This document shows positions 1-64,000 of a stretch of 64,000 nucleotides of DNA, in pieces. Numbering within the stretch: the stretch's first letter is position 1; each line of letters begins with the position of its first letter. Origin of the DNA: Polystyrenella longa (GTDB lineage: Bacteria > Planctomycetota > Planctomycetia > Planctomycetales > Planctomycetaceae); assembly GCF_007750395.1 (NCBI RefSeq), contig NZ_CP036281.1, positions 62,001-126,000 on the forward strand, given 5' to 3'. The position numbers were made by a program, and so were the translations under genes. Under the pieces are notes generated by a model. That model searched no databases and had not been told where the DNA came from. It saw only the letters and a list, made by a program, of their open reading frames with translations.

Positions 1-51
1 ATCGAAGTCTTACGCGAGTTGGGTCAACGTATGGGCATTGTCGATCGCTAA
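1..51 (+). CDS. C-terminal end of a gene that begins outside the window
   Basis: The first 16 codons of the window are open in frame 1 and end at a TAA at 49-51. The residues read IEVLRELGQRMGIVDR. No upstream sequence is available, so the product cannot be named. It could also be a chance open stretch, but the codon use looks ordinary and the next gene starts 176 bases later with its own ribosome binding site. Confidence 0.4.
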   Translation: MEVLRELGQRMGIVDR

Positions 52-227
52 TCGCAACTCGATAAACTTTGGAGCAAACGGAAATTTGCTGACGGCTTCC
101 TTTTGCAAATTGCTCTCGGATCCTGAACAGTGCTGATCTACACTACATTCTCTCATGAAACCGAGTAAGGACATTACTTGGTTTTTTTACATCAGGACTG
201 TAGCCACCGTGATAAAGGAGAAACGAT

Positions 228-593
228 ATGCCTCAAGTCATCAGTGCCCCCATGACCATCGAATCGGCGGGAAACAAACCGAAGCAGATTGAAGAATATA
301 TCGGCCGTGTAAATACAGAGACAAAAGAGGTGTCTGTCGCGCGGATGATTTCTCCAGAGGGATGGGAAGAGCCGGGTCAACGCCCGGAATTTCAAGAGAT
401 GACGCTCGTCCTCAAAGGGATGTTAAACGTCGAGACGGAATCGGGTGACCTTATCATTCGTGCGGGGCAGGCGATCATCGTGGAAAAGGGAGAATGGGTC
501 CGCTACAGCAGTCCGGAAGCAGGAGGAGCGGATTATGTGGCGATTTGCCTTCCCGCCTTTACTCCCGAGACGGTTCATCGGGATGATGAATAA
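228..593 (+). CDS. Small cupin-domain protein
   Basis: A 121-residue single-domain protein. The middle (about residues 40-110) has the pattern of a cupin beta barrel: the turn EMTLVLKGMLNVE, then GDLIIRAGQAIIVEKGEWVRYSSPE, matching the spacing of the two cupin motifs with their conserved glycines. The usual metal-binding histidines are largely absent (the first motif has no HxH), so metal binding and enzyme activity are doubtful. A small-molecule binding or isomerase role is possible. The start is supported by AAAGGAG nine bases upstream of ATG at 228. It appears to be a single-gene unit. The substrate is unknown. Confidence 0.75.
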   Translation: MPQVISAPMTIESAGNKPKQIEEYIGRVNTETKEVSVARMISPEGWEEPGQRPEFQEMTLVLKGMLNVETESGDLIIRAGQAIIVEKGEWVRYSSPEAGGADYVAICLPAFTPETVHRDDE

Positions 594-630
594 CGGCTCG
601 GTGAATCGTCTCTCCCTGTTTACTAAAACT

Positions 631-745
631 TGGACAGGATCTAGAGCGCATTCCAGATAACCGTAGAGTGTTCTGGCGGCGTAGCCTGCTGTTTTAAGGA
701 CTTTTCGGGACCGATAGCCGCCACACTTATCCTGGACAGGATCTA
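631..745. repeat. 13-bp direct repeats flanking a short structured intergenic segment
   Basis: TGGACAGGATCTA occurs at 631-643 and again at 733-745, about 100 bases apart. Between them GGCGGC (near 676) and GCCGCC (near 717) can pair. The second copy overlaps the stop codon of the minus-strand CNNM gene. This may be a small intergenic repeat unit or a 3' structure. No T-tract follows, so I do not call it a terminator. Confidence 0.4.
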
Positions 746-1753
746 ATAGGTTGAGACGAGCGGTTTGGCGGTTTGGCTGGGTCGATACAGTTGAGCCGTC
801 ATACCCCGTTGGTTGATCGAACCCACGATGCGCCCTTCTTCTACGACCAAACCATAGTCGGTCCCAGTTTCTCGCAATTGCAACAAGGCCTGTAGCTTTG
901 TCATTTTGATGTCGATCTGAGGTAGGGGCTGCAAAACTTCTTTCAGCTTTTCCGGTTCCAGCAGGACATCGACGACACGGACATAGGCATACCACTCCCG
1001 TGGTTTACCTGCACGATGTAACAGAACATGCGTCAGGCCAAATTTCCGGGAATACTCCAGGACTTCCGCTTTGGTTGAATTGTCGGGCAGGCCGAGAAAA
1101 CGATCGAGTGGAGTCATGGAGGCGGTCACTGGTCGATCAGCGATTTGCATCAAACCGCTGATCAAATTGCTTTGAACTTCGGACAGAATCCCTTCCTGCC
1201 GACCACGGCTCAGTACTTGCACTAGCCGTGTACGCCCCAGGAATAAATCGAGAGTTCGATTCTCTGCGCCCGAGAATCGTTCGATCATCTTCGTAAAACC
1301 GATCAACGGGAGACTGATCAACCAGAAGGCATAATAGAACCCCTGAAATAGTTTTGCATTCTTTCGAAGCAGTGCCAGCGGAGATCGATAGTACAGGTTC
1401 TTGGGGACCAGTTCCCCGAAGATGAAGATGATCGGAGAAAAAACGAGGGTCGCAATGACTTCAACCCAGTCACCGTGCGACGTGGGGATGTAACTTGTTC
1501 CATGACCAATCGCAAAAGTGGTGAGGTAGTTGGCAATGTTGTTGCCAATCAAAGTTGTCGCGACGAAATGGCTGGGATGATTGGAAAACCAGAGGAGACG
1601 CTGGGCAGTCTTGTCTCCTGACTGCGCATCGAGGCTTAACCGCAGGAAGCTGGCACGATAAAACCCCGTCTCGCTCCCGCTGAAGAATGCGGAAAGCCGC
1701 AGACCGATCAACAGGAGGATCAGGGAGATGACAACATGTAAGATTAGCGACAT
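743..1753 (-). CDS. CNNM/DUF21 membrane protein with CBS pair (HlyC/CorC-like), short form
   Basis: A 336-residue integral membrane protein of the CNNM (DUF21) family, usually linked to magnesium or other divalent cation efflux. Residues 1 to about 170 hold the transmembrane domain, including the family signature LSAFFSGSETGFYRAS. About 195-325 is a pair of CBS repeats that bind adenine nucleotides in relatives. It lacks the C-terminal CorC_HlyC domain found in its upstream neighbour at 1793-3085, which lies only 39 bases away and should be co-transcribed. The two look like a tandem duplication whose downstream copy lost, or never had, the last domain. No obvious Shine-Dalgarno precedes the ATG, so translation may depend on the upstream gene. 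Ion specificity cannot be read from the sequence. Confidence 0.85.
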   Translation of the reverse strand: MSLILHVVISLILLLIGLRLSAFFSGSETGFYRASFLRLSLDAQSGDKTAQRLLWFSNHPSHFVATTLIGNNIANYLTTFAIGHGTSYIPTSHGDWVEVIATLVFSPIIFIFGELVPKNLYYRSPLALLRKNAKLFQGFYYAFWLISLPLIGFTKMIERFSGAENRTLDLFLGRTRLVQVLSRGRQEGILSEVQSNLISGLMQIADRPVTASMTPLDRFLGLPDNSTKAEVLEYSRKFGLTHVLLHRAGKPREWYAYVRVVDVLLEPEKLKEVLQPLPQIDIKMTKLQALLQLRETGTDYGLVVEEGRIVGSINQRGMTAQLYRPSQTAKPLVSTY

Positions 1754-1792
1754 AGTTTTCTGTTTATGAATCGGGGAATGGACATGCCTGTT

Positions 1793-3085
1793 TTAAAAAT
1801 CTGTATCTTCCGCCGGTGCGGGTTTGCGACTGACGAGAAGACGGTACTGGCCCACTTTGGAGACGTTGACCACCTTAAAATCAAATCCCTGCCAAGTGAC
1901 ATGGTCACCCAGTTGGGGCAGACGATCGAGTTGTTCGGACAACATGCCTGCGACGGTTAGCTGGCCATCATTGTTGTTCTGGAAATCGATTTCGAAGCGG
2001 GCACTGAAATGCCGCAAGGTGGTTAGCCCTTCGACATGATACTTACCCGGCCCAATTTCGAGAATCGGATCGCGTCGTAACAGACGCTTGGTGCGGGAAG
2101 GTTGCGGCATGAGAATGGTATCCAGGAGGTCTTCCTGAGTGATGACCCCAATCGTTTCACCATATTCATTCACAACGGCGGCGACCATGGTGTAACTTTG
2201 CCGAAGCATCGTTAAAGCGGTAGCGAGGTCGGCACACCAGGGAACATACACCAACTCATCCAGCGTGAAGTCTTTGGTTTTTCCATTCAAGTTTGTGAAG
2301 TTCTGTAGAGAAAAAACCTGATTCGCGTCCTCTCGGCGATCTTCATCCTGAACCAGAATAAAGTCACCCGCGAGTGCGATCTCTTTCATTCTTTCAATCT
2401 GCAGCGGGCCGGTGGTCGTCTCGTAGGTTCCCCGTGGTCGCATGATTTCTTCGACTTTGATTTCGGAAAGGTCCAGAATGTTGTGCAGGACCTGCTGTTC
2501 GATCTTGATGATCTCTTCGGAAAGTTGAAAGGCATCAACCGCTCGTTCAAGGTCTTCTGGGCGTAGTACCGGTTCCCGTTCGATGGTGGGCCAGAAAGTC
2601 CGCCGTACCAGTCGCGTGACCCACGATAACGACGGAATGATCGGATCGAGCACGCGGACGGCGGCGGCGAGAGGCCAGCTGACCGTGGTGGCGACTTTGC
2701 GTCGAGCAAAGACAGCGATACTCTTGGGCATCACTTCACCAAAGAGAATCAGACCAAAGAGACTGAGTAATCCAAAAGCGCCGGCGGCGATATTCAAATT
2801 CTCGGAGGTCAACCGCTGAGTAATGACGATGCTCACGGCAAAGTACAGCAGGTTGATGACCAGATTCCAGAATAAAATGGCGGTCAACAGGCGGTCGGGA
2901 TTACTGAGTAGAATCGCTACGAGACGTTCCCGCGGTTTTCCGACTCGCAGCGTGCGGATTTCGTCGTGCGAGAGGTAGAAGAAGGAAGTTTCCGAACCGG
3001 AGAAGAAGCCCGAGGCAAGCGTTAGGAAGATCATCGCGATCAAGCCGGAGAGCCAAAGGTCGGCAGACTCGATAAATTCAGTCAT
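1793..3085 (-). CDS. CNNM/CBS/CorC_HlyC membrane protein
   Basis: A 430-residue protein with the full domain set of the HlyC/CorC (YfjD/CorB-like) family. Residues 1 to about 200 are the CNNM transmembrane domain with the signature LASGFFSGSETSFFYLS. About 210-335 is a CBS pair (start near IMRPRG; TQEDLLD in the second repeat). About 345-425 is the C-terminal CorC_HlyC domain, with the typical YHVEGLTTL and DGQLTVAGML segments. A strong Shine-Dalgarno, AGGAGGG, lies about 12 bases before the ATG at 3085. It is the first gene of a two-gene unit with the shorter paralogue at 743-1753. The family is implicated in divalent cation export; the exact ion is inference. Confidence 0.88.
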   Translation of the reverse strand: MTEFIESADLWLSGLIAMIFLTLASGFFSGSETSFFYLSHDEIRTLRVGKPRERLVAILLSNPDRLLTAILFWNLVINLLYFAVSIVITQRLTSENLNIAAGAFGLLSLFGLILFGEVMPKSIAVFARRKVATTVSWPLAAAVRVLDPIIPSLSWVTRLVRRTFWPTIEREPVLRPEDLERAVDAFQLSEEIIKIEQQVLHNILDLSEIKVEEIMRPRGTYETTTGPLQIERMKEIALAGDFILVQDEDRREDANQVFSLQNFTNLNGKTKDFTLDELVYVPWCADLATALTMLRQSYTMVAAVVNEYGETIGVITQEDLLDTILMPQPSRTKRLLRRDPILEIGPGKYHVEGLTTLRHFSARFEIDFQNNNDGQLTVAGMLSEQLDRLPQLGDHVTWQGFDFKVVNVSKVGQYRLLVSRKPAPAEDTDF

Positions 3086-3267
3086 CGAGTGATCAAATCC
3101 CTCCTGAGAACATGGGGTAAATCCGGAATGAGGATAACGCGTCGAACGATTGTACTTCGAGCACTTCTACTGTGGGCACTTCTGTAATAACGCTAACTAA
3201 TTCAATCCGGATTCGCAACGTGAATGAGGACATCGCAAATCGAAAATGAAAGCCGGGTGGCGTTCGC

Positions 3268-4998
3268 TTACGTTTTGTCGTGAGAAGAACGTCCCAGGGC
3301 GACGTCGAACTCGCTGATGGCGGGAATTACCATGGCTACCGTCGCGAAACCGTAAGCACCTACAATCGCCAGGCAGACGCCCAAGGTCCCGGAGAGCAGG
3401 AACTCGGTGATTGCATAAAAAGTGAGGAAGGGAAGAACCCCCGCGGCCATCGTCAGCGCGATCGAGGGGTTTTTGTTCGTTAATGTAGTTCCTAATCCAA
3501 TACCACCCGCCAGAATGAAGACGAGGAAACTCGGAATCTGCAGCATGAAGGAACCACGGGCTTCGACGAGCAGGATCATGAAGATGAAAATACCGATGAA
3601 CAGGAAGAACATCGTCCCCAGGCTGGTCGCGATGGAGACCCGGGTTCGGTCGTAGCTGAACCCGGAATGCAGACCGAGCATAGCCGAAAAGAGGACCAGA
3701 ACGAGGAATCCGAGCGAAGTAAACAGAACCTGCTCAAAATCTAAACCTCGCAGGTAATAATGATAACCGAGCAAAGCGACCGGCAGGATGATCAGTTCTT
3801 TGGTGTTGTAAAAGATTCCTCCCAGCTTACCGAAGATAAACTCACGCGGACTGACGTCGGTAACGAGAAGTAACTCCAATGTGAGTCCATCTCGTTCATT
3901 GGTCAGAGCGGTGACCGCTTGAGCATTAATCAAGATCAGGCTGAGCAGCGCCAGGCCAACAAATGCGAGGCCAGGCAGTGAGATCAGTCCCATGATGAGG
4001 GATTGCTGCTGAGGATGATAAGCGGCCCCGTAAAAGATATATCCGACGAACGCGGCGATCAGCACATAGACTATTTTGATGAAGACAATTTTCCGTCCAT
4101 AGGCTCGGGTACAAATCTCCCGCCAGATGATCGGGTTGTCCCACACAGCACGATGTTGGGTTCGACCGGGAATGATTTCATCAGCTTTGTTCTTTGCGGC
4201 TAGATAAACAAACCGACTGGGGTTCCATTGCCGCAACTTATACGACGTGATCACATTCAGAACGACGCCCAGGCCAACCAGGGCGAGGATCGGTTGCATC
4301 GCGACCAGACGACTTTCGCCCGGGGCATTAAACGGATCAAGAATCTGGAACAGTGCCCGGAAGGGATCGAATAGTGCCAGATACTTTCCGGCTGTGGAAT
4401 TCATTCCTACAAACACAGTCGCGATTTCCAAAAGGGCGATAAACATGACCGCTCCCATGACCGAGATCGCCAATGTTTGGAATGTCTTTTCTCGCCAGTA
4501 GGCAATCAATGTCGACCAGCTTCCCGCCGCAAAAGCGGAAGCGAGGCAGAGCAACAGGACCCAGAGAATCTGATCGGTGGTGACGCCCCCCAGTTGCTGG
4601 ATCAAAAAGAACACGGGAGCCGATGCTCCAATGAGGACAGTGACAATGAGCAGGCTGGAACAGAGTTTTCCCAAAACCAGCTCCCGACTTTTCATGTCAG
4701 TCATGAGCAGCATGAGTAGCGTGCGACCATCTTTCTCCTGCGAGACGTTGCTGGCGCAGAATAACAGCGCGAAGAAAATGACGAGGCAGAGCTGGACCGT
4801 CGCGAGAATCTGGAACACCAATGTTCCAAATCGCGAGATTTCACCGATGTTCCGGACTTCCTGCCAACCGAACGTCGTCTGGCTGGCGGTGTACAGCAGC
4901 AGAAAGAGCGCCGCGACATAGCCGGTACGAATGAGAAAATGTTTCACTGACCGAGGGGCCACACGGGCCTCCCGGGCAAAAATCGGTCCCGCGAACAC
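3268..4998 (-). CDS. ABC-2 type transporter permease with internal duplication
   Basis: A 576-residue polytopic membrane protein with about a dozen hydrophobic segments arranged in two halves. Each half has a matching internal motif: EKDGRTLLMLLMTD..SRELVLGKL near residue 100 and ERDGLTLELLLVTD..PREFIFGKL near residue 380. Each half also opens with a similar amphipathic segment (GPIFAREAR, NPIIWREICTRA). This layout fits fused ABC-2 permeases that act with a separate ATPase. No ATPase gene adjoins it, so the partner must be elsewhere. The start is GTG at 4998 with GGAG about seven bases upstream; no better start exists upstream in frame. The substrate is unknown. Confidence 0.8.
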   Translation of the reverse strand: MFAGPIFAREARVAPRSVKHFLIRTGYVAALFLLLYTASQTTFGWQEVRNIGEISRFGTLVFQILATVQLCLVIFFALLFCASNVSQEKDGRTLLMLLMTDMKSRELVLGKLCSSLLIVTVLIGASAPVFFLIQQLGGVTTDQILWVLLLCLASAFAAGSWSTLIAYWREKTFQTLAISVMGAVMFIALLEIATVFVGMNSTAGKYLALFDPFRALFQILDPFNAPGESRLVAMQPILALVGLGVVLNVITSYKLRQWNPSRFVYLAAKNKADEIIPGRTQHRAVWDNPIIWREICTRAYGRKIVFIKIVYVLIAAFVGYIFYGAAYHPQQQSLIMGLISLPGLAFVGLALLSLILINAQAVTALTNERDGLTLELLLVTDVSPREFIFGKLGGIFYNTKELIILPVALLGYHYYLRGLDFEQVLFTSLGFLVLVLFSAMLGLHSGFSYDRTRVSIATSLGTMFFLFIGIFIFMILLVEARGSFMLQIPSFLVFILAGGIGLGTTLTNKNPSIALTMAAGVLPFLTFYAITEFLLSGTLGVCLAIVGAYGFATVAMVIPAISEFDVALGRSSHDKT

Positions 4999-5359
4999 GG
5001 TAGACTCCTGCAGGAGAGCGGACTATCAGATCTGGAACGGGCGGAACCACCGGGGTTTACCCTTCCCTATTACGATCCGAAGCCGGGAATTGTTTAGGAT
5101 AGTTTGAATATGCGAGGTGAAAATAGAAGACAGGTCGAGACTCCACGAAAGGGAGGGGCACCTCGATTGTATGTGAATGAGCCGAGTATAAATGTGCGTT
5201 AGGGCGAATCCAAGGGGCGACCTGCCCTCTGGCTCTGGTTTTCAGGCTTCTCCGCGCTGGTCGCGACTCATTCGCCCCAATTTTCCACAAAACAGTGCAC
5301 TCTGTACACCTTCTCCAGGCGATGATGGATGCCCACCGCTGTCTGAAAGATTTCTCAGA
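4999..5359. other. Intergenic region between ABC permease start and phnW end
   Basis: 361 bases with no ORF I can support. It should carry the promoter of the minus-strand permease and the 3' end of the phn transcript. I see no convincing hairpin followed by a T-run for the phn operon. Confidence 0.5.
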
Positions 5360-6511
5360 TTATTCGGGAGGCGAAAGCGTCACGCCCATTTCTTCAAGAG
5401 TCTTCCGGATGGTTTTGACCAGCAGGTGGATATCGTCGACGAAGACATGCCCAATGTTCCCTATTCGAAAGGTATCGGACTGGCTTACTTTTCCCGGGTA
5501 GAGCACAAATCGCTTCGACTTCATGCGGTCGTAGAAATCCTGAAAATGAAATCGGTCGCTATCGGGGTAAATGATCGAAGTGATGATGACCGAATGGCAG
5601 TCGTCAGAGAGCAGCATCTTCAATCCTAGTTTGCGAAGTCCCGTCACCAATGTTTGTTGATTTTCAGTATAGCGGGCGTGCCGCGCGGGTATTCCCCCTT
5701 CCGCCGCCAGTTCCTTGAGTGCCTGCAGGAAGGCGAGGACTACATGCGTTGGCGATGTATAACGCCACTTGCCCTGGTTCTTTTCCATCTCCTGCCATTG
5801 ATCGTGTAAATCAAAAGAGAGAGACCGGGCCCAGCCTTGGGTCGCTTCGAGATGTTTTCGGTTGGCGATGATAAAGCCGAAACCGGGGACACCTTCAATG
5901 CACTTGTTCGCGGAAGAAATCAGGTAATCGGCGGAAAGTGATTCCATACTCATTGGGTATCCCCCAAATGAAGACATGGCATCCACGATATAAATTTTGC
6001 CCGCCTGTTTGACAATGCGTCCCACCTCGGCCGCCGGGTTCAACATGCCGGTCGTCGTTTCGCAATGGACCATGGCGACATGCGTGATGTCCGGGTCCGC
6101 ATTCAATTTGTCCTGTAGTTCACCCAAGTCGGGGGGAGAGACTTCGGGTTGAATGTACTCGACGAGAGGGATGTTCAAGCGGCGGGTAATCTCGGCGACT
6201 CGTGCACCATATTTGCCATTGCTGATGACGAGCAGTTTCCCATCGGGCGGAATGACAGATCCGATGGTGGCTTCCACCGAAAAGGTTCCACTTCCCTGCA
6301 TCAGGACGGTGGTGTAATCCTCAGGTTGTCCTGTCTCATCGGCACCCGATTCAACCGTCGCCAGTCGGACGAGCCGTTGTCGAATTTCATTCACCTGCGC
6401 GTTGTAGTCGACATCCCAGGTGGAGTAGTCGTGCAACATCGCCTCACGCACCGTTCGGCTAGTGCTCAGAGGGCCGGGAGTCAGCAGGAGATAAGGAATT
6501 TCTGGATCCAT
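5360..6511 (-). CDS. phnW: 2-aminoethylphosphonate--pyruvate transaminase
   Basis: A 383-residue fold-type I PLP enzyme that moves the amino group of 2-aminoethylphosphonate to pyruvate, giving phosphonoacetaldehyde and alanine in the cytoplasm. The N-terminus [19 protein letters not shown] and the GSGTFSVEA glycine-rich region are typical of PhnW. Asp177 in [10 protein letters not shown] should contact the PLP pyridine nitrogen, and Lys203 in [13 protein letters not shown] should form the Schiff base. Length is close to the usual 360-370 residues. It is the last gene of a phn operon, 47 bases after phnX, which removes its product. The sequence does not show how the operon is controlled. Confidence 0.95.
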
Positions 6512-6558
6512 TATGCCGTATCCTTAAAGGAGTACTTCACGGGAGAACAACAGACGAG

Positions 6559-7383
6559 TTAAGGACGTTCACCAGCGGCCAGTTTCTGATTAATTTTTTC
6601 GATCAACTTCGGCAATTCTTTGATGGTGTGAATAACATCATGAGCTCCCGCAGCACGGAGTTTATCGGTCGCCAGTTTTCGGCGTTCGTTTTGTTTTTCT
6701 GTTGGAAGAGCCGTCCACTCTTCCAGGGTGAGGCCCACCTCGCTTCCAGAGTCCGCAAATCCAACCGACCATGTGCCCGCGTTTAAGCCTGCGGAAATGT
6801 CGGGAACGGTGTCTCCGACTTTCAGCACATGACTGGGGGGATAGACGCCAAGGGCCTGCATGTTTTCGAAGATCATCCAGGGAGCAGGACGACCGGCGGG
6901 AACTTCGTCGGCGCAGAGAACATGGTCGGGCTGATATCCTTGCTCGCGGGCTGCTTTCAGTACGGGTTCCATGACTGCTCGCGGATAACCCGTGCTGGAA
7001 CCGATTTTGATTCCTTTGTCTCTCAAGTATTGTTGTGTCTCAAGTACGCCCGGGATCAGGTCGGTGAACCTTGCCGCTTCTTTGACTTGGCGAGGAGTGA
7101 ACCTCTTGTAGAGGTCTTCGACATCGGCTTCGGTCCAGTCTTGTCCGGTTGCTTCCTGCCAACGCTGGCCGATCCCGTCATTCTGCAAGAGCGTCCGGAT
7201 GTGATCCTGTTTGTGAAGTCCCATTGGACCGCGGGCCTCGGCAGGTGATATCGTGACTCCTTTGTCGGCGAAGGCGGCGATGAATGTAGCCACCGGGGCG
7301 AAACAGCCAAAGTCCACTGTAGTGCCAGCCCAGTCAAAGATGACCATCTTGAGGCCGGATGGTTCCGTTGAAGTGTTCGTCAT
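6559..7383 (-). CDS. phnX: Phosphonoacetaldehyde hydrolase (phosphonatase)
   Basis: A 274-residue HAD-superfamily enzyme that splits phosphonoacetaldehyde into acetaldehyde and phosphate. The nucleophile motif is MVIFDWAGTTVD with Asp17. The phosphonatase-specific lysine that forms a Schiff base with the substrate is Lys58 in MGLHKQDHIR. Later HAD motifs are visible as GSSTGYPR and KVGDTVPDI. It sits between the HD-domain oxygenase-like gene and phnW, so the transaminase and hydrolase steps are encoded together. An internal Met at residue 13 would give the more usual N-terminus; both starts are possible. Confidence 0.95.
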   Translation of the reverse strand: MTNTSTEPSGLKMVIFDWAGTTVDFGCFAPVATFIAAFADKGVTISPAEARGPMGLHKQDHIRTLLQNDGIGQRWQEATGQDWTEADVEDLYKRFTPRQVKEAARFTDLIPGVLETQQYLRDKGIKIGSSTGYPRAVMEPVLKAAREQGYQPDHVLCADEVPAGRPAPWMIFENMQALGVYPPSHVLKVGDTVPDISAGLNAGTWSVGFADSGSEVGLTLEEWTALPTEKQNERRKLATDKLRAAGAHDVIHTIKELPKLIEKINQKLAAGERP

Positions 7384-7443
7384 GGGATTTACCTGTCTGG
7401 ACGGTGGAGAGTGTATCTGTAGAGAGTAAGTAAACGATTTGCT

Positions 7444-8019
7444 TCAGCAAGGACGGAGACTCTCTTCCAAATATGTTTGGAAGTGAGTCAGCGTAGGTGT
7501 GACGTGGTTGGGGATCTTTGCGGCTTCGTCCCAAAGTCGTAACCTTAGCGCATCGCGTGCCTGCGGGTGTTTGTCGAACTGGGTGACTTCGTCTGAAGTG
7601 AACGGTCCCCCTTGTAATTGCAGACTTAATCGCGATGCGTCGGAGAGGGTTGCATGGTATTCGGAATCGACCGCGCAGCGATATCGTTTTGCGGCGACAT
7701 GCAATCGGATGGGTTCCGTTACCTCAGGACCGAAATAAGTCTCCAGCCATTCGGCACCTAGAGATTCATGTTCGGAATCAATTCCCTGTTCTGCACAGTC
7801 TTCGGGAAGCGTGGTGAGAAGATGACCAACATCGTGCAAGAGGGCGGCAGTAATTAACGGGGAAGAGGCTCCTTCCGCTTCGGCGAAGCTGGCCGCTTGT
7901 AATGCGTGTTCGGTCTGGCTGACAGGTTCGCCGGCGTACAGAGAATCTCCCCGTTGATCAAAAAGGCCCACCAGGTACTTGATGACCTGATCACGCGGAA
8001 TCTGATGCACCTCAGACAT
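7444..8019 (-). CDS. PhnZ-like HD-domain phosphonate oxygenase
   Basis: With the start placed at ATG 8019 the protein has 191 residues and lines up along its length with PhnZ, the mixed-valence di-iron HD oxygenase that cleaves 1-hydroxy-2-aminoethylphosphonate to glycine and phosphate. The active-site set is present with almost constant offset: Tyr28, His38, His62, Asp63, His66, His84, His107, Lys111, Asp164. The start is chosen because the longer ORF to 8205 would run through a strong terminator hairpin at 8088-8127. It is the first gene of the operon with phnX and phnW. No phnY or tmpA hydroxylase, the usual partner, lies nearby. A related HDIG family is known from phosphonate operons; the substrate here is inference. 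Confidence 0.85.
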   Translation of the reverse strand: MSEVHQIPRDQVIKYLVGLFDQRGDSLYAGEPVSQTEHALQAASFAEAEGASSPLITAALLHDVGHLLTTLPEDCAEQGIDSEHESLGAEWLETYFGPEVTEPIRLHVAAKRYRCAVDSEYHATLSDASRLSLQLQGGPFTSDEVTQFDKHPQARDALRLRLWDEAAKIPNHVTPTLTHFQTYLEESLRPC

Positions 8020-8087
8020 GAAGGGAAAGGTCCTGCAGAGGGAAGAGCGGTACAGTAAAGGGACGAATAAGTTTCTATTCATACCGT

Positions 8088-8127
8088 AAAAAAACCGCCT
8101 GCTCCGGGTAAAGAGCAGGCGGCTTTT
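8088..8127 (-). terminator. Rho-independent terminator after the charged hypothetical gene
   Basis: A perfect 10-bp stem (CCGCCTGCTC at 8095-8104 with GAGCAGGCGG at 8113-8122) has an 8-base loop. On the minus strand seven T residues (8088-8094) follow. It ends the transcript of the gene at 8208-8693 and separates it from the phn operon. The other side has only a four-T run, so plus-strand activity would be weaker. Confidence 0.9.
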
Positions 8128-8207
8128 GAATTTCTGTTCCGACAGAGAAACCTGAGAATGAAGACTTTGCTTCCAGTTACTCAGATTTCGATGAGGTTTC
8201 GTCAAGC

Positions 8208-8693
8208 TCAGTCGTCGGAGCTATCATCGTCGTCATCGGAATCCGCGTCGTCGCCTTCGCCGTCTTCCAGTTCGAGATCCTCGTCGTCAGAGCTGTCGTC
8301 GTCGGAGTTGGCTTCGTCTGTTTCGGGGGTTACGTCTTGGACGTCATCCTCTTCGGGAGCCGTTTCGGTTTCTGCCGCTGCAGGAGTTTCGTCGCCGATC
8401 GGTTCTTTGATCGGTTGGATGAAGAACAACTTTTTGGTGCTGCGGGCACGCAGAGCTTCCAGTTTTTCTTCAGCCGCTTCGCGCTGATCGTAAGGGAAGC
8501 GAGCTTCCTCTTTCAGGCTACCACTGAAGACACCCCAGACCAAGCGACGACGCACAGCGGCTTTGGCCGATTTGCGTGTGGCTTTCTTGCGTGTGGCTTT
8601 TTTCTTCTTGGCTTTTTTCTTGGTGACTCCCTGGGCTTCAGCGGCTTCTGCTTCCCGCCTCAGGTCCATTCGACTGGCAGTTTTTCGCGCCAT
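8208..8693 (-). CDS. Hypothetical protein with Lys-rich N-terminus and Asp/Glu-rich tail
   Basis: A 161-residue protein of unknown function with extreme charge segregation. Residues 20-50 are almost all Lys, Arg, Ala and Thr (TKKKAKKKKATRKK). About 50-100 is a compact, ordinary region (RRLVWGVFSGSLKEEARFPYDQ, then a probable helix and KKLFFIQPIKEP). Residues 110-161 are nearly all Asp, Glu and Ser. The basic part resembles histone-like or nucleic-acid-binding tails; the acidic tail could self-inhibit or mimic nucleic acid. I recognise no named domain. It is a single-gene unit with its own downstream terminator. The matching ORF on the opposite strand is a shadow caused by the repetitive acidic codons. 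Confidence 0.75.
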   Translation of the reverse strand: MARKTASRMDLRREAEAAEAQGVTKKKAKKKKATRKKATRKSAKAAVRRRLVWGVFSGSLKEEARFPYDQREAAEEKLEALRARSTKKLFFIQPIKEPIGDETPAAAETETAPEEDDVQDVTPETDEANSDDDSSDDEDLELEDGEGDDADSDDDDDSSDD

Positions 8694-9271
8694 GTTCTGT
8701 CTCTATTACTTTATATGCTGAGCTGAATGAATGACTGAAAGAACGTGCGTACACACAGACTGACTTCGATCAGGAAGGGGATACCATAACAATTTCACAT
8801 TAGATCGACCAGTATTAACGAATCCCTATTTCCCTTAACGCCACGGGAAAACGGCAGTGAAACCATTGTTTTTAAAGGAGGAATGCCATTTTGGGACCGG
8901 GTCGCCTCAAGTAATACTTAAAAAGCGAAAGAACACCGATATCAATCGGAAGTCCTTATTTTCAAAAGGCTTATGGTGATTTTAGTAGGCGTGGGACGTG
9001 CTTAATCGCTTAAAAAGAAGGATGAAAAACCAGAAGTTCTTATCTAACCGGTACGTTGCGTCCGATCATTACTATCAGGAAATCAGTCAATTCCGTGCGC
9101 CGCTCATCTTATCGGAACGTCGAAACTGGCTGCTCAGCACTCTAACCTGCTCAACTGGACGAGTCTGGGAAAAATTTTGTCTACAAGTAACCAAATATTA
9201 CCAGCAGCCGCTGGGGGAGTCGCCAAAGTCCTCGACTCCTTAAGGGAACATCTGGTGGAGGAGAGCTCTTA
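8694..9271. other. Divergent intergenic region
   Basis: 578 bases between the minus-strand charged protein and the plus-strand BON protein. It should hold both promoters. A plus-strand ORF at 8998-9243 (81 codons) has no Shine-Dalgarno and no recognisable features, so I do not call it. The segment ends with GGAGGAGAG just before the ATG at 9272, a strong ribosome binding site. Confidence 0.5.
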
Positions 9272-10375
9272 ATGGGCATTTATCGCAAGTGGGTTTTAAC
9301 CCTGGGGATGATGGCGGCAGTCCCGTCCGTGGCTACCGCGGGTGACTTTGGCTTCCTGAACAATCAGTCTGCTGATCAGCAGGCCGTTTCACCGCGTAAC
9401 AACCAGCAGGTCGCCGAGGAAATCGGTCAGGCTCTGCGGGGCGCCAAACTGAATGGATTCAATATTGAAATCCAATATCAGGACGGTGTAGCCACACTGA
9501 AAGGCAAAATTCAGAGTGCTAAACAAAAACAGACCGCATCGAAAATTCTGCAAAAAATCGATGGTGTTGAACGAGTCGACAACCAACTGGAAGTAATCCA
9601 GTCGGCTGCACAGACTCAGAAGCCAGCCTTCAGGGCCAATGGTGGTCAGATACAGCAAACTGCTGCAACCGAAGCTGATCCGATTGCTTCAAATCAGAAA
9701 ATGGCTCAGAAGATTGCTAATGAGCTGGGCAAAAGTGGCTTGAATGGATACGACATTGAAGTTCGTTTCCAGGATGGTCGTGCTCAACTGGGTGGGTTCG
9801 TTGGAAGCCCTCAGGAAGCTCGTCAGGCTCACATTGTCGCCTCGAACGTCGATGGAGTTCATCAGGTCGCCAACGGCCTGAGAATCAAAGGCGAAGGTCA
9901 ACCTATTGCACAAGCGGGAATGCCCGGTGGAATGCAACCTGGAATGGGTCCTATGGGACCAATGGGGCCTGGTATGGCTCCCGGAATGCCGGGTGGAATG
10001 CCTGGGATGCCCGGAATGCAAGCGGGCGGACCACAAATCAATCCTGCCAGCTTCCAGGGTTCTCCTCAGATGATGCCCATCGCACCATCTCAGGGACAGA
10101 TGCCACCTTCGGGTGCAGGTGCTGTCTACGGTTCACCGAACCTGCCACAACACGCCTGGCCGGCACAGGCAGCGTATCCAAACTACGCCGCGATTCAGTA
10201 TCCGAAAGAATACTCTGCGAGTGCCTTCCCTTACATCGGACCTTTCTACCCTTATCCACAAGTTCCACTGGGATGGCGTGAAGTCAGCCTGGAATGGGAT
10301 GACGGATATTGGAAGCTCGACTTCGATTCGAAAACCGACCGCTGGTACTGGTTCCTGAATCCTAAAAACTGGTAG
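9272..10375 (+). CDS. Secreted protein with two BON domains
   Basis: A 367-residue protein with a Sec signal peptide (MGIYRKWVLTLGMMAAVPSVATAG). Two BON domains follow at about residues 43-113 and 143-205; both show the N-x-Q-x-A-x-x-I pattern, the LNG(F/Y)(N/D)IE(I/V) strand and the DGV...V.N.L ending. BON domains are thought to bind membranes or phospholipids in the periplasm. Residues 210-270 are a low-complexity Gly/Met/Pro tract with GMPGGMPGMPG repeats. The C-terminal 60 residues are aromatic-rich (WREVSLEWDDGYWKLDF, DRWYWFLNPKNW). The gene stands alone with a strong Shine-Dalgarno and a terminator, suggesting an abundant envelope protein. Its role is unknown. Confidence 0.85.
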   Translation: MGIYRKWVLTLGMMAAVPSVATAGDFGFLNNQSADQQAVSPRNNQQVAEEIGQALRGAKLNGFNIEIQYQDGVATLKGKIQSAKQKQTASKILQKIDGVERVDNQLEVIQSAAQTQKPAFRANGGQIQQTAATEADPIASNQKMAQKIANELGKSGLNGYDIEVRFQDGRAQLGGFVGSPQEARQAHIVASNVDGVHQVANGLRIKGEGQPIAQAGMPGGMQPGMGPMGPMGPGMAPGMPGGMPGMPGMQAGGPQINPASFQGSPQMMPIAPSQGQMPPSGAGAVYGSPNLPQHAWPAQAAYPNYAAIQYPKEYSASAFPYIGPFYPYPQVPLGWREVSLEWDDGYWKLDFDSKTDRWYWFLNPKNW

Positions 10376-10411
10376 GCTACTCGCCGTCCAGTAGAGCAAA
10401 CAAGTGACACG

Positions 10412-10452
10412 AAAACGCCTTCCGAACAGTTTTGTTCAGGAGGCGTTTTTTT
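10412..10452 (+). terminator. Rho-independent terminator after the BON protein gene
   Basis: AAACGCCT..CCGAAC pairs with GTTC.GGAGGCGTTT and is followed by a run of seven or more T residues. It lies 36 bases past the BON protein stop codon. Confidence 0.9.
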
Positions 10453-10931
10453 AATCACGACTTGGCCTCAGACGTTCGCTTTCCGACCCCACCCAGCTGC
10501 CAGAGGTGGAGACGAGTAACGATGACTGACTGCGATGAAGGACAGGCTTTCCCATCTCGATCATGGACCGATTTGTATCTGAAAACGAATGCCCCTTAGG
10601 GGATCGCTTCTTACTTACAACAGTTCGACGGAAACGGATTGAAGCAGTATTGATGCTGCTAGTAAGCGGGATTGGTGGGGCCGCAAGATGACTTGTGGCC
10701 ATTCCAGTTAAAAGAACCGAAATAATCCACAAAAAGGTCAGAATCGTGAAAGATGACGCACTTTAACGTTCGATAACAATTGTAGCTGCTGGCGATTGGA
10801 TCCTTTGGGGTCCTCCAACAGAGTCAGCTCAGAAGTATTCAGATAAGTGATTGACCTGGATGTTTACAATCCAGAATGGCCTAACGGCAAAATTTAGAAA
10901 AACTGATTGATCGCACCCGGAGGGGAAAAGA
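10453..10931. other. Intergenic region between BON protein and lipoprotein genes
   Basis: 479 bases. A minus-strand ORF (TTG start near 10732, about 93 codons) has a hydrophobic first segment but runs into the terminator and lacks a clear ribosome binding site; I treat it as unsupported. The right end holds GGAGGGG before the next gene and probably its promoter. Confidence 0.45.
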
Positions 10932-11537
10932 ATGGCCATGTTTTCAGGAATCATACGAAAAAGCATTCTTGTTATGTTTCTTTCGTTGATTGTTAGTTCA
11001 AGTAGCGGCTGCACCTTAACTTGGGGTGGTCTGCAATTGACTCACGCATACATGTTGTTTTGGGAGACATTGCCTCCCTTCCCAGTAAGTGCTTACTGGT
11101 CGCAGCAAGTCGAAGACGCCTACTACGAGGAAGAGCGATACGGTAAGGTCGAAATTCTCGACCCGATCGATGGAGAGAATGCTCCCTTGTATTGTCTCGA
11201 TCCTCCGACGCCGGATGAAGTCATTCGTGCTATCCCCAACTCTCCAGAAGGAGGCTTTGCTTTCTTCTCGGACACACAATGGAACAACGTCCGCATGACG
11301 ATGGACCTGATTGTGGATAAAGTCGAAGACTGTAAGTTCTATCCACTTGCCGGACCTGCCCGGATGCACAAGTGCCACTACAAATGCACGGTCTACTACA
11401 CCAAAATCGAACGATCCAACTACCCGATCCCTTTCGAGAACATCGACTATGATTCTCGAGAAGTGGTCTACATCGACCATGACCACCTGATCCGCTGTGC
11501 CGGACCAGACGCAGCAGAACTATCGCTGACACCGTAG
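10932..11537 (+). CDS. Putative lipoprotein, Cys-rich, unknown function
   Basis: A 201-residue protein. The N-terminal hydrophobic segment ends in SSSSGC, a plausible lipobox with Cys27 as the lipidated residue. The mature part has several aromatic-rich stretches and a distinctive central motif GPARMHKCHYKCTVYYT, in which two Cys and two His are closely spaced, plus further Cys residues (YCLDPP, EDCKFYP, IRCAGP). This could be a metal site or disulfides. I believe related proteins occur in other planctomycetes, but I know no function. The Shine-Dalgarno GGAGGGG precedes the ATG; the gene stands alone and is followed by a terminator. Confidence 0.75.
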   Translation: MAMFSGIIRKSILVMFLSLIVSSSSGCTLTWGGLQLTHAYMLFWETLPPFPVSAYWSQQVEDAYYEEERYGKVEILDPIDGENAPLYCLDPPTPDEVIRAIPNSPEGGFAFFSDTQWNNVRMTMDLIVDKVEDCKFYPLAGPARMHKCHYKCTVYYTKIERSNYPIPFENIDYDSREVVYIDHDHLIRCAGPDAAELSLTP

Positions 11538-11584
11538 TCAGTCTGACCGACTGATATTCGAAACGCGATCAATCGAATCAGTTT

Positions 11585-11623
11585 AAAAACGATCCACGGG
11601 ATAATCCTGTGGATCGTTTTTTT
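11585..11623 (+). terminator. Terminator between convergent lipoprotein and ROK genes
   Basis: AAACGATCCAC.GGAT pairs with ATCC.GTGGATCGTTT in a long near-perfect stem, followed by seven T residues on the plus strand and five on the minus strand. It can serve both the lipoprotein gene and the convergent ROK gene. Confidence 0.88.
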
Positions 11624-11714
11624 CGTTTGGTAATAGAACGAATTGTTTGCATCGAGGCGCAGTCTCGTTCTTCAACTCAACTGGGCGGAACATGATTCAA
11701 TTATTGAGCGTTGG

Positions 11715-12671
11715 CTATTGAGCGTTGGCCGCCAGAGCGATGGCACCATAAACGACGACGTCCTCTCCCAGAGCAGCGGGAACAATTTCGTATTGGTTAC
11801 GAAGTTGCGGAAAGACGTATTGGTTGGCGTAACGGCGGACAGGGTCAAGGAAGAGTTCGACTCCCATGAGTGAAACGCCACCGCCGATAACGACGACCTC
11901 AGGGGCGATTAAAGAAACCACCTGAGCGACGGCCCAACCGAGTGCTTTAGTGGCGCGGTCGAGTGCTTCCAGAGCGAGAGGATTTCCTTCGCCAGCGGCG
12001 GCGGCAATCGTTTTGCCGGTGATCTGGCTGGGATCATTACCGGCCCGAAGCAATATTTCTGCACGTGCTTCTCCCATATCATCGAGAATGTTGCCATTCT
12101 CAAGTTGTCCGCGCAGCCAGGTTTCGATTCCTCGTCCACTTGCCATCGATTCTACTGTCTGATGAGCATCGGTGGCTTCCAGTCCCGGGCGTAAATGTCC
12201 AATCTCGGCAATGGCCGGACGATCTGCACCGACGAGTTGCCGGTTCAGGACGAGTCCGCCACCGACTCCTGTTCCAGAAGTGATATAAAACAGATGTTGT
12301 TTCGACTGCCCTGCTCCGAAACAGCATTCGGCAAGAGCAGCGGAATCGCAATCATTCCGCACGACAGCGGGAACGCCCAATGTTTCCTGAGTCCATTCAG
12401 CCAGCGGAAATTGTTCCCAGCCTTCGACTTGATGACTGATGCGGACGATACCAGCGACACCGTCGATGGGTCCGCCGAAGCCATACCCGACCCGTTTGAT
12501 ATGATGTTTCTCGACGAGTGTTTTTCCCGCTTGTTGAATTTGGTTCAGAATTCCCTGGGCGCCCTGACTGGCATCGATGTCGAGCCGGACGAAGTCAATG
12601 AATTCGGCCCGTTCGCCCGTGCCGACTCCCAGTTGCAGTTTCGTTCCACCAATTTCAATTCCGAGATACAT
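11715..12671 (-). CDS. ROK family sugar kinase/glucokinase-like
   Basis: A 318-residue ROK protein, probably an ATP-dependent hexose kinase. The N-terminus MYLGIEIGGTKLQLGVG is the phosphate-1 motif. RNDCDSAALAE contains the catalytic Asp, ITSGTGVGGGLVLN is the phosphate-2 motif, and AEIGHLRPG holds the conserved His that in many ROK kinases is a zinc ligand. The CXCGXXGC zinc motif that normally follows is missing: the segment after HLRPG has no Cys, as in some kinase subgroups. I place the start at ATG 12671; a longer ORF to 12989 would overlap the upstream gene in another frame and has no ROK-like sequence. It is the last gene of the minus-strand run and lies 89 bases after the repair-protein gene. 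The sugar is unknown. Confidence 0.88.
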   Translation of the reverse strand: MYLGIEIGGTKLQLGVGTGERAEFIDFVRLDIDASQGAQGILNQIQQAGKTLVEKHHIKRVGYGFGGPIDGVAGIVRISHQVEGWEQFPLAEWTQETLGVPAVVRNDCDSAALAECCFGAGQSKQHLFYITSGTGVGGGLVLNRQLVGADRPAIAEIGHLRPGLEATDAHQTVESMASGRGIETWLRGQLENGNILDDMGEARAEILLRAGNDPSQITGKTIAAAAGEGNPLALEALDRATKALGWAVAQVVSLIAPEVVVIGGGVSLMGVELFLDPVRRYANQYVFPQLRNQYEIVPAALGEDVVVYGAIALAANAQ

Positions 12672-12760
12672 AATGCTGACTTGTTCATAAGAGTGTGAAG
12701 AAAACGAGAAAGGTTGATGGCCCGACTTAGAGAACCTGAAAGCCGTGAAGAGAAAGCAAA

Positions 12761-13720
12761 CTACTGACGACTTAGTCTGTCGGCCAGAAAAATGGGTTCG
12801 GGAAGTCGATGCTTTTTCTGTTTTCCGGCCCGGTGTGTCCAGTCGACCGCTTCTGCTAATGTGAGTCGATGTCCGACCGAAACGTAATACGGTTTTTGGC
12901 TGCGACGCGATGTAATCGCCATGCCGATGGTCTCGTTCTGGAAGAGGACAGGCCTTTCGGTCTCGTCTCCTTTGGGAACAGAACCACATAACAGCGATTT
13001 GCCAATCCCGATCGTTGGCTTGTTGATCTCCACACCGAGGCAGCTCGCAATGCCCGCCTTACGGGGATGAAGTTGTCCATTACCGTCGACGAAGATCAGG
13101 TCGGGTTCGATATTCTGCCGGACAAGTTCTTCCCATATCGAGAGTAACAGTGGCAATTCCCGAAACGCAAGATACCCGGAAATGTAGGGAAAGGAAATGG
13201 ACGAGCGTTGAATCAGTTCATGCTCCACTTTGAGTGTCCTGGCATTCAGAATCACGCAGGCCGCCTGTCCAATTCCCTTTTTCGGATAGGCGAGGTCGAC
13301 TCCGGCAATGAGTTTGATTGGCCCCGTTAACGGACTTGTTTTGACTGCCCGGCAGATCGATTCCTGGTATTCATGAAGTTCGGTCAGCGGGCTATTGAAC
13401 AGGTCTCCATCGGGTTGCCAGCCTGATTGTTTCAAGTCGACATGGTCTCCTTTGAAGATAACCCCTTCTGCGCGAAGACGAGTTTCTTTTTCTCGTGTCT
13501 CGCCGCTGACATACAGGCCAAGTTCTCCAGTCTGCCGCACCAATCGGTGACAGGGGCACTCGTTGGTATGATCGTGGCGACGGGCGTATTCGCCGATGTA
13601 GCGTGCGGCGGTGATGTTTCCCATCAGGCGGGCGACTTGACCGTACGTCATGACCTTGCCCATGGGGATCTGCCGGAGCAGATGTCGAATCCAAACGGCC
13701 AGGTCAGGGAGTTCTACCAT
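12761..13720 (-). CDS. Fused O6-alkylguanine-DNA alkyltransferase-like / endonuclease V
   Basis: A 319-residue two-domain repair protein. Residues 1 to about 95 match the DNA-binding/active-site domain of alkyltransferases: GKVMTYGQVA (Tyr26), ARYIGEY (Arg40) and ECPCHRLV with Cys57 in the PCHR position. Because Cys is retained, it is not a typical alkyltransferase-like protein, where Trp or Ala replaces it. Residues 115-319 are endonuclease V, which cuts near deoxyinosine: Asp142 in AGVDLAYP, Glu188 in FRELP, Asp212 in IFVDGNG with LHPRKAGIAS, and His284 in VSVGHRL. All metal and catalytic residues are present. A similar fusion is known from the archaeon Ferroplasma acidarmanus. It sits 24 bases after exbD and is probably co-transcribed. 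Confidence 0.92.
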   Translation of the reverse strand: MVELPDLAVWIRHLLRQIPMGKVMTYGQVARLMGNITAARYIGEYARRHDHTNECPCHRLVRQTGELGLYVSGETREKETRLRAEGVIFKGDHVDLKQSGWQPDGDLFNSPLTELHEYQESICRAVKTSPLTGPIKLIAGVDLAYPKKGIGQAACVILNARTLKVEHELIQRSSISFPYISGYLAFRELPLLLSIWEELVRQNIEPDLIFVDGNGQLHPRKAGIASCLGVEINKPTIGIGKSLLCGSVPKGDETERPVLFQNETIGMAITSRRSQKPYYVSVGHRLTLAEAVDWTHRAGKQKKHRLPEPIFLADRLSRQ

Positions 13721-13744
13721 GGTATCAGGTCAGACGAAACTGGA

Positions 13745-14266
13745 TCAGAGTTGGGGGGCTGCGCCTGCGGGTCTTTTGGGCGGGGTGAATTTGATTTTCT
13801 CGACATATCGAACCGGCTGGTTTGTGACGGGATCGATGGCACCGGTACAGGCGGAGACGGCCCGAATGGTGTAGGAGTAATCTAGGTTGTAATCGGCATC
13901 GATCTCGACTTCTGTGTCGGCCGCATTGGCTCCACCTGCCTGGTCTCCTCCGACCGTCTGCAGGATGACTTGATTCAACCGTTTGAAGACATCGTCGCCG
14001 CTCCCCAGATTTCGCTCGCCGAATTGAATGGAGTTGAGTGAGCCATCTTCGTTGGCGATCAACCGGACTTTAATTGCAGGGAGGGCGATTTCAGAGCTTT
14101 GCCTGGGCGGTTGGTTGATCGGCATGTTGATCTGAAACTCCCCTTCCGGCTCAACAATTTTGAGCGTTAGCAGGAAGAAGATCAGCAGCTGAAAGACAAT
14201 GTCGATCATCGGCGCCATTTGAGGCCCCTGCTTCAGCGATTCCTGTTGAGAAGTTCGGATACGCAT
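13745..14266 (-). CDS. ExbD/TolR family protein (second copy)
   Basis: A 173-residue biopolymer-transport protein: a short cytoplasmic N-terminus, one transmembrane helix with the family Asp (MAPMIDIVFQLLIFFLL), and a periplasmic domain. The Asp in PMIDIVFQL is the residue that carries protons in ExbD/TolR/MotB relatives. The C-terminus ends in a Pro/Ala/Lys stretch (PPKRPAGAAP). It is 69 bases downstream of another ExbD and belongs to an ExbB-ExbD-ExbD set that should form a proton-driven inner-membrane motor. No TonB-like gene is visible nearby. Two different ExbD copies may form a mixed complex. Confidence 0.88.
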   Translation of the reverse strand: MRIRTSQQESLKQGPQMAPMIDIVFQLLIFFLLTLKIVEPEGEFQINMPINQPPRQSSEIALPAIKVRLIANEDGSLNSIQFGERNLGSGDDVFKRLNQVILQTVGGDQAGGANAADTEVEIDADYNLDYSYTIRAVSACTGAIDPVTNQPVRYVEKIKFTPPKRPAGAAPQL

Positions 14267-14335
14267 GTGATCGTGTCTTGTGTGGGAACAGTAGGAACAA
14301 GAAAAAAGTGTGATTACAATCGTCGGGCCGAAAAA

Positions 14336-14806
14336 TTAATTCTGATCGCCCTGTGTTGCTTTTAATGTGTACTTCTGGAAACCGGCGTCTTGCGCCATCC
14401 GAATGACTTCTTGAATCTGGCCGGTTTCAATTTCACCATCGGCTCGGATTTCGATCGTCACGTCGCCCGCTTCCCGCTTGAGTCCGCGGAGGACACGGGC
14501 TTCTTTTTGTAATAACGGTCCGAACTCCAGAAGTGGTGTTTGTTCGCCCAGATAAAAGACGAGTGGTTCGGAGGTGATGACCCCTTCAAGATTTCGAATG
14601 TATCCGATGTTCAAGACGATGTTGTCTTCTGCGACATCCTCTCGGGGGCGGGCGAGTTGATCGCGAGGGAGTTTGACGCGTTCGTCGACCTGATTCTGTT
14701 CAAAGTTGTTGATCACCATGAAGAAGGCAATCAACTGAAAAACGATGTCGATCATGGGCGTCATGTCGACTTCACGAACAGAGTTTTTTGTCGATTTGAT
14801 CCGCAT
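14336..14806 (-). CDS. ExbD/TolR family protein (first copy)
   Basis: A 156-residue protein with one transmembrane helix near the N-terminus (VDMTPMIDIVFQLIAFFMV), including the conserved Asp, followed by a periplasmic domain of ExbD type (VTIEIRADGEIETGQIQEVIRMAQDAGF). It lies between exbB (60 bases upstream) and the second exbD (69 bases downstream). The two ExbD copies differ clearly outside the helix, so they are not a recent duplication and are likely to have separate roles in the complex. Confidence 0.9.
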   Translation of the reverse strand: MRIKSTKNSVREVDMTPMIDIVFQLIAFFMVINNFEQNQVDERVKLPRDQLARPREDVAEDNIVLNIGYIRNLEGVITSEPLVFYLGEQTPLLEFGPLLQKEARVLRGLKREAGDVTIEIRADGEIETGQIQEVIRMAQDAGFQKYTLKATQGDQN

Positions 14807-14866
14807 TAAATTGATCCACGATAATTCGTCGGAGGAGTGAATTCAGACGGAGACAGGAGCACCCTG

Positions 14867-15709
14867 TTATCCTTTGGGGTTCGCGGTGCCGGCTTTGCCC
14901 ATGCTGGAGAAGCGATTCATAAATCCTTCGCTCAGCATGCCCACTTCAAGCACATACCGTTGCAGGTTATTGTGAATCAGGCTGTAGGCGATCATGGCTG
15001 GAATCGCGACTCCCAGCCCTTCCAGCGTCGTGAAGAGAGCGGTCGAAATCCCATCGGCAATTTCATACGGTTTGGGTTGTGTCGTCAGGCTGGCGATCAC
15101 GCGGAAGGAATTAATCATCCCGTAGACGGTTCCCATCAGTCCAATCATCGGAGCAATCTGTCCGATCAGGGCGAGGTAGCTCAGTTTATGTTCCAGTCCC
15201 ATGGCTTCATCTTCGCCCGCTTCCTGCATGGCGGAAACCGATTCGTTGTACCCTTTGTTGATGCGGCTCAAGCCGGCGGCTAGAACTCGGCCCAGAAACG
15301 AATCGTCTTCACGGGCGAGTGCGTAGGCGTCCTGATATTTTTTGGCGTTCAGTAGTTCTTCAAACTCTTCGATGAAGTCGGGAGGCATCAGGACGGATCG
15401 CCGTACTTGCAGTGCGTTCATGGTAATGACGGCCACCATGACGAAAGAGAGCAGCAGTAACAACAGCCCGAACAAACCGGAAGAACGGACCATCCAACTG
15501 AGGTAACTTTCCTGGGGACGGGTTTCATTGGCGGTATCGGCAGCGGCGGCGTTCGCAACTGGTGGTGCGGAAACGTTTGCTCCGGCGTCGCCATCATCAG
15601 CCGGTTGGGCATACGCGGAAAGTGGCAACAGCAGGACGGCAGCGCAGAGCATTGTCCAGCAGAACCCGATCCAGCTGGGACGGGAGGAATGCTTCACTGA
15701 TGGAATCAT
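14867..15709 (-). CDS. MotA/TolQ/ExbB proton channel family protein
   Basis: A 280-residue protein with a cleavable signal peptide (hydrophobic segment to SAYAQP), a short Ala/Asp-rich linker, one helix at about residues 70-95, then the MotA/TolQ/ExbB domain. The conserved pair of helices reads KLSYLALIGQIAPMIGLMGTVYGMI and GISTALFTTLEGLGVAIPAMIAYSLI. The signal peptide plus extra N-terminal periplasmic piece is common in planctomycete and bacteroidete forms. GGAGAG precedes the ATG. It should partner the two ExbD proteins downstream; the upstream TPR proteins may be envelope clients or scaffolds of the motor. Confidence 0.92.
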   Translation of the reverse strand: MIPSVKHSSRPSWIGFCWTMLCAAVLLLPLSAYAQPADDGDAGANVSAPPVANAAAADTANETRPQESYLSWMVRSSGLFGLLLLLLSFVMVAVITMNALQVRRSVLMPPDFIEEFEELLNAKKYQDAYALAREDDSFLGRVLAAGLSRINKGYNESVSAMQEAGEDEAMGLEHKLSYLALIGQIAPMIGLMGTVYGMINSFRVIASLTTQPKPYEIADGISTALFTTLEGLGVAIPAMIAYSLIHNNLQRYVLEVGMLSEGFMNRFSSMGKAGTANPKG

Positions 15710-15901
15710 GAATGACTCTCCAACGGAGTTTTGACTCCCAGTATTTTATCAGTACCTACAGGATGTTGGCGAAATGGGGTAAACGGCGAGAGAAAATTCG
15801 ACCGTTACCTGCTGACAAAAGAGATGGGATCGTTATGAAAAGAGGAGTTGGTGTTCGTTGTAACCTAAAAATAGTTGAGATGCGAGGGACGCCAGATAAT
15901 C

Positions 15902-16993
15902 TCAGTTCTTATTCAATTCCGCCGTCCAGCGGCTGTCGGGGTAATCATTATTGAGCTGACCGATTGTGGTGGCGGCTCGGTCAGGTTGCCCTAACGCCGC
16001 CCAGAGTTTGGTTAGATGATATAACGCTTCGGCATGTTCAGGAGCCGATTGAGGATACAGAATGTCGACATGTAATAAGGAAACGACCGCCTCTTCATTA
16101 CGACCGAGTTGCTGGAATAATTTTCCCTGTGTGAGATAAATACGTGCCTGTGTTCCCGGCGCACTGTCGGGAGAGTTTTCAATCAATTGTTCGATCATCG
16201 GGAGTGCTTCTACAGTTTTATTCTGCGCAACCAAGGTAGCGGCTTTTCCTAATATTGCTTCTGCGCGAGCCAGTTCATCGGCCTTTCCGACTGAGGGAAT
16301 CGCCAATGCCTTTTCAAATGTGGCCAGTGCCGTGTCGATCTCCCCCGCCGCCAGTTGTTGATGCCCCTGGGCAGTGAATCCGAGAATCTGGTAATCGTTC
16401 CATGGGGTTTTTTGCAATTCGACAAAGTAATCAAGCGCCTCTGGTTTACCCTGTTGATGTGCCAGTTTCCCCAGGATCATCAGTCCCGGATAATAAACAT
16501 ACGAGTTCTTATGTTGATCCAGAAATGTTTTGAACTCGGTGATCAATTGATCGGAGGTCTGGTTATTGGGCAAAGTGGCGCCCGACATCGCCATGTTCGC
16601 CTTCAGATGGAGGAGATGATATTCGATGTCGGTCTTGATCATGGGCAGTCCAGCATCAAGATCGGCCAGCGCTTCTTCATACGCTTCAAAAGCGCGGGGA
16701 AAGTAACCCTTCTCTTCAAGGCTACGACCGGCAGAAAAACGGGCCGGTTCATCATCCCATTTAATTTCTTCAATTTGATTCGGAGTCACTTTAACCACGC
16801 CGTCCCGTTTGGTTTCGATCGTGATCACCTCGTTGGTCATCTCTTTGATCTTTCCCAGAATCGGTTTGTCGCCTCCGCTCCGTGTAATCCGATCCTGCGC
16901 GGAAACGTTGAGACATGACAAAACGATCAGCGAGAATGCCCACGTAAACCGAGGGGCGTTCAACGAACGAATTACAGGAGTGATGTGTTTCAT
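15902..16993 (-). CDS. Secreted TPR-repeat protein
   Basis: A 363-residue protein with a signal peptide (hydrophobic to NVSAQD), then a small beta-rich segment (ITRSGGDKPILGKIKEMTNEVITIETKRDG, shown here in part as an Sm-like or SH3-like stretch), and TPR-type helical repeats from about residue 85 to the end (AGRSLEEKGYFPRAFEAYEEAL, GEIDTALATFEKAL, LGRNEEAVVSLLHV). Its ATG overlaps the stop of the 1140-residue TPR gene as ATGA, so translation is coupled and the two proteins are likely made in fixed ratio. They are probably parts of one periplasmic assembly with the ExbB/ExbD motor downstream. No specific function is known to me. Confidence 0.82.
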   Translation of the reverse strand: MKHITPVIRSLNAPRFTWAFSLIVLSCLNVSAQDRITRSGGDKPILGKIKEMTNEVITIETKRDGVVKVTPNQIEEIKWDDEPARFSAGRSLEEKGYFPRAFEAYEEALADLDAGLPMIKTDIEYHLLHLKANMAMSGATLPNNQTSDQLITEFKTFLDQHKNSYVYYPGLMILGKLAHQQGKPEALDYFVELQKTPWNDYQILGFTAQGHQQLAAGEIDTALATFEKALAIPSVGKADELARAEAILGKAATLVAQNKTVEALPMIEQLIENSPDSAPGTQARIYLTQGKLFQQLGRNEEAVVSLLHVDILYPQSAPEHAEALYHLTKLWAALGQPDRAATTIGQLNNDYPDSRWTAELNKN

Positions 16994-19900
16994 GGCTCTG
17001 TTCGATTTCGACGTTGTTTGGGTCGAGAAGTTGTAGACGTCCGCGAAGATGTGGTGCGGTCGGCACGAGGTCGAGATGCTTTGGGGCTTGAAGATCCGTT
17101 CGACAAAGTAGGTGTTTCCTGAGAGCTCGCTTTGTAGTCTCTCCGTTTTCTCTTACGGGAACCTTTGCGCGTCCCGAAGAACAGGATAACGAGAAAGAGC
17201 AATGCCCCAAGGCCGACGACAATGCCAATCAGCAACTCGGGAGAAAATGAACTTTTCTTCTCTGTTTGCTCAAGAGAGGTTGATGCACGGTCGCCAGGGA
17301 CAATATTACCCGACGCGGCATTCTCCATACCGGGGGCGTCGGCCAGTTGCAATCTTTCGGCGATTGATTCAGCCGTTTTCTGTTGGGCGGAGCGAACCTG
17401 GGAATACTGATCGTTGAATTGATGGTACCACTCATCCGGAATGGAACCGCTGATACTGAAGAAGGTGACAATTTCCTGTTCAGCGGACGCGAGCAATTTC
17501 TGCTTTTCAGCGGGTTCATTGGATAACTCTGCCAGTCGCTGGCGGCAGAGAACGGAGTTCAATCGAGATTCGTAATATTGTTCCTGAAGATCCTCTGTAA
17601 GGTTTCCGGTGGTTTTCATTTGCTGTAACCGGCGTCCGATATTATTCCAACCCCAGTAGAGATCCGTTCCCTGAATCGCCTGACTGAGAGCCTCTTTCGC
17701 ACCCGCCTCCGGGCTCATTCCCTTGGCCTGCAATAAGCTGGCGGCTTCGTACTGAGCCACCAGCGAATTCGGGTTCGCCTGTACGACTTCCTGCAAGGAA
17801 GCCAGTGCGGCATCGAACTGCTGCAGATCTCCTAAGGCCGAAGCCAGGCGAAGATCAATGCCCGTTTTTTGTTCGTCGGTGATGAAGTCAGGATTTTCTT
17901 CGTCTCGTTGCAGGATGGTTTGATAAGCCGACCGCGCCCGTTCGAAATAGTCGACCGCTTCCGTTGAACTGGTGTCATCCAAACTGCTCGCCAGACTGTT
18001 GTAGGTTTCGGCGACCCAGAACAGCGACGAAAACGATTGGCCTTCCTGCCGTTCATATAATCCTTCGAGGAACTGTTTGAAATTCTGACGCATCTCTGCC
18101 GTTTGCTGTTGTTCGCCTGCCGCTTCCAGTTCGTTGAGTTCTCGTTCCAGTTCTTTACCCAGCTGGACGTAGATTCCCATCGTCGACGACTTGGCGTTTT
18201 GCTGGCTCAGTTCTTCGACGCGTTGCATCGTCTGCAAGGCCTGATCGATATCTCGTGTACCGACATATGCTTTAAGTAACAGACGATAGACTGATGCAGA
18301 AAAGGTGCTCGACAGCGGAAGATTGCTTTCGCCCGTGAGAACGTCTTCTATCGCACCGGTGACGGGGGCCGGTTCCGCGGTAAGCAGTTCGATGGTTCGC
18401 GCGTCTTGGTTCTGGCGGGAATAGATTTCGGCGAGCGTTGCTTTTCCGGTGATCATTTCCAGGGGAGGTGACGACGAGAACTTTTCCAGTAGTTGAACTC
18501 CTTCCTGTAGAGCGGCTTCGGCGGCGGTCAATTGTTCCTGTTCTTCCTCTGAGGGGGGGGGGCCAGCATTTCCTTTACGAGATTGAAGAAAGGCCTGCCA
18601 CATAGACTGTCCGGCGAGGACTCGATTGTGAGGGGCGCGATTACTGTCGGGCGGTGTGCGGGAATACCAGTCAGCCGCTTGTTGGAACTGTTTCTGGCCG
18701 GTCAGAGCTTGCCCCATTAGTTGGCAGCAGTTGGCCGCCATATCGCTATTGGGCCAGACGGACAACGCGTACTGGGCCGCTTGTTCCATCATGCGAATGT
18801 TGGCGGCGCGTCCCTGCTCGGTTGAGTTGTTAAGTGCTTGCGCGAAACTGGCCGTGGAAAGGAGGGCCGCTCGCTGCGCCATTTCGGAATCAATCGCGGC
18901 GAACTGATGGGCGACATACTCGGCACGGACTGCGGCAGAGTAACTGCTTTCGTTCAGGTAATCGATGTAAGCCCGATAGTAGAATAACTGGGCAAGCTGT
19001 TTGGGTTTCGCCTGATTGTCACGCAGGTCGTCCGCGACTTGTAGAGCGGTATCAGTTCTTGCCAGATGGTCTTCGTAGATCTGTTTGGTTTCCGTTTGCT
19101 TTTCTGAATCACCACCTGCTGCTTCGTCTCGATCCGCTTTGATATCCTGCAGCTGATTCATCAACTGCTGCGCCCGATCAAGAGCCGAAGCGAAGTCTTC
19201 GGGTGCGTTTTCTTCTCCTCGAATCTGCTGGCTCAGCCTGCGTGCCAGTTGCATCGCGAGGCCTTTGTGTCGTCCGGGAAAACGCTGGACTTCTTCGGCA
19301 TCGTTCAGGGCCTGACGGAAATTGTTACGTCGAGAACTGCCTTCCGGTTGGGTGAGTGCCAGTTTTTCGTAAGCGACCGCCCGTTGCCACAGGATACCGA
19401 GGCCCGCTGCGGAATAACGTCGCTTACGGGCATTGCTGATCCAATAGTTGGCTTCCTGGATGACTTGCTCGTACCCGGCTTGATCGGAATGATTCAAACA
19501 GATCAGGCGAAATTCTTCGGCGAGATCTTGAAGTCGCTCTACCGCCGAAGAGGATTGGGGTTGCGATAGTATTTGAGTGTAAATGCCGAGTGCTTTGGTT
19601 AGTTCGTTCAACTCTTCGTAACATTTACCCTGCCAGAGTCGCGCGTAGTGGCCGCCGGTTTGATTTCGGTACTCGAAGTGCAACAATTCGAATTCATCAA
19701 TCGCCCGGGTGAGCCGTTCGCGAAACTCGGCAGAACCTTCGGGATAGGATTGCGCTTCTTCGTAAGTACACTTCGCCAATTCAAGTCGACTGTTGATGAT
19801 ACTCTGTTCGAGTTGTTTCTTTTCCCGGTACTCTGTTTCATTATCATCCGGATCGACATGTGGCGGAAACTTCGCGTACTCGGCGGTCAGTTGAGGCAGT

Positions 19901-20412
19901 GCCTTTCGGAAAATCTCTCGGGCCAGTTCGATTTCTCTTCGCGTTTTTTGACGAAGCTCCCGCTGTTCCTGAGCGTCGTCGGTGGAGTCTGCTTCCCATA
20001 ACGCAACGCGGGCGTTGTTTAAATGGACTTTAGCCAGCTCTCGGTTCGCGGAACCAATCTGAGGATGATCGGGATGCTCTTTGACAAAGGCGGCAAGGGC
20101 TTCGGCGGCTTCGTTCAGTCGTTGTTGTCGGCTGTCGGGGTTGCGAATCTGGCTGGCTGATTCCAGAAGTAGTGCAGCCTGTTCATACTGCAAACGCGCG
20201 GCCAGTTTGGGATCGAGATTGGGGCGTTGCTGTTCTTGTTCCAGATAGAACAAGGCGGTGTCGTAGTATTCCCGTTCGCGCAAGCCGTCCAGAAAGCGGA
20301 GGGTCTGCTCCTGTGCCATCAACGAAGGCTCGCACAGCAGGCTAGCGCACAGCAGGCCAGCGAATGCAATCAGACCGGGCAAAATACGAACAAGTTGACG
20401 ATTCATATGCAC
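16990..20412 (-). CDS. Giant TPR-repeat protein with C-terminal membrane anchor
   Basis: A 1140-residue protein: an N-terminal signal peptide (about 34 residues, ending SLMAQ), then roughly 1000 residues of degenerate TPR helices, for example YYDTALFYLEQEQ, FQQAADWYSRTP and FDAALASLQEVVQANPNSLVAQYEAA. One transmembrane helix at about 1060-1080 follows, then a 60-residue Arg/Lys/Ser/Thr-rich tail that should be cytoplasmic. The bulk would lie in the periplasm. GTG at 20412 has better Shine-Dalgarno spacing (GGAAG) than the ATG two codons later; either is possible. The gene overlaps the next TPR gene by ATGA. It contains a 10-bp G tract on the plus strand at 18553-18562 (Pro codons near residue 618). 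Confidence 0.82.
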   Translation of the reverse strand: MHMNRQLVRILPGLIAFAGLLCASLLCEPSLMAQEQTLRFLDGLREREYYDTALFYLEQEQQRPNLDPKLAARLQYEQAALLLESASQIRNPDSRQQRLNEAAEALAAFVKEHPDHPQIGSANRELAKVHLNNARVALWEADSTDDAQEQRELRQKTRREIELAREIFRKALPQLTAEYAKFPPHVDPDDNETEYREKKQLEQSIINSRLELAKCTYEEAQSYPEGSAEFRERLTRAIDEFELLHFEYRNQTGGHYARLWQGKCYEELNELTKALGIYTQILSQPQSSSAVERLQDLAEEFRLICLNHSDQAGYEQVIQEANYWISNARKRRYSAAGLGILWQRAVAYEKLALTQPEGSSRRNNFRQALNDAEEVQRFPGRHKGLAMQLARRLSQQIRGEENAPEDFASALDRAQQLMNQLQDIKADRDEAAGGDSEKQTETKQIYEDHLARTDTALQVADDLRDNQAKPKQLAQLFYYRAYIDYLNESSYSAAVRAEYVAHQFAAIDSEMAQRAALLSTASFAQALNNSTEQGRAANIRMMEQAAQYALSVWPNSDMAANCCQLMGQALTGQKQFQQAADWYSRTPPDSNRAPHNRVLAGQSMWQAFLQSRKGNAGPPPSEEEQEQLTAAEAALQEGVQLLEKFSSSPPLEMITGKATLAEIYSRQNQDARTIELLTAEPAPVTGAIEDVLTGESNLPLSSTFSASVYRLLLKAYVGTRDIDQALQTMQRVEELSQQNAKSSTMGIYVQLGKELERELNELEAAGEQQQTAEMRQNFKQFLEGLYERQEGQSFSSLFWVAETYNSLASSLDDTSSTEAVDYFERARSAYQTILQRDEENPDFITDEQKTGIDLRLASALGDLQQFDAALASLQEVVQANPNSLVAQYEAASLLQAKGMSPEAGAKEALSQAIQGTDLYWGWNNIGRRLQQMKTTGNLTEDLQEQYYESRLNSVLCRQRLAELSNEPAEKQKLLASAEQEIVTFFSISGSIPDEWYHQFNDQYSQVRSAQQKTAESIAERLQLADAPGMENAASGNIVPGDRASTSLEQTEKKSSFSPELLIGIVVGLGALLFLVILFFGTRKGSRKRKRRDYKASSQETPTLSNGSSSPKASRPRADRTTSSRTSTTSRPKQRRNRTEP
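18553..18562. repeat. 10-bp homopolymeric G/C tract inside the giant TPR gene
   Basis: Ten consecutive G on the plus strand encode the three prolines of GNAGPPPSEEE on the minus strand, around residue 618 of the TPR protein. Slippage by one base here would remove the C-terminal half including the membrane anchor. Confidence 0.9.
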
Positions 20413-20806
20413 GCAACGAATCTTCCCGAGCGGGAGAGGTTATCAGAAGAGGTACAGGACAGAAGAGAATGGCCCGGACGAAATGAATTCGGTGGTTCGA
20501 TTATAAGAGAGTGAAGTGCAATAATGAATAGGCGAAAGGGGAATCGACGCCAGAAAGGATTCAACCCATTATTAAGCCGTTCGACTTTACCGCAGGTGAC
20601 CGGGTAAAATGAGAGGCCCCGTTAACTTGTGTATTGAACGGTTTGAGCTTGATTTCAGGAGAAAGTGACTCCATGAAAACATGGGCTGCCTTCCTATAAC
20701 GGGAAACGGACGCCATTATCAAACTCCATTTTGAAAGAAAAAGTATCTTAATTCGATCCTTTGACGAATTCTTTCCCTGATTTCTCCTGTTAACCTGTGT
20801 GAACAC
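20413..20806. other. Divergent promoter region
   Basis: 394 bases between the TPR operon and the plus-strand membrane protein. It must contain both promoters. I could not identify a convincing -35/-10 pair or operator, and no gene. Confidence 0.5.
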
Positions 20807-21856
20807 ATGCGATTTCGAACCCCCGATAAAAAGTCTCCCTGGATGAGTCAGAAGGAACAACTCCGACTGGTTATGCTGTGCGTTGCGCTGGTTTTGGTCG
20901 TACTGGCAATGCAGCGTGCGTCGGAACCGGAGTCCTGGGGCTGGTTGATTCCTTCTGAACAGCCTGAGAATCTGGAGCAGGATTCTGATCAGGTGGTGAT
21001 CACCCTGACAGGCGAAACTGTCCCCGAAGGCTCCGATCCAGCCAACTCGCAAGTCCAACTGACGACCGAACTCCCTCCCCTGTTGACCGGCGACGAACGG
21101 GCGGCGATTGAAGACGATTACCTGGGGCTTAAGAAAAATGAAGAACCGCTGTTCCAGCATGCTGTCCAGAGACTAGCCGAAACGAATCGAGGAGTGCTCC
21201 AGCTGAATGCAGATCGATCTGGGGCCTACCAGGTCTGGATGGCCGAAACAGATGCCTGGCGTGGAAAACTAATTGAGTTCGAAGGGACCGCGAAACGAAT
21301 TATTGCACGAGAAGATCAATCGAATGAAGGTGTAGATCGGCTCTATGATCTATGGGTGGTGACTCCGGGGTCGGGATCAATGCCGTTGCACGTGGTGACG
21401 GCTGGATTACCCAGCGAATGCCCCACGGGCGATGGATTGAATACCCCTTTGAATCTGATTGGCACCCTCTTTAAGCGAGAGGGTTACGCAGCCGAAGGAG
21501 GATTGCGGACGACCTTGTTAATTGCCGCTGCGCCACCGACGTTGGTGGGGGCTGCCTCTACGGTCCGTCCGCCCAAACGGCTCGTACCCCTGATGGGGGC
21601 GATGGCGATCGTACTAAGTCTCTTCATTTTGTATTCGCTGTGGAACACATTTCGGGCCATAACCAAATCAGCGGTGCATCCTTCGCTTCAGTCGTCCGAT
21701 GACCCTGATCCTGATTTTTCACTGATAGAAGCGGAGGACCTCGATCAGGAAAATACGGCTCAGATCGATTTGCAAAATATGGAATCGCAAGAGGTCGAAT
21801 CTAATAGCGTTGAGTTTCCAAACGAAGATAATTCAGAGCAGCAATTGGGGCAGTAA
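20807..21856 (+). CDS. Two-helix membrane protein, unknown function
   Basis: A 349-residue protein with a transmembrane helix at about residues 22-38 (LRLVMLCVALVLVVLAMQ), a large domain of about 220 residues, a second helix near 265-285 (LVPLMGAMAIVLSLFILYSLW), and an acidic cytoplasmic tail rich in Asp, Glu and Gln. The central domain has an OB-like flavour (WRGKLIEFEGTAKRIIAR, LYDLWVVTPG, NLIGTLFKREGY), but this is weak inference. It is followed 39 bases later by the TrkA_C protein, so the two are probably co-transcribed. I do not recognise the family. Confidence 0.65.
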   Translation: MRFRTPDKKSPWMSQKEQLRLVMLCVALVLVVLAMQRASEPESWGWLIPSEQPENLEQDSDQVVITLTGETVPEGSDPANSQVQLTTELPPLLTGDERAAIEDDYLGLKKNEEPLFQHAVQRLAETNRGVLQLNADRSGAYQVWMAETDAWRGKLIEFEGTAKRIIAREDQSNEGVDRLYDLWVVTPGSGSMPLHVVTAGLPSECPTGDGLNTPLNLIGTLFKREGYAAEGGLRTTLLIAAAPPTLVGAASTVRPPKRLVPLMGAMAIVLSLFILYSLWNTFRAITKSAVHPSLQSSDDPDPDFSLIEAEDLDQENTAQIDLQNMESQEVESNSVEFPNEDNSEQQLGQ

Positions 21857-21895
21857 CCAGAACATCGATTTTCATTCCAGCTCGAGTCATTCTCT

Positions 21896-22678
21896 ATGTT
21901 CGCGATCGTTTCACTGGTTTTAATCATCATTATTTCGATGATCGTCGTGCGCGTGGCGACTGTCGCCTTGACGCTAACGGGCCTGTCGAATGAGTTGGCT
22001 CGCTTTCAAGCGCGGTCCGCCTTCACGAGTACCGGGTTTACGACAAGCGAAACTGAGAAGGTAATGCGTCACCCGGTCCGTCGCCGGATCATCATGATGT
22101 TGATGTTGTTCGGGAACGCCGGAATCGTGACGGCCGTCTCGTCGTTGATTCTCTCCTTTATCGACGCCGATATGACGCCGGCCTTCTGGTTGAGAATCTT
22201 CGCGTTGATTTTCAGTGTGACTATTCTCTGGATGGTCTCCCACAGCGCCTGGATCGACAACCACATTTCAGAATTCATCAAGTGGGCTTTACAGCGATGG
22301 ACCGACCTGGAACTGCGCGACTATGCCGGGTTGCTACACCTAACGGACGACTACATTGTCGTCGAGATGAGCGTTCAGGAAGATGACTGGCTGGCCGATC
22401 AATCGTTAATTCGATTGAAGCTGACTGACGAAGGGGTACTGGTGCTGGGGATTGAACGCGCCGACGGTGTTTATATTGGAGCCCCGCGTGGTGATACGGT
22501 TCTGGGCGTCAACGATGTCCTGCTGTTGTACGGCAAGGCGGGGACTTTGAAGAACCTCGACGAACGCTGCAAGGGAGCCGAAGGCAACTGGGAACATCAT
22601 AAAGCGGTCGAGCAACAGCAACAGGTGATACTGAGTGAACAGGAAGAACAGGAACTCCACGAAAAACCGGCCCCCTGA
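21896..22678 (+). CDS. Membrane protein with TrkA_C (RCK_C) domain
   Basis: A 260-residue protein. The N-terminal part has three hydrophobic segments (about residues 1-30, 62-85 and 97-118), and the C-terminal part (about 150-225) is an RCK_C/TrkA_C ligand-binding domain (LTDEGVLVLGIERADGVYIGAPRGDTVLGVNDVLLLYGK). Between the first two segments lies ARSAFTSTGFTTSETE, which resembles the STxGFTT pore loops of TrkH/KtrB potassium transporters, although the rest of that fold is missing. It might be a regulator or a reduced channel subunit. The ligand and ion are unknown. Confidence 0.72.
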   Translation: MFAIVSLVLIIIISMIVVRVATVALTLTGLSNELARFQARSAFTSTGFTTSETEKVMRHPVRRRIIMMLMLFGNAGIVTAVSSLILSFIDADMTPAFWLRIFALIFSVTILWMVSHSAWIDNHISEFIKWALQRWTDLELRDYAGLLHLTDDYIVVEMSVQEDDWLADQSLIRLKLTDEGVLVLGIERADGVYIGAPRGDTVLGVNDVLLLYGKAGTLKNLDERCKGAEGNWEHHKAVEQQQQVILSEQEEQELHEKPAP

Positions 22679-23025
22679 GCGGGGAATAGTGAAACTGTTA
22701 ACAACGCTGAAATCTGATAACGTGAAATCTGTTCCTGTTTCTGTTAAACTGTGTTCAAGTACACCCCTCCTCAACAACCCTTCCCCTCCATTGGGTTACA
22801 GAGAGCACATTGTTGAAGTGAAAGCAAACCCGGCGTGCGCTGTCGTGGAATGCCTGTCCTGATGAGCAAGGATTTTCCTGCTCCCCACGGACTACTTTGA
22901 GGAAATGTGCCCTGTGATTTATATCAATCATGGAACCTTTTCAATATTAGACAATGCCTGGTTTGCAGTTAAGACGGAAGACAGACAACTGTTTCTGCAG
23001 AACTGGTGACGCCGCAGGTTAATAA
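22679..23025. other. Intergenic region upstream of the sucrose genes
   Basis: 347 bases with no supported gene. It probably contains the promoter of the sucrose-phosphate synthase/amylosucrase pair. The ribosome binding site before ATG 23026 is weak (CGCAGG). Confidence 0.45.
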
Positions 23026-25176
23026 ATGAAAAAAAAGGAAGATTTAAAGATAACGTTGATCAGTCTGCATGGGCTGATTCGAGGTCATGAACCTGAGTTG
23101 GGTCGAGATGCTGATACCGGAGGACAAATCAAATACCTGATCGAGCTGGCAAAAGAGCTGGCCGCGCACTCTCATGTACGCGAGGTAGAGTTGTTAACGC
23201 GGCAGATCATCGATCCGCGCGTCTCGGATGACTATGCCCAGTTGGAAGAGCCATTGGCGGACAATGCCCGCATCGTCCGGATCCCCTTTGGGCCAAAACG
23301 GTACGTCAAAAAAGAATCGCTTTGGCCGTACATGGAGCTGTTCATCGATCAGACGCTCCAGCATTTTCGCCGGACGGGATTGCCCGATATTATCCACGGA
23401 CACTATGCCGATGCCGGTGCCGCGGGAGCTCAGTTAGCGCGACTGCTTCACATTCCCTACGTCTTCACTAGCCATTCTCTGGGCCGCGTGAAAAGAGAGC
23501 GTTTGTCCCACAGCAATGCCGACATGGACAAACTCGAACGCAAGTACCACTTCCGAACACGTATCGAGGCGGAAGAGTTTGCTCTGGAAACCGCTTCGAT
23601 GGTCGTGACCAGCACGAATCAGGAAGTGGAACAGCAGTATCAAATGTACGACCATTACCAGCCCGAACGGATGGAAGTGATTCCGCCGGGAGTGGATCTG
23701 ACATCGTTCATGCCGATCGACAAAGACTGGGAAACACCGACTTTCGCTGAGACGTTGAATCGTTTTCTGCGAGAACCGGACAAGCCCATCATTCTGACGG
23801 TGGCACGACCGGATGAACGTAAAAATCTGGAGACGCTGGTCAAGGTATATGGAGAAAGCGAGCAACTACAGGAACTGGCCAACTTGGTTGTCGTGATGGG
23901 GTCGCGAGACGATTTTCGTGAGATGCCTAAAGGGCAGCGAACCGTCATCAAAAACGTGTTCCACCTGATCGACAAGTACGACTTGTACGGCAAAGTTGCT
24001 TATCCCAAGACGCACAAATCCGACGACGTGCCCGAGCTGTATCGACTGGCCGCATTCACACAAGGTGTCTTTATCAATCCGGCGTATACGGAACCATTTG
24101 GCCTGACTTTGCTGGAAGCAGGGGCAACTGGTTTACCCATCGTAGCGACCAACGACGGCGGACCGAGGGACATCATCTCTAACTGTCAGAACGGTTTGTT
24201 GATTGATCCGCATAGTCATGAAGATATTGAGCACGCGCTGCTACGGGTACTGACCGAGAAAGATCAATGGAAAACCTGGTCTGAGAATGGTATCAACGGA
24301 ACGCGGAAATATTATTCCTGGGCGAACCATGCGAACCGCTACCTCCGTGACTTGGATGACATCCTGGAACATTCTCCACCGCCGGTTCTCAAAAACACGA
24401 CAGTCAAACGGCGACTGCCTGATTTCGATCGATTGATCATCACCGATCTGGATAACACGCTGACTGGCGATGACGAGTCGTTGCAGCAATTTATCGAGAT
24501 GATGAAGGAAAACGATCACATCGGATTCGGGATCGCCACGGGACGCCGCTTGGACAGTGCCATGGAGTTGATCAGCGAACTTGGGCTTCCCCAGCCCGAC
24601 CTGATCGACACCGACTGCGGTACAAAGTTGCACTACGGTGAAAATCTGACCGTCGACAGCAGCTGGCAGAAATCGATCGGGTACGCCTGGAACGCGGAAG
24701 GGATCCGAAAAGTGATGGCTGAACTCCCCGGGATCAATCTTCAGGAAGAGGATTGTCAGTCTGAGTACAAAATCAGTTATGAACTCGACACCCGGACCTG
24801 TCCTAAGATAACAGTCATCAAAAAAACGCTACGCGAGGCCGGATTGCGTGCTAAGGTTGTCTCGTCCCTTGGTATGTATCTGGATGTGATCCCCGTGCGG
24901 GGAGGAAGCGATCTCTCCATGCGACATGTGCTCTGGAAATGGGGTTTTTCCCCGGAAAGAGTATTGGTCTCCGGAGATTCAGGTAACGATGCCGGCATGC
25001 TGCTCGGCAGAACACTCGGAGTGGTCGTGGGCAACCACAGTCGCGAACTCCGTCGGTTACGCAACAGACCTCGTATCTACTTCTCGGAAGCGTCACACGC
25101 CGCGGGAATTCTTGAGGGTATCGAGTATTACAACTTTCTGAATAACATCATTATCCCCAACGATAAAACCGAATGA
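23026..25176 (+). CDS. Sucrose-phosphate synthase with C-terminal phosphatase-like domain
   Basis: A 716-residue two-part enzyme. Residues 1 to about 460 are a GT4 glycosyltransferase of sucrose-phosphate synthase type: [54 protein letters not shown], and the donor-site motif [17 protein letters not shown]. It would make sucrose 6-phosphate from UDP- or ADP-glucose and fructose 6-phosphate. From about residue 465 there is a HAD domain like sucrose-phosphate phosphatase: [14 protein letters not shown] with Asp474 and Asp476, [11 protein letters not shown], and [12 protein letters not shown]. Catalytic Asp residues are retained, so it may do both steps. Sucrose is a likely compatible solute or carbon store. 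It overlaps the next gene. Confidence 0.93.
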
Positions 25177-27140
25177 GCACCACGCAGGATGACATCAACT
25201 TTAAGGCTGATCTAACCCTCAAACGGCTGCAATCATCGCTCACCGAAGTCTGGCAACGAAATCAAGTCGACGAAGTCAAACAGCATGAGTTTGAACTTCG
25301 TTTGAATGAATATTGGCGTCCACTGTTCCGGATCCTGTATCACCTTTACAGCCATCGATACGACTTCTTCTATCACCTCGAGCAGATTGTGACAACCGCC
25401 GCCCAGGGTTGGGCCGACCGCGCAGAACCTCTCTGTAAACTCGACCGGAAACGGGTCAACGACCCGAACTGGTTTCAATCAGAGCGGATTTGTGGTGGTG
25501 CGCTGTATGTGGACCTCTTCGGTGAAAATCTGAATCAGCTCCGTAAGCATGTTGGCTACTTTAAAGATCTCGGCCTGACCTATTTGCACCTGATGCCGCT
25601 CTTCGCCGTTAGGCCCGGGAACAGCGACGGTGGGTACGCGATCAGCAACTACCGCTCAGTGGATCCACGTCTGGGAACGATTGACGATTTGCGATTACTG
25701 GTGGACGACTTGCGCGAAGCGGGCATTTCGCTGGTGCTCGACTTCGTCTTCAACCATACATCTGACGATCATGAATGGTCGCGACTGGCGCAGTCCGGTA
25801 ACCGCGAGTACCAGGAGTTCTATTATATCTTTCCGGATCGAACTGAACCGGATAAGTACGAGCATACGTTGCGTGAAATCTTCCCCACGGTTCGCCGCGG
25901 GAACTTCACCTGGCACGACGGGATGGAGCAATGGGTCTGGACTTCGTTTAACAGCTTTCAATGGGATCTCAACTATTCCAACCCCGCTGTCTTCCGAGCG
26001 ATGCTGGAAGAGATGTTATTCATTACTAACACGGGTGTTGATATCCTGCGTTTGGACGCGGTCGCTTTCATCTGGAAGAAGATGGGCACGACCTGCGAGA
26101 ACCAACCCGAAGCTCACATGTTAATTCAAGCGTTCAACCTGCTCTCACGGATAGCGACCCCCAGTTTGCTCTTTAAGTCGGAAGCCATCGTGCATCCGGA
26201 TGAAGTGGTCAAATACATTGGTGAAGAAGAATGCCAGATTTCCTATAACCCAACGCTGATGGCGCTGCTGTGGGAATCGCTGGCCACCCGCAACGTCAAG
26301 CTGCTGGTGCAGTCACTGAGTCATCGATATCGGCTCCCTCCGAATACGGCTTGGGTGAACTATCTTCGTTGTCATGATGACATTGGTTGGACTTTCGACG
26401 ATGCCGATGCGGCGATGATCGGTATCAATGCCTACGATCATCGGCAGTTCTTGAACTCCTTTTACACGGGACAGTTCGATGGATCTTTTGCTCGAGGAGT
26501 TCCCTTTCAGGAAAACCAGCAGACGGGCGATATGCGTATCTCCGGAACAATGGCTTCTCTGGCCGGACTGGAACAGGCAATCGAACAGGAAGATGAAGAT
26601 AAGAAAGAGCTGGCGATTCGACGTATGCTTCTGCTGCACGGTGTCTCACTCAGCATTGGCGGAATCCCCCTGCTCTACCTGGGCGAAGAATGGGGGATGC
26701 TTAACGATTACGACTTCGTGAAAGACCCCGTGAAGGCAGGGGACAGTCGTTGGATTCATCGCCCCAAAATGAAATGGGAATACCTCGACGAGCTGGATGA
26801 TCACATCGACTCGGGGAGTGGTTCTATTCGAAAACGAATTTTCCGTTCAACACAAAAACTGATCGCCCTGCGTAAATCTCATCCCGCGCTTGCGGGACAG
26901 GAAATGGATCTGGTCCGCACCGGAAATGAACATATTCTGGGCTACATTCGCTTCCACGACGGCAACCGACTGATCGTGCTGGCGAACTTCTCGGAAATTC
27001 CACAGACGGTAGATGGCAACATCATCCGGACAGCAGGCCTGGGGCACTTCTTTGAAGACATGATTACCAACCGAGAATATGCAACTTCCGAGCATTTGCA
27101 GATCGAGCCTTACCAAATTCTCTGGCTCGACCGTGTCTAA
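25173..27140 (+). CDS. Amylosucrase (GH13 sucrose-using glucosyltransferase)
   Basis: A 655-residue GH13 enzyme that fits amylosucrase: an N-terminal helical domain of about 90 residues, a (beta/alpha)8 barrel, and a C-terminal beta domain. The catalytic triad is Asp295 in ILRLDAVAF, Glu337 in FKSEAIVHP and Asp402 in RCHDDIGW, each nine residues beyond the Neisseria polysaccharea positions. [15 protein letters not shown] is the first conserved barrel motif. It would transfer glucose from sucrose to an alpha-1,4-glucan and release fructose. Its ATG overlaps the synthase stop as ATGA, so the two are coupled. A sucrose phosphorylase or hydrolase is the main alternative; the length and helical N-domain favour amylosucrase. 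Confidence 0.9.
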
Positions 27141-27177
27141 CGCGCCCTGCCCTAACGTCTAAGTCACAATTTTTGTC

Positions 27178-30100
27178 TTAACTCAACAAGTCGTCCGATT
27201 CCTCTTTCCAGTTGGCAAACACAGGGTCGGCTATTGGAGAGGCGACGGGAATGCCGATGGAATCGGCCTTTTTGACAGAGAAATTGTCGAACCAGCTGAA
27301 TGCGTTCGCGGCGGCGACACCTACAGTCTCAATTTCCCGGGGATCGACATCGACCGAAGTTGAAACGACTTCTTCACCATCGACGGATAAGGTCGCAAAA
27401 CCGAATGTATAGTCGATGTGCAGTGTCAGATCGTAAAACTGGTTGAAGTTAATACTACGCCCCGAATTATCCCAGTCTTCCATCGCCAGGACATTATTCC
27501 AAGTGCCGTTGAAGTGTCCAATGACCCATTGGTTCTGGCCCGTATAGAACCCGGCGTACTTGAAATCGTTTTGACTCTTATAATCGAAGATTAAGAATCC
27601 ATCGTGCCATCCATTCGAAATCTGGTTTGAGCGAATACTGGCCGAAATTTCGATTGCTTCGGAGCCATCCAAATCAACTGGAACGTAAGCGGTAGCCTGG
27701 CCGCCTCCGTTAGAGGTATTAATGCGTAAGAGCGGGTCGTCTGTGGGAGCGACGACTTTCCAGGGAAGTGGTTTGTTGTAGTAAAACTTCTGTGCTGCTC
27801 CGTCATCAAAAGTTTCTGTAAAGGGAAGAGAAACTGCTTTCCCCGTTTCGACAGTTACATCGACTTCAAGGTTGTCAAAACGAGTGATCGCGTTTTGCGC
27901 AGCGACTCCTACGGTCCCATTACCGACACCGTTTTCAAAGCTGCCGCTTGCGACGATGATTCCGTTGGCCCGCAGCGTGACTTCATTCCCGTCAACGCTG
28001 ATGTGTAAATTGTAAGGAATGTTGACACTGATTTCTTGTCCGATGTCGTCCCAGTCATTTTGTGCAACACGATCTCCCCAGTTGCCCTGATAATGACCGA
28101 TGACCCACTGGTTTTGCCCCGTAAACATCCCTGCATATTTAAAATCGGTTGGACTCTGGTAATCGAAGACGAGGAATCCATCCAACCAGCGACCAGGCCC
28201 GCCCATCGAGGTTACGAGTGCTGACATTTCATAAGAATTGGGCATGGGCCATTCGAAGTCGATATAGCCGATACCAAGTCCCTGATTGTCGGAGGCATCG
28301 ATTTGAAGGTAGCGTTGATCTTCGTAAGTATCGACGGTCCATAAATGGGGATTTGTGAACAGGAATCGGTCGGGCGTCTCACTTGCGAAATCCTGATAAT
28401 AAGGAAGGCTCGTTGGTGCCCCTTCGTCGATTCTCTCTCCCACGAATAGGTTATCAAATCTGGTGACAGCGTTAAAAGAAGCGATGCCGACTTGTCTATT
28501 ATTGATCTGGGAATCAAAGGTGACCTGCGTGAGGAACTCTCCATTCACCGAAAGAAAGACGGTAGCACCTTCACTTCGAAGATGGATTGTGTAGGGAACA
28601 TCAGCATCAATTGTTCGACCTATATCGTCCCAGTCCACTTGGGCAGCCCGGTTTCCCCAATGGCCCTGATAGTGTCCAATGATCCATTGATTCTGTCCGC
28701 CTAAAAAACCGGCGTATTTGAAATCGGTTTCACTTTGGTAATCAAAAATGAGAAAACCGTCTAACCAGCTATTCAGACCACCCACCGAAGTAACCTCTGC
28801 GGAAATCTCGAATATTTCTGGGAGCGGATCTGATGAATTCCAGACGGCGGTACTTAATCCGGTACCGCCTGCGTTGCTGAACATGAGCTGTTTATTGGAA
28901 GAGGCTTCTACTGTGGATGTAGATCCGGGGTTGTTAATAATCAGATTGGCGGGAAGACCAAAATCGAAATCGGCCTGATACAATTTGGAGATCCCGAGGG
29001 AGTCCACGCTTTCAGGAGTGACCTTCCATAAGTACATAAAAGGAGACTGCTGACTCTGCTCATTCGCTGAAATAATGGAAGTGCCAGGGCCAATTTGAGC
29101 ATCCGCCTTCCCCTTAAAGCTTCCTGACATATAAATGGAATCATCATCAGCGACTACAAGATCCAAAGCAGAGTTCGGGCTGTAATTATACTGGGTTTTA
29201 AAAGTCCCATCTAAGGTTGCTGCCCAAATGACATTGACATTGGTGTCCAGAGAGAAGATCGCAGAGGAATAATTATCCATATCTAAAATATAGGTGTCTG
29301 GGCCAGGATCAATATCCGATGTACCAAACAGCGAAGCTCCAATGATGAGATTCTCCTGTTGATCAAAATCGATACTCGCTATAAGAGGGCCTCCACTACT
29401 ACCCTCCATTGAACCGGCCCAGACCAGATCGCCATTCGTGTCGAAACGAGCAATGAACGTCTCAGACTTAGTGAGAGAGGCTTCAAGAATATTCGTGTTT
29501 ACAGTGGGGTCGAGATCAACATTTCCTCGAAACCTGCCAGCGACGAAAATATTCCCAGCGGAATCTATGTTAATAGAATTGGCAGAATCTCTTTGGACAT
29601 CTCCGAATGTATGGCCCCATTGTAACTCTCCTGTTGAATTCAATTTCGCTAAAAACACATCGTCGAGACCATTACTCGTTCGAATATCACTGTCGTTACC
29701 GTATTCGAAATCGATCGTCCCTTTGAAGTCTCCGAGGACGACAGCATTTCCATTCTCGTCAAGTGACAATCGCACAGAGCTATTTCCATCTGAGATGGCG
29801 AACTGCTTGACCCATTCCCGGGTTCCGGTATTGTCCATTTTGAGAACGAAGCCATCGACACCTCCTGAGGTGCTTTCATAAATAATCTCGTCCTCACCTG
29901 TCCCTGATTTCAATTCACCTGCAAACCGTCCGCTGATATACATGTTTCCATCGAAGTCGATTTTCATCTCGTCGGCCACCGCCGTAGAGTATTCCTCCTG
30001 AACCAGGTACGTGTTGATTACATTTCCGTCGCCATCTATCTTCAAAATATTCCTGAGATTCGAGCTTTGAAAGCAATAAACGTTATCATCACCATCTATG

Positions 30101-30519
30101 GCTAAGGCCATAATATGTCCCGCAGGGTTGTTAGATGTGGAATAGCTACGTACCCATTCAAAACCACCCTCAGGTCCTACTTTTACTAAGGCAAAAGAAC
30201 CTGCAGATTGAGCGGAATCAAGTTCCACGACGCCGGGACCGGGATCAAAGTCGACTTTGCCAACGTACCTGACGATGGAGTATGAATTGCCTGCCGAATC
30301 GATCGCAATTTCCTGACCCTCTGACAGGTAGGGAACGTTGACATCCTGTGGTCCGGCAGTGTATGCGAACCCTGTAGATTAAAGCAGCAGCCGACTTTCC
30401 AGACTGTCGAATTGTCGCAGTGCGTTAGCCCTAGTTTCTATTCGGTTTTCCGAGAGTCGACGAAGTGAAGAGTTTGACCGAATATAGGAAGACGAATTCA
30501 ACCAGGAAAATAAACGCAT
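27178..30519 (-). pseudogene. Giant secreted beta-propeller/LamG-like protein interrupted by one in-frame stop
   Basis: From ATG 30519 (GGAG about nine bases upstream) the frame runs 46 codons, ending in the export-type motif QFDSLESRLLL. It then meets TAA at 30379-30381 and continues in the same frame without further stops to 27178, giving 1067 more codons. Without the stop the product would be about 1113 residues: N-terminal segment, SBBP-type propeller repeats (DNVYCF, NGNAVVLGDFKGTIDFE) to about residue 500, three LamG/concanavalin-like repeats of about 190 residues (WLDGFLIFDY, KYAGFLGGQNQWIIGHYQG), and the tail PVFANWKEESDDLLS. The paralogue at 30826-35589 reads LEDRTLLS at the same point, so a single Ser-to-stop change is the simplest reading. 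A downstream GTG (30228) could start a form lacking the export segment. Confidence 0.82.
28202..28248. repeat. 47-bp segment nearly identical to 31841-31887
   Basis: This stretch, in the middle LamG-like repeat of the downstream giant gene, matches 31841-31887 in the upstream giant gene with only two mismatches. The surrounding sequence is much more diverged. It encodes the MPNSYEMSA..TSMGGP segment and suggests recent gene conversion or duplication between the paralogues. Confidence 0.85.
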
Positions 30520-30825
30520 TATTCTGACTCCAACTATAAAACAGATGCGAGAGAGATATCGATCAAGGTCTTTGATGAATACGCCCGAATCGCAACTCGA
30601 TAAACATGAAAACGGAGAGAATTGCTCGGATGCGTGAATATTTAGAATATCTGCAACCGTTTAAGTGTCGACGTCATAGAAAGAATCAGGTACTGCATCT
30701 CCATCCGGAAGTCGTTGAAAGGACTTAACGCAAGCCAATTGTGATTTTACTGGGTGCAGGCGGAGCAAATGCACTTTTCAAATCGAGCTCTCACAATTCA
30801 TCTGCTCTGAGAAGTGATCCTATTT
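30520..30825. other. Intergenic region between the two giant secreted protein genes
   Basis: 306 bases. A plus-strand ORF of about 33 codons (30631-30732) has no support. The region should contain the promoter of the downstream giant gene; no terminator for the upstream giant gene is obvious. Confidence 0.45.
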
Positions 30826-33800
30826 CTAACTTAATAAGTCGTCCGATTCCTCATCCCAGTTGGCAAAGACCGGATCGGCTATGGGTGAAGCAATAGGGAT
30901 GACGAGTGGTCCCGCTTCTTCAACGGTGAAGTTATCAAACCAGCTGAAGGCATTCGCGGCGGCCACACCCACTGCCCCCTTTTCGATTTGCGAGTCGAAA
31001 AAATAGTTGAAGATCTCTTCACCATCGACAGAGAATATGAGGTAGTCGTTATCCATGTGAAGTTCAAGGTGGTAGAACTGATTGAAATTGATCTTGCGAC
31101 CGGAGCCGTCCCAGTCGAGGGTATCAAATCTGTTGTTCCAGTTCCCCTGGAAATGACCGAGGACCCATTCGTTCTGACCTGTATAGAAACCGACGTACTT
31201 GAAGTCGTTTTCATTCTTATAGTCGAAGATTACAAACGCGTCGTTCCAACCATTGGTGACCTGGTTGGAACGGACATCGACCGAAACTTTAATCGCTTCC
31301 GCATCAGTACTGTCAATGGGCACAAACGCCAGGCCGGTACGGCCTGATCCAGCCGTGTTCACGCGGAGAACTTTCTCAGCACCAAAGTTGGCGATACCCC
31401 AGGCACCGGGCAAGTTGTAATAAAAGTCCTGCGCTGCTCCGTCGTTGAAGTCGTCACTGTAAGGGAGCGGTAACTCTTTTCCCTGTGGGACATCCAGATC
31501 GATATGCAAATTATCGAACCGGGTTACTGCGTTCTGGGCGGCCACGCCGACGGTGCCGTTAGTGATCCCGCTGGCGAAGGTCGCGGACAAGGTCGGAATT
31601 CCATCGACACGTAGCTCAACATCGTTATCATCGACCGTCACATGCAGCGTGTACGCTTTGCTGGCATAGATTTGATTTCCCACATCGTCCAGATCAACCT
31701 GAGCGAGTCGGTTCGTCCAGTTGCCCTGGTAATGTCCGATCACCCATTGATTCACGCCGGTGAACATACCCGCGTATTTGAAGTTGGTCGGGGACTGGTA
31801 ATCGAAGATCAGGAACCCATCCAGCCAGCGGTTGGGCCCGCCCATCGAGGTTACGAAAGCTGACATTTCATAAGAATTGGGCATGGGGCGATCAAAGTTA
31901 AGGTGGCCTATGCGGAGACCCTTGTATTCGGATGCATCTACTTGCAAAAAAACTTCATCGTCAGATGACTGTATTGACCAGGATTCAGGTTGATCGAACT
32001 CAAACTGATCAGAACTGCCGTCATTGAAGTCTTCTCTATATGGGAGAACTAATGGAGCCCCCTGATCAACGTCTTCTCCAACGATAAGATTATCAAACAG
32101 GGAGACTGCGTTGTATGTTGCAAGCCCGATCCGACCCTCATTGATCGGTTCAGTAAATGTGGCTTGCATCATCAGTTTGTTATCGACGGACAGAGCAACG
32201 TTGTCTCCGTCAATGGTCAAGTGCAGCGTGTATGCAGTACCGATATCAATGCGTCGACCATTTTCATCCCAATCGACTTGAGCTAAGCGATTTTTCCAAT
32301 CGCCTTGATAATGTCCGACTACCCACTGATTCTTTCCAGCAAAAAAACCAGCATATTTGAAGTCAGAATTACTCTGATAGTCAAAAACCAGAAATCCATC
32401 GGCCCAATGATCAGGATAACTGAGAGGTGTGACTTCTACAGAAAGTTCTAATTTTTCAAGTAGTGGAAGGTCTGTTTTCAGCGTTGCCACACTGACTCCT
32501 TCTGGATCACGCACTCCTACCGACAGGAGACGATTTCCATCACGTCTTTCTAGATAAGAGAAGTTTTCCGGCAAATTCATCAGAAAGTTACCACGATGAC
32601 CTGCTTGAAAGTCCTCGTGAAATGGAACCGTTAGATACTGGTTGAGCCAGACCTCGTTGTGGGAGTTTCCGTTTTTAGTGATCACGGCATCCAGATCGTT
32701 GTCACCATCCAGATCTCCGAATGCCACGCTGATCGCCGATCCTAATCCTAACTGTTGCTGGCTGTCGGTGAATCGTCCAAAACCATCATTCCACCAGACG
32801 CTGGTGAAGGAAAGGCTTCCTCCCGTCACCATCAGATCCAGGTCACCGTCTCCATCAAAATCTCCGAAGTCACCTTCCCAACCCATTCCATTGTAGACAT
32901 AAAACTCTTGGGTGATTGTGAAGATACCAGTACCATCGTTCGTCATGAGGACGTCCGGGTTGTATAGTCGGGTGATGAACGCGTCGAGATCACCGTCGCC
33001 ATCCACGTCACCAAGTTGGACGCTGGCCAAATCGTTGGAAGTCAGAGCGAGCGTATGATACAGCGTAAAAATTCCATCGCCAACATTTAAATAAACTAAG
33101 CCCTCTCCGCTGGAATCAGTCATAATAGCATCAAGATCACCATCACCGTCCAAGTCACCTAGATCAACGCCCCATCTGTTGCCATCAATATTCTCTGCGA
33201 GAGATTGACCCGAATCAGTGAAGTTGGCATGGCCATCATTGAAATATATTCGATTTCCATGCGTGCTGTCGTTGGTAGTAACCACAGCGTCGAGATCGCC
33301 GTCACCGTCCAAGTCCCCCAATCGGACAGTGCGGCTGATTTCATTAGAAAGGTTTTGACCTCCGTCAGTAAATTGTCCACTGCCATCATTTAGCCAGACG
33401 GCATCGGGAAAAGACCGCGATGAACCCCGCGCAATGATAATATCGAGATCTTCATCTCCGTCCAGGTCGCCGACAGCGACGCCGGCCCCCGAAGGTATCC
33501 GCTGAGAGCTCTCCGTGAACGTGCCATCGCCGTTATTGAACCAAATACGGCTCCACTCACTTATGTTGGCAAAAATAATATCTAGATCACCATCATTATC
33601 GAGGTCAGCGAGTTCCACGTCTCGGGTGCTGTCATCGCTCAGCTCTTGGGCACTGTTGATAAAAAACCCTGGAGCGGGTGCAGAAGTGAGAACTACGAAA
33701 TCGTTATGTGTCGCACGGTTATTGGAAAGATCAGGATCGGCTCTGCTTGCGGAACTGACCGTCGCGAGATTCGTAATGATATCACGAACGCTTTGTTTGA

Positions 33801-35589
33801 TTGTCCCCGTGAGGGTATAGGTGATTGTGGCCCCGACGGGCAATTCGACTATCTCATTCAGCGGACTGTTTCCGGAGTCCGATCCCGTTGCCCCTCCACT
33901 AAGAACCGCAGTCCAGGAGATATTGGTCATGAAAGCAGCGACGTTATTCTGAATGAGTGCATCAGTTACGTCGTCACCACTTTCGTTACTAACAGTGATC
34001 GTATAGGAATGCTGCGCCCCTTGTTCTACGGTGGCCTCGTGGGCAACGTTAGTGATGGCGAGATCCGATTCAGTCTCCAACTTCTGACTGAGTTTCAAGA
34101 TATAGCCATCCTGATCACCGAAACTTTCTCTTGAAGTCGTTCCAACACCAGGATCGAAATCGGGAGAATTTTGAAAAGGACCGACGACGAATATGTTCTT
34201 ATTTTGATCTACAACAATTCTTCGAGTAAATGTATATCCGTCGTCGCCATAATTCACTGATTGTTTATAAGTGCCGTCGTCATTCAAGATCAGGACATAA
34301 CTGTTTGCAGTGTCAGATAGATTAATGACTCCAGATCCAGGATCGAGATCCGTGCCTTGAGATGCGTTAGCTGCAATATAGATAATACCTGTATGGTCGA
34401 CCTCTAAGCCGGTAGCATGATCGGCTCGGTCTGAGCCATATGTTTGGGACCAGATGTGGTTTCCACTGGCATTCAATTTAAGCACAAATATATCGGTTCC
34501 GCCGAGTGAAGTACTGTTGCTCGTACCTGCCCCGGGATCAAAATCGACAGTTCCTTCAAACTTTCCAAGAAGGACGACATTACCGGAAGAGTCGACCTCT
34601 ATTCCAATGACCTCTTCTGATGAGGTCGTTCCTAAGGTTCGAGTCCAAACGAATTCGCCATTATTGTTCAGCTTGTTTATAAAGACATCTCTCCCACCGT
34701 TACTCGATAAATCGAATGTGCCCGTTCCGGGATCGAAGTCTGCTGTGCCTTCGAAAAATCCAGTTGTGAATACATTTCCAAAGCTGTCAATGGCGATGCC
34801 TTCACCCTCGTCACGCCCGCTACCTCCCAACGTCTTTCCCCATTGGAATTGGCCTTGGCTGTCGAGTTTGATCACATAGGCATCACTGCCTCCAAAGCCA
34901 GTCAAGCTGTAGGGAATACTTCCGTAGTTGAATGTTAGAGGGCCACTGTCTCCATCGAAGCGACCAGTCACATAGATGTTACTGGCACTATCCACTGTGA
35001 GATCATAACTTTGTTCATAACTCGAACTTCCAAGTGTACGAACCCATTCGAATTGACCACTACTGTCCAACTTGAGGATGTAAGTGTCTACGCCGTTGTT
35101 CGTACTTACGATTTCATGAGTGTCCGGCCCTGGGGCAAAATCGACCGTCCCGCGAAAAGATCCAGTCAGGACAACACCATCATCTGGGGTGGCTTGCATT
35201 CCGGATACTGTTTCATACGAGGAACCTCCGAACGAACGGGACCATAAGCGGTCTCCCTCCTCGTTTAATTTGACAATGTAAACATCACTCAAGCCATTGC
35301 TGACGTGATTAACTTCCCCGGCGCTTGGATCCAGATCAGCTGATTCGAAAAAGTGGCCAGCAATGAAGCTGTTACCTGATGAATCTACTGCCACTTCGAC
35401 TCCATCGTCATTTTCGACTCCGCCAAAAGTCGCGACGAAATCAAATTCTGGTGCCGACAACAATGTTCGATCTTCGAGTTGATCAAACTGTTGCCATCCA
35501 TAAAGGTGGCGATTAATGAGAGCGTTTTGTTGGCGGGTGTGACGTTTCTTGTTGCGCAGCAGGGACGTAAGCCAAGAGGTAATGATCAT
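30826..35589 (-). CDS. Giant secreted multidomain protein (SBBP propeller, DUF11-like, FG-GAP/VCBS, LamG-like)
   Basis: A 1587-residue protein. Residues 1-55 are the planctomycete-type export segment, basic and ending in FDQLEDRTLLSAPEF. About 55-500 are SBBP propeller repeats (DSSGNSFIAGHF, GTVDFDPGAGT, ADVYIVKLN-like). About 505-640 is a DUF11-like surface domain (SYTITVSNESGDDV, GATITYTLTGT). About 645-995 are FG-GAP/VCBS repeats with Ca-binding DxDxDGDxD motifs (DLDGDGDLDAV). About 1000-1560 are three LamG/concanavalin-like repeats (WLDGFLIFDYQS, KYAGMFTGVNQWVIGHYQG). The tail is PVFANWDEESDDLLS, shared with the paralogue. It is probably a secreted or cell-surface protein; adhesion or polysaccharide binding is inference. 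Confidence 0.88.
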   Translation of the reverse strand: MIITSWLTSLLRNKKRHTRQQNALINRHLYGWQQFDQLEDRTLLSAPEFDFVATFGGVENDDGVEVAVDSSGNSFIAGHFFESADLDPSAGEVNHVSNGLSDVYIVKLNEEGDRLWSRSFGGSSYETVSGMQATPDDGVVLTGSFRGTVDFAPGPDTHEIVSTNNGVDTYILKLDSSGQFEWVRTLGSSSYEQSYDLTVDSASNIYVTGRFDGDSGPLTFNYGSIPYSLTGFGGSDAYVIKLDSQGQFQWGKTLGGSGRDEGEGIAIDSFGNVFTTGFFEGTADFDPGTGTFDLSSNGGRDVFINKLNNNGEFVWTRTLGTTSSEEVIGIEVDSSGNVVLLGKFEGTVDFDPGAGTSNSTSLGGTDIFVLKLNASGNHIWSQTYGSDRADHATGLEVDHTGIIYIAANASQGTDLDPGSGVINLSDTANSYVLILNDDGTYKQSVNYGDDGYTFTRRIVVDQNKNIFVVGPFQNSPDFDPGVGTTSRESFGDQDGYILKLSQKLETESDLAITNVAHEATVEQGAQHSYTITVSNESGDDVTDALIQNNVAAFMTNISWTAVLSGGATGSDSGNSPLNEIVELPVGATITYTLTGTIKQSVRDIITNLATVSSASRADPDLSNNRATHNDFVVLTSAPAPGFFINSAQELSDDSTRDVELADLDNDGDLDIIFANISEWSRIWFNNGDGTFTESSQRIPSGAGVAVGDLDGDEDLDIIIARGSSRSFPDAVWLNDGSGQFTDGGQNLSNEISRTVRLGDLDGDGDLDAVVTTNDSTHGNRIYFNDGHANFTDSGQSLAENIDGNRWGVDLGDLDGDGDLDAIMTDSSGEGLVYLNVGDGIFTLYHTLALTSNDLASVQLGDVDGDGDLDAFITRLYNPDVLMTNDGTGIFTITQEFYVYNGMGWEGDFGDFDGDGDLDLMVTGGSLSFTSVWWNDGFGRFTDSQQQLGLGSAISVAFGDLDGDNDLDAVITKNGNSHNEVWLNQYLTVPFHEDFQAGHRGNFLMNLPENFSYLERRDGNRLLSVGVRDPEGVSVATLKTDLPLLEKLELSVEVTPLSYPDHWADGFLVFDYQSNSDFKYAGFFAGKNQWVVGHYQGDWKNRLAQVDWDENGRRIDIGTAYTLHLTIDGDNVALSVDNKLMMQATFTEPINEGRIGLATYNAVSLFDNLIVGEDVDQGAPLVLPYREDFNDGSSDQFEFDQPESWSIQSSDDEVFLQVDASEYKGLRIGHLNFDRPMPNSYEMSAFVTSMGGPNRWLDGFLIFDYQSPTNFKYAGMFTGVNQWVIGHYQGNWTNRLAQVDLDDVGNQIYASKAYTLHVTVDDNDVELRVDGIPTLSATFASGITNGTVGVAAQNAVTRFDNLHIDLDVPQGKELPLPYSDDFNDGAAQDFYYNLPGAWGIANFGAEKVLRVNTAGSGRTGLAFVPIDSTDAEAIKVSVDVRSNQVTNGWNDAFVIFDYKNENDFKYVGFYTGQNEWVLGHFQGNWNNRFDTLDWDGSGRKINFNQFYHLELHMDNDYLIFSVDGEEIFNYFFDSQIEKGAVGVAAANAFSWFDNFTVEEAGPLVIPIASPIADPVFANWDEESDDLLS

Positions 35590-35806
35590 GGAGATGAAGC
35601 CGCCGAATTGCGAAGTGGGATCAGCGCCCGATGATGTCGTCCGACAGAACCCACGCCTGAGGTGAATGAAGCAGAATGGAGTAAATAGTCAGGATGTGGC
35701 GATTACACCAGAGGAGTGTTGGGAAGTCAACACTAGGTGATCCGGCAGCGGCCTGGAGTCCCAATCCATTAGTTGCGAAAATCGTTAACTGAATGAGTTT
35801 CACTGA

Positions 35807-36212
35807 GTTTTAATCACTGAATGGTTCGTCGTATATAATTCCTATCACAAAAAAACTGGCAGCGGACTCGGGCCCGATGGCCCTGGGTTGAAGCAACATG
35901 GATTTAAAGCAGAAAAGTTTAGAATAAACAAGTGGACCGGACGTGTTACAAGCGGTCCTGAAACCCTCTGATGGGTGAAATACCGACCTTGTTTAAAAGG
36001 CTCTAAGAAAACCACAAGCAGGTTTCAGGATGGGTTCTAATGGAATGAGATCAGCAGATGGAAAGCTTCATTATCGGATTGAATCTGATCCCAGAAGTGT
36101 TGCACATATCAATGTTCAAGCGGGTAAAAGAATTGGACCACACTTTCTTTTCCCAGGAAATGAGAAAGCTATGAATAGCATTCTAGATCAGTTATTGTCG
36201 AATGTCAGATAA
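35807..36212 (+). pseudogene. Decayed polymorphic-toxin C-terminal fragments
   Basis: Two open stretches in different frames look like parts of one broken toxin tail. The first (35807-35971) has no start codon and reads WFVVYNSYHKKTGSGLGPDG and then GLKQHGFKAEKFRINKW before TGA. The second (35997-36212) contains LHYRIESDPRSVAHINVQ, then GKRIGPHFLFPGNEKAM and NSILDQLL before TAA. The latter resembles the ends of bacterial toxin domains (HINV..GK..GPHF.FPGN). A stop and a frame change separate them. The second stretch could in principle be read from ATG 36030 as a 60-residue peptide. An immunity-like gene follows directly. Toxin type unknown. Confidence 0.5.
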
Positions 36213-36258
36213 CTAATCAGCGAGGATACTGTATTTTTTCAACTGGCGAGGAAACACT

Positions 36259-36741
36259 ATGTCAGACGGATTAAATGATGAAATCTTGCATGAGTTATCT
36301 TCCCCAATAGCAACAGGAGACATCTCGATTTTTGAGGAGGACTTAATTTATGATGCAATTAAAGATAATTTCCCAATCGGAATGGGCAGAATTGATTGGA
36401 GCAAAGTCAAGCAACACAAATACCTGAACTGTTCTTGCAACTGTGACTTTGACCATTCTTTGCCGAAAGAAATAGGCAATTTCTTCCTCACATTCTTCAG
36501 AGATTTTAAGATAGACGAAAACAGTACTGTTTACGTTATGAATGACGATGCTTATTCGTTTGCATTCAGGATGCCCATTCGTATATTGATGAATGTATTG
36601 CATATTATACTAAGCTATCCGCAACATACTTATATAATCCCTGAGGATTCACATTGGTGCTTCCAATACACATGGGAGCAAGATCTCTATTGTGGGTTTG
36701 CTCCGAAATATTCGCAAGAAATGTTGGAACTAAAAGAATAA
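36259..36741 (+). CDS. Putative immunity protein
   Basis: A 160-residue acidic cytoplasmic protein without signal peptide. It has a Cys-rich patch (YLNCSCNCDFDH) and a C-terminal HWCFQYTWEQDLYCGFAP segment, a pattern (W.F.YT.E.D...G) common in immunity proteins of polymorphic toxins. It starts 46 bases after a decayed toxin tail, with GAGGAAA before the ATG, and is markedly more AT-rich than the core genes, which suggests transfer. I recognise no named family. Its place directly after a toxin fragment is the main evidence for an immunity role. Confidence 0.6.
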   Translation: MSDGLNDEILHELSSPIATGDISIFEEDLIYDAIKDNFPIGMGRIDWSKVKQHKYLNCSCNCDFDHSLPKEIGNFFLTFFRDFKIDENSTVYVMNDDAYSFAFRMPIRILMNVLHIILSYPQHTYIIPEDSHWCFQYTWEQDLYCGFAPKYSQEMLELKE

Positions 36742-36772
36742 AGGGATTCAATTCCAAGAACGGAACATTTTG

Positions 36773-37045
36773 ATGGAATTATCATTTACTACTCTAGTGC
36801 CAGTTTATAAAGCGTTGATTAATGGGGAAATGAATAGACAAGAAGCATCTGATTGGGCTATTAAATTAGATCAAGAATGGGATGAAGGTCTACATTCTGT
36901 TCCACCGACAGTCGATGTGCCGAGTCTGTCTGGTGCTATTAATATGTTAAGGGCTGCTGATTTCAAAGTTTCTCCAACGGAGTACTTCCATGCACCAGAA
37001 GAATTCCTTGACTATTACAACGAACATGTAAAACCCAATACTTGA
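36773..37045 (+). CDS. Small hypothetical protein, possible immunity gene
   Basis: A 90-residue protein starting at ATG 36773 (a TTG one codon upstream is possible). It is acidic and helical in appearance: ALINGEMNRQEASDWAIKLDQE in the first half, here an alpha-rich stretch, then SLSGAINMLRAADFKVSPTEYFH. The segment NRQEASDWA resembles small proteins found beside toxin genes that begin with a helix and a W-A pair. It lies 31 bases after the previous immunity-like gene and just before the Hint-toxin remnant. Function is unproven. Confidence 0.55.
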   Translation: MELSFTTLVPVYKALINGEMNRQEASDWAIKLDQEWDEGLHSVPPTVDVPSLSGAINMLRAADFKVSPTEYFHAPEEFLDYYNEHVKPNT

Positions 37046-37155
37046 TGAAAATTGTTTCTGTCCAGAACCGGAATGAGGTGGATAAGACAATCCCAGCAGG
37101 AGAGAATTGCAAACGCTATAGTCAATTCAGGAGGATAACTCGTAGACTACTATAA

Positions 37156-37878
37156 CCAGCAGAATGGCTTACTCTCCAAGATGCCGAGACTGGCAGAACG
37201 ATCCCCCTCTTCATCCCGGAACTGGGTATTGATGCAGACGCCGAAGTCTTAAATATTGAAGCTTGTCCAGAGATCCCATCAGGTCCCGGTCGGGTGGTGA
37301 CCGCGACATTCCGGCACTCCGGCAAAAAAGTGCTAGACGTCAAGATCGCTTCCGAAGCAGCATCAATCGGTGCCACACCCAATCACCCCTTCTGGTCAGA
37401 AGACCGGCAGGAGTTTGTCCGAGCGGATGAACTGAACCTATACGAGAGGGTGCGAACGTTAACCGGCGTCTCGATCGTTGAACAAATCCGCCTAAGACCC
37501 GGTTGGCATATTGTTTACAACATAGAAGTTAAGGGGGAACATGTTTATCATGTGGGTGCGGGCGGGGTGCTTGTGCATAATGCGGTCGAAGATTGCAGTA
37601 AGTATGCCAAGAGAATGTATAGAAGCAAAGGTGGAAAAGTTCTACGTCTTCGTCCGAATTCTAAAAGAGGTGGCGTATTGGGCCAGTTACCCAATGATGA
37701 TCGGCACCTTTTGTATCATCATGATATTCACCTGAGGGACGGGCAGGTCAACACTTCTAATCGAACAGCGATGCCAATTCGTGAATGGTTCGAAGAATAC
37801 AGAGAACTAAACAATTTTGGGTCTCTGAATGAATTAAGAAGATGGTTAGATATTACCGATGTTACCCCGGGACAGTAG
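37156..37878 (+). pseudogene. Orphan Hint domain plus C-terminal toxin domain (truncated polymorphic toxin)
   Basis: The frame is open from 37156 (just after TAA at 37153-37155) to 37878 but has no proper start; it is the 3' end of a much larger gene. The first 150 residues are a pretoxin Hint domain: EWLTLQDAETGRTIPL, GPGRVVTATFRHSG, ATPNHPFWSEDRQEFVRADEL, and the terminal HVYHVGAGGVLVHN that ends with the autoproteolytic Asn. Downstream is a domain of about 95 residues (EDCSKYAKRMYRSKGGKVLR, YHHDIHLRDG, EWFEEYRELNN). Its early Cys and central His resemble papain-fold toxin domains; this is inference. The gene at 37988 may be its immunity partner. An internal GTG (37294) could initiate a shortened product. 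Confidence 0.75.
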
Positions 37879-37987
37879 AAAGCTCAGTTTGAAATCTACC
37901 CTGAAACCCTGTTGTGGCTCTTTAAGACCCTTGGACTATTAGAGAGTATCAGGATAGCTTATAGTATTCTGATATTATGGTTGACTT

Positions 37988-38368
37988 ATGAAAACGGCTT
38001 CGGAGATATTGGTCCATCTAAATACAACGATGGAGCGAATGATTCAGAAACCTTGGATGTTCACGGGAAATGCCCAGGAGTTTGAGATACTTTGCAGAGA
38101 GTACGATAATATCATACTATTCATACTAGATGCAAATAATCTATATAAGTCATATGGGTCCGGTTCTTTATATCAGGGATATCTAGCCAAATATCATGAC
38201 TTTGGTTCCGGTGCTTTTATAGAAACGTATCTCAACGATCTCATCGAAAGTGGTAAAGAGAGGCCCTCTGAGAGGGAACTCTTTGAAATGTTTTCAGATC
38301 ACTGGAGAGCCTATCTCCTATGGAGAAATACTGAGCTCAGAAAACACGACATATCGATGCCACAATAA
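37988..38368 (+). CDS. Putative immunity protein for the Hint-linked toxin
   Basis: A 126-residue soluble protein with mostly helical character (TASEILVHLNTTMERMI, FEILCREYDNIILFILDANN, FIETYLNDLIESGKERPS, ELFEMFSDHWRAYLLWRNTE). It begins 109 bases after the toxin-domain stop, the normal place for a cognate immunity gene, and is AT-rich like its neighbours. No named family recognised. Confidence 0.6.
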   Translation: MKTASEILVHLNTTMERMIQKPWMFTGNAQEFEILCREYDNIILFILDANNLYKSYGSGSLYQGYLAKYHDFGSGAFIETYLNDLIESGKERPSERELFEMFSDHWRAYLLWRNTELRKHDISMPQ

Positions 38369-38709
38369 CCCAAAACTTCCAATCAGATTAATAGTGTACT
38401 GTCGCTAACAGATGGGAACTTATTCAATGGGCCGTAGCCGGTAGAATAAGCAGGTTCTGCTTCATTTCTGCCGGAATGATAAGGTCCTGTATTTGCGAGA
38501 CAGTACAATAGGTGTTCTTCAAGTAGATAGCTATTGGGATGATGACATCCTACGAACCTTTTTTCTTTATGGTCGCTCAGAGCCATTTAAATAATTACAC
38601 CATTGATTAGAGGAATTCTTGAATTTCTTTGGTAGATTGTTCTGTTCTGTTCATAATGACAAATTTGAACTTACAGAGTACTTCATAATAACATTGTGGA
38701 GAATAAAGA
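38369..38709. other. Gene-poor, AT-rich stretch in the toxin/immunity region
   Basis: 341 bases. A minus-strand ORF at 38383-38586 (67 codons) has no ribosome binding site or recognisable motif and is not called. The rightmost part holds GGAG before the truncated ORF at 38710. Confidence 0.4.
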
Positions 38710-38787
38710 ATGATTTTTCTTTGCGGAGTGTACGAGATAAGCGAAGGTGGCGAGTATAGAAGTTACGATGACCTAACAGCCCGTTGA
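38710..38787 (+). pseudogene. Small gene interrupted by the insertion element
   Basis: ATG at 38710 with GGAG nine bases upstream begins MIFLCGVYEISEGGEYRSYDD, shown here as a 21-codon native part read up to the element boundary at 38773. The frame then enters the left terminal repeat and stops at 38785-38787. No continuation in frame is visible right of the element at 39366, so the rest of the gene is lost or rearranged. Confidence 0.5.
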
Positions 38788-39365
38788 AATTCTCCCTACG
38801 CGCCGGAATTCTCAATTGATATCTTTTCTCCCACCGAATTCAATCGCAATGGTTAACGGAGGAACGACATGTCACTTGGAAAACGCAAGCACGAACGGCA
38901 GGAATCACTCTGGGTCGAAACACGCAAGCTGACGTCGCCCGGGCGGTAACCAATAACCGGCAACGTATGAGACGCCGTAAAGGCAAGCGATTGCAGCGGC
39001 AACGCAGCGAAAAGGTGGAACGGAGTTTCGCCCACACCTGCGAGACGGGCGGAGCCAGGCGAACCTGGTTACGCGGCATCGAGAAGATCAATAAACGCTA
39101 TCTACTGCAGGCAGCGAGTCGAAACCTGGGGACCTTGATGCGGTCGCTGTTCGGAACAGGTAGTCCGCGGGGTCTGCAGGGGGCGATGGCGGGGTTGTTG
39201 GGGCTTTATATAGCCATTATTAAGTGGCTTTGCGGTTTGCCCGGAGCTTCATCGCGGTTCAGATCGGTCCGGACCAACAATCGGCTGATAAAAACCGCCC
39301 ATGAAAACCACCGTCACTATTTACCGACAACCCAGCGGATAGTGATGTTTTCAACGGGCTGCTAG
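38773..39365 (+). mobile_element. Internally deleted insertion sequence (MITE-like, IS1182-type)
   Basis: The element is bounded by 17-bp inverted repeats with one mismatch: CTAACAGCCCGTTGAAA at 38773-38789 and TTTCAACGGGCTGCTAG at 39349-39365. Inside are only the first codons and the C-terminal part of a transposase, joined by a deletion. At about 593 bp it cannot move itself but could be mobilised by a full-length relative. No clear target-site duplication is seen. Confidence 0.85.
38869..39365 (+). pseudogene. Transposase remnant, N- and C-terminal pieces joined
   Basis: ATG 38869 (GGAGGAACG upstream) starts MSLGKRKHERQESLWVET, the typical N-terminus of an IS1182-type DDE transposase. This frame stops at 38947-38949. 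A second frame open across the junction and continuing to 39365 carries the C-terminal signature SEKVERSFAHTCETGG, RRTWLRGIEKINKRYLL and NLGTLMRSLFGTGSPRGLQG. The whole DDE catalytic centre (roughly 300 residues) is missing. The last codons of the second frame run into the right inverted repeat. Confidence 0.85.
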
Positions 39366-39390
39366 TGCCCTTTCTACTTCCTTCACTAAT

Positions 39391-39843
39391 TCAAGTTGTT
39401 TCTCGGTTATTAGCAGCGGGAGAGGTATTGTTTTCGACCAGATAATAGAGATGCGGGCCAGGTTCCCACTTCGGCTTGATCGCTCCTCCCTTAGTTACTA
39501 ACGAGTCGATATCAGTTTGTAGCTGCTCTTCAGTGAATTTCTTTTCATCGTTTTTATTTCTGGATTGAATATACAGCGAAAGTCTAAACGCATCAAATCC
39601 ATCAATTCGTCCGTCGGGACCAAAATCAAAGTCGTAGATTTGATTCCCCACTTGCATGCGACAGCCGACCCCATGGAATGAAAACCGGATGCGTTTTGCC
39701 GGGCAATCAATAATGGCTGAGCAGGGAATTCGATCTTCCTGATTGAGCCAAAGATCGTCGACACCATAATGGTCACATATGGCGTTAACGTTATCGCGAA
39801 CTCCAGATAGGTAATGTTCGATGATGTCGAGCGTGGTTGTCAT
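39391..39843 (-). CDS. DUF6896-like protein, possible immunity protein
   Basis: A 150-residue soluble protein. The centre FSFHGVGCRMQVGNQIYDFD followed by FGPDGRIDGFDAFRLSLY is a pattern I associate with DUF6896-type proteins, which often sit near polymorphic toxins. It has no signal peptide or membrane helix. It lies 25 bases beyond the IS remnant on the opposite strand. A 15-bp palindrome sits five bases upstream of its ATG. Immunity role is inference from context. Confidence 0.55.
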   Translation of the reverse strand: MTTTLDIIEHYLSGVRDNVNAICDHYGVDDLWLNQEDRIPCSAIIDCPAKRIRFSFHGVGCRMQVGNQIYDFDFGPDGRIDGFDAFRLSLYIQSRNKNDEKKFTEEQLQTDIDSLVTKGGAIKPKWEPGPHLYYLVENNTSPAANNRETT

Positions 39844-39848
39844 AAAAT

Positions 39849-39863
39849 ACTCTCGACGAGAGT
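39849..39863. promoter_or_regulatory. Perfect 15-bp palindrome before the DUF6896-like gene
   Basis: ACTCTCGACGAGAGT is a perfect inverted repeat around one central base and ends five bases before the start codon at 39843. It could be an operator or a hairpin masking the ribosome binding site. Confidence 0.35.
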
Positions 39864-40089
39864 TGGCTAATCGGTTGGAAATGTAAATCTAGCTACTCAA
39901 GACAGGCTAGATCGAAAGAAGGAGATGTAGGTGAGCACATTTCTCCTAATCAAGTAGATGCTAAGGTGTTATTCAATTCCGTTGTATCATCAATGAGGCA
40001 GCCCCCCCCCTCTTTTTTTGATGCCATTGATTCAATAAATTCTCTTCTAATTATATCACTAATTGTTTCGGAGAACGCCCTCCAACTCA

Positions 40090-40497
40090 TCACGAATACA
40101 TCTGCCCGCGGCCGGGTGGTTCGAAGGCATTTTGAATGTGGTCGATCTGTGGTTCTTTGGCTTCGTCTGGCCAGAGGATGGAGATGACGTCAAAGCGGGC
40201 TCGGTGATCGAGTAGCTGATTGGTTTTCAGGTACGACAGGCCGACGCGTGTGAGCTGAGATTGCTTGTGATATCCCACTGCTTCGTGGGGTTGGCCGGAG
40301 CGGGTTGTCTTGCGGGTTTTGACTTCGACGAAGACCAGCAGGGGGCCTGCTTCCGTTTGCTGACGGGCGATGATATCGATCTCGCCGAGGTTGTTAGACC
40401 AGTTGCGGGCGACGATCTGGTAACCCTGGCGGCGAAGATAACGGGCGGCGGCGCGTTCCCCTTTGTTGCCCAGTAGTTTTGCCAGCCAGCCTCGCAT
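40090..40497 (-). CDS. YraN/UPF0102 family putative nuclease
   Basis: A 135-residue protein with the restriction-endonuclease-like core of UPF0102: GNKGERAAARYLRRQGY, NLGEIDIIAR and VFVEVKTRK, i.e. the E..A, (G)EID and (F)VEVK residues. The function is not established; a role in DNA processing is suspected. The start at ATG 40497 is preferred over the longer ORF to 40602 because AGGGGGA lies just upstream and the extra 35 residues would run through the rplS-operon terminator. YraN often lies near rplS and rnhB; rnhB is absent here. Confidence 0.85.
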   Translation of the reverse strand: MRGWLAKLLGNKGERAAARYLRRQGYQIVARNWSNNLGEIDIIARQQTEAGPLLVFVEVKTRKTTRSGQPHEAVGYHKQSQLTRVGLSYLKTNQLLDHRARFDVISILWPDEAKEPQIDHIQNAFEPPGRGQMYS

Positions 40498-40540
40498 CGG
40501 AGTCCCCCTTGATGCATTCCAGTATAAACTGAGTGCGCAT

Positions 40541-40578
40541 AAAAAACACGAGGACATCGCGAAAGGGATGACCTCGTG
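40541..40578 (-). terminator. Rho-independent terminator of the ffh-rpsP-trmD-rplS operon
   Basis: On the minus strand CACGAGG (from 40572-40578) pairs with CCTCGTG (from 40547-40553) with extra AT pairs inside, followed by six T residues (40541-40546). It falls between rplS and yraN. Confidence 0.85.
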
Positions 40579-40686
40579 GGGTGGAATAATCTGATTACTC
40601 AACTGGGGAATTTAATTCGGTGCCATCGGAGACGGGGGCTCAAAGGGGCTGCCGAATAAATTCCGGGTTCAAAATCGAGTCGATGA

Positions 40687-41046
40687 TTACTCGTTTTTGG
40701 CGCGACGTTCGGCCAGGCGGGTAGCCTTACCTGTACGATCACGCAAGTAGAATAGTTTGGCGCGACGGACGACACCGTGGCGGACGATTTCCAGTTTGGC
40801 CACTTTGGGAGAGTGAACCGGGAAAGTACGTTCGACCCCTTCGCCAGCGACGATGCGTCGAACGGTGAAGGTTTCGCGGGTTCCGCCGCCACTGCTGGCA
40901 ATGATCACACCAGAGAAAATCTGGATGCGTTCTTTCTGGCCTTCCAGAATTCGCGTATGCACATTGACGTTGTCGCCGATCTCGAATTTCAGCGGTTCTT
41001 CCCGCAGACTATCTTTCTCGACAAGTTTCAGAATTTCCTGGCTCAT
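40687..41046 (-). CDS. rplS: Ribosomal protein L19
   Basis: A 119-residue 50S subunit protein, the usual length. The N-terminal FEIGDNVNVHTRI and RIQIFSGVIIASSGGGTRETFTVRR, given here in two parts of the conserved core, and the C-terminal VRRAKLFYLRDRTGKATRL are diagnostic. It is the last gene of the conserved ffh-rpsP-trmD-rplS cluster, 95 bases after trmD, and is followed by the terminator at 40541-40578. Confidence 0.97.
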   Translation of the reverse strand: MSQEILKLVEKDSLREEPLKFEIGDNVNVHTRILEGQKERIQIFSGVIIASSGGGTRETFTVRRIVAGEGVERTFPVHSPKVAKLEIVRHGVVRRAKLFYLRDRTGKATRLAERRAKNE

Positions 41047-41141
41047 GATTCCACCCTTAGCGAATAGGACTGAGTTTAATTTGGTTTGTAATTATCTTAT
41101 TTAAAAACTGTTCGCCCCGTGAACGAGGTCGCATCTTTCGA

Positions 41142-41846
41142 TCAGGACTCGGGCAGTTCATCCTGCTGATCGAGGAGATCACTTCTTAATTCACGAGTAC
41201 GAATCAGACTTTGTTCTTTGCGCCACCGTTCAATTTCCTGATGGTTCCCGCTCAACAGAACGTCTGGAACCGACATGCCCCGGAATTCCCGTGGGCGAGT
41301 GTACTGCGGATGTTCGAGTAGTCCCTGGTGCGAAAAGGAATCGTACTTGGAACTGGTCTCGTCTCCGAGGACACCCGGAATTAATCGGATGACGGTATCG
41401 ACGACCAGCATTGCAGGGACTTCACCACCGTTGGCAATAAAGTCGCCTGCTGATATCTCCAGAGGTTTCAACCCCTCTCGAATGCGTTCGTCAAAACCTT
41501 CGTATCGTCCACAGAGCATGACCAGTCGGTCGTACTCTGCCAGCTCTTCGACCAGATTCTGATCGAGTTGCCGTCCCTGGGGGGTCATCATGACCAATTG
41601 CCCCGGCTGCTCCCCTTCGTTCTGGACTGCTTCGACGCAGTCGTAAACAGGTTGACAGCCAATCAACATTCCCGGTCCACCACCGTAAGGTCGATCATCA
41701 ACGGATTGATGTTTATCGGTGGCCCATTGACGGAAGTCCCAAGTATTCACTTCCACCAAACCATTTTGTATGGCCAGCTTCAGTAAAGACTGTTGCAGGT
41801 ATCCGTCAAACAGACCGGGAAACAGGGTGAGAATATCAAATCGCAT
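41142..41846 (-). CDS. trmD: tRNA (guanine37-N1)-methyltransferase
   Basis: A 234-residue SPOUT-class methyltransferase that makes m1G37 in tRNA. The N-terminus [20 protein letters not shown], the YGGGPGMLI loop, and the trefoil-knot segments [15 protein letters not shown] and [15 protein letters not shown] are all present. Asp in the last knot region (GVLGDETSS) matches the catalytic position. Length is normal. It lies between rpsP and rplS as in most bacteria. Confidence 0.97.
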
Positions 41847-41917
41847 GGTTCATCCAGTTCGGGTTCACCTGGTGATACTGCCCACCCTCAATGACAGACT
41901 TTAGAAACAGAGCGAGA

Positions 41918-42319
41918 TTACTCTTCGCTGGCTTCGGCAGTCTCGGCGGCGGGAGTTTCTTCGGTTGTTTCTTCCGCAGCGGCTGTTTCCCCTTCGGGAG
42001 CAGCTTCTGGTTCCGGTTCCGGCAGCGGCTTAGGGGCCTGCATCGGAGGTGGAGTTTTTACACTGCCGAATTTGTTTGTTTTGACCTTTTTGATCAGAGT
42101 GCCAACTTTGTCGGAAGGTTGAGCTCCGACAGAAAGCCAGTACTCAATCCGTTCCATGTTGAGTTTGACGCGTTCCGATTTGTCGGTGACCATAGGGTCG
42201 TAGTGACCGAGTTCCTCAATGGTTTTACCATTTCGGGGAGATCGGGCGTCCATTACGCAAACCCGGTAAAACGGGCGATGCTTACGCCCCAGTTTTTTCA
42301 TACGAATTCGAACTGCCAC
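41918..42319 (-). CDS. rpsP: Ribosomal protein S16 with acidic C-terminal extension
   Basis: A 133-residue 30S subunit protein. The first 80 residues are canonical S16 (MAVRIRMKKLGRKHRPFYR, LGHYDPM, RIEYWLSVGAQPSD). The last 45-50 residues are a low-complexity tail of Pro, Ala, Glu and Thr not found in E. coli S16. Such tails are known in some phyla. It lies between ffh and trmD. Confidence 0.96.
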   Translation of the reverse strand: MAVRIRMKKLGRKHRPFYRVCVMDARSPRNGKTIEELGHYDPMVTDKSERVKLNMERIEYWLSVGAQPSDKVGTLIKKVKTNKFGSVKTPPPMQAPKPLPEPEPEAAPEGETAAAEETTEETPAAETAEASEE

Positions 42320-42410
42320 GAATTAACTCCTTGAAGGAAAATAGAATGTCTGTAGTTGAATTAAAATTATGTTTTTGAAACCGCTTGAAACGGTCTATCG
42401 GTTGTTCTGA

Positions 42411-43889
42411 CTATTTGCGGCGATTTTTCTTACGCGCCTGCTTCTGTTTTTTATTCTGTTTCCGTTTTTCTTCTTTGGAAACCAGTCCACCCCGCTTGCT
42501 GCGGTTTTTCTCTTTAGGAAGTGCGCCACTCGGATCGGACATTCCCATTTCCTGCATCTGTCGCATCGCTTTCCATTGATCTTTCATACCCCCGCCTGCC
42601 ATACCTTTCATCATGCCAGCAATGCTGTCGTACTGTTTCAACAGCTGACTGACGTCGGTCGGGTCGCAGCCACTTCCGATAGCGATGCGATTACGGCGAT
42701 TACGATCGATTTTCTGCGGATTCTCCCGCTCGTCCATGGTCATGGAACCGATGATCGCTTCGATGCGGCTCATTTCCTTGTCTGCGTCTACATTGTCCGC
42801 AGCGTCGAGCATGCCTCCCATACCAGGAATCATCTTCATGATTTCCTTCATGGGGCCCATACTGCGGACTTTTCGCATCTGATTGCGGAAATCCTCGAGG
42901 GAGAACTTCCCTTCGCGCATCTTTTGCTGCTGACGTTCCATATCGTCGGCATCAAATTCACGCTGCGCTTTTTCCATCAGCGTTTGCAGGTCGCCTCCGC
43001 CCATGATCCGGCTGGCCATCCGGTCCGGGTGGAATTCTTCAAGACGATCCAGCTGCTCACCGACACCGATAAACTTGATCGGCACGCCAGTGACCTGTTT
43101 CACCGACAGGGCGGCACCCCCACGTGTGTCACCGTCCATTTTGGACAGGATCACCCCATCGATTTCGAGGGCTTCGTTGAATGTTTTGGCACTGTTGACC
43201 GCATCCTGTCCGGTCATCGCATCGCAGACGAGCAGCGCCTGGTCGGGACGGACTTTGCGGTCGATCGCTTCCAGTTCGGCCATCAATTCGTCGTCGACAT
43301 GCAAACGACCGGCGGTGTCGAGGATGACGATATCGGCGTCGCCTGTTTTCTTCGCCTGCTTAACCCCGTTCTGGCAAACCTTGAGGGGAGAGCTCGTTTT
43401 CGGGTCTTCGCTGTAGACCGGCACGCCGATCTGCTCTCCGATTACACGCAACTGTTCAATCGCCGCAGGACGCTGCAGGTCGGCCGCGACCAGTAACGGT
43501 CGATGACCTTGTTCTTTGAGCAGGCGGGCCAGCTTACCGCAGGTGGTCGTTTTACCTGAACCTTGCAGTCCGACCATCATGATAACGCTGACATCGTTCC
43601 GTTTGATCGCCAGGCTGTGATCAACGGGGCCCATCAGGTTGACTAATTCCTGATAGACAATACCGACGACTTGTTCGGTAGGGTCCAGGGATTTGAGGAC
43701 TTTGTCCCCAACCGCTTCTTCAGCGACTTTGTCGATGAACTCTTTTGTGACATCATAGCTGACATCCGCTTCCAGCAGCGCCTGTCGAACCTGTTGTAAC
43801 CCGTCGCGGATATTCTTCTCCGTTAACTTCCCACCAATGCGGAAAGCGGAAAAGGCTTCGTTCAGGTTTTTAGTTATAGATTCAAACAT
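42411..43889 (-). CDS. ffh: Signal recognition particle protein Ffh
   Basis: A 492-residue SRP54 GTPase that with 4.5S RNA directs membrane proteins to the translocon. N domain to about residue 90; G domain with [10 protein letters not shown] (P-loop), [20 protein letters not shown] and [13 protein letters not shown] domain from about 330, rich in Met ([28 protein letters not shown]) with the RNA-binding [12 protein letters not shown] motif. The extreme C-terminus is Lys/Arg-rich. It is the first gene of the operon with rpsP, trmD and rplS. Confidence 0.97.
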
Positions 43890-44960
43890 GACAACTTAAC
43901 TGGCTTCCGCTTTCGGCTCTCCCGGTTGGAGATGGCGCGAATACGGCGAAATAAATAGGTTTCAATGCGGATTTAGATAGTAAGGCACTCGCTCGCCATG
44001 ACAGGTGGGGGGACACCTTCTGGATCTAGGGCGAGAAACCGAACCGGCTCTGTCTCGTTGGGGGACCAATCGTTGGAACAACTTCACCAGAAAAAGGATC
44101 ATTTCCAGCCCGGTATCTTCAACTCGGGCCTGATTCTTTCTGTGGGTGAGTTTCTGCCGGTAACTGTTGGTGCTGTTCTTGTTTGCACGGTCGTTATAGC
44201 GGCAGAATGTCCAAAAATGTCGGCAGGAAAGTTGATAGAGCTTCCGTTCGCAGTCCAGTCGCGTGACTGTCTCCGCCGTCATGTTTTCATTAGGATTGAC
44301 GCAATTTGTTTCTGCTAAACAAGATGCGCAACTCCCTCGTCAGGGAGTCCCCCGTAGAGAAACGGCGATTTTAGAGTCCAATTCATAGAAACACAACAGT
44401 TCTCACCGAGGATTTTACCGCTCAGGGGGCAATTAGCGATGGTCAATCGTCAAGGCGTACTGTGTATAGGTTCATGTTTTTGTCCGGAACGGAACCTTGA
44501 GACAATAAGATCTACCAGAGTGAGGAAAACTACCCTCTTGCCGCAGGGGTTCCTACGCTGCAAAATTGCGAAGCGGACCGGTTCTCTGTTAAGATAACCC
44601 TTTGCAGAACGCTGTCAGCCTTTGCTTCACCCTCCGGTGGACCGTGATCGAATGGTCTCTCCCGTTTTAAATCGGGTCGACTTCGTTATTAATCCACGCG
44701 GAATCCACGGCCATCGACCCGGCTCCGGTGCCTCTTTCAATGGAGCAACACGGGTGACGAATTCCTGCGAATATCAATTTTCTGCGAATATCAATGGCAT
44801 CAGGCCACTGGACGACATTCCCCGTGGGGAGTGGGTGAACCTGAGACCTGGTTAGCGTGACTAACCTGCGCGATGGAACGACAGCGACAATACAGGCGAT
44901 GTTGACCCACTTGATTCATTACTAAATTACCGAACTTATTACCGAAACCGACACATTCCC
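43890..44960. other. Long gene-free region between ffh and leuC
   Basis: 1071 bases with no ORF I can support on either strand. A perfect 7-bp stem with a 4-base loop (ACTCCCT/AGGGAGT, 44331-44348) lacks a T-tract. A short tandem repeat lies at 44765-44795. I searched by eye for tRNA T-loops and the conserved SRP RNA loop and found none. It is long enough for the divergent promoters, a leader attenuator for leuC, or an undetected RNA. Confidence 0.5.
44765..44795. repeat. Tandem 14-bp repeat upstream of leuC
   Basis: CTGCGAATATCAAT occurs at 44765-44778 and 44782-44795, 17 bases apart, about 170 bases before leuC. It could be a pair of binding sites on the same face after nearly two helical turns, or simple slippage. 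Confidence 0.5.
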
Positions 44961-46382
<1,422 letters not shown>

Positions 46383-46467
46383 TACGGTATCAACGGATTA
46401 AGCGGCTGCCTTCCGAGTCCGCAAGTAACAATCAAAATCGAACTATCATCAAAATCGAAATCGAATC

Positions 46468-47061
46468 ATGTCTGAAATTACTTCCGTTACTGGCACTGGC
46501 GTTCCCCTGTTACTCGACGATATCGACACCGACCGTATTATCCCGGCTCGTTACCTGCGTTGTGTGACGTTTGATGGTCTGGGCGAGAACGCATTCGAAG
46601 ATGATCGCCAACAGGATCCGAATCATCCGTTTGACAATCCTGTCTATCGGCAGGGAACCGTCCTTGTCAGCGGCCGGAACTTTGGTTGTGGTTCCTCACG
46701 AGAGCATGCCCCACAGGCATTGATCCGCTGGGGAGTCAAAGCAGTCATCGCTGAATCGTTCGCCGAGATTTTCTACGGCAACTGCACTTCACTGGGGGTC
46801 CCGGCAGTCTGTGCAAGCCGGGCTGACTTGGAGAAGCTCTCGAACGCGATCAAAGCGGACCCAAATCTGGAAATCAGGGTCGATCTTGAGCAATGTCAGG
46901 TTACCTACGAGTCCGAATCCGTTCCGGTGACCATCAATGAGAGTGCTCGTAATGCCCTGATGACGGGCCAATACGATTTCCTCGCCCAGCTCCTGGATCG
47001 AAAAGATAAAATCCAGACGCGCGCCAGCGAAATTCCCTACATGAATCAATTTGCCAACTAA
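46468..47061 (+). CDS. leuD: 3-isopropylmalate dehydratase small subunit
   Basis: A 197-residue swivel-domain partner of Leu[36 protein letters not shown] and FAEIFYGNC are the family motifs. The sequence before the ATG is a simple AATCGAA-type repeat without a good Shine-Dalgarno, so translation may be weak or coupled to leuC. Confidence 0.96.
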
Positions 47062-47350
47062 TTTTGTTAACTTGTTTGGTCGGGGAATTTTCCCGTCAAT
47101 TTTCGTCTGGACCCGTTTTCGGGTTTCTTGGTAAACTGAGCGAACTTTACTAAAAGACGCGGGGTCATTCCGTCCTTCAGCGTCAAGAGTTTAGAGTTTT
47201 TCCGACCCGTTTCTTGCGGTTCGGGTATTGAAGTCGATCACCACTTAAGGATTAAGTTTGGCCGATCGCTAATTCCCTCTGCGCCACAACATGACTTCGC
47301 GTCTATTGTCTTCACGCAGTATGTGTTCACATGGAGGTGACGAGGGACAA

Positions 47351-47422
47351 ATGGATTTGTTTCGATTTACATACTGGTTGTGCTGGCCCGCCCCGGCACA
47401 GGGAGTCACTTTGTCAACGTGA
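47351..47422 (+). CDS. 23-codon leader ORF coupled to the ABC exporter
   Basis: ATG 47351 is preceded by the strong Shine-Dalgarno GGAGGTGACGAGG. It encodes MDLFRFTYWLCWPAPAQGVT plus three residues and stops at TGA 47420-47422, which overlaps the GTG (47419-47421) in front of VNNFARALPYLWPF as GTGA. This arrangement would couple translation of the exporter to the leader. A sequencing frameshift that splits a longer N-terminus is an alternative. Confidence 0.5.
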   Translation: MDLFRFTYWLCWPAPAQGVTLST

Positions 47423-49698
47423 ATAACTTCGCGCGTGCTCTACCCTATTTATGGCCTTTCCGGAAACGACTTTTCCTGTCGATTCTGTTCGCTGTCCTTG
47501 TCGCCATTCTCTGGGGAACCAACCTGACCGCCATCTACCCGGTGGTGAAAGTCATGTTGGAGAACAAGGATCTCGTCGTCTACGCGGATGAACAAATCGC
47601 AGCGGCGACTGAAGAGAGTGATGCGCTCAGCAAAAAAGTCAATGACCTCACGGAGAGACGGGCTGAATTCGAAGCCCAACTTACCAATGAGAATCTGAGT
47701 AAAAAACAGTACGAACAGTTGGAGCACGAAAAAGACAGGCTCATCGGCCAGCTCTCCGATAAACAAACTTCCCTCAGTAAAGCGACCAGTGAGCTGAGTT
47801 TGTGGACCTGGGTAAAGTCGGACATCATTGAGCATCTTCCTCGTGATAAGTTTGACGTACTCGCTGTCCTTCTAGCTGCCTTATTGATCGCGACGATTAT
47901 TAAAGGGATCTTCGTCGTGATTCAGGAGACGCTGATCAGTTCTGTTGTCGAACTCACGACGATCAACTTGCGCAAGGAATGTTTCAAGAAAGTTCTCTCG
48001 CTCGATTATCAAACCGTCCACCATCATGGCACGGGCGATCTGCTGTCCCGCTTTACCAACGACCTGAACCTGTTCGGGCTCGGACTGCGCCTGGCGGGCG
48101 GCAAGATTATTCGGGAGCCACTTAAAGCGATTGCCTGTATGGGAATTGCCTTCATGGTGAACTGGCGACTGACGTTACTCTCGCTGTTGATGGGGCCACT
48201 GATTGCGATCGTCTTCAACCGCATCGGAAAACGGCTCAAACATGCCAGCCATCGGATGATGGAAAGTATGTCGAGAATCTACCAGACACTGGAGGAAACA
48301 TTCGACAACTTAAAAGTGGTGATTGCGTTCAATGGTGCTCCGACTCACCGTCGTCGGTTCCATCGCGAAAACAAAGAATACTACAATAAGATGCTGCGCA
48401 TCATCAAACTCGATGCACTCACCAGCCCCACGACCGAGACCCTCGGAATGATTGCCGGTTTCATGGCGGTCCTGCCAGGTACATACTTGGTTCTGCGGGG
48501 CACGACCGAAATCTGGGGCATTCAGCTGGCCGCCGAACCGATGACCATCGCTTCGCTGATCGTGCTGTATGCGATGCTGGCAGGGATTATTGACCCCATC
48601 CGAAAACTCTCCACGACCTATTCCAAACTTCGTCGCTCCTCTGCGGCGGCGGACCGTATTTTCGAATTACTTGATACAGAGACTCTGGTTAAGGAACCTG
48701 AAACTCCTTTGTCCTTCCCCAGACATAGTCAGAGTATCAGCTTCCGCCGGATTGAATTCGATTATTTTTGCGGTGCTCAGGAAAAGAAAAGAGAGCAACA
48801 GATTCTCTCCGGTGTCGATCTCGATGTGAACGCGGGCGAAGTCATTGTTGTCGTTGGTGAAAACGGGTCCGGGAAATCAACCCTCGTGAACCTGCTTCCC
48901 CGGTACTACGATCCAGACTACGGAACAGTCGAGATCGACGGGATCAATATTCGTGACGTTAAACTCAAAGATCTGCGTGCACAAATCGGAGTGGTGACGC
49001 AAGAGACCTTACTGTTTGATAATACGATTTACGACAACATCCGTTACGGTAAACCGGAAGCCAACTCGGAAGAAATTATCGAAGCGGCTCGTCAGGCAAA
49101 CGTACTCGATTTCTCCGAACAGCTACCCGATGGGCTACAGACCTGGGTCGGCGAAAAGGGGGGACGCCTCTCCGGTGGCCAACGTCAACGGATCGCGCTC
49201 GCCCGCGCGTTTCTGTCTGATCCTTCAATCCTGATTCTGGACGAAGCGACGTCGGCGATCGACGCTCAAAGTGAAATTCTGATTCACGAAGCCCTGCGAC
49301 AATTCAGCGTCAACCGAACCGTCTTCCTGATCACACATTCCGTCAGTCCCGGCATTCTGGACTTCGTCTCTCGTATCGCCGTGATGGATCAGGGACAATT
49401 GGTCGCCGTCGGTCCGCACGACACCCTCATTCTTTCCTGCCCGGTTTATCAAAAGTTGTACCAGGCCCAAACGCATCAGCGATCAAGTCGGACTGGCCCG
49501 ATTCAAACCGTCCATACCGACGACTTCGAGCGGTTGTCCCCCTCGGCCGAGGAACAGGACTACATGGCCGAAGTGGAAGACCAGGAAGCTGCCGCCACTG
49601 GTGATTCATCACCGTCGATCCTCAAACTCGATCGCTCCACTAACAGCAATCCTACGTCTCCAAATACGCAACCGAAGCGCAAAGACGCAACTGGTTAG
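47419..49698 (+). CDS. MsbA-like ABC exporter (fused membrane and ATPase domains)
   Basis: A 759-residue half-transporter. Six helices, with an unusual insertion of about 80 residues between helices 1 and 2 that looks like a coiled coil (ATEESDALSKKVNDL, EQLEHEKDRLIGQLSDKQ) and should project outside the inner membrane. The C-terminal ATPase has VGENGSGKST, a Q-loop in VVTQETLLFD, the LSGGQRQR signature and ILDEATSAID. The last 80 residues are a polar tail. I place the start at GTG 47419 because VNNFARALPYLWPFRKR matches the usual N-terminus of planctomycete homologues and overlaps a leader ORF; a GTG at 47380 in frame is possible. Lipid or polysaccharide export is likely. Confidence 0.88.
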   Translation: MNNFARALPYLWPFRKRLFLSILFAVLVAILWGTNLTAIYPVVKVMLENKDLVVYADEQIAAATEESDALSKKVNDLTERRAEFEAQLTNENLSKKQYEQLEHEKDRLIGQLSDKQTSLSKATSELSLWTWVKSDIIEHLPRDKFDVLAVLLAALLIATIIKGIFVVIQETLISSVVELTTINLRKECFKKVLSLDYQTVHHHGTGDLLSRFTNDLNLFGLGLRLAGGKIIREPLKAIACMGIAFMVNWRLTLLSLLMGPLIAIVFNRIGKRLKHASHRMMESMSRIYQTLEETFDNLKVVIAFNGAPTHRRRFHRENKEYYNKMLRIIKLDALTSPTTETLGMIAGFMAVLPGTYLVLRGTTEIWGIQLAAEPMTIASLIVLYAMLAGIIDPIRKLSTTYSKLRRSSAAADRIFELLDTETLVKEPETPLSFPRHSQSISFRRIEFDYFCGAQEKKREQQILSGVDLDVNAGEVIVVVGENGSGKSTLVNLLPRYYDPDYGTVEIDGINIRDVKLKDLRAQIGVVTQETLLFDNTIYDNIRYGKPEANSEEIIEAARQANVLDFSEQLPDGLQTWVGEKGGRLSGGQRQRIALARAFLSDPSILILDEATSAIDAQSEILIHEALRQFSVNRTVFLITHSVSPGILDFVSRIAVMDQGQLVAVGPHDTLILSCPVYQKLYQAQTHQRSSRTGPIQTVHTDDFERLSPSAEEQDYMAEVEDQEAAATGDSSPSILKLDRSTNSNPTSPNTQPKRKDATG

Positions 49699-49879
49699 AG
49701 GAAGCACAGCCCTTGTTGCTATTGCGACATCGTGTTGCTTTAGCATTATGAATGATTGCTCTCGTTTAGGTTAGCCCGGACAATCGCGAGGTGTTGCCCG
49801 GGTCGCAAAGCGAAAAGCCAAAGTGAAAGCGGAATGGTTACGAACTCGGAAGTCTGCGCGGGATCTGTTTGAACCTTGA

Positions 49880-50698
49880 TTACGGGAAAATTCGCTGAAG
49901 AATTCCGGGCTTGTCTGGTTTGGCCTTCTTCAATTCGATCTTCATATACTCCCCGTCATATAAGGTCACAGGAACGTGGTCGACGAATTTGTCGATCGAT
50001 TTTCCAGGCGTGTTGATTCTCAGAGTTAGTTCAGCCCGGTTGCCCCGTTGAACTACTTTGATCACCCTCATGTCCACTTTGGTACCATACTCAGTCGAAA
50101 AGTACTTACTCTGATTATTAAGTGACCGATGGACACCAGAAGGTGAGAGAACTTCCTGTTGTAAAATCTGGCGATGCACGTTCTTAAACCAAAGATGACG
50201 ATAACGAGTTGAAATCAGTTCGAGTCGTGGACCATTAAATTCACACTCCAGGTAATCCTCATAATAGTTTACGTAGACGCGATGGTTTTTAAATCGATAA
50301 ACTTCGACAGGTAGCTTCTCCGGTTCTGCGTCGAACTCGACCACTCTGACTTCGTCGTTGCAATTCACTCTGAGGATATAGGGACGATTCTTTGATTTGT
50401 CGCCAAACTGGTCGACGTATACAGTCACAGGCCCACTATAGTGACTTTGTAGTGAGGCTGGCTGATTGCTGTACCTAGCGAGCTCTTCGAAAAAAGCGAT
50501 CATAACGCCAGGAGAATTCTCAAGTAAACGGGCTTGATCAGACCCCCTCTTCAACTTTGTTGTCTCGATGAACAGTGAAAGTTTTTTGACCGAGCGTTGA
50601 ACTTGGGTTGGTCGTTCTGCGCGGACGGGTTCTTTCGCAATTGCTTGAATGGGTGCTCGACAAATCAGCAGAAGCACCAGAAGTGGAATGAATCTCAT
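49880..50698 (-). CDS. Secreted hypothetical protein
   Basis: A 272-residue protein with a signal peptide (MRFIPLLVLLLICRAPIQAIA). The rest is beta-rich: HYSGPVTVYVDQFGD, RVNCNDEVRVVEFDAE, HRVYVNYYEDYLECEFNG, and a C-terminal domain RAELTLRINTPGKSIDKF. It might be exported to the periplasm. I recognise no family. It is a single gene with no clear neighbours in function. Confidence 0.7.
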   Translation of the reverse strand: MRFIPLLVLLLICRAPIQAIAKEPVRAERPTQVQRSVKKLSLFIETTKLKRGSDQARLLENSPGVMIAFFEELARYSNQPASLQSHYSGPVTVYVDQFGDKSKNRPYILRVNCNDEVRVVEFDAEPEKLPVEVYRFKNHRVYVNYYEDYLECEFNGPRLELISTRYRHLWFKNVHRQILQQEVLSPSGVHRSLNNQSKYFSTEYGTKVDMRVIKVVQRGNRAELTLRINTPGKSIDKFVDHVPVTLYDGEYMKIELKKAKPDKPGILQRIFP

Positions 50699-51055
50699 CG
50701 TCTATCGAACCTCGGCAACGAAGTGAAAATATCTTTCTCGATATTCGTCATGCCGAAGAATTAGCATGATTGCAACTCAAAAACTCCGGTCTACTCTCCA
50801 AGGCTCGTCGAATTGCCTTCTCCATTCAGACCGGCTATTGAATTTTGGGGTCTGAAAAATGTGCCAGAGACATACTGCTGCAGGCGCCGCTCAAGAAAAG
50901 ACAAACTGTTCCGGATGAGGTTCGCTTGCTTCTCCACCCGCTCTACGACTGGTAGCCGAACACGCGTACTTTGTTCCAGTTCTCTTTTTGTTCATTAATG
51001 AACTGCAGGGACAAGTAGAGATCTGATCCGGGCTAGTCCAATTTAGTCATGTCGA
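50699..51055. other. Intergenic region
   Basis: 357 bases between a secreted hypothetical gene and the thioredoxin-like gene. No supported ORF, RNA or terminator seen. Confidence 0.45.
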
Positions 51056-51616
51056 TCAATCGTTGTGTTTCTTTCGCAGTCGTGGCGATGTGCGCATGAC
51101 GTACTGGTTTCGTTCGAACTCTACGATCCAGTCGGCGATGACTTCCTGGGTCAGTTTTTCTTCTGGGGGAATCAGGCCAGTGGGACAGGCAGCACCGGTC
51201 ATGTCGCTGATCATCTGACGATATTTGGAAATCGTCCGGTCTCCGTATCGTCCGCAAGGTTGATTGTCTTCATTTAAGAAGAGGACGGCTGGAACACGTT
51301 GGCCACCACAGACCGACATCTCTGCTGCAAATTCAGAGTGGTCATCGCGATCAAAAAAACGAAGCTGGATGTTCGGATTCAACTCGGCGATTTTCGCCAT
51401 AATGGGGCACTGATTCACGCAGTCACCGCACCAGGCCCCAGCCACGACCAGGACTTTCATTTCGCGAACGAAACTCTTGATTAGTTCCTGTTGTGTATCG
51501 GTCAAATCAACCAACTCATGAAAACGATCCCACCGTTGACGTTGTTCGGGGGTCGCGTATTTCTCTAGAAAGCTTTGGTAGTCGAGTCCTAGGGGGACAA
51601 GTTCATCGTAGTTCAC
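51056..51616 (-). CDS. Thioredoxin-like protein with WCGDC site
   Basis: A 186-residue cytoplasmic thioredoxin-fold protein. An N-terminal helical segment of about 50 residues precedes the fold; the redox site is VVAGAWCGDCVNQCP with the CGDC pair, and the cis-Pro is in GQRVPAVLFLN. It starts at GTG 51616, overlapping the aminotransferase stop as GTGA, so the two are translationally coupled. It probably acts as a dithiol reductase or bacilliredoxin-like factor; the partner is unknown. Confidence 0.82.
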   Translation of the reverse strand: MNYDELVPLGLDYQSFLEKYATPEQRQRWDRFHELVDLTDTQQELIKSFVREMKVLVVAGAWCGDCVNQCPIMAKIAELNPNIQLRFFDRDDHSEFAAEMSVCGGQRVPAVLFLNEDNQPCGRYGDRTISKYRQMISDMTGAACPTGLIPPEEKLTQEVIADWIVEFERNQYVMRTSPRLRKKHND

Positions 51617-52830
51617 TGGGAAGTCTCTTTCCGTTGATGTAAGTCGTGTGCGTGCAGATGTATTTTCTTGAGAGCGATGACGATCTCTTCGATCGCTTCT
51701 GCTGGTTCCAGAAGCACGGGATGGTGCAACCCCACAATTTCTTCGTCGGCATGATCGGCGACCGGCAGTTCACTCATTGTTCGAAAACGTCGTCGACTAT
51801 GAGTGAGGTGCAGGCTGCGAAAACCCGGATCGAAAGCGATTCCTTCCGCACGAAGAGCAATACACCACTGCTCGCGCGTTAAACCGCTCCACTCCTCTTT
51901 ATTATAGCGAAATCCGACTTTGTAATAACCGGGTGAGAGGGGAAGATTCCCCCGTTGTCGCAGATGATCCTGATTGGTTTGCATTAACAGACGAAGACCG
52001 GGAACCTCTTCCGCTTCGATTCGACTCGCCAGAAACTCGACTTGCTTGAGTCGATATTCATGATCTGTCGGGAGTTGTTCCCATTGGGGAATCAGCACCG
52101 CTGCTTGGAGTTCTGACAGCGGGTAGGCGATGTTTCCTCGTTCCTGATGCAGCTTGATATGTTGCGCGATTCCAGCATTATTAGTAATGACCACACCACC
52201 GCGACCGGCGGTCGTTAATTTACTTCCTCCGAAACTGAGGATGCCAACATCTCCATGTGTCCCTAAAAGTTGTCCGCCGTATGAGGCGCCCTGGCATTGG
52301 CAGGCGTCTTCAATTATAGGAAGGGAATGGGCATCGGCGATGACGCGTGCTCGCTGGAGATCGACAATTCCGCCGTGCAAATGAGAAACCAGAATCGCTT
52401 TTGTTTTTTTCGTAATTGCGGATTCGATTTGCTCGACACTCATTTGAAAGTCGTCGGGCCGCAGGTCGACCAGTACGGGAGTCGCACCGAGCAAAGTGAT
52501 GTTTTGAAAGTTCGCTCGGAAGTCGTACGCCGCCATGATGACTTCATCGCCAGGACCAACTCGCACGCCACGCAAGGCGAGTTCCAAGGCCGAACTGCCG
52601 CTTGAACAGAGGGTCAGAAACTCGGTCTCGAAGAATGCTCGAATCAACTCTTCCAGACGGGGAATGTTTTCGCCGTGGTACCGACCCCAGTCGCCTGTGG
52701 TCCAGCAATCGCGGAGGGCTGATCCAATCTCCGGTCGAGCAATAGGCCAACCCGGTGGGCCGGATGGACGGACCGCAGGACCTCCCAGCAATTGAGGGAG
52801 TTCATGAAGTCGGTTTGCAGAGTCGGACAT
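51613..52830 (-). CDS. DegT/DnrJ/EryC1/StrS-type PLP aminotransferase
   Basis: A 405-residue PLP enzyme of the sugar aminotransferase family. CSSGSSALELALRG is the phosphate-binding turn, IIEDACQCQG holds Asp175 that pairs with the pyridine nitrogen, and LSFGGSKLTTAGRGG holds Lys204, the Schiff-base lysine. These enzymes aminate ketosugars for glycans or antibiotics, or act on related ketones. No sugar-nucleotide genes adjoin it, so the substrate is open. The next gene overlaps by GTGA. Confidence 0.88.
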   Translation of the reverse strand: MSDSANRLHELPQLLGGPAVRPSGPPGWPIARPEIGSALRDCWTTGDWGRYHGENIPRLEELIRAFFETEFLTLCSSGSSALELALRGVRVGPGDEVIMAAYDFRANFQNITLLGATPVLVDLRPDDFQMSVEQIESAITKKTKAILVSHLHGGIVDLQRARVIADAHSLPIIEDACQCQGASYGGQLLGTHGDVGILSFGGSKLTTAGRGGVVITNNAGIAQHIKLHQERGNIAYPLSELQAAVLIPQWEQLPTDHEYRLKQVEFLASRIEAEEVPGLRLLMQTNQDHLRQRGNLPLSPGYYKVGFRYNKEEWSGLTREQWCIALRAEGIAFDPGFRSLHLTHSRRRFRTMSELPVADHADEEIVGLHHPVLLEPAEAIEEIVIALKKIHLHAHDLHQRKETSQ

Positions 52831-53079
52831 ATCGGGGATGACAATAAGGGGTGGCTGGATGGAATAACTACCAATGAATTAAAGAGTTATGTCGCAAGTC
52901 GCAGTGAGTAAGCAGCGCTGTTTGCGGGTTTCGATCCATGATAATTCAGGCCGATGATTGGACTTTGCCCCGGATATTCTTACCATGATTAGAATATGAT
53001 TTCACGCCATCCCAACTTTCACGGTGGTGCGAATGGCAGTCGATGATGTCAAACATAAAGCAGACAGGTACGAAACACA

Positions 53080-54186
53080 ATGACGCATAAAATACGATTC
53101 ATCATGGTGGGAGGTTTTCTGGGTGCTGGCAAAACGACCACCATGGCGCAGCTTGCTCGTCATTATCAGAATCAGGGTTTGAACGTCGGTATTGTTACGA
53201 ATGACCAGGCTGCCGGTTTGGTGGATACCGAGTCTCTACGGTCTCAAGGATTTCACGTAGGCGAAGTGGCGGGTGCCTGTTTCTGTTGCCAGTTTGATAA
53301 TCTGATCGAGACAGTTCGAGATTTGAGCAAAGCAGACCGTCCGGACATTCTTCTGGCCGAGCCGGTCGGAAGTTGTACCGACCTCGTTGCCACCGTGGTT
53401 CAGCCAATCAAACAACTTCTGGGTGCCGAGTTCGAGATCGCTCCCTATACCGTCATTCTTAAACCGAGCCATGGCAGCAAGATTCTCAAGAATGAACAGA
53501 AGGGGGGCTTCTCTCCCAAAGCGGCGTATATTCTGAAGAAGCAACTTGAAGAAGCGGACGCCATTTTAATCAATCGCATTGATGAACTGACGCCCGAGCA
53601 AACTGAAGATCTGACCTCGCTTGTCAAACGAGATTACCCGGAGGTTCCTATATTGCAGATGTCGGCCAAACTGGGAACCGGAATCGATCAACTGATCGAA
53701 CTACTCGACCAGCAGGGAGATTTCGGACGCCGTATTCTCGATATTGATTATGATATTTACGCCGAAGGAGAAGCCGAACTGGGTTGGTTGAACAGTTCTG
53801 CGAATCTGTCGTCCGAGGAACCTTACGCACTGGACGAACTCCTGCTCGCCATTGTCCGGAATTTGCAAGTTCGAATTAACGAAGCGGGGTTCGAAGCCGC
53901 CCATCTCAAAACGATTGGGCTCTGGGAAGGTTTCTTCGGTGTCGCCAACTTGATCAGTAACGATACCGAGCCCGAAGTCTCGCTTCCTTCGAACTGCGAA
54001 GTGAAGGAAGTCGACTTGATCGTCAATGCCCGTGTCGCCTGCGACCCGGTCATTCTGGAAGCCGAAGCCAAACTGGCTGTCGGTGAAGAATGTGCAAAGC
54101 GGGGTATTACTTCAACTTTCCGTACATCACAAAGCTTCCGCCCCGGCCGACCCGAACCCACCCATCGGGTATCGAAGTCAGTTTAA
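53080..54186 (+). CDS. CobW/COG0523-like GTP-binding metallochaperone
   Basis: A 368-residue G3E-family GTPase. GGFLGAGKTTTMAQLAR is the P-loop, ACFCCQFDNLIETV contains the CxCC metal-binding motif (Cys-Phe-Cys-Cys), LLAEPVGSCTDL is the switch region, and LINRIDEL corresponds to the NKxD guanine site with Arg in place of Lys. It probably delivers a metal ion to a client; zinc is common in the family but unproven here. The C-terminal domain differs from typical CobW_C. It is followed by a strong bidirectional terminator. Confidence 0.85.
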   Translation: MTHKIRFIMVGGFLGAGKTTTMAQLARHYQNQGLNVGIVTNDQAAGLVDTESLRSQGFHVGEVAGACFCCQFDNLIETVRDLSKADRPDILLAEPVGSCTDLVATVVQPIKQLLGAEFEIAPYTVILKPSHGSKILKNEQKGGFSPKAAYILKKQLEEADAILINRIDELTPEQTEDLTSLVKRDYPEVPILQMSAKLGTGIDQLIELLDQQGDFGRRILDIDYDIYAEGEAELGWLNSSANLSSEEPYALDELLLAIVRNLQVRINEAGFEAAHLKTIGLWEGFFGVANLISNDTEPEVSLPSNCEVKEVDLIVNARVACDPVILEAEAKLAVGEECAKRGITSTFRTSQSFRPGRPEPTHRVSKSV

Positions 54187-54204
54187 ACGAAAACAAGTCA
54201 CCAT

Positions 54205-54245
54205 AAAAAACGCCCTGTTCGAATGTTCGAGCAGGGCGTTTTTTT
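54205..54245. terminator. Bidirectional terminator between CobW-like and sigma-28 genes
   Basis: AAAAAACGCCCTG.TCGA pairs with TCGA.CAGGGCGTTTTTTT around a 3-base loop. T-runs occur on both strands, so it can end both the plus-strand CobW-like gene and the minus-strand flagellar operon. Confidence 0.93.
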
Positions 54246-54272
54246 GTGTCGTGCTGGTGTCGTGTCTTTCGC

Positions 54273-55064
<792 letters not shown>

Positions 55065-55111
55065 TCAACCCTCCCTGGAGTTGTGAATTCCTGATTTGCT
55101 GAAAATCGATA

Positions 55112-55360
55112 TCAATTCGATGTCAATGGGGTGTTCGTCGATTCGAGTTGTGTGATGAGTTCGCGGAGTTCCTTCTCCACGTTTTCTTCCACGACTCGGC
55201 GACTTAAGTCACCAATTACGAGACCCGCCAGAAAAAAGAGTGCAGCGACTATTAAAGCGGTTTGAAGCGTGCCAGACAAATCGCTGCCGGTCAACGATCC
55301 CTGTAGGTTCGCCGCGGCAAAGGCAATCAGAGCGAGACGTGCAGCGAACTGTACAGCCAA
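55112..55360 (-). CDS. Small membrane protein in the flagellar operon
   Basis: An 82-residue protein with two predicted helices (about residues 1-20 and 32-52: ALIVAALFFLAGLVIGDL) and a charged C-terminal coil (RRVVEENVEKELRELITQLES). The start is TTG at 55360, supported by GGAGAAG six bases upstream; no ATG fits. It lies between flhG and fliA. A role in flagellar or membrane placement is possible, but I recognise no family. Confidence 0.7.
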   Translation of the reverse strand: MAVQFAARLALIAFAAANLQGSLTGSDLSGTLQTALIVAALFFLAGLVIGDLSRRVVEENVEKELRELITQLESTNTPLTSN

Positions 55361-55536
55361 ATTGCTTCTCCGACTTACATGATAAATGGTCGCCCCAGTT
55401 CAGGCGGATACGGGTGCGTATAGTATTTATCGACATCGCCGATGAGTCTCTCTAGTAAATTTGACGTAATCGTTAAACTTTAACATTCTGTCATGGGTAG
55501 GTTCGGCAGTTTCTGCCGGAGGCAGAGGTGAATTAC

Positions 55537-56460
55537 TCAGACAACACTCGCAAGCGAGTCGGGACTGGTAGTACTCTTCTGGAAGATTCCCCCCAACCGC
55601 TCTTTCCACTGTCCCGAACCTGTAGAATCAGGTTGAAGGGAACTGAGAAGACGTTGGCCCAGCTTGCGAATTTCCTTCGCCGCCAGACTATCCGGGGCAT
55701 AACTTAATAAGGGGGTGCGACGCCAGATCGCTTTGGTCATTTGCTCGTCAAAAGGGACAAGTCCGGCATATTGAATTCGGGTTTGCACAAACAATCGCGA
55801 GGTGGCTTCCACTCGTTCAAAGATTTGTGCCGCGTGATTTGCGTCATGAGCCTGATTGACCAGGACTTCGATCAAGGCAGGTTTCATTGTTGATAATCGT
55901 TTAATGCTGGCATACGCGTCCGCAATAGCGGTCGGCTCCGGCGTCGTGACGATCAAAAACATTTCCGCCAGGTTGAGTAGAGGACGAGTCGAACTGTGCA
56001 GGGCATTGCCTGCATCCAGAATGAGTACGTCATAATTTTCTTCGAGTGTTTCGAGCTGGCGACTGAGTTCCTGCATCGTTGTGGCGGGAATGCCTTCCAG
56101 TTGGGAAAGATCGTTGGCGCCGACGACGACATCAATACCGCCAGGTCCGGCGGTTATGACTTCCTCAATTTGACGCGCCCCACTGATCACGTGTGACAGG
56201 TTCCAATAACAGTTGAGTCCACATAACAGATCCAGGTTTCCCAATCCGGGAGTCGCATCGACCAGACAGACTTTCTGTCCCAGTTCCGATAGCGAGATCG
56301 CCAGATTCAACGCGATCGTGCTGCGGCCCACGCCCCCTTTGCCACCGGTTACGGCCAGAGTGCTTGCACGTCGCTCACGGGGAAGCGACGGTGTTTCGCA
56401 CTGCTTTTTAAATCGTTCGGCCAAGCCGCGGAGGGCAGTTGCCTGATCTTCGATGGTCAC
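55537..56460 (-). CDS. flhG: MinD/ParA-like ATPase FlhG (YlxH)
   Basis: A 307-residue ATPase that in relatives sets flagellar number and regulates FlhF. The deviant Walker A is AVTGGKGGVGRSTIALNLA, followed by CLVDATPGLGNLDLLCGL and ILDAGNALHSS. The N-terminus (TIEDQATALRGLAERF) matches the FlhF-activating helix with a QA..LR pattern. It starts at GTG 56460 with AGGA upstream and lies 76 bases after flhF. Confidence 0.92.
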   Translation of the reverse strand: MTIEDQATALRGLAERFKKQCETPSLPRERRASTLAVTGGKGGVGRSTIALNLAISLSELGQKVCLVDATPGLGNLDLLCGLNCYWNLSHVISGARQIEEVITAGPGGIDVVVGANDLSQLEGIPATTMQELSRQLETLEENYDVLILDAGNALHSSTRPLLNLAEMFLIVTTPEPTAIADAYASIKRLSTMKPALIEVLVNQAHDANHAAQIFERVEATSRLFVQTRIQYAGLVPFDEQMTKAIWRRTPLLSYAPDSLAAKEIRKLGQRLLSSLQPDSTGSGQWKERLGGIFQKSTTSPDSLASVV

Positions 56461-56536
56461 TATGAGATTCCTGAAATGTCTAAACGAGATCGTCGCTTGA
56501 CGATGAATGTATGGGAATAATGTTTATCCAGTTACC

Positions 56537-58255
56537 TTATGTATTGAGCAATTCCTGCTGGGCTGGCTTTCTTCCCAATGTTTCCTGTCCGAGTAACAAC
56601 CGTCGCATCCGAACTTCGGTTGCGGGTTCGATGTCTTCGGGGACAGCCTGACCTGTTGTCAGGTAACTGACAGGCAGAGAAACTTTTCGAGCCAGATTAA
56701 GCATGGGGCCGAGGCCTTCGGTTTCATCCAGCTTCGTCAGAATCATGGAAGTGGTTCCGGCGGTGGCGAATTCATTGGCCATTGACTCCAGACTCCGAAG
56801 ACTGGCCGTCAGATTCAGAACCAGATGAACTTCATCTGCTCTGGCCTCATGAAGAAGGGCTTTCAATTCTTGGATTTTGGGCTCATCTTTGGGACTGCGA
56901 CCTCCTGTATCAATAAGAACAAGGTCCAGGCCCTGCAATTCATCGAGTGCCTGTCGCATCTCTTTCGCGTCGGTGACGACTTTGACAGGTAGATCCATGA
57001 TTTCCGCGTAGGTTCGGAGTTGTTCGACAGCCGCGATTCGATAGGTATCGACGGTCACCAGACCGATTTTTAATCCCTGACGTAATTTGAAGTTGGCCGC
57101 TAGTTTGGCAATCGTGGTCGTTTTACCAACACCGGTCGCACCGACGAGGGCGACCACTTTCCGGCGACCGCGTGTCACTTGGATTGGTCCACCACATTGG
57201 AATTGTTTTTCGAGCAATCCGTCCAGTACGGCGTCAGTTTGACCTTCGACTTGCAGTTCCTGCGGACGGCATTGTTTTTTAATGTCGAAGACTAGTTCGC
57301 GGGCTACGTCTTCTGCCACGTCGACGTCGATCAGTCGGGTGTATAGATTGAACAAACTGTTGGGCAGCTCATGCATCGCCAGCATTGGATTCTGCCGACC
57401 CATATTCAGTAACATGCGTTCGATGTTAGCCAGACGACCGGCGAAGTCTTCATCAACATAAGATTTGTTAGTGGAGCGTGGTGCCGATTCCGTAGAGACT
57501 GGTCTGGGTTCGAATCGAGAGAAAGTCGGGGGCAGGGCGACTGAAGCCGGTTCGCCAGCAGAGTCGTTCGTAAGAGAACGGGCGGCGATGGATTGAGGAC
57601 GATCGGTCCGTTTAGCTGGTGCTTGCGGTACTGGCTTGGATTCCGCGGCTGCAATCTGGCTCGCAACTGAAGGGGCTTGTGGCTTTTGGACAGTTTGTGT
57701 CGCAGCAATGGAATCGCTGGCGACTGATTTTGATGCGGGAGTTGATAGTTTTTCGTGTGTCGAACCGATTTGTCGCTTGGCTGAAGTTAACGGTCTGTTC
57801 AGCATGCTTTCTCGGCTTGGTCTCCCTGCGGAAGTGGGTTCGGGCCGGGCAGGCTTCGCATTCAATTGACTCGGTCCTCGCGAGGGTGTGCTGAGTTCGA
57901 GCTCATCCTCTTCTTTTCCTATCTGATCGAGCAACTGCATGGCCATCGATTTGGTGTTTTGAACCGGGCGTTTAGCAGGGCGACGAGTTACAAGCTCATC
58001 GTCTTGCGTGTCCTCCATTGATGTGGCGTCCCCCTGATATCGACTGGCAATCGATTCTGATAGACGGGATTTCGAGGGGCTTTCTTCGATGCTGACCGTG
58101 ATCTCCACTTCTTGTTTGGCTTTTTTCCAGGGAAGGTAAGATTTGTCGGCAATCTGTTTAGTATGCAGAATTACGGCCTCGGGACCGACTTCTGATCGGA
58201 CCAGGTCGAGAGCATCTTGCATACTGGCGGCTCGAAAGGTTTTGATCTGCTGCAT
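56537..58255 (-). CDS. flhF: Flagellar SRP-type GTPase FlhF
   Basis: A 572-residue protein. The N-terminal domain begins MQQIKTFRAASMQDALDLVR with VGPEAVILHTK. About residues 70-290 are a long low-complexity linker (Pro, Ser, Ala, Arg). The C-terminal NG domain has ALVGATGVGKTTTIAKLAA, VTVDTYRIAAVEQL, VLIDTGGRSPKDE and TKLDETEGLG. FlhF marks the site of flagellar assembly. It lies between flhA and flhG. Confidence 0.95.
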   Translation of the reverse strand: MQQIKTFRAASMQDALDLVRSEVGPEAVILHTKQIADKSYLPWKKAKQEVEITVSIEESPSKSRLSESIASRYQGDATSMEDTQDDELVTRRPAKRPVQNTKSMAMQLLDQIGKEEDELELSTPSRGPSQLNAKPARPEPTSAGRPSRESMLNRPLTSAKRQIGSTHEKLSTPASKSVASDSIAATQTVQKPQAPSVASQIAAAESKPVPQAPAKRTDRPQSIAARSLTNDSAGEPASVALPPTFSRFEPRPVSTESAPRSTNKSYVDEDFAGRLANIERMLLNMGRQNPMLAMHELPNSLFNLYTRLIDVDVAEDVARELVFDIKKQCRPQELQVEGQTDAVLDGLLEKQFQCGGPIQVTRGRRKVVALVGATGVGKTTTIAKLAANFKLRQGLKIGLVTVDTYRIAAVEQLRTYAEIMDLPVKVVTDAKEMRQALDELQGLDLVLIDTGGRSPKDEPKIQELKALLHEARADEVHLVLNLTASLRSLESMANEFATAGTTSMILTKLDETEGLGPMLNLARKVSLPVSYLTTGQAVPEDIEPATEVRMRRLLLGQETLGRKPAQQELLNT

Positions 58256-58354
58256 CGTCGGTTACGCTTTCATTGAGCCAAAAAGTAAAGTTGAGCCAGT
58301 AAGTAAATTTGAATGTAAGAAGATTGTCTGCATGTTGTTTTTTATGGTTTCGGT

Positions 58355-60487
58355 TCAAGCATGAGGTGCTGATCCTACTCCGGCCATTTGCGGTTGAGGT
58401 CCGGCCGTGACTTGTGAAATCGCTTCCACGTCGGTGTCGCGAGTAATTTCGTTTAAGCTTAGGACGGCCAGTTTGGGCAAACTTCCTTGTGTGATCTGTT
58501 TCAAACCGGCTCGTACCTGAGGACTGCAAATCAGTACCGGAGGATGTCCCAGCGTTACCAGTTTCTGCAGTTCTTCGGCGATTGCTGCAGTAACCTGTTC
58601 GGAAACTTGAGGCGACAGTTTGACCATCAGTCCCCGTTCGCTGTAATCAAATCCTGCCATCAGAATGTCTTCGAGTGCCGGATCGAGTGTGAGTACATGA
58701 ATTGTTCGTTTACGGTCGCGGTATTGCAGGCAGATCGTACGAGCGAGTGAATGTCGGACGTACTCTGTTAAAATACCAAGGTCTTTGGTGCGGTCGGCGT
58801 AGTTGCTGAGGGTTTCCAGAATCGTTTCCAAATCCCGAATGGGGACTTGCTCGTGCAGCAGATTGTTGAGGATTTGATGAACATGGGCTGTCTTCATCAT
58901 GTCGGGGATTAACTCGTCGACAATTTTGGGAGACGTCTGCCGCAGGTTGTCCAGTAGCTCATGAACCTGTTGCCGTGTCAGTAATTCGTGCGCGTGCTCT
59001 TTAGCCACTTCGGTCAGATGGGTGATGATCACCGCCGAAGGCTCGACCACGTTGTAACCGGACATCTCCGCCCGATCTTTGTGAGCCATTTCAATCCATT
59101 TCGCAGGACGACCGAACGCAGGTTCTTTAGTATCGATGCCGGGGATTTCTCCGCCGGTTGCGCCAGTATCGATTGCGAGCAGGGCTTCCGGGTAGACTTC
59201 ACCCCAGGCGACAGGAATGTCGCGAATTTTGATCTGGTACTGGCGTTGATCCAAGCGGATATTATCCCGGATTCGCACTTTGGGCAGGATGATGCCCAAC
59301 TCATGAGCGACTTTGTGCCGGATACGAGTGACCCGGTCCAGAATGTCGCCTCCGCTGTTCGGATCGGCCAGTTTGATTAAACCAAAGCCAAGTTCGAGTT
59401 GGAGTGGATCGACCGTCAGGTTGTCTTCGGGTTTAGGTTCCGGTCGCGCTTGATCGACCTGTTGAGTCTCTTTTTGTTTTTCATTGACGGCCCGCAGTGC
59501 TGCTTTCTGTCTGGTCATCATTATTCCGATGATCAGGCAGACGACGGATAGGCTCATCAATGGAATTGGGGGAAGACCCGTGAACGACAGGCTGAGCAAA
59601 AAAGCACTCGAAAGAAACAACGCTTCCGGGTGTCCCACCATTTGTTGAATGACGTCGCGAGGCAGATTGCTCTCGGTGGAAGTACGGGTGACGATTAAAC
59701 CGGCAGCAAGTGAAATCAGGAACGCGGGAACCTGTGTAACCAGCCCGTCCCCAATCGTTAAGTTGGTGAAAATCTGGGCGGCACTACTGAAGTCCATCCC
59801 GTTTTCCATCATCCCGATGTAGAGACCACCGAGAATGTTAATCACGGTAATCACGATACTGGCGATGGAATCCCCGCGGACGAATTTACTGGCACCGTCC
59901 ATGGCTCCATAAAAGTCGGCCTGGTGGGTGACTTCTTCACGTCGCTTTTTAGCCTGTTCGGCGTCGATTAATCCGGCATTCAGGTCAGCATCGATCGCCA
60001 TTTGCTTACCCGGCATTCCGTCGAGGGCAAAACGAGCGGCAACTTCACTGATACGGGTAGCACCTTTGGTAATTACCAGGAACTGAATTGCGACCAGGAT
60101 GACAAACAGAATCAGCCCGATGACAATATTATCACCCGCGACAAACGCACCAAAGGCTTGAATCACTCCGCCCGCGGCTTCTGTTCCGCTGGAGGCACCG
60201 TTCATCAGAATTAATCGTGTCGACGCGACGTTTAGTACGAGGCGAGCGAGTGTTGAACCCAGCAGGATGGCAGGAAAGACTGAGAATTCCAGTGGGCGCG
60301 AGACGTAAACCGTCGTCATCAGAATCAGGACGGCGATCGTGACGTTGCAGGCCAACAGCAGGTCGAGGACCAGCGGCGGCAGCGGCGCAATAATCACCAG
60401 CACTGCAGTGATAATCAACACCGGAAATATGATCGATTGTGCGCGCAGAAGAAGTCCGCGCAGTCCACCGGGGTATTCCGGGGGCAT
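58355..60487 (-). CDS. flhA: Flagellar export apparatus protein FlhA
   Basis: A 710-residue FHIPEP-family protein of the flagellar type III export gate. Eight N-terminal helices (about residues 20-330), with the signature RFALDGMPGKQMAIDADLNAG, then a cytoplasmic domain of about 350 residues (GWGEVYPEALL-like segment, TRQQVHELLDNLRQ). Length is close to other FlhA proteins. It is the first gene of the minus-strand flagellar run; the rest of the flagellar genes lie outside the window. Confidence 0.96.
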   Translation of the reverse strand: MPPEYPGGLRGLLLRAQSIIFPVLIITAVLVIIAPLPPLVLDLLLACNVTIAVLILMTTVYVSRPLEFSVFPAILLGSTLARLVLNVASTRLILMNGASSGTEAAGGVIQAFGAFVAGDNIVIGLILFVILVAIQFLVITKGATRISEVAARFALDGMPGKQMAIDADLNAGLIDAEQAKKRREEVTHQADFYGAMDGASKFVRGDSIASIVITVINILGGLYIGMMENGMDFSSAAQIFTNLTIGDGLVTQVPAFLISLAAGLIVTRTSTESNLPRDVIQQMVGHPEALFLSSAFLLSLSFTGLPPIPLMSLSVVCLIIGIMMTRQKAALRAVNEKQKETQQVDQARPEPKPEDNLTVDPLQLELGFGLIKLADPNSGGDILDRVTRIRHKVAHELGIILPKVRIRDNIRLDQRQYQIKIRDIPVAWGEVYPEALLAIDTGATGGEIPGIDTKEPAFGRPAKWIEMAHKDRAEMSGYNVVEPSAVIITHLTEVAKEHAHELLTRQQVHELLDNLRQTSPKIVDELIPDMMKTAHVHQILNNLLHEQVPIRDLETILETLSNYADRTKDLGILTEYVRHSLARTICLQYRDRKRTIHVLTLDPALEDILMAGFDYSERGLMVKLSPQVSEQVTAAIAEELQKLVTLGHPPVLICSPQVRAGLKQITQGSLPKLAVLSLNEITRDTDVEAISQVTAGPQPQMAGVGSAPHA

Positions 60488-61182
60488 GGGTGCCTCCGTT
60501 CATCCTTGAACTGAAAAACACGATGAATAAATTACAAAATCTGAGTTGAGAGAAGAGTGGCAAATATTTAATGGAAGGTTCAAAACGTGTCCAGACCGAT
60601 TCGGGGGGCGCAAGGGTAGGTCCTTCAGAAAACTTTAACCTATTTTCGTGAAGCGGCATTTTTTCTGCAAAATGACTCAAATTGATATTGAGGCATTCTA
60701 GGGATGTTGCAGGACTTCGCGAGAATCGGTCCTTCGCGCCAGACCGAATTCATCCCGGGTCATTTGTTTGCCGATACAAATAGATAAGCCGTTGCTATCG
60801 ATGCAATTGGCGCCAATGACCTGTCACGGAAGACAGGCCCTCTGCTGTCGGAATATCCAGGGAACGGAATCGCTTCGACCAGAATCGAAAGCCAGGATGA
60901 TTCGAACCCGAAAATTTCAATCAGCTACGGATGGCTTGTCATTCGGCTACTTCCAGCCCGGTTATCGACTTGTTGACCTGTTTAGCGAAACCATCAGGAA
61001 ACCCCGACCAGAACGATTCGGGGACCTTGCTCAGGCTGCGCGGGGCAGGGACCGTCGGTATAAGAAGAAGTGACAGGTAGAACGAAACTATCAATCGGGT
61101 TATCCAATCGTATTCGTCGAACGGCCGCACCCGGTTTGAGGAAGTAATACAGACAATCTTGGTAAATCGATCAGACGCCTGA
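60488..61182. other. Long divergent intergenic region
   Basis: 695 bases between flhA and the kinase gene. Open frames here lack ribosome binding sites and recognisable features. It should contain the flagellar-operon promoter and the kinase promoter. Nothing else supported. Confidence 0.45.
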
Positions 61183-61290
61183 TTGTTCTCACTTCCTTGC
61201 TACGTAAGAATGGACGCCACTGTAGTGATTACACTCTATAAGACCGACTTTGATTCCGTTCGTCCCGTAAAATCCAGAGGCAACTCCGGA

Positions 61291-62169
61291 ATGCTGCGTA
61301 TCCGCCAACGCTTTGATAAATACCGCATCGAAAAACGGTTGGGAGAAGGTGGCTTCGCCACCATCTACCAGGCTTATGATTCGATTGAGGGGATTCGCGT
61401 CGCACTCAAAATTCCTCATCAGGAGATGGTCAGTGATTCACTCCTGAAGGATTTTAAAAACGAAGTTCGGGTTTTGGCTCGGCTCGATCATCCACATATT
61501 CTTCCGCTCAAATACGCCAGCTTCATCGAAAATCGCTTCGTGATTGTGACCCCACTGGGCGAACAGACGTTATGTGATCGACTGCGCAAGCGGATGTCAT
61601 TCGATCTGACACTCGAGTTTGCCCAACAGATGATCGAGGCGGTCGCGTTTGCCCATGAGCACCGAGTGATGCACTGCGACATCAAACCGGAAAACATGAT
61701 CCTGTTTGAGAATAATCATTTGAGACTGGCAGACTTCGGCATCGCCAAGATCGCTGTTCGGACGGTTCGCTCTTCTGGTTCTGGTACTTTGGGTTATATG
61801 GCTCCGGAACAGGCGATGGGGAAACCCTCTTTTCGGTCTGACGTGTTTTCCCTGGGGCTGATTATCTATCGTATGCTGGCTGGAAAATGGCCCGAATGGC
61901 CTTACGAATGGCCTTTGCCCGGGCATAATCGGTTGAAGCAAAAAGTACCGCAGGAGTTCGTTGAATTTCTGAAAAAATCGCTGCAAGTCAACCCCAAGAA
62001 ACGATTTACAGACGCGCAGCAGATGTTGAAACAATTCCCACGACTGAAAAGACAGGCACTTAAACAGGCGGCTATCAAACGTACGAAGAAGACGACCAAG
62101 CGTGGAAGCACCACCCGTAAGGCGAAATCTAAGTCGAATGGTGTTCGCGCTGTACGTCGAATTGCCTAG
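61291..62169 (+). CDS. Hanks-type Ser/Thr protein kinase, cytoplasmic
   Basis: A 292-residue kinase if begun at ATG 61291 (AGAGG about 11 bases upstream); a longer frame from 61183 adds 36 residues that do not look like kinase. RLGEGGFATIYQAYD is the glycine loop, VALK with Lys40, VMHCDIKPENMI the catalytic loop, ADFGIAK the metal loop and YMAPEQAM the APE motif. HCD replaces HRD, which in kinases often means no activation-loop Arg control. The C-terminal 40 residues are Lys/Arg/Thr-rich without a membrane helix. It pairs with the PP2C phosphatase 95 bases downstream. Confidence 0.9.
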   Translation: MLRIRQRFDKYRIEKRLGEGGFATIYQAYDSIEGIRVALKIPHQEMVSDSLLKDFKNEVRVLARLDHPHILPLKYASFIENRFVIVTPLGEQTLCDRLRKRMSFDLTLEFAQQMIEAVAFAHEHRVMHCDIKPENMILFENNHLRLADFGIAKIAVRTVRSSGSGTLGYMAPEQAMGKPSFRSDVFSLGLIIYRMLAGKWPEWPYEWPLPGHNRLKQKVPQEFVEFLKKSLQVNPKKRFTDAQQMLKQFPRLKRQALKQAAIKRTKKTTKRGSTTRKAKSKSNGVRAVRRIA

Positions 62170-62264
62170 AATAGGTTACATATACAGATCCTCCACAAGT
62201 TGAATCTGTACCCCAATCCGGGAGTTATAGGAAGGTCGTCCCCTCGGGATGGCTCCAGGTAGCC

Positions 62265-63269
62265 ATGTTTTTCGGTTCATTGTTTGCTTCCAAGTCGAAC
62301 TCGCCTTCGCCCACAGCGGAGAATCAGACGAGCAAGGCATCAATTTGCCTGCAGGGAGAGATGACCGAACCCGAGAGCGGTCGCACGCGATTAGGGGAAG
62401 TCATCCATTACTCTCGTCGTTCTCCCGACAAAGAGACTGCTAACGAAGATGCTCTGGGGATATTCACTCCGACCGATCGCAGCCTGATTCTCGTCGTCGC
62501 CGACGGAGTAGGTGGCCGCCGTGGCGGAGAAGAAGCGGCCCGAATTGTGGTCGAAACCTTTGAGCGGTGCTTGAACAATTTCCAATGGTCACAAGCATCT
62601 CCAGGCGTCGTTTCCGCCGCTACGGAAGCGATTACGCTCCGAACGGCGATTCTCAACGCGATCGAGACTGCCAACGAAGATATTATTAAGCTGGGAACCG
62701 GAGCTGCGAGTACCATAGCCGTGGCGGAAATCCAGGACCAGACGATTCGCACCTATCACGTGGGTGACTCGCTGATCATGTTGGTAGGACAACGGGGTAA
62801 AGTGAAACTCCGTACGGTCTCGCATTCCCCTGTTGGTTTTGCCCAGGAAGCGGGTATGCTCGAAGCGAACGAAGCGATGCACCACAGCGAACGTCACATT
62901 GTTTTCAATGTTGTCGGATCGTCTGAAATGTGGATCGAAATGGGTTCGCCGGTCGAAATGGCACCGCGGGATACCCTCATCCTGGCCAGTGACGGTCTGT
63001 CGGACAATCTCCTTGAAGATGAAATTGTCGAACAAATCCGCAAAGGGCCTCTGTTGGAGAGTATCCGTACTGTGACCGAAATCACACGCGAACGGATGGA
63101 CCATCTGGTGAAAGGTCGTCCCAGTAAACCAGATGATACCACGATTCTCGCTTTTCGCCGTCTACGCAAGAAAGCGCACCCGAGGAAAAATCAACAACCT
63201 GCTTCTTCCCCCGCTCCTCTGAGCGCACCTCAGGTAGCCTCTTCCGAGACGACTGAGACGTTGGTTTAA
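62265..63269 (+). CDS. PP2C-family protein phosphatase
   Basis: A 334-residue metal-dependent Ser/Thr phosphatase. Motifs in order: ANEDALGIF, LVVADGVGGRRGGEEA, HVGDSLIML, LILASDGLSDNL and KPDDTTILAF, giving the metal-binding Asp residues. The first 40 and last 40 residues are polar and probably disordered. Position just after the kinase gene suggests it reverses its phosphorylations. Confidence 0.93.
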   Translation: MFFGSLFASKSNSPSPTAENQTSKASICLQGEMTEPESGRTRLGEVIHYSRRSPDKETANEDALGIFTPTDRSLILVVADGVGGRRGGEEAARIVVETFERCLNNFQWSQASPGVVSAATEAITLRTAILNAIETANEDIIKLGTGAASTIAVAEIQDQTIRTYHVGDSLIMLVGQRGKVKLRTVSHSPVGFAQEAGMLEANEAMHHSERHIVFNVVGSSEMWIEMGSPVEMAPRDTLILASDGLSDNLLEDEIVEQIRKGPLLESIRTVTEITRERMDHLVKGRPSKPDDTTILAFRRLRKKAHPRKNQQPASSPAPLSAPQVASSETTETLV

Positions 63270-63459
63270 CCAATAGTCAGATGGGGAATAGGTTAATTGC
63301 AGCCGGGCATCGGCTGTGGGTGGGACTGCGAAAAAGGTGTCAAATAGCGTCAACGGCGACTTTTGATATGTTCAGCCGCAAAGGATTCGCAGGATAAACG
63401 CAGAAGATCGGGCGGGAGTTCAGGCAAGTGTTCGCGTGGCTAGTCTGGCAGAAGTCTGT

Positions 63460-63645
63460 CTAGCAAGAGCCAGCTAATAGTTCAGGGTTTTCGAACTTCT
63501 CTTCCAGTTCCGCACGTTTGATAATCACGGAGGCTGGAGCATCGATAGCGATGCGAACTCGTTTGCCCTGAATGGCAACAATCTGAATGGTAATGTCTGA
63601 GCCGATTTTAATCGACTCCTCTGTTTTACGGGTCAATACAAGCAT
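63460..63645 (-). CDS. csrA: Carbon storage regulator CsrA
   Basis: A 61-residue RNA-binding translational regulator. MLVLTRKTEESIKIGSDI and RVRIAIDAPASV..KRAELEEK are characteristic. CsrA binds GGA-containing 5' leaders and often controls motility genes. AAGGAAG precedes the ATG. It lies near the flagellar cluster, though no flagellar gene adjoins it directly. Confidence 0.96.
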   Translation of the reverse strand: MLVLTRKTEESIKIGSDITIQIVAIQGKRVRIAIDAPASVIIKRAELEEKFENPELLAGSC

Positions 63646-64000
63646 CGAATTCTTCCTTGAGTGATTGCTTAAAAACCGAAAAAAATAACGGCCGACAACC
63701 GGCTCTTCTTAGAGTCGATCCGCTAAGTCAGAATTTCTTACGAGGCGATTCCCAAGGTTGTTGGGTCGGTCGTCGATTTCAGGATAAAATATCCGGAGAT
63801 CGCAGCAAAACTCTGAATTATGGGCTGCGGACCTGCGCTAAAACTGATTTCAAAACCCTCCTTCGGGTTGTCCATTACTAGTCTGATTTAAGGCGTCAGT
63901 CTCGTTTTGAGATGTAACACGCTCTTGGTTTTGAAATGAGTTCCAGGTATCTAAATGAAGATTAGATGAATCCTGACGTTTGACCAGTTTTCATTCCGAG
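63646..64000. other. Terminal region of the window with no supported gene
   Basis: 355 bases. It should hold the csrA promoter. A plus-strand ORF at 63657-63881 overlaps that promoter area and has no recognisable features. No gene clearly runs off the right edge. Confidence 0.45.

Follow-up and report, generated by a model that had tools for sequence, protein, structure and literature searches.

A planctomycete fusion of an AGT/ATL-fold domain to endonuclease V, with a candidate metal-binding His/Cys cluster around its putative alkyl acceptor

The window analyzed here, a stretch of 64,000 nucleotides of the Polystyrenella longa genome, contains a gene that a preliminary description read as an alkyltransferase-like domain fused to endonuclease V (EndoV), a combination for which it named a single archaeal precedent. 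The locus thus raises the questions of whether the fusion is a real gene, what its two halves are likely to do, and whether its presence in a planctomycete reflects transfer or convergence. The archaeal protein is AGTendoV of Ferroplasma acidarmanus, reportedly described by Kanugula et al. (2005, PNAS 102:3617). The available portions of four sources confirm this precedent as an AGT-EndoV fusion (PMC10779285, PMC3489907, PMC7690668, PMC4357722), and two of them state that the protein transfers alkyl groups and cleaves DNA containing uracil, hypoxanthine, or xanthine (PMC10779285, PMC4357722). In the literature available in part, archaeal AGT-EndoV and ATL-EndoV fusions receive brief mentions.

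The fusion is encoded by a single open reading frame on the minus strand, with its ATG at 13720 and its stop codon at 12763-12761; the plus-strand frame from 12761 contains six stops. The gene and its two domains are located as follows.

12761..13720, minus strand: gene for the AGT/ATL-fold plus endonuclease V fusion, 319 amino acids, a single open reading frame
13412..13714, minus strand: AGT/ATL-fold domain, residues 3-103, with an ATL-like C-terminal extension and no N-terminal AGT domain, assigned by Pfam and fold match
12764..13393, minus strand: endonuclease V domain, residues 110-319, assigned by Pfam and fold match

Both Pfam domains lie in this one frame and score above their curated cut-offs, DNA_binding_1 at residues 13-87 (E 3.9e-20) and Endonuclease_5 at residues 127-315 (E 8.3e-55), which bears out the proposed fusion of an AGT-like domain to EndoV. 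The residues singled out earlier (C57, D142, E188, D212, and H284) are correct, and the N-terminal AGT domain is indeed missing. The host genome is a single contig of 6,125,480 bases, in the whole of which the fusion gene is the sole Endonuclease_5 match. Pfam detects one further DNA_binding_1 match there, in a 195-amino acid open frame; this second AGT, whose match is confined to the C-terminal DNA-binding domain, has an ordinary PCHR context and Asn at the hinge.

The AlphaFold2 model, which is metal-free and was computed from the window protein and 27 relatives, is confident for the whole protein (mean pLDDT 94.9, pTM 0.91). Its AGT-fold half matched S. pombe Atl1 (3gx4; Z 13.4, rmsd 2.2, 100 of 108 residues aligned) and the human AGT C-terminal domain (1t38; Z 11.6, rmsd 2.4, 86 aligned), while the EndoV half matched the enzymes of T. 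maritima (2w35; Z 31.6, rmsd 1.5 Å, 210 aligned) and E. coli (4xpu; Z 31.0, rmsd 1.6 Å). As modeled, the first half is an ATL in size and shape, yet it has a Cys at its active site. Like S. pombe Atl1 and the V. parahaemolyticus ATL, it comprises the 100-residue fold including the C-terminal extension, has no N-terminal domain, and lacks the Asn hinge, which is absent from ATLs according to the accessible text of PMC10779285. It differs from them in carrying Cys instead of Trp, in a His/Cys cluster, and in the fusion to EndoV. An AGT C-terminal-type domain placed directly before EndoV is the arrangement of the AGT-EndoV family, and the window protein has it. With Ferroplasma AGTendoV, as that protein is described, it shares an AGT active-site domain that is fused to EndoV without the N-terminal domain.

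Counts across the fusion family refer to 117 proteins, obtained from 128 by removal of near-duplicates after fragments had been taken out (L070, L073, L073b, L074, and L130 were left out beforehand as fragments or unfused). D142, E188, D212, and K241 are invariant in 117/117, and position 284 is His in 83 of the 117. By Pfam match, fold, catalytic Asp/Glu/Asp, and conserved Lys, the second half of the window protein is an endonuclease V, with the same fold and catalytic residues as the T. maritima and E. coli enzymes. It is unlike them in the fused module in front and in its wedge, which reads PYIS where the available part of PMC3489907 gives PYIP.

The central position of the first half is Cys57.

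13550..13552, minus strand: Cys57 codon, putative alkyl acceptor and/or metal ligand, assigned by alignment

C57, H58, E85, Y26, and R40 align to human AGT C145, H146, E172, Y114, and R128, the roles of which are described in PMC10779285 (seen in part). The window protein therefore has the Cys, its His/Glu partners, the Tyr, and the Arg finger of human AGT/MGMT and C-Ada, but it differs from AGTs in lacking the N-terminal domain and in carrying His49 in place of the hinge Asn137. Neither does it follow the ATL pattern, in which the active-site Cys is replaced, usually by Trp. The Cys alone proves nothing, because according to the available portion of PMC10779285 a Cys placed in E. coli ATL gives no activity. 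Unlike in AGTs, the acceptor is not conserved across the fusion family: 74 of the 117 proteins have Cys and 43 another residue (V 14, A 9, S 8, W 7, T 3, L 1, R 1). Because 43 fusions have lost it, alkyl transfer is not a function shared by all, and the AGT-fold module must retain some role that survives Cys loss, presumably DNA or lesion binding. These alignments indicate that the nuclease is under strict constraint across the fusions, while alkyl transfer is not.

The active site also varies between lineages. In Thermoplasmatota fusions, Cys and the hinge Asn are each present in 29 of 31; their motifs are mostly PCYK or PCFK (L208-L235, L143, L144, L149, L152, and L166), and the activating His is Tyr or Phe in 23 of the 31 despite the kept Cys. 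One large Bipolaricaulota group of fusions has LP(V/A/L/S)HR at the active site.

The account given earlier overlooked that Cys57 is surrounded by a cluster of His and Cys residues.

13544..13576, minus strand: cluster H49-x-H51-x3-C55-x-C57-H58-R59, identified by ungapped alignment to human AGT and by co-occurrence

The ungapped alignment places H49, H51, C55, and C57 at human AGT Asn137 (the hinge), Val139, Ile143, and Cys145. Residue 137 is given as the Asn hinge in the available text of a review (PMC10814553), which also states that Cys145 alkylation disturbs Asn137 by steric clash; because of this clash, positions 137 and 145 must lie close together. The pattern H-x-H-x3-C-x-C-H-R is common to planctomycete Cys-bearing fusions. 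Its co-occurrence with the acceptor was counted over 73 planctomycete-type sequences (72 plus L261, with the duplicates L314, L315, L297, and L310 left out), 39 of which bear Cys and 34 do not. We found H49 in 37/39 Cys-bearing versus 1/34 Cys-less sequences, His or Cys at position 51 in 36/39 versus 6/34, and C55 in 38/39 versus 2/34. At least two of the three were present in 37/39 versus 0/34. One sequence, L007, has Cys instead of H51, likewise a metal-type ligand. The exceptions are L027, which has Cys57 without any of the trio, and L131, which has it with C55 only; the frame-split L073, left out of these counts, has Cys and H49 with Q at 51 and L at 55. Three Thermogutta-type fusions carry long inserts between the two motif halves, and in these the motif is entire in L141 and partial in L131 and L136. 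Among the best 80 of 313 relatives in a scan of named genomes, 15 of the 29 fused loci matched the strict cluster and none of the 51 unfused loci had it; nor was it found in the 31 Thermoplasmatota fusions compared.

On a tree built without the motif, Cys57 changes five times and the trio seven times. This leaves five independent pairs for Cys57, two of them on well supported branches, with which a sign test cannot reach 0.05; the co-loss of Cys and cluster, at about five evolutionary changes, is statistically unsecured. A shared role of the four residues, of any kind and not metal binding alone, would fit the co-loss. Because of the residue types at the cluster positions, we infer that the cluster may be a metal (zinc) site that holds, and perhaps activates, Cys57. 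It is chemically plausible for a metal to sit on the acceptor or close to it, since in human AGT a distant zinc site lowers the Cys145 pKa and Cys38 of the Ada N-terminal domain is a zinc-bound methyl acceptor (both from the available part of PMC10814553). If Cys57 is zinc-bound, the likeness to the Ada domain would lie in a metal-activated thiolate. This is an analogy and not a membership, as the Ada N-terminal domain is another domain, with a four-Cys site, and acts on a phosphotriester.

Together, we favor an explanation, to which we give even chances as a whole, in which the window protein is an AGT-EndoV family member with a lesion-binding module, a live EndoV, a His/Cys metal site, and a transfer-competent Cys57. 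The AGT-fold module would scan the minor groove and flip out an O6-alkylguanine-type base by means of its HTH, Tyr26, and Arg40. The EndoV module would be an active nuclease that depends on metal and nicks DNA at deaminated bases such as inosine, and it might also act where the AGT-fold module has bound. In the planctomycete branch, His49, His51, and Cys55 would have taken the place of the AGT Asn hinge and, together with Cys57, would form a metal site, most likely for zinc, that holds the active-site loop, while Cys57 with His58 and Glu85 would still be able to accept an alkyl group. Coupled in this way, the fusion would link alkylation repair to deamination repair, as the preliminary description proposed. 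The protein is probably a working one; the separate AGT in the host genome counts against the explanation.

A doubtful but serious alternative is a sensor that does not transfer alkyl groups. Here, the metal site would be structural and Cys57 a mere ligand, and ATL-like recognition of O6-alkylguanine would deliver EndoV or repair partners. The 43 fusions that lack Cys while their EndoV residues are invariant agree with such a sensor, as do the fold match, which spans an ATL end to end including the C-terminal extension, and the missing Asn hinge, a trait of ATLs (PMC10779285, in part). Further, Pro56 of the canonical PCHR is present in just 20 of 35 Cys-bearing proteins and Tyr26 in 29 of 35, and this relaxation speaks against tight constraint on transfer. 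The partners of the acceptor behave differently, as in the first planctomycete set H58 was kept in 35/35 Cys-bearing versus 17/24 Cys-less proteins and E/D85 in 35/35 versus 21/24; their completeness alongside Cys favors retained transfer. Descent from W-type ATLs, which fold, length, and C-terminal extension had suggested, was rejected: a clade uniting the fused planctomycete domains and the W-type ATLs received a p-AU of 0.013, in a test that used 108 columns only and a tree with many weak forks. The likeness to ATLs is therefore not one of descent.

It is unlikely, in our assessment, that the protein is a plain bifunctional AGT-EndoV like that of Ferroplasma, with a metal-free cluster whose residues pack the loop or form a redox C55-C57 pair and are kept as a habit of the lineage. 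In its favor, the archaeal enzyme of the same architecture is reported to have both activities (available parts of PMC10779285 and PMC4357722), and the coupling of Cys and cluster rests on those roughly five independent changes. However, the three extra residues are all of metal-ligand types, flank the Cys, and are lost together with it, and in one protein a Cys stands in for one of the His residues. Moreover, the Thermoplasmatota fusions compared keep the hinge Asn (29/31) and have no such cluster.

The fusion is far more widespread than the preliminary description supposed. In the window's own family, a fused frame occurs in 39 of 170 genomes, host included, a count that takes in G005, with a degenerate alkyltransferase half, and G004, which is cut at a contig end, and leaves out G075, where the gene is split over two frames, and G043, which has an EndoV without the domain. 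In the G075 locus (L073, contig C79) it is the EndoV half that is split between two frames, indicating a pseudogene or a sequencing error. EndoV matches were present in 176 of 397 genomes of a class-wide sample and in 133 of 392 of a phylum-wide sample. Single EndoVs are also common in the window's class: the 30 best-scoring class-wide EndoV loci (L267-L296) have no AGT-fold domain. A BLAST search with the window's own domain (E 1e-3), which would miss a very divergent AGT-fold domain, found none in 48 EndoV loci outside the class. Of 19 further class loci, picked for long frames, all but one (L311) were fusions; four of these 18 were genes already in the set, and the 14 new ones brought in families other than f1, f2, and f3.

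The 29 fused loci among the best 80 of 313 relatives include some labeled Thermoplasmata, Methanomassiliicoccaceae, Acetothermia, and Bipolaricaulota. EndoV matches occurred in 126 of 292 Thermoplasmatota genomes (the phylum of L149) and in 60 of 100 Bipolaricaulota genomes (the phylum of L142); 26 of 30 EndoV loci in the former and 27 of 30 in the latter were fused, both sets having been taken from the top of the score ranking and not at random. The labels Planctomycetia, Thermoplasmatota, and Bipolaricaulota are themselves inferred from named relatives (L133, L142, L143, L146, and L149) together with the class and phylum groups; L133, from Thalassoglobus neptunius, has the same sequence as L021 from the window's family. 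Thus, the idea of a rarity confined to one archaeon and one planctomycete does not hold. In one scan of viral contigs, three loci had an AGT-fold domain and none was fused to EndoV. The label Neomarinimicrobiota on one fusion (L150) was not used as evidence, as the genome concerned, G539, is placed together with G535 in one phylum group. One contig of a 4.1 Mb genome in the Bipolaricaulota group (L261/L314; G890, contig C30) carries a fusion that has the His/Cys cluster of the planctomycete proteins. It sits among planctomycete sequences in the trees and is either a transfer or a mis-assigned contig. Several genomes (G024, G029-G031, G033, G092, G093, and others) contain short frames, mostly of about 170-200 amino acids, whose Endonuclease_5 matches are weak (E about 1e-8 to 1e-12); these are not full EndoVs and perhaps represent a distant EndoV-fold family.

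That two genes were joined through a frame or assembly error has a negligible probability, because nothing at the window gene favors it (the one frame-split case being the relative L073) and the single-contig genome, the same fusion in many independent assemblies from several phyla, and the confident two-domain model all contradict it. The window gene is real and conserved, and the fusion family to which it belongs is known but under-described.

Phylogenies of both halves bear on the question of transfer or convergence. The EndoV tree was built from 70 of the 117 fusions together with 35 of the 55 single EndoVs, and in the AGT-fold tree these 70 fused rows were combined with 45 unfused AGT/ATL rows over 108 columns; both are quick trees with many weak forks, in which the root and the direction of transfer are not fixed. 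In the EndoV tree, one side of a branch with a support of 99 consists of the planctomycete and Bipolaricaulota fusions. Placing all fused rows in one clade gave a lnL 1.77 higher for the EndoV half (p-AU 0.514) and 18.23 higher for the AGT-fold half (p-AU 0.836), so that a single fused clade was not rejected for either, which does not prove it. Convergence is therefore not required. Read most simply, the trees would reflect a single ancestral event that fused a Cys-type domain to EndoV; the fusion would then have spread from phylum to phylum and repeatedly lost its Cys, in parallel to, but separately from, classical ATLs.

The genes around the fusion lie on the same strand.

13745..14266, minus strand: ExbD/TolR-like gene upstream, 24 bases from the fusion gene, a neighbor within the genus only; the Pfam analysis covered the next gene, 14336-14806
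11715..12674, minus strand: ROK-family gene downstream, a neighbor within the genus only

The ExbB-ExbD-ExbD / ROK order is kept in both congeners (L005 and L006), but the remaining 67 of the 70 loci compared (11 of them unfused, all with short flanks) showed none of these neighbors. A functional operon with the ExbB-ExbD-ExbD or ROK genes was rejected on account of the missing neighbors outside the genus, and we claim no functional link. The fusion gene has a GC content of 0.536 against 0.507 for the window, and its GC3 of 0.581 lies inside the 0.506-0.638 of its neighbors; neither measure gives a sign of recent transfer into the genome, a possibility that we discarded.

Elsewhere in the window, 27178..30228 (minus strand, 1016 amino acids) and 20807..21856 (plus strand, 349 amino acids) have no Pfam match at E 1e-5. 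Overlapping genes at 23026..27140 (plus strand), in which a glycosyltransferase joined to a sucrose-phosphatase domain is followed by an alpha-amylase-family enzyme, look like a sucrose pathway unit. At 56537..60487 (minus strand), an FHIPEP (FlhA-type) gene adjoins an SRP54-type GTPase gene, which we take to be FlhF-like by position; the two are likely flagellar export genes.

A fusion cited only from archaea, in literature available in part, recurs in Planctomycetia and Bipolaricaulota. The accessible portions of PMC10779285, PMC3489907, PMC10814553, PMC7216122, PMC13212565, PMC7690668, and PMC4357722 mention neither planctomycete fusions nor the His/Cys cluster. A bolder proposal, which we consider rather unlikely, is a new kind of O6-alkylguanine alkyltransferase in which a His2Cys2 zinc site has taken over from the Asn hinge and counts the acceptor Cys57 among its ligands; domains without this metal site would have lost the Cys as well and would persist as lesion sensors that steer EndoV. 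If true, it would be a zinc-thiolate nucleophile like that of the Ada N-terminal domain, invented independently inside the AGT fold. The invariant nuclease and the repeated loss of the acceptor provide natural pairs for asking what service the AGT-fold module renders to EndoV, and such pairs bear on the published speculation that EndoV makes the incision for an ATL-type sensor (PMC10779285, in the part available). If the cluster binds zinc, it would constitute a second, independent metal-held cysteine in alkylation repair.
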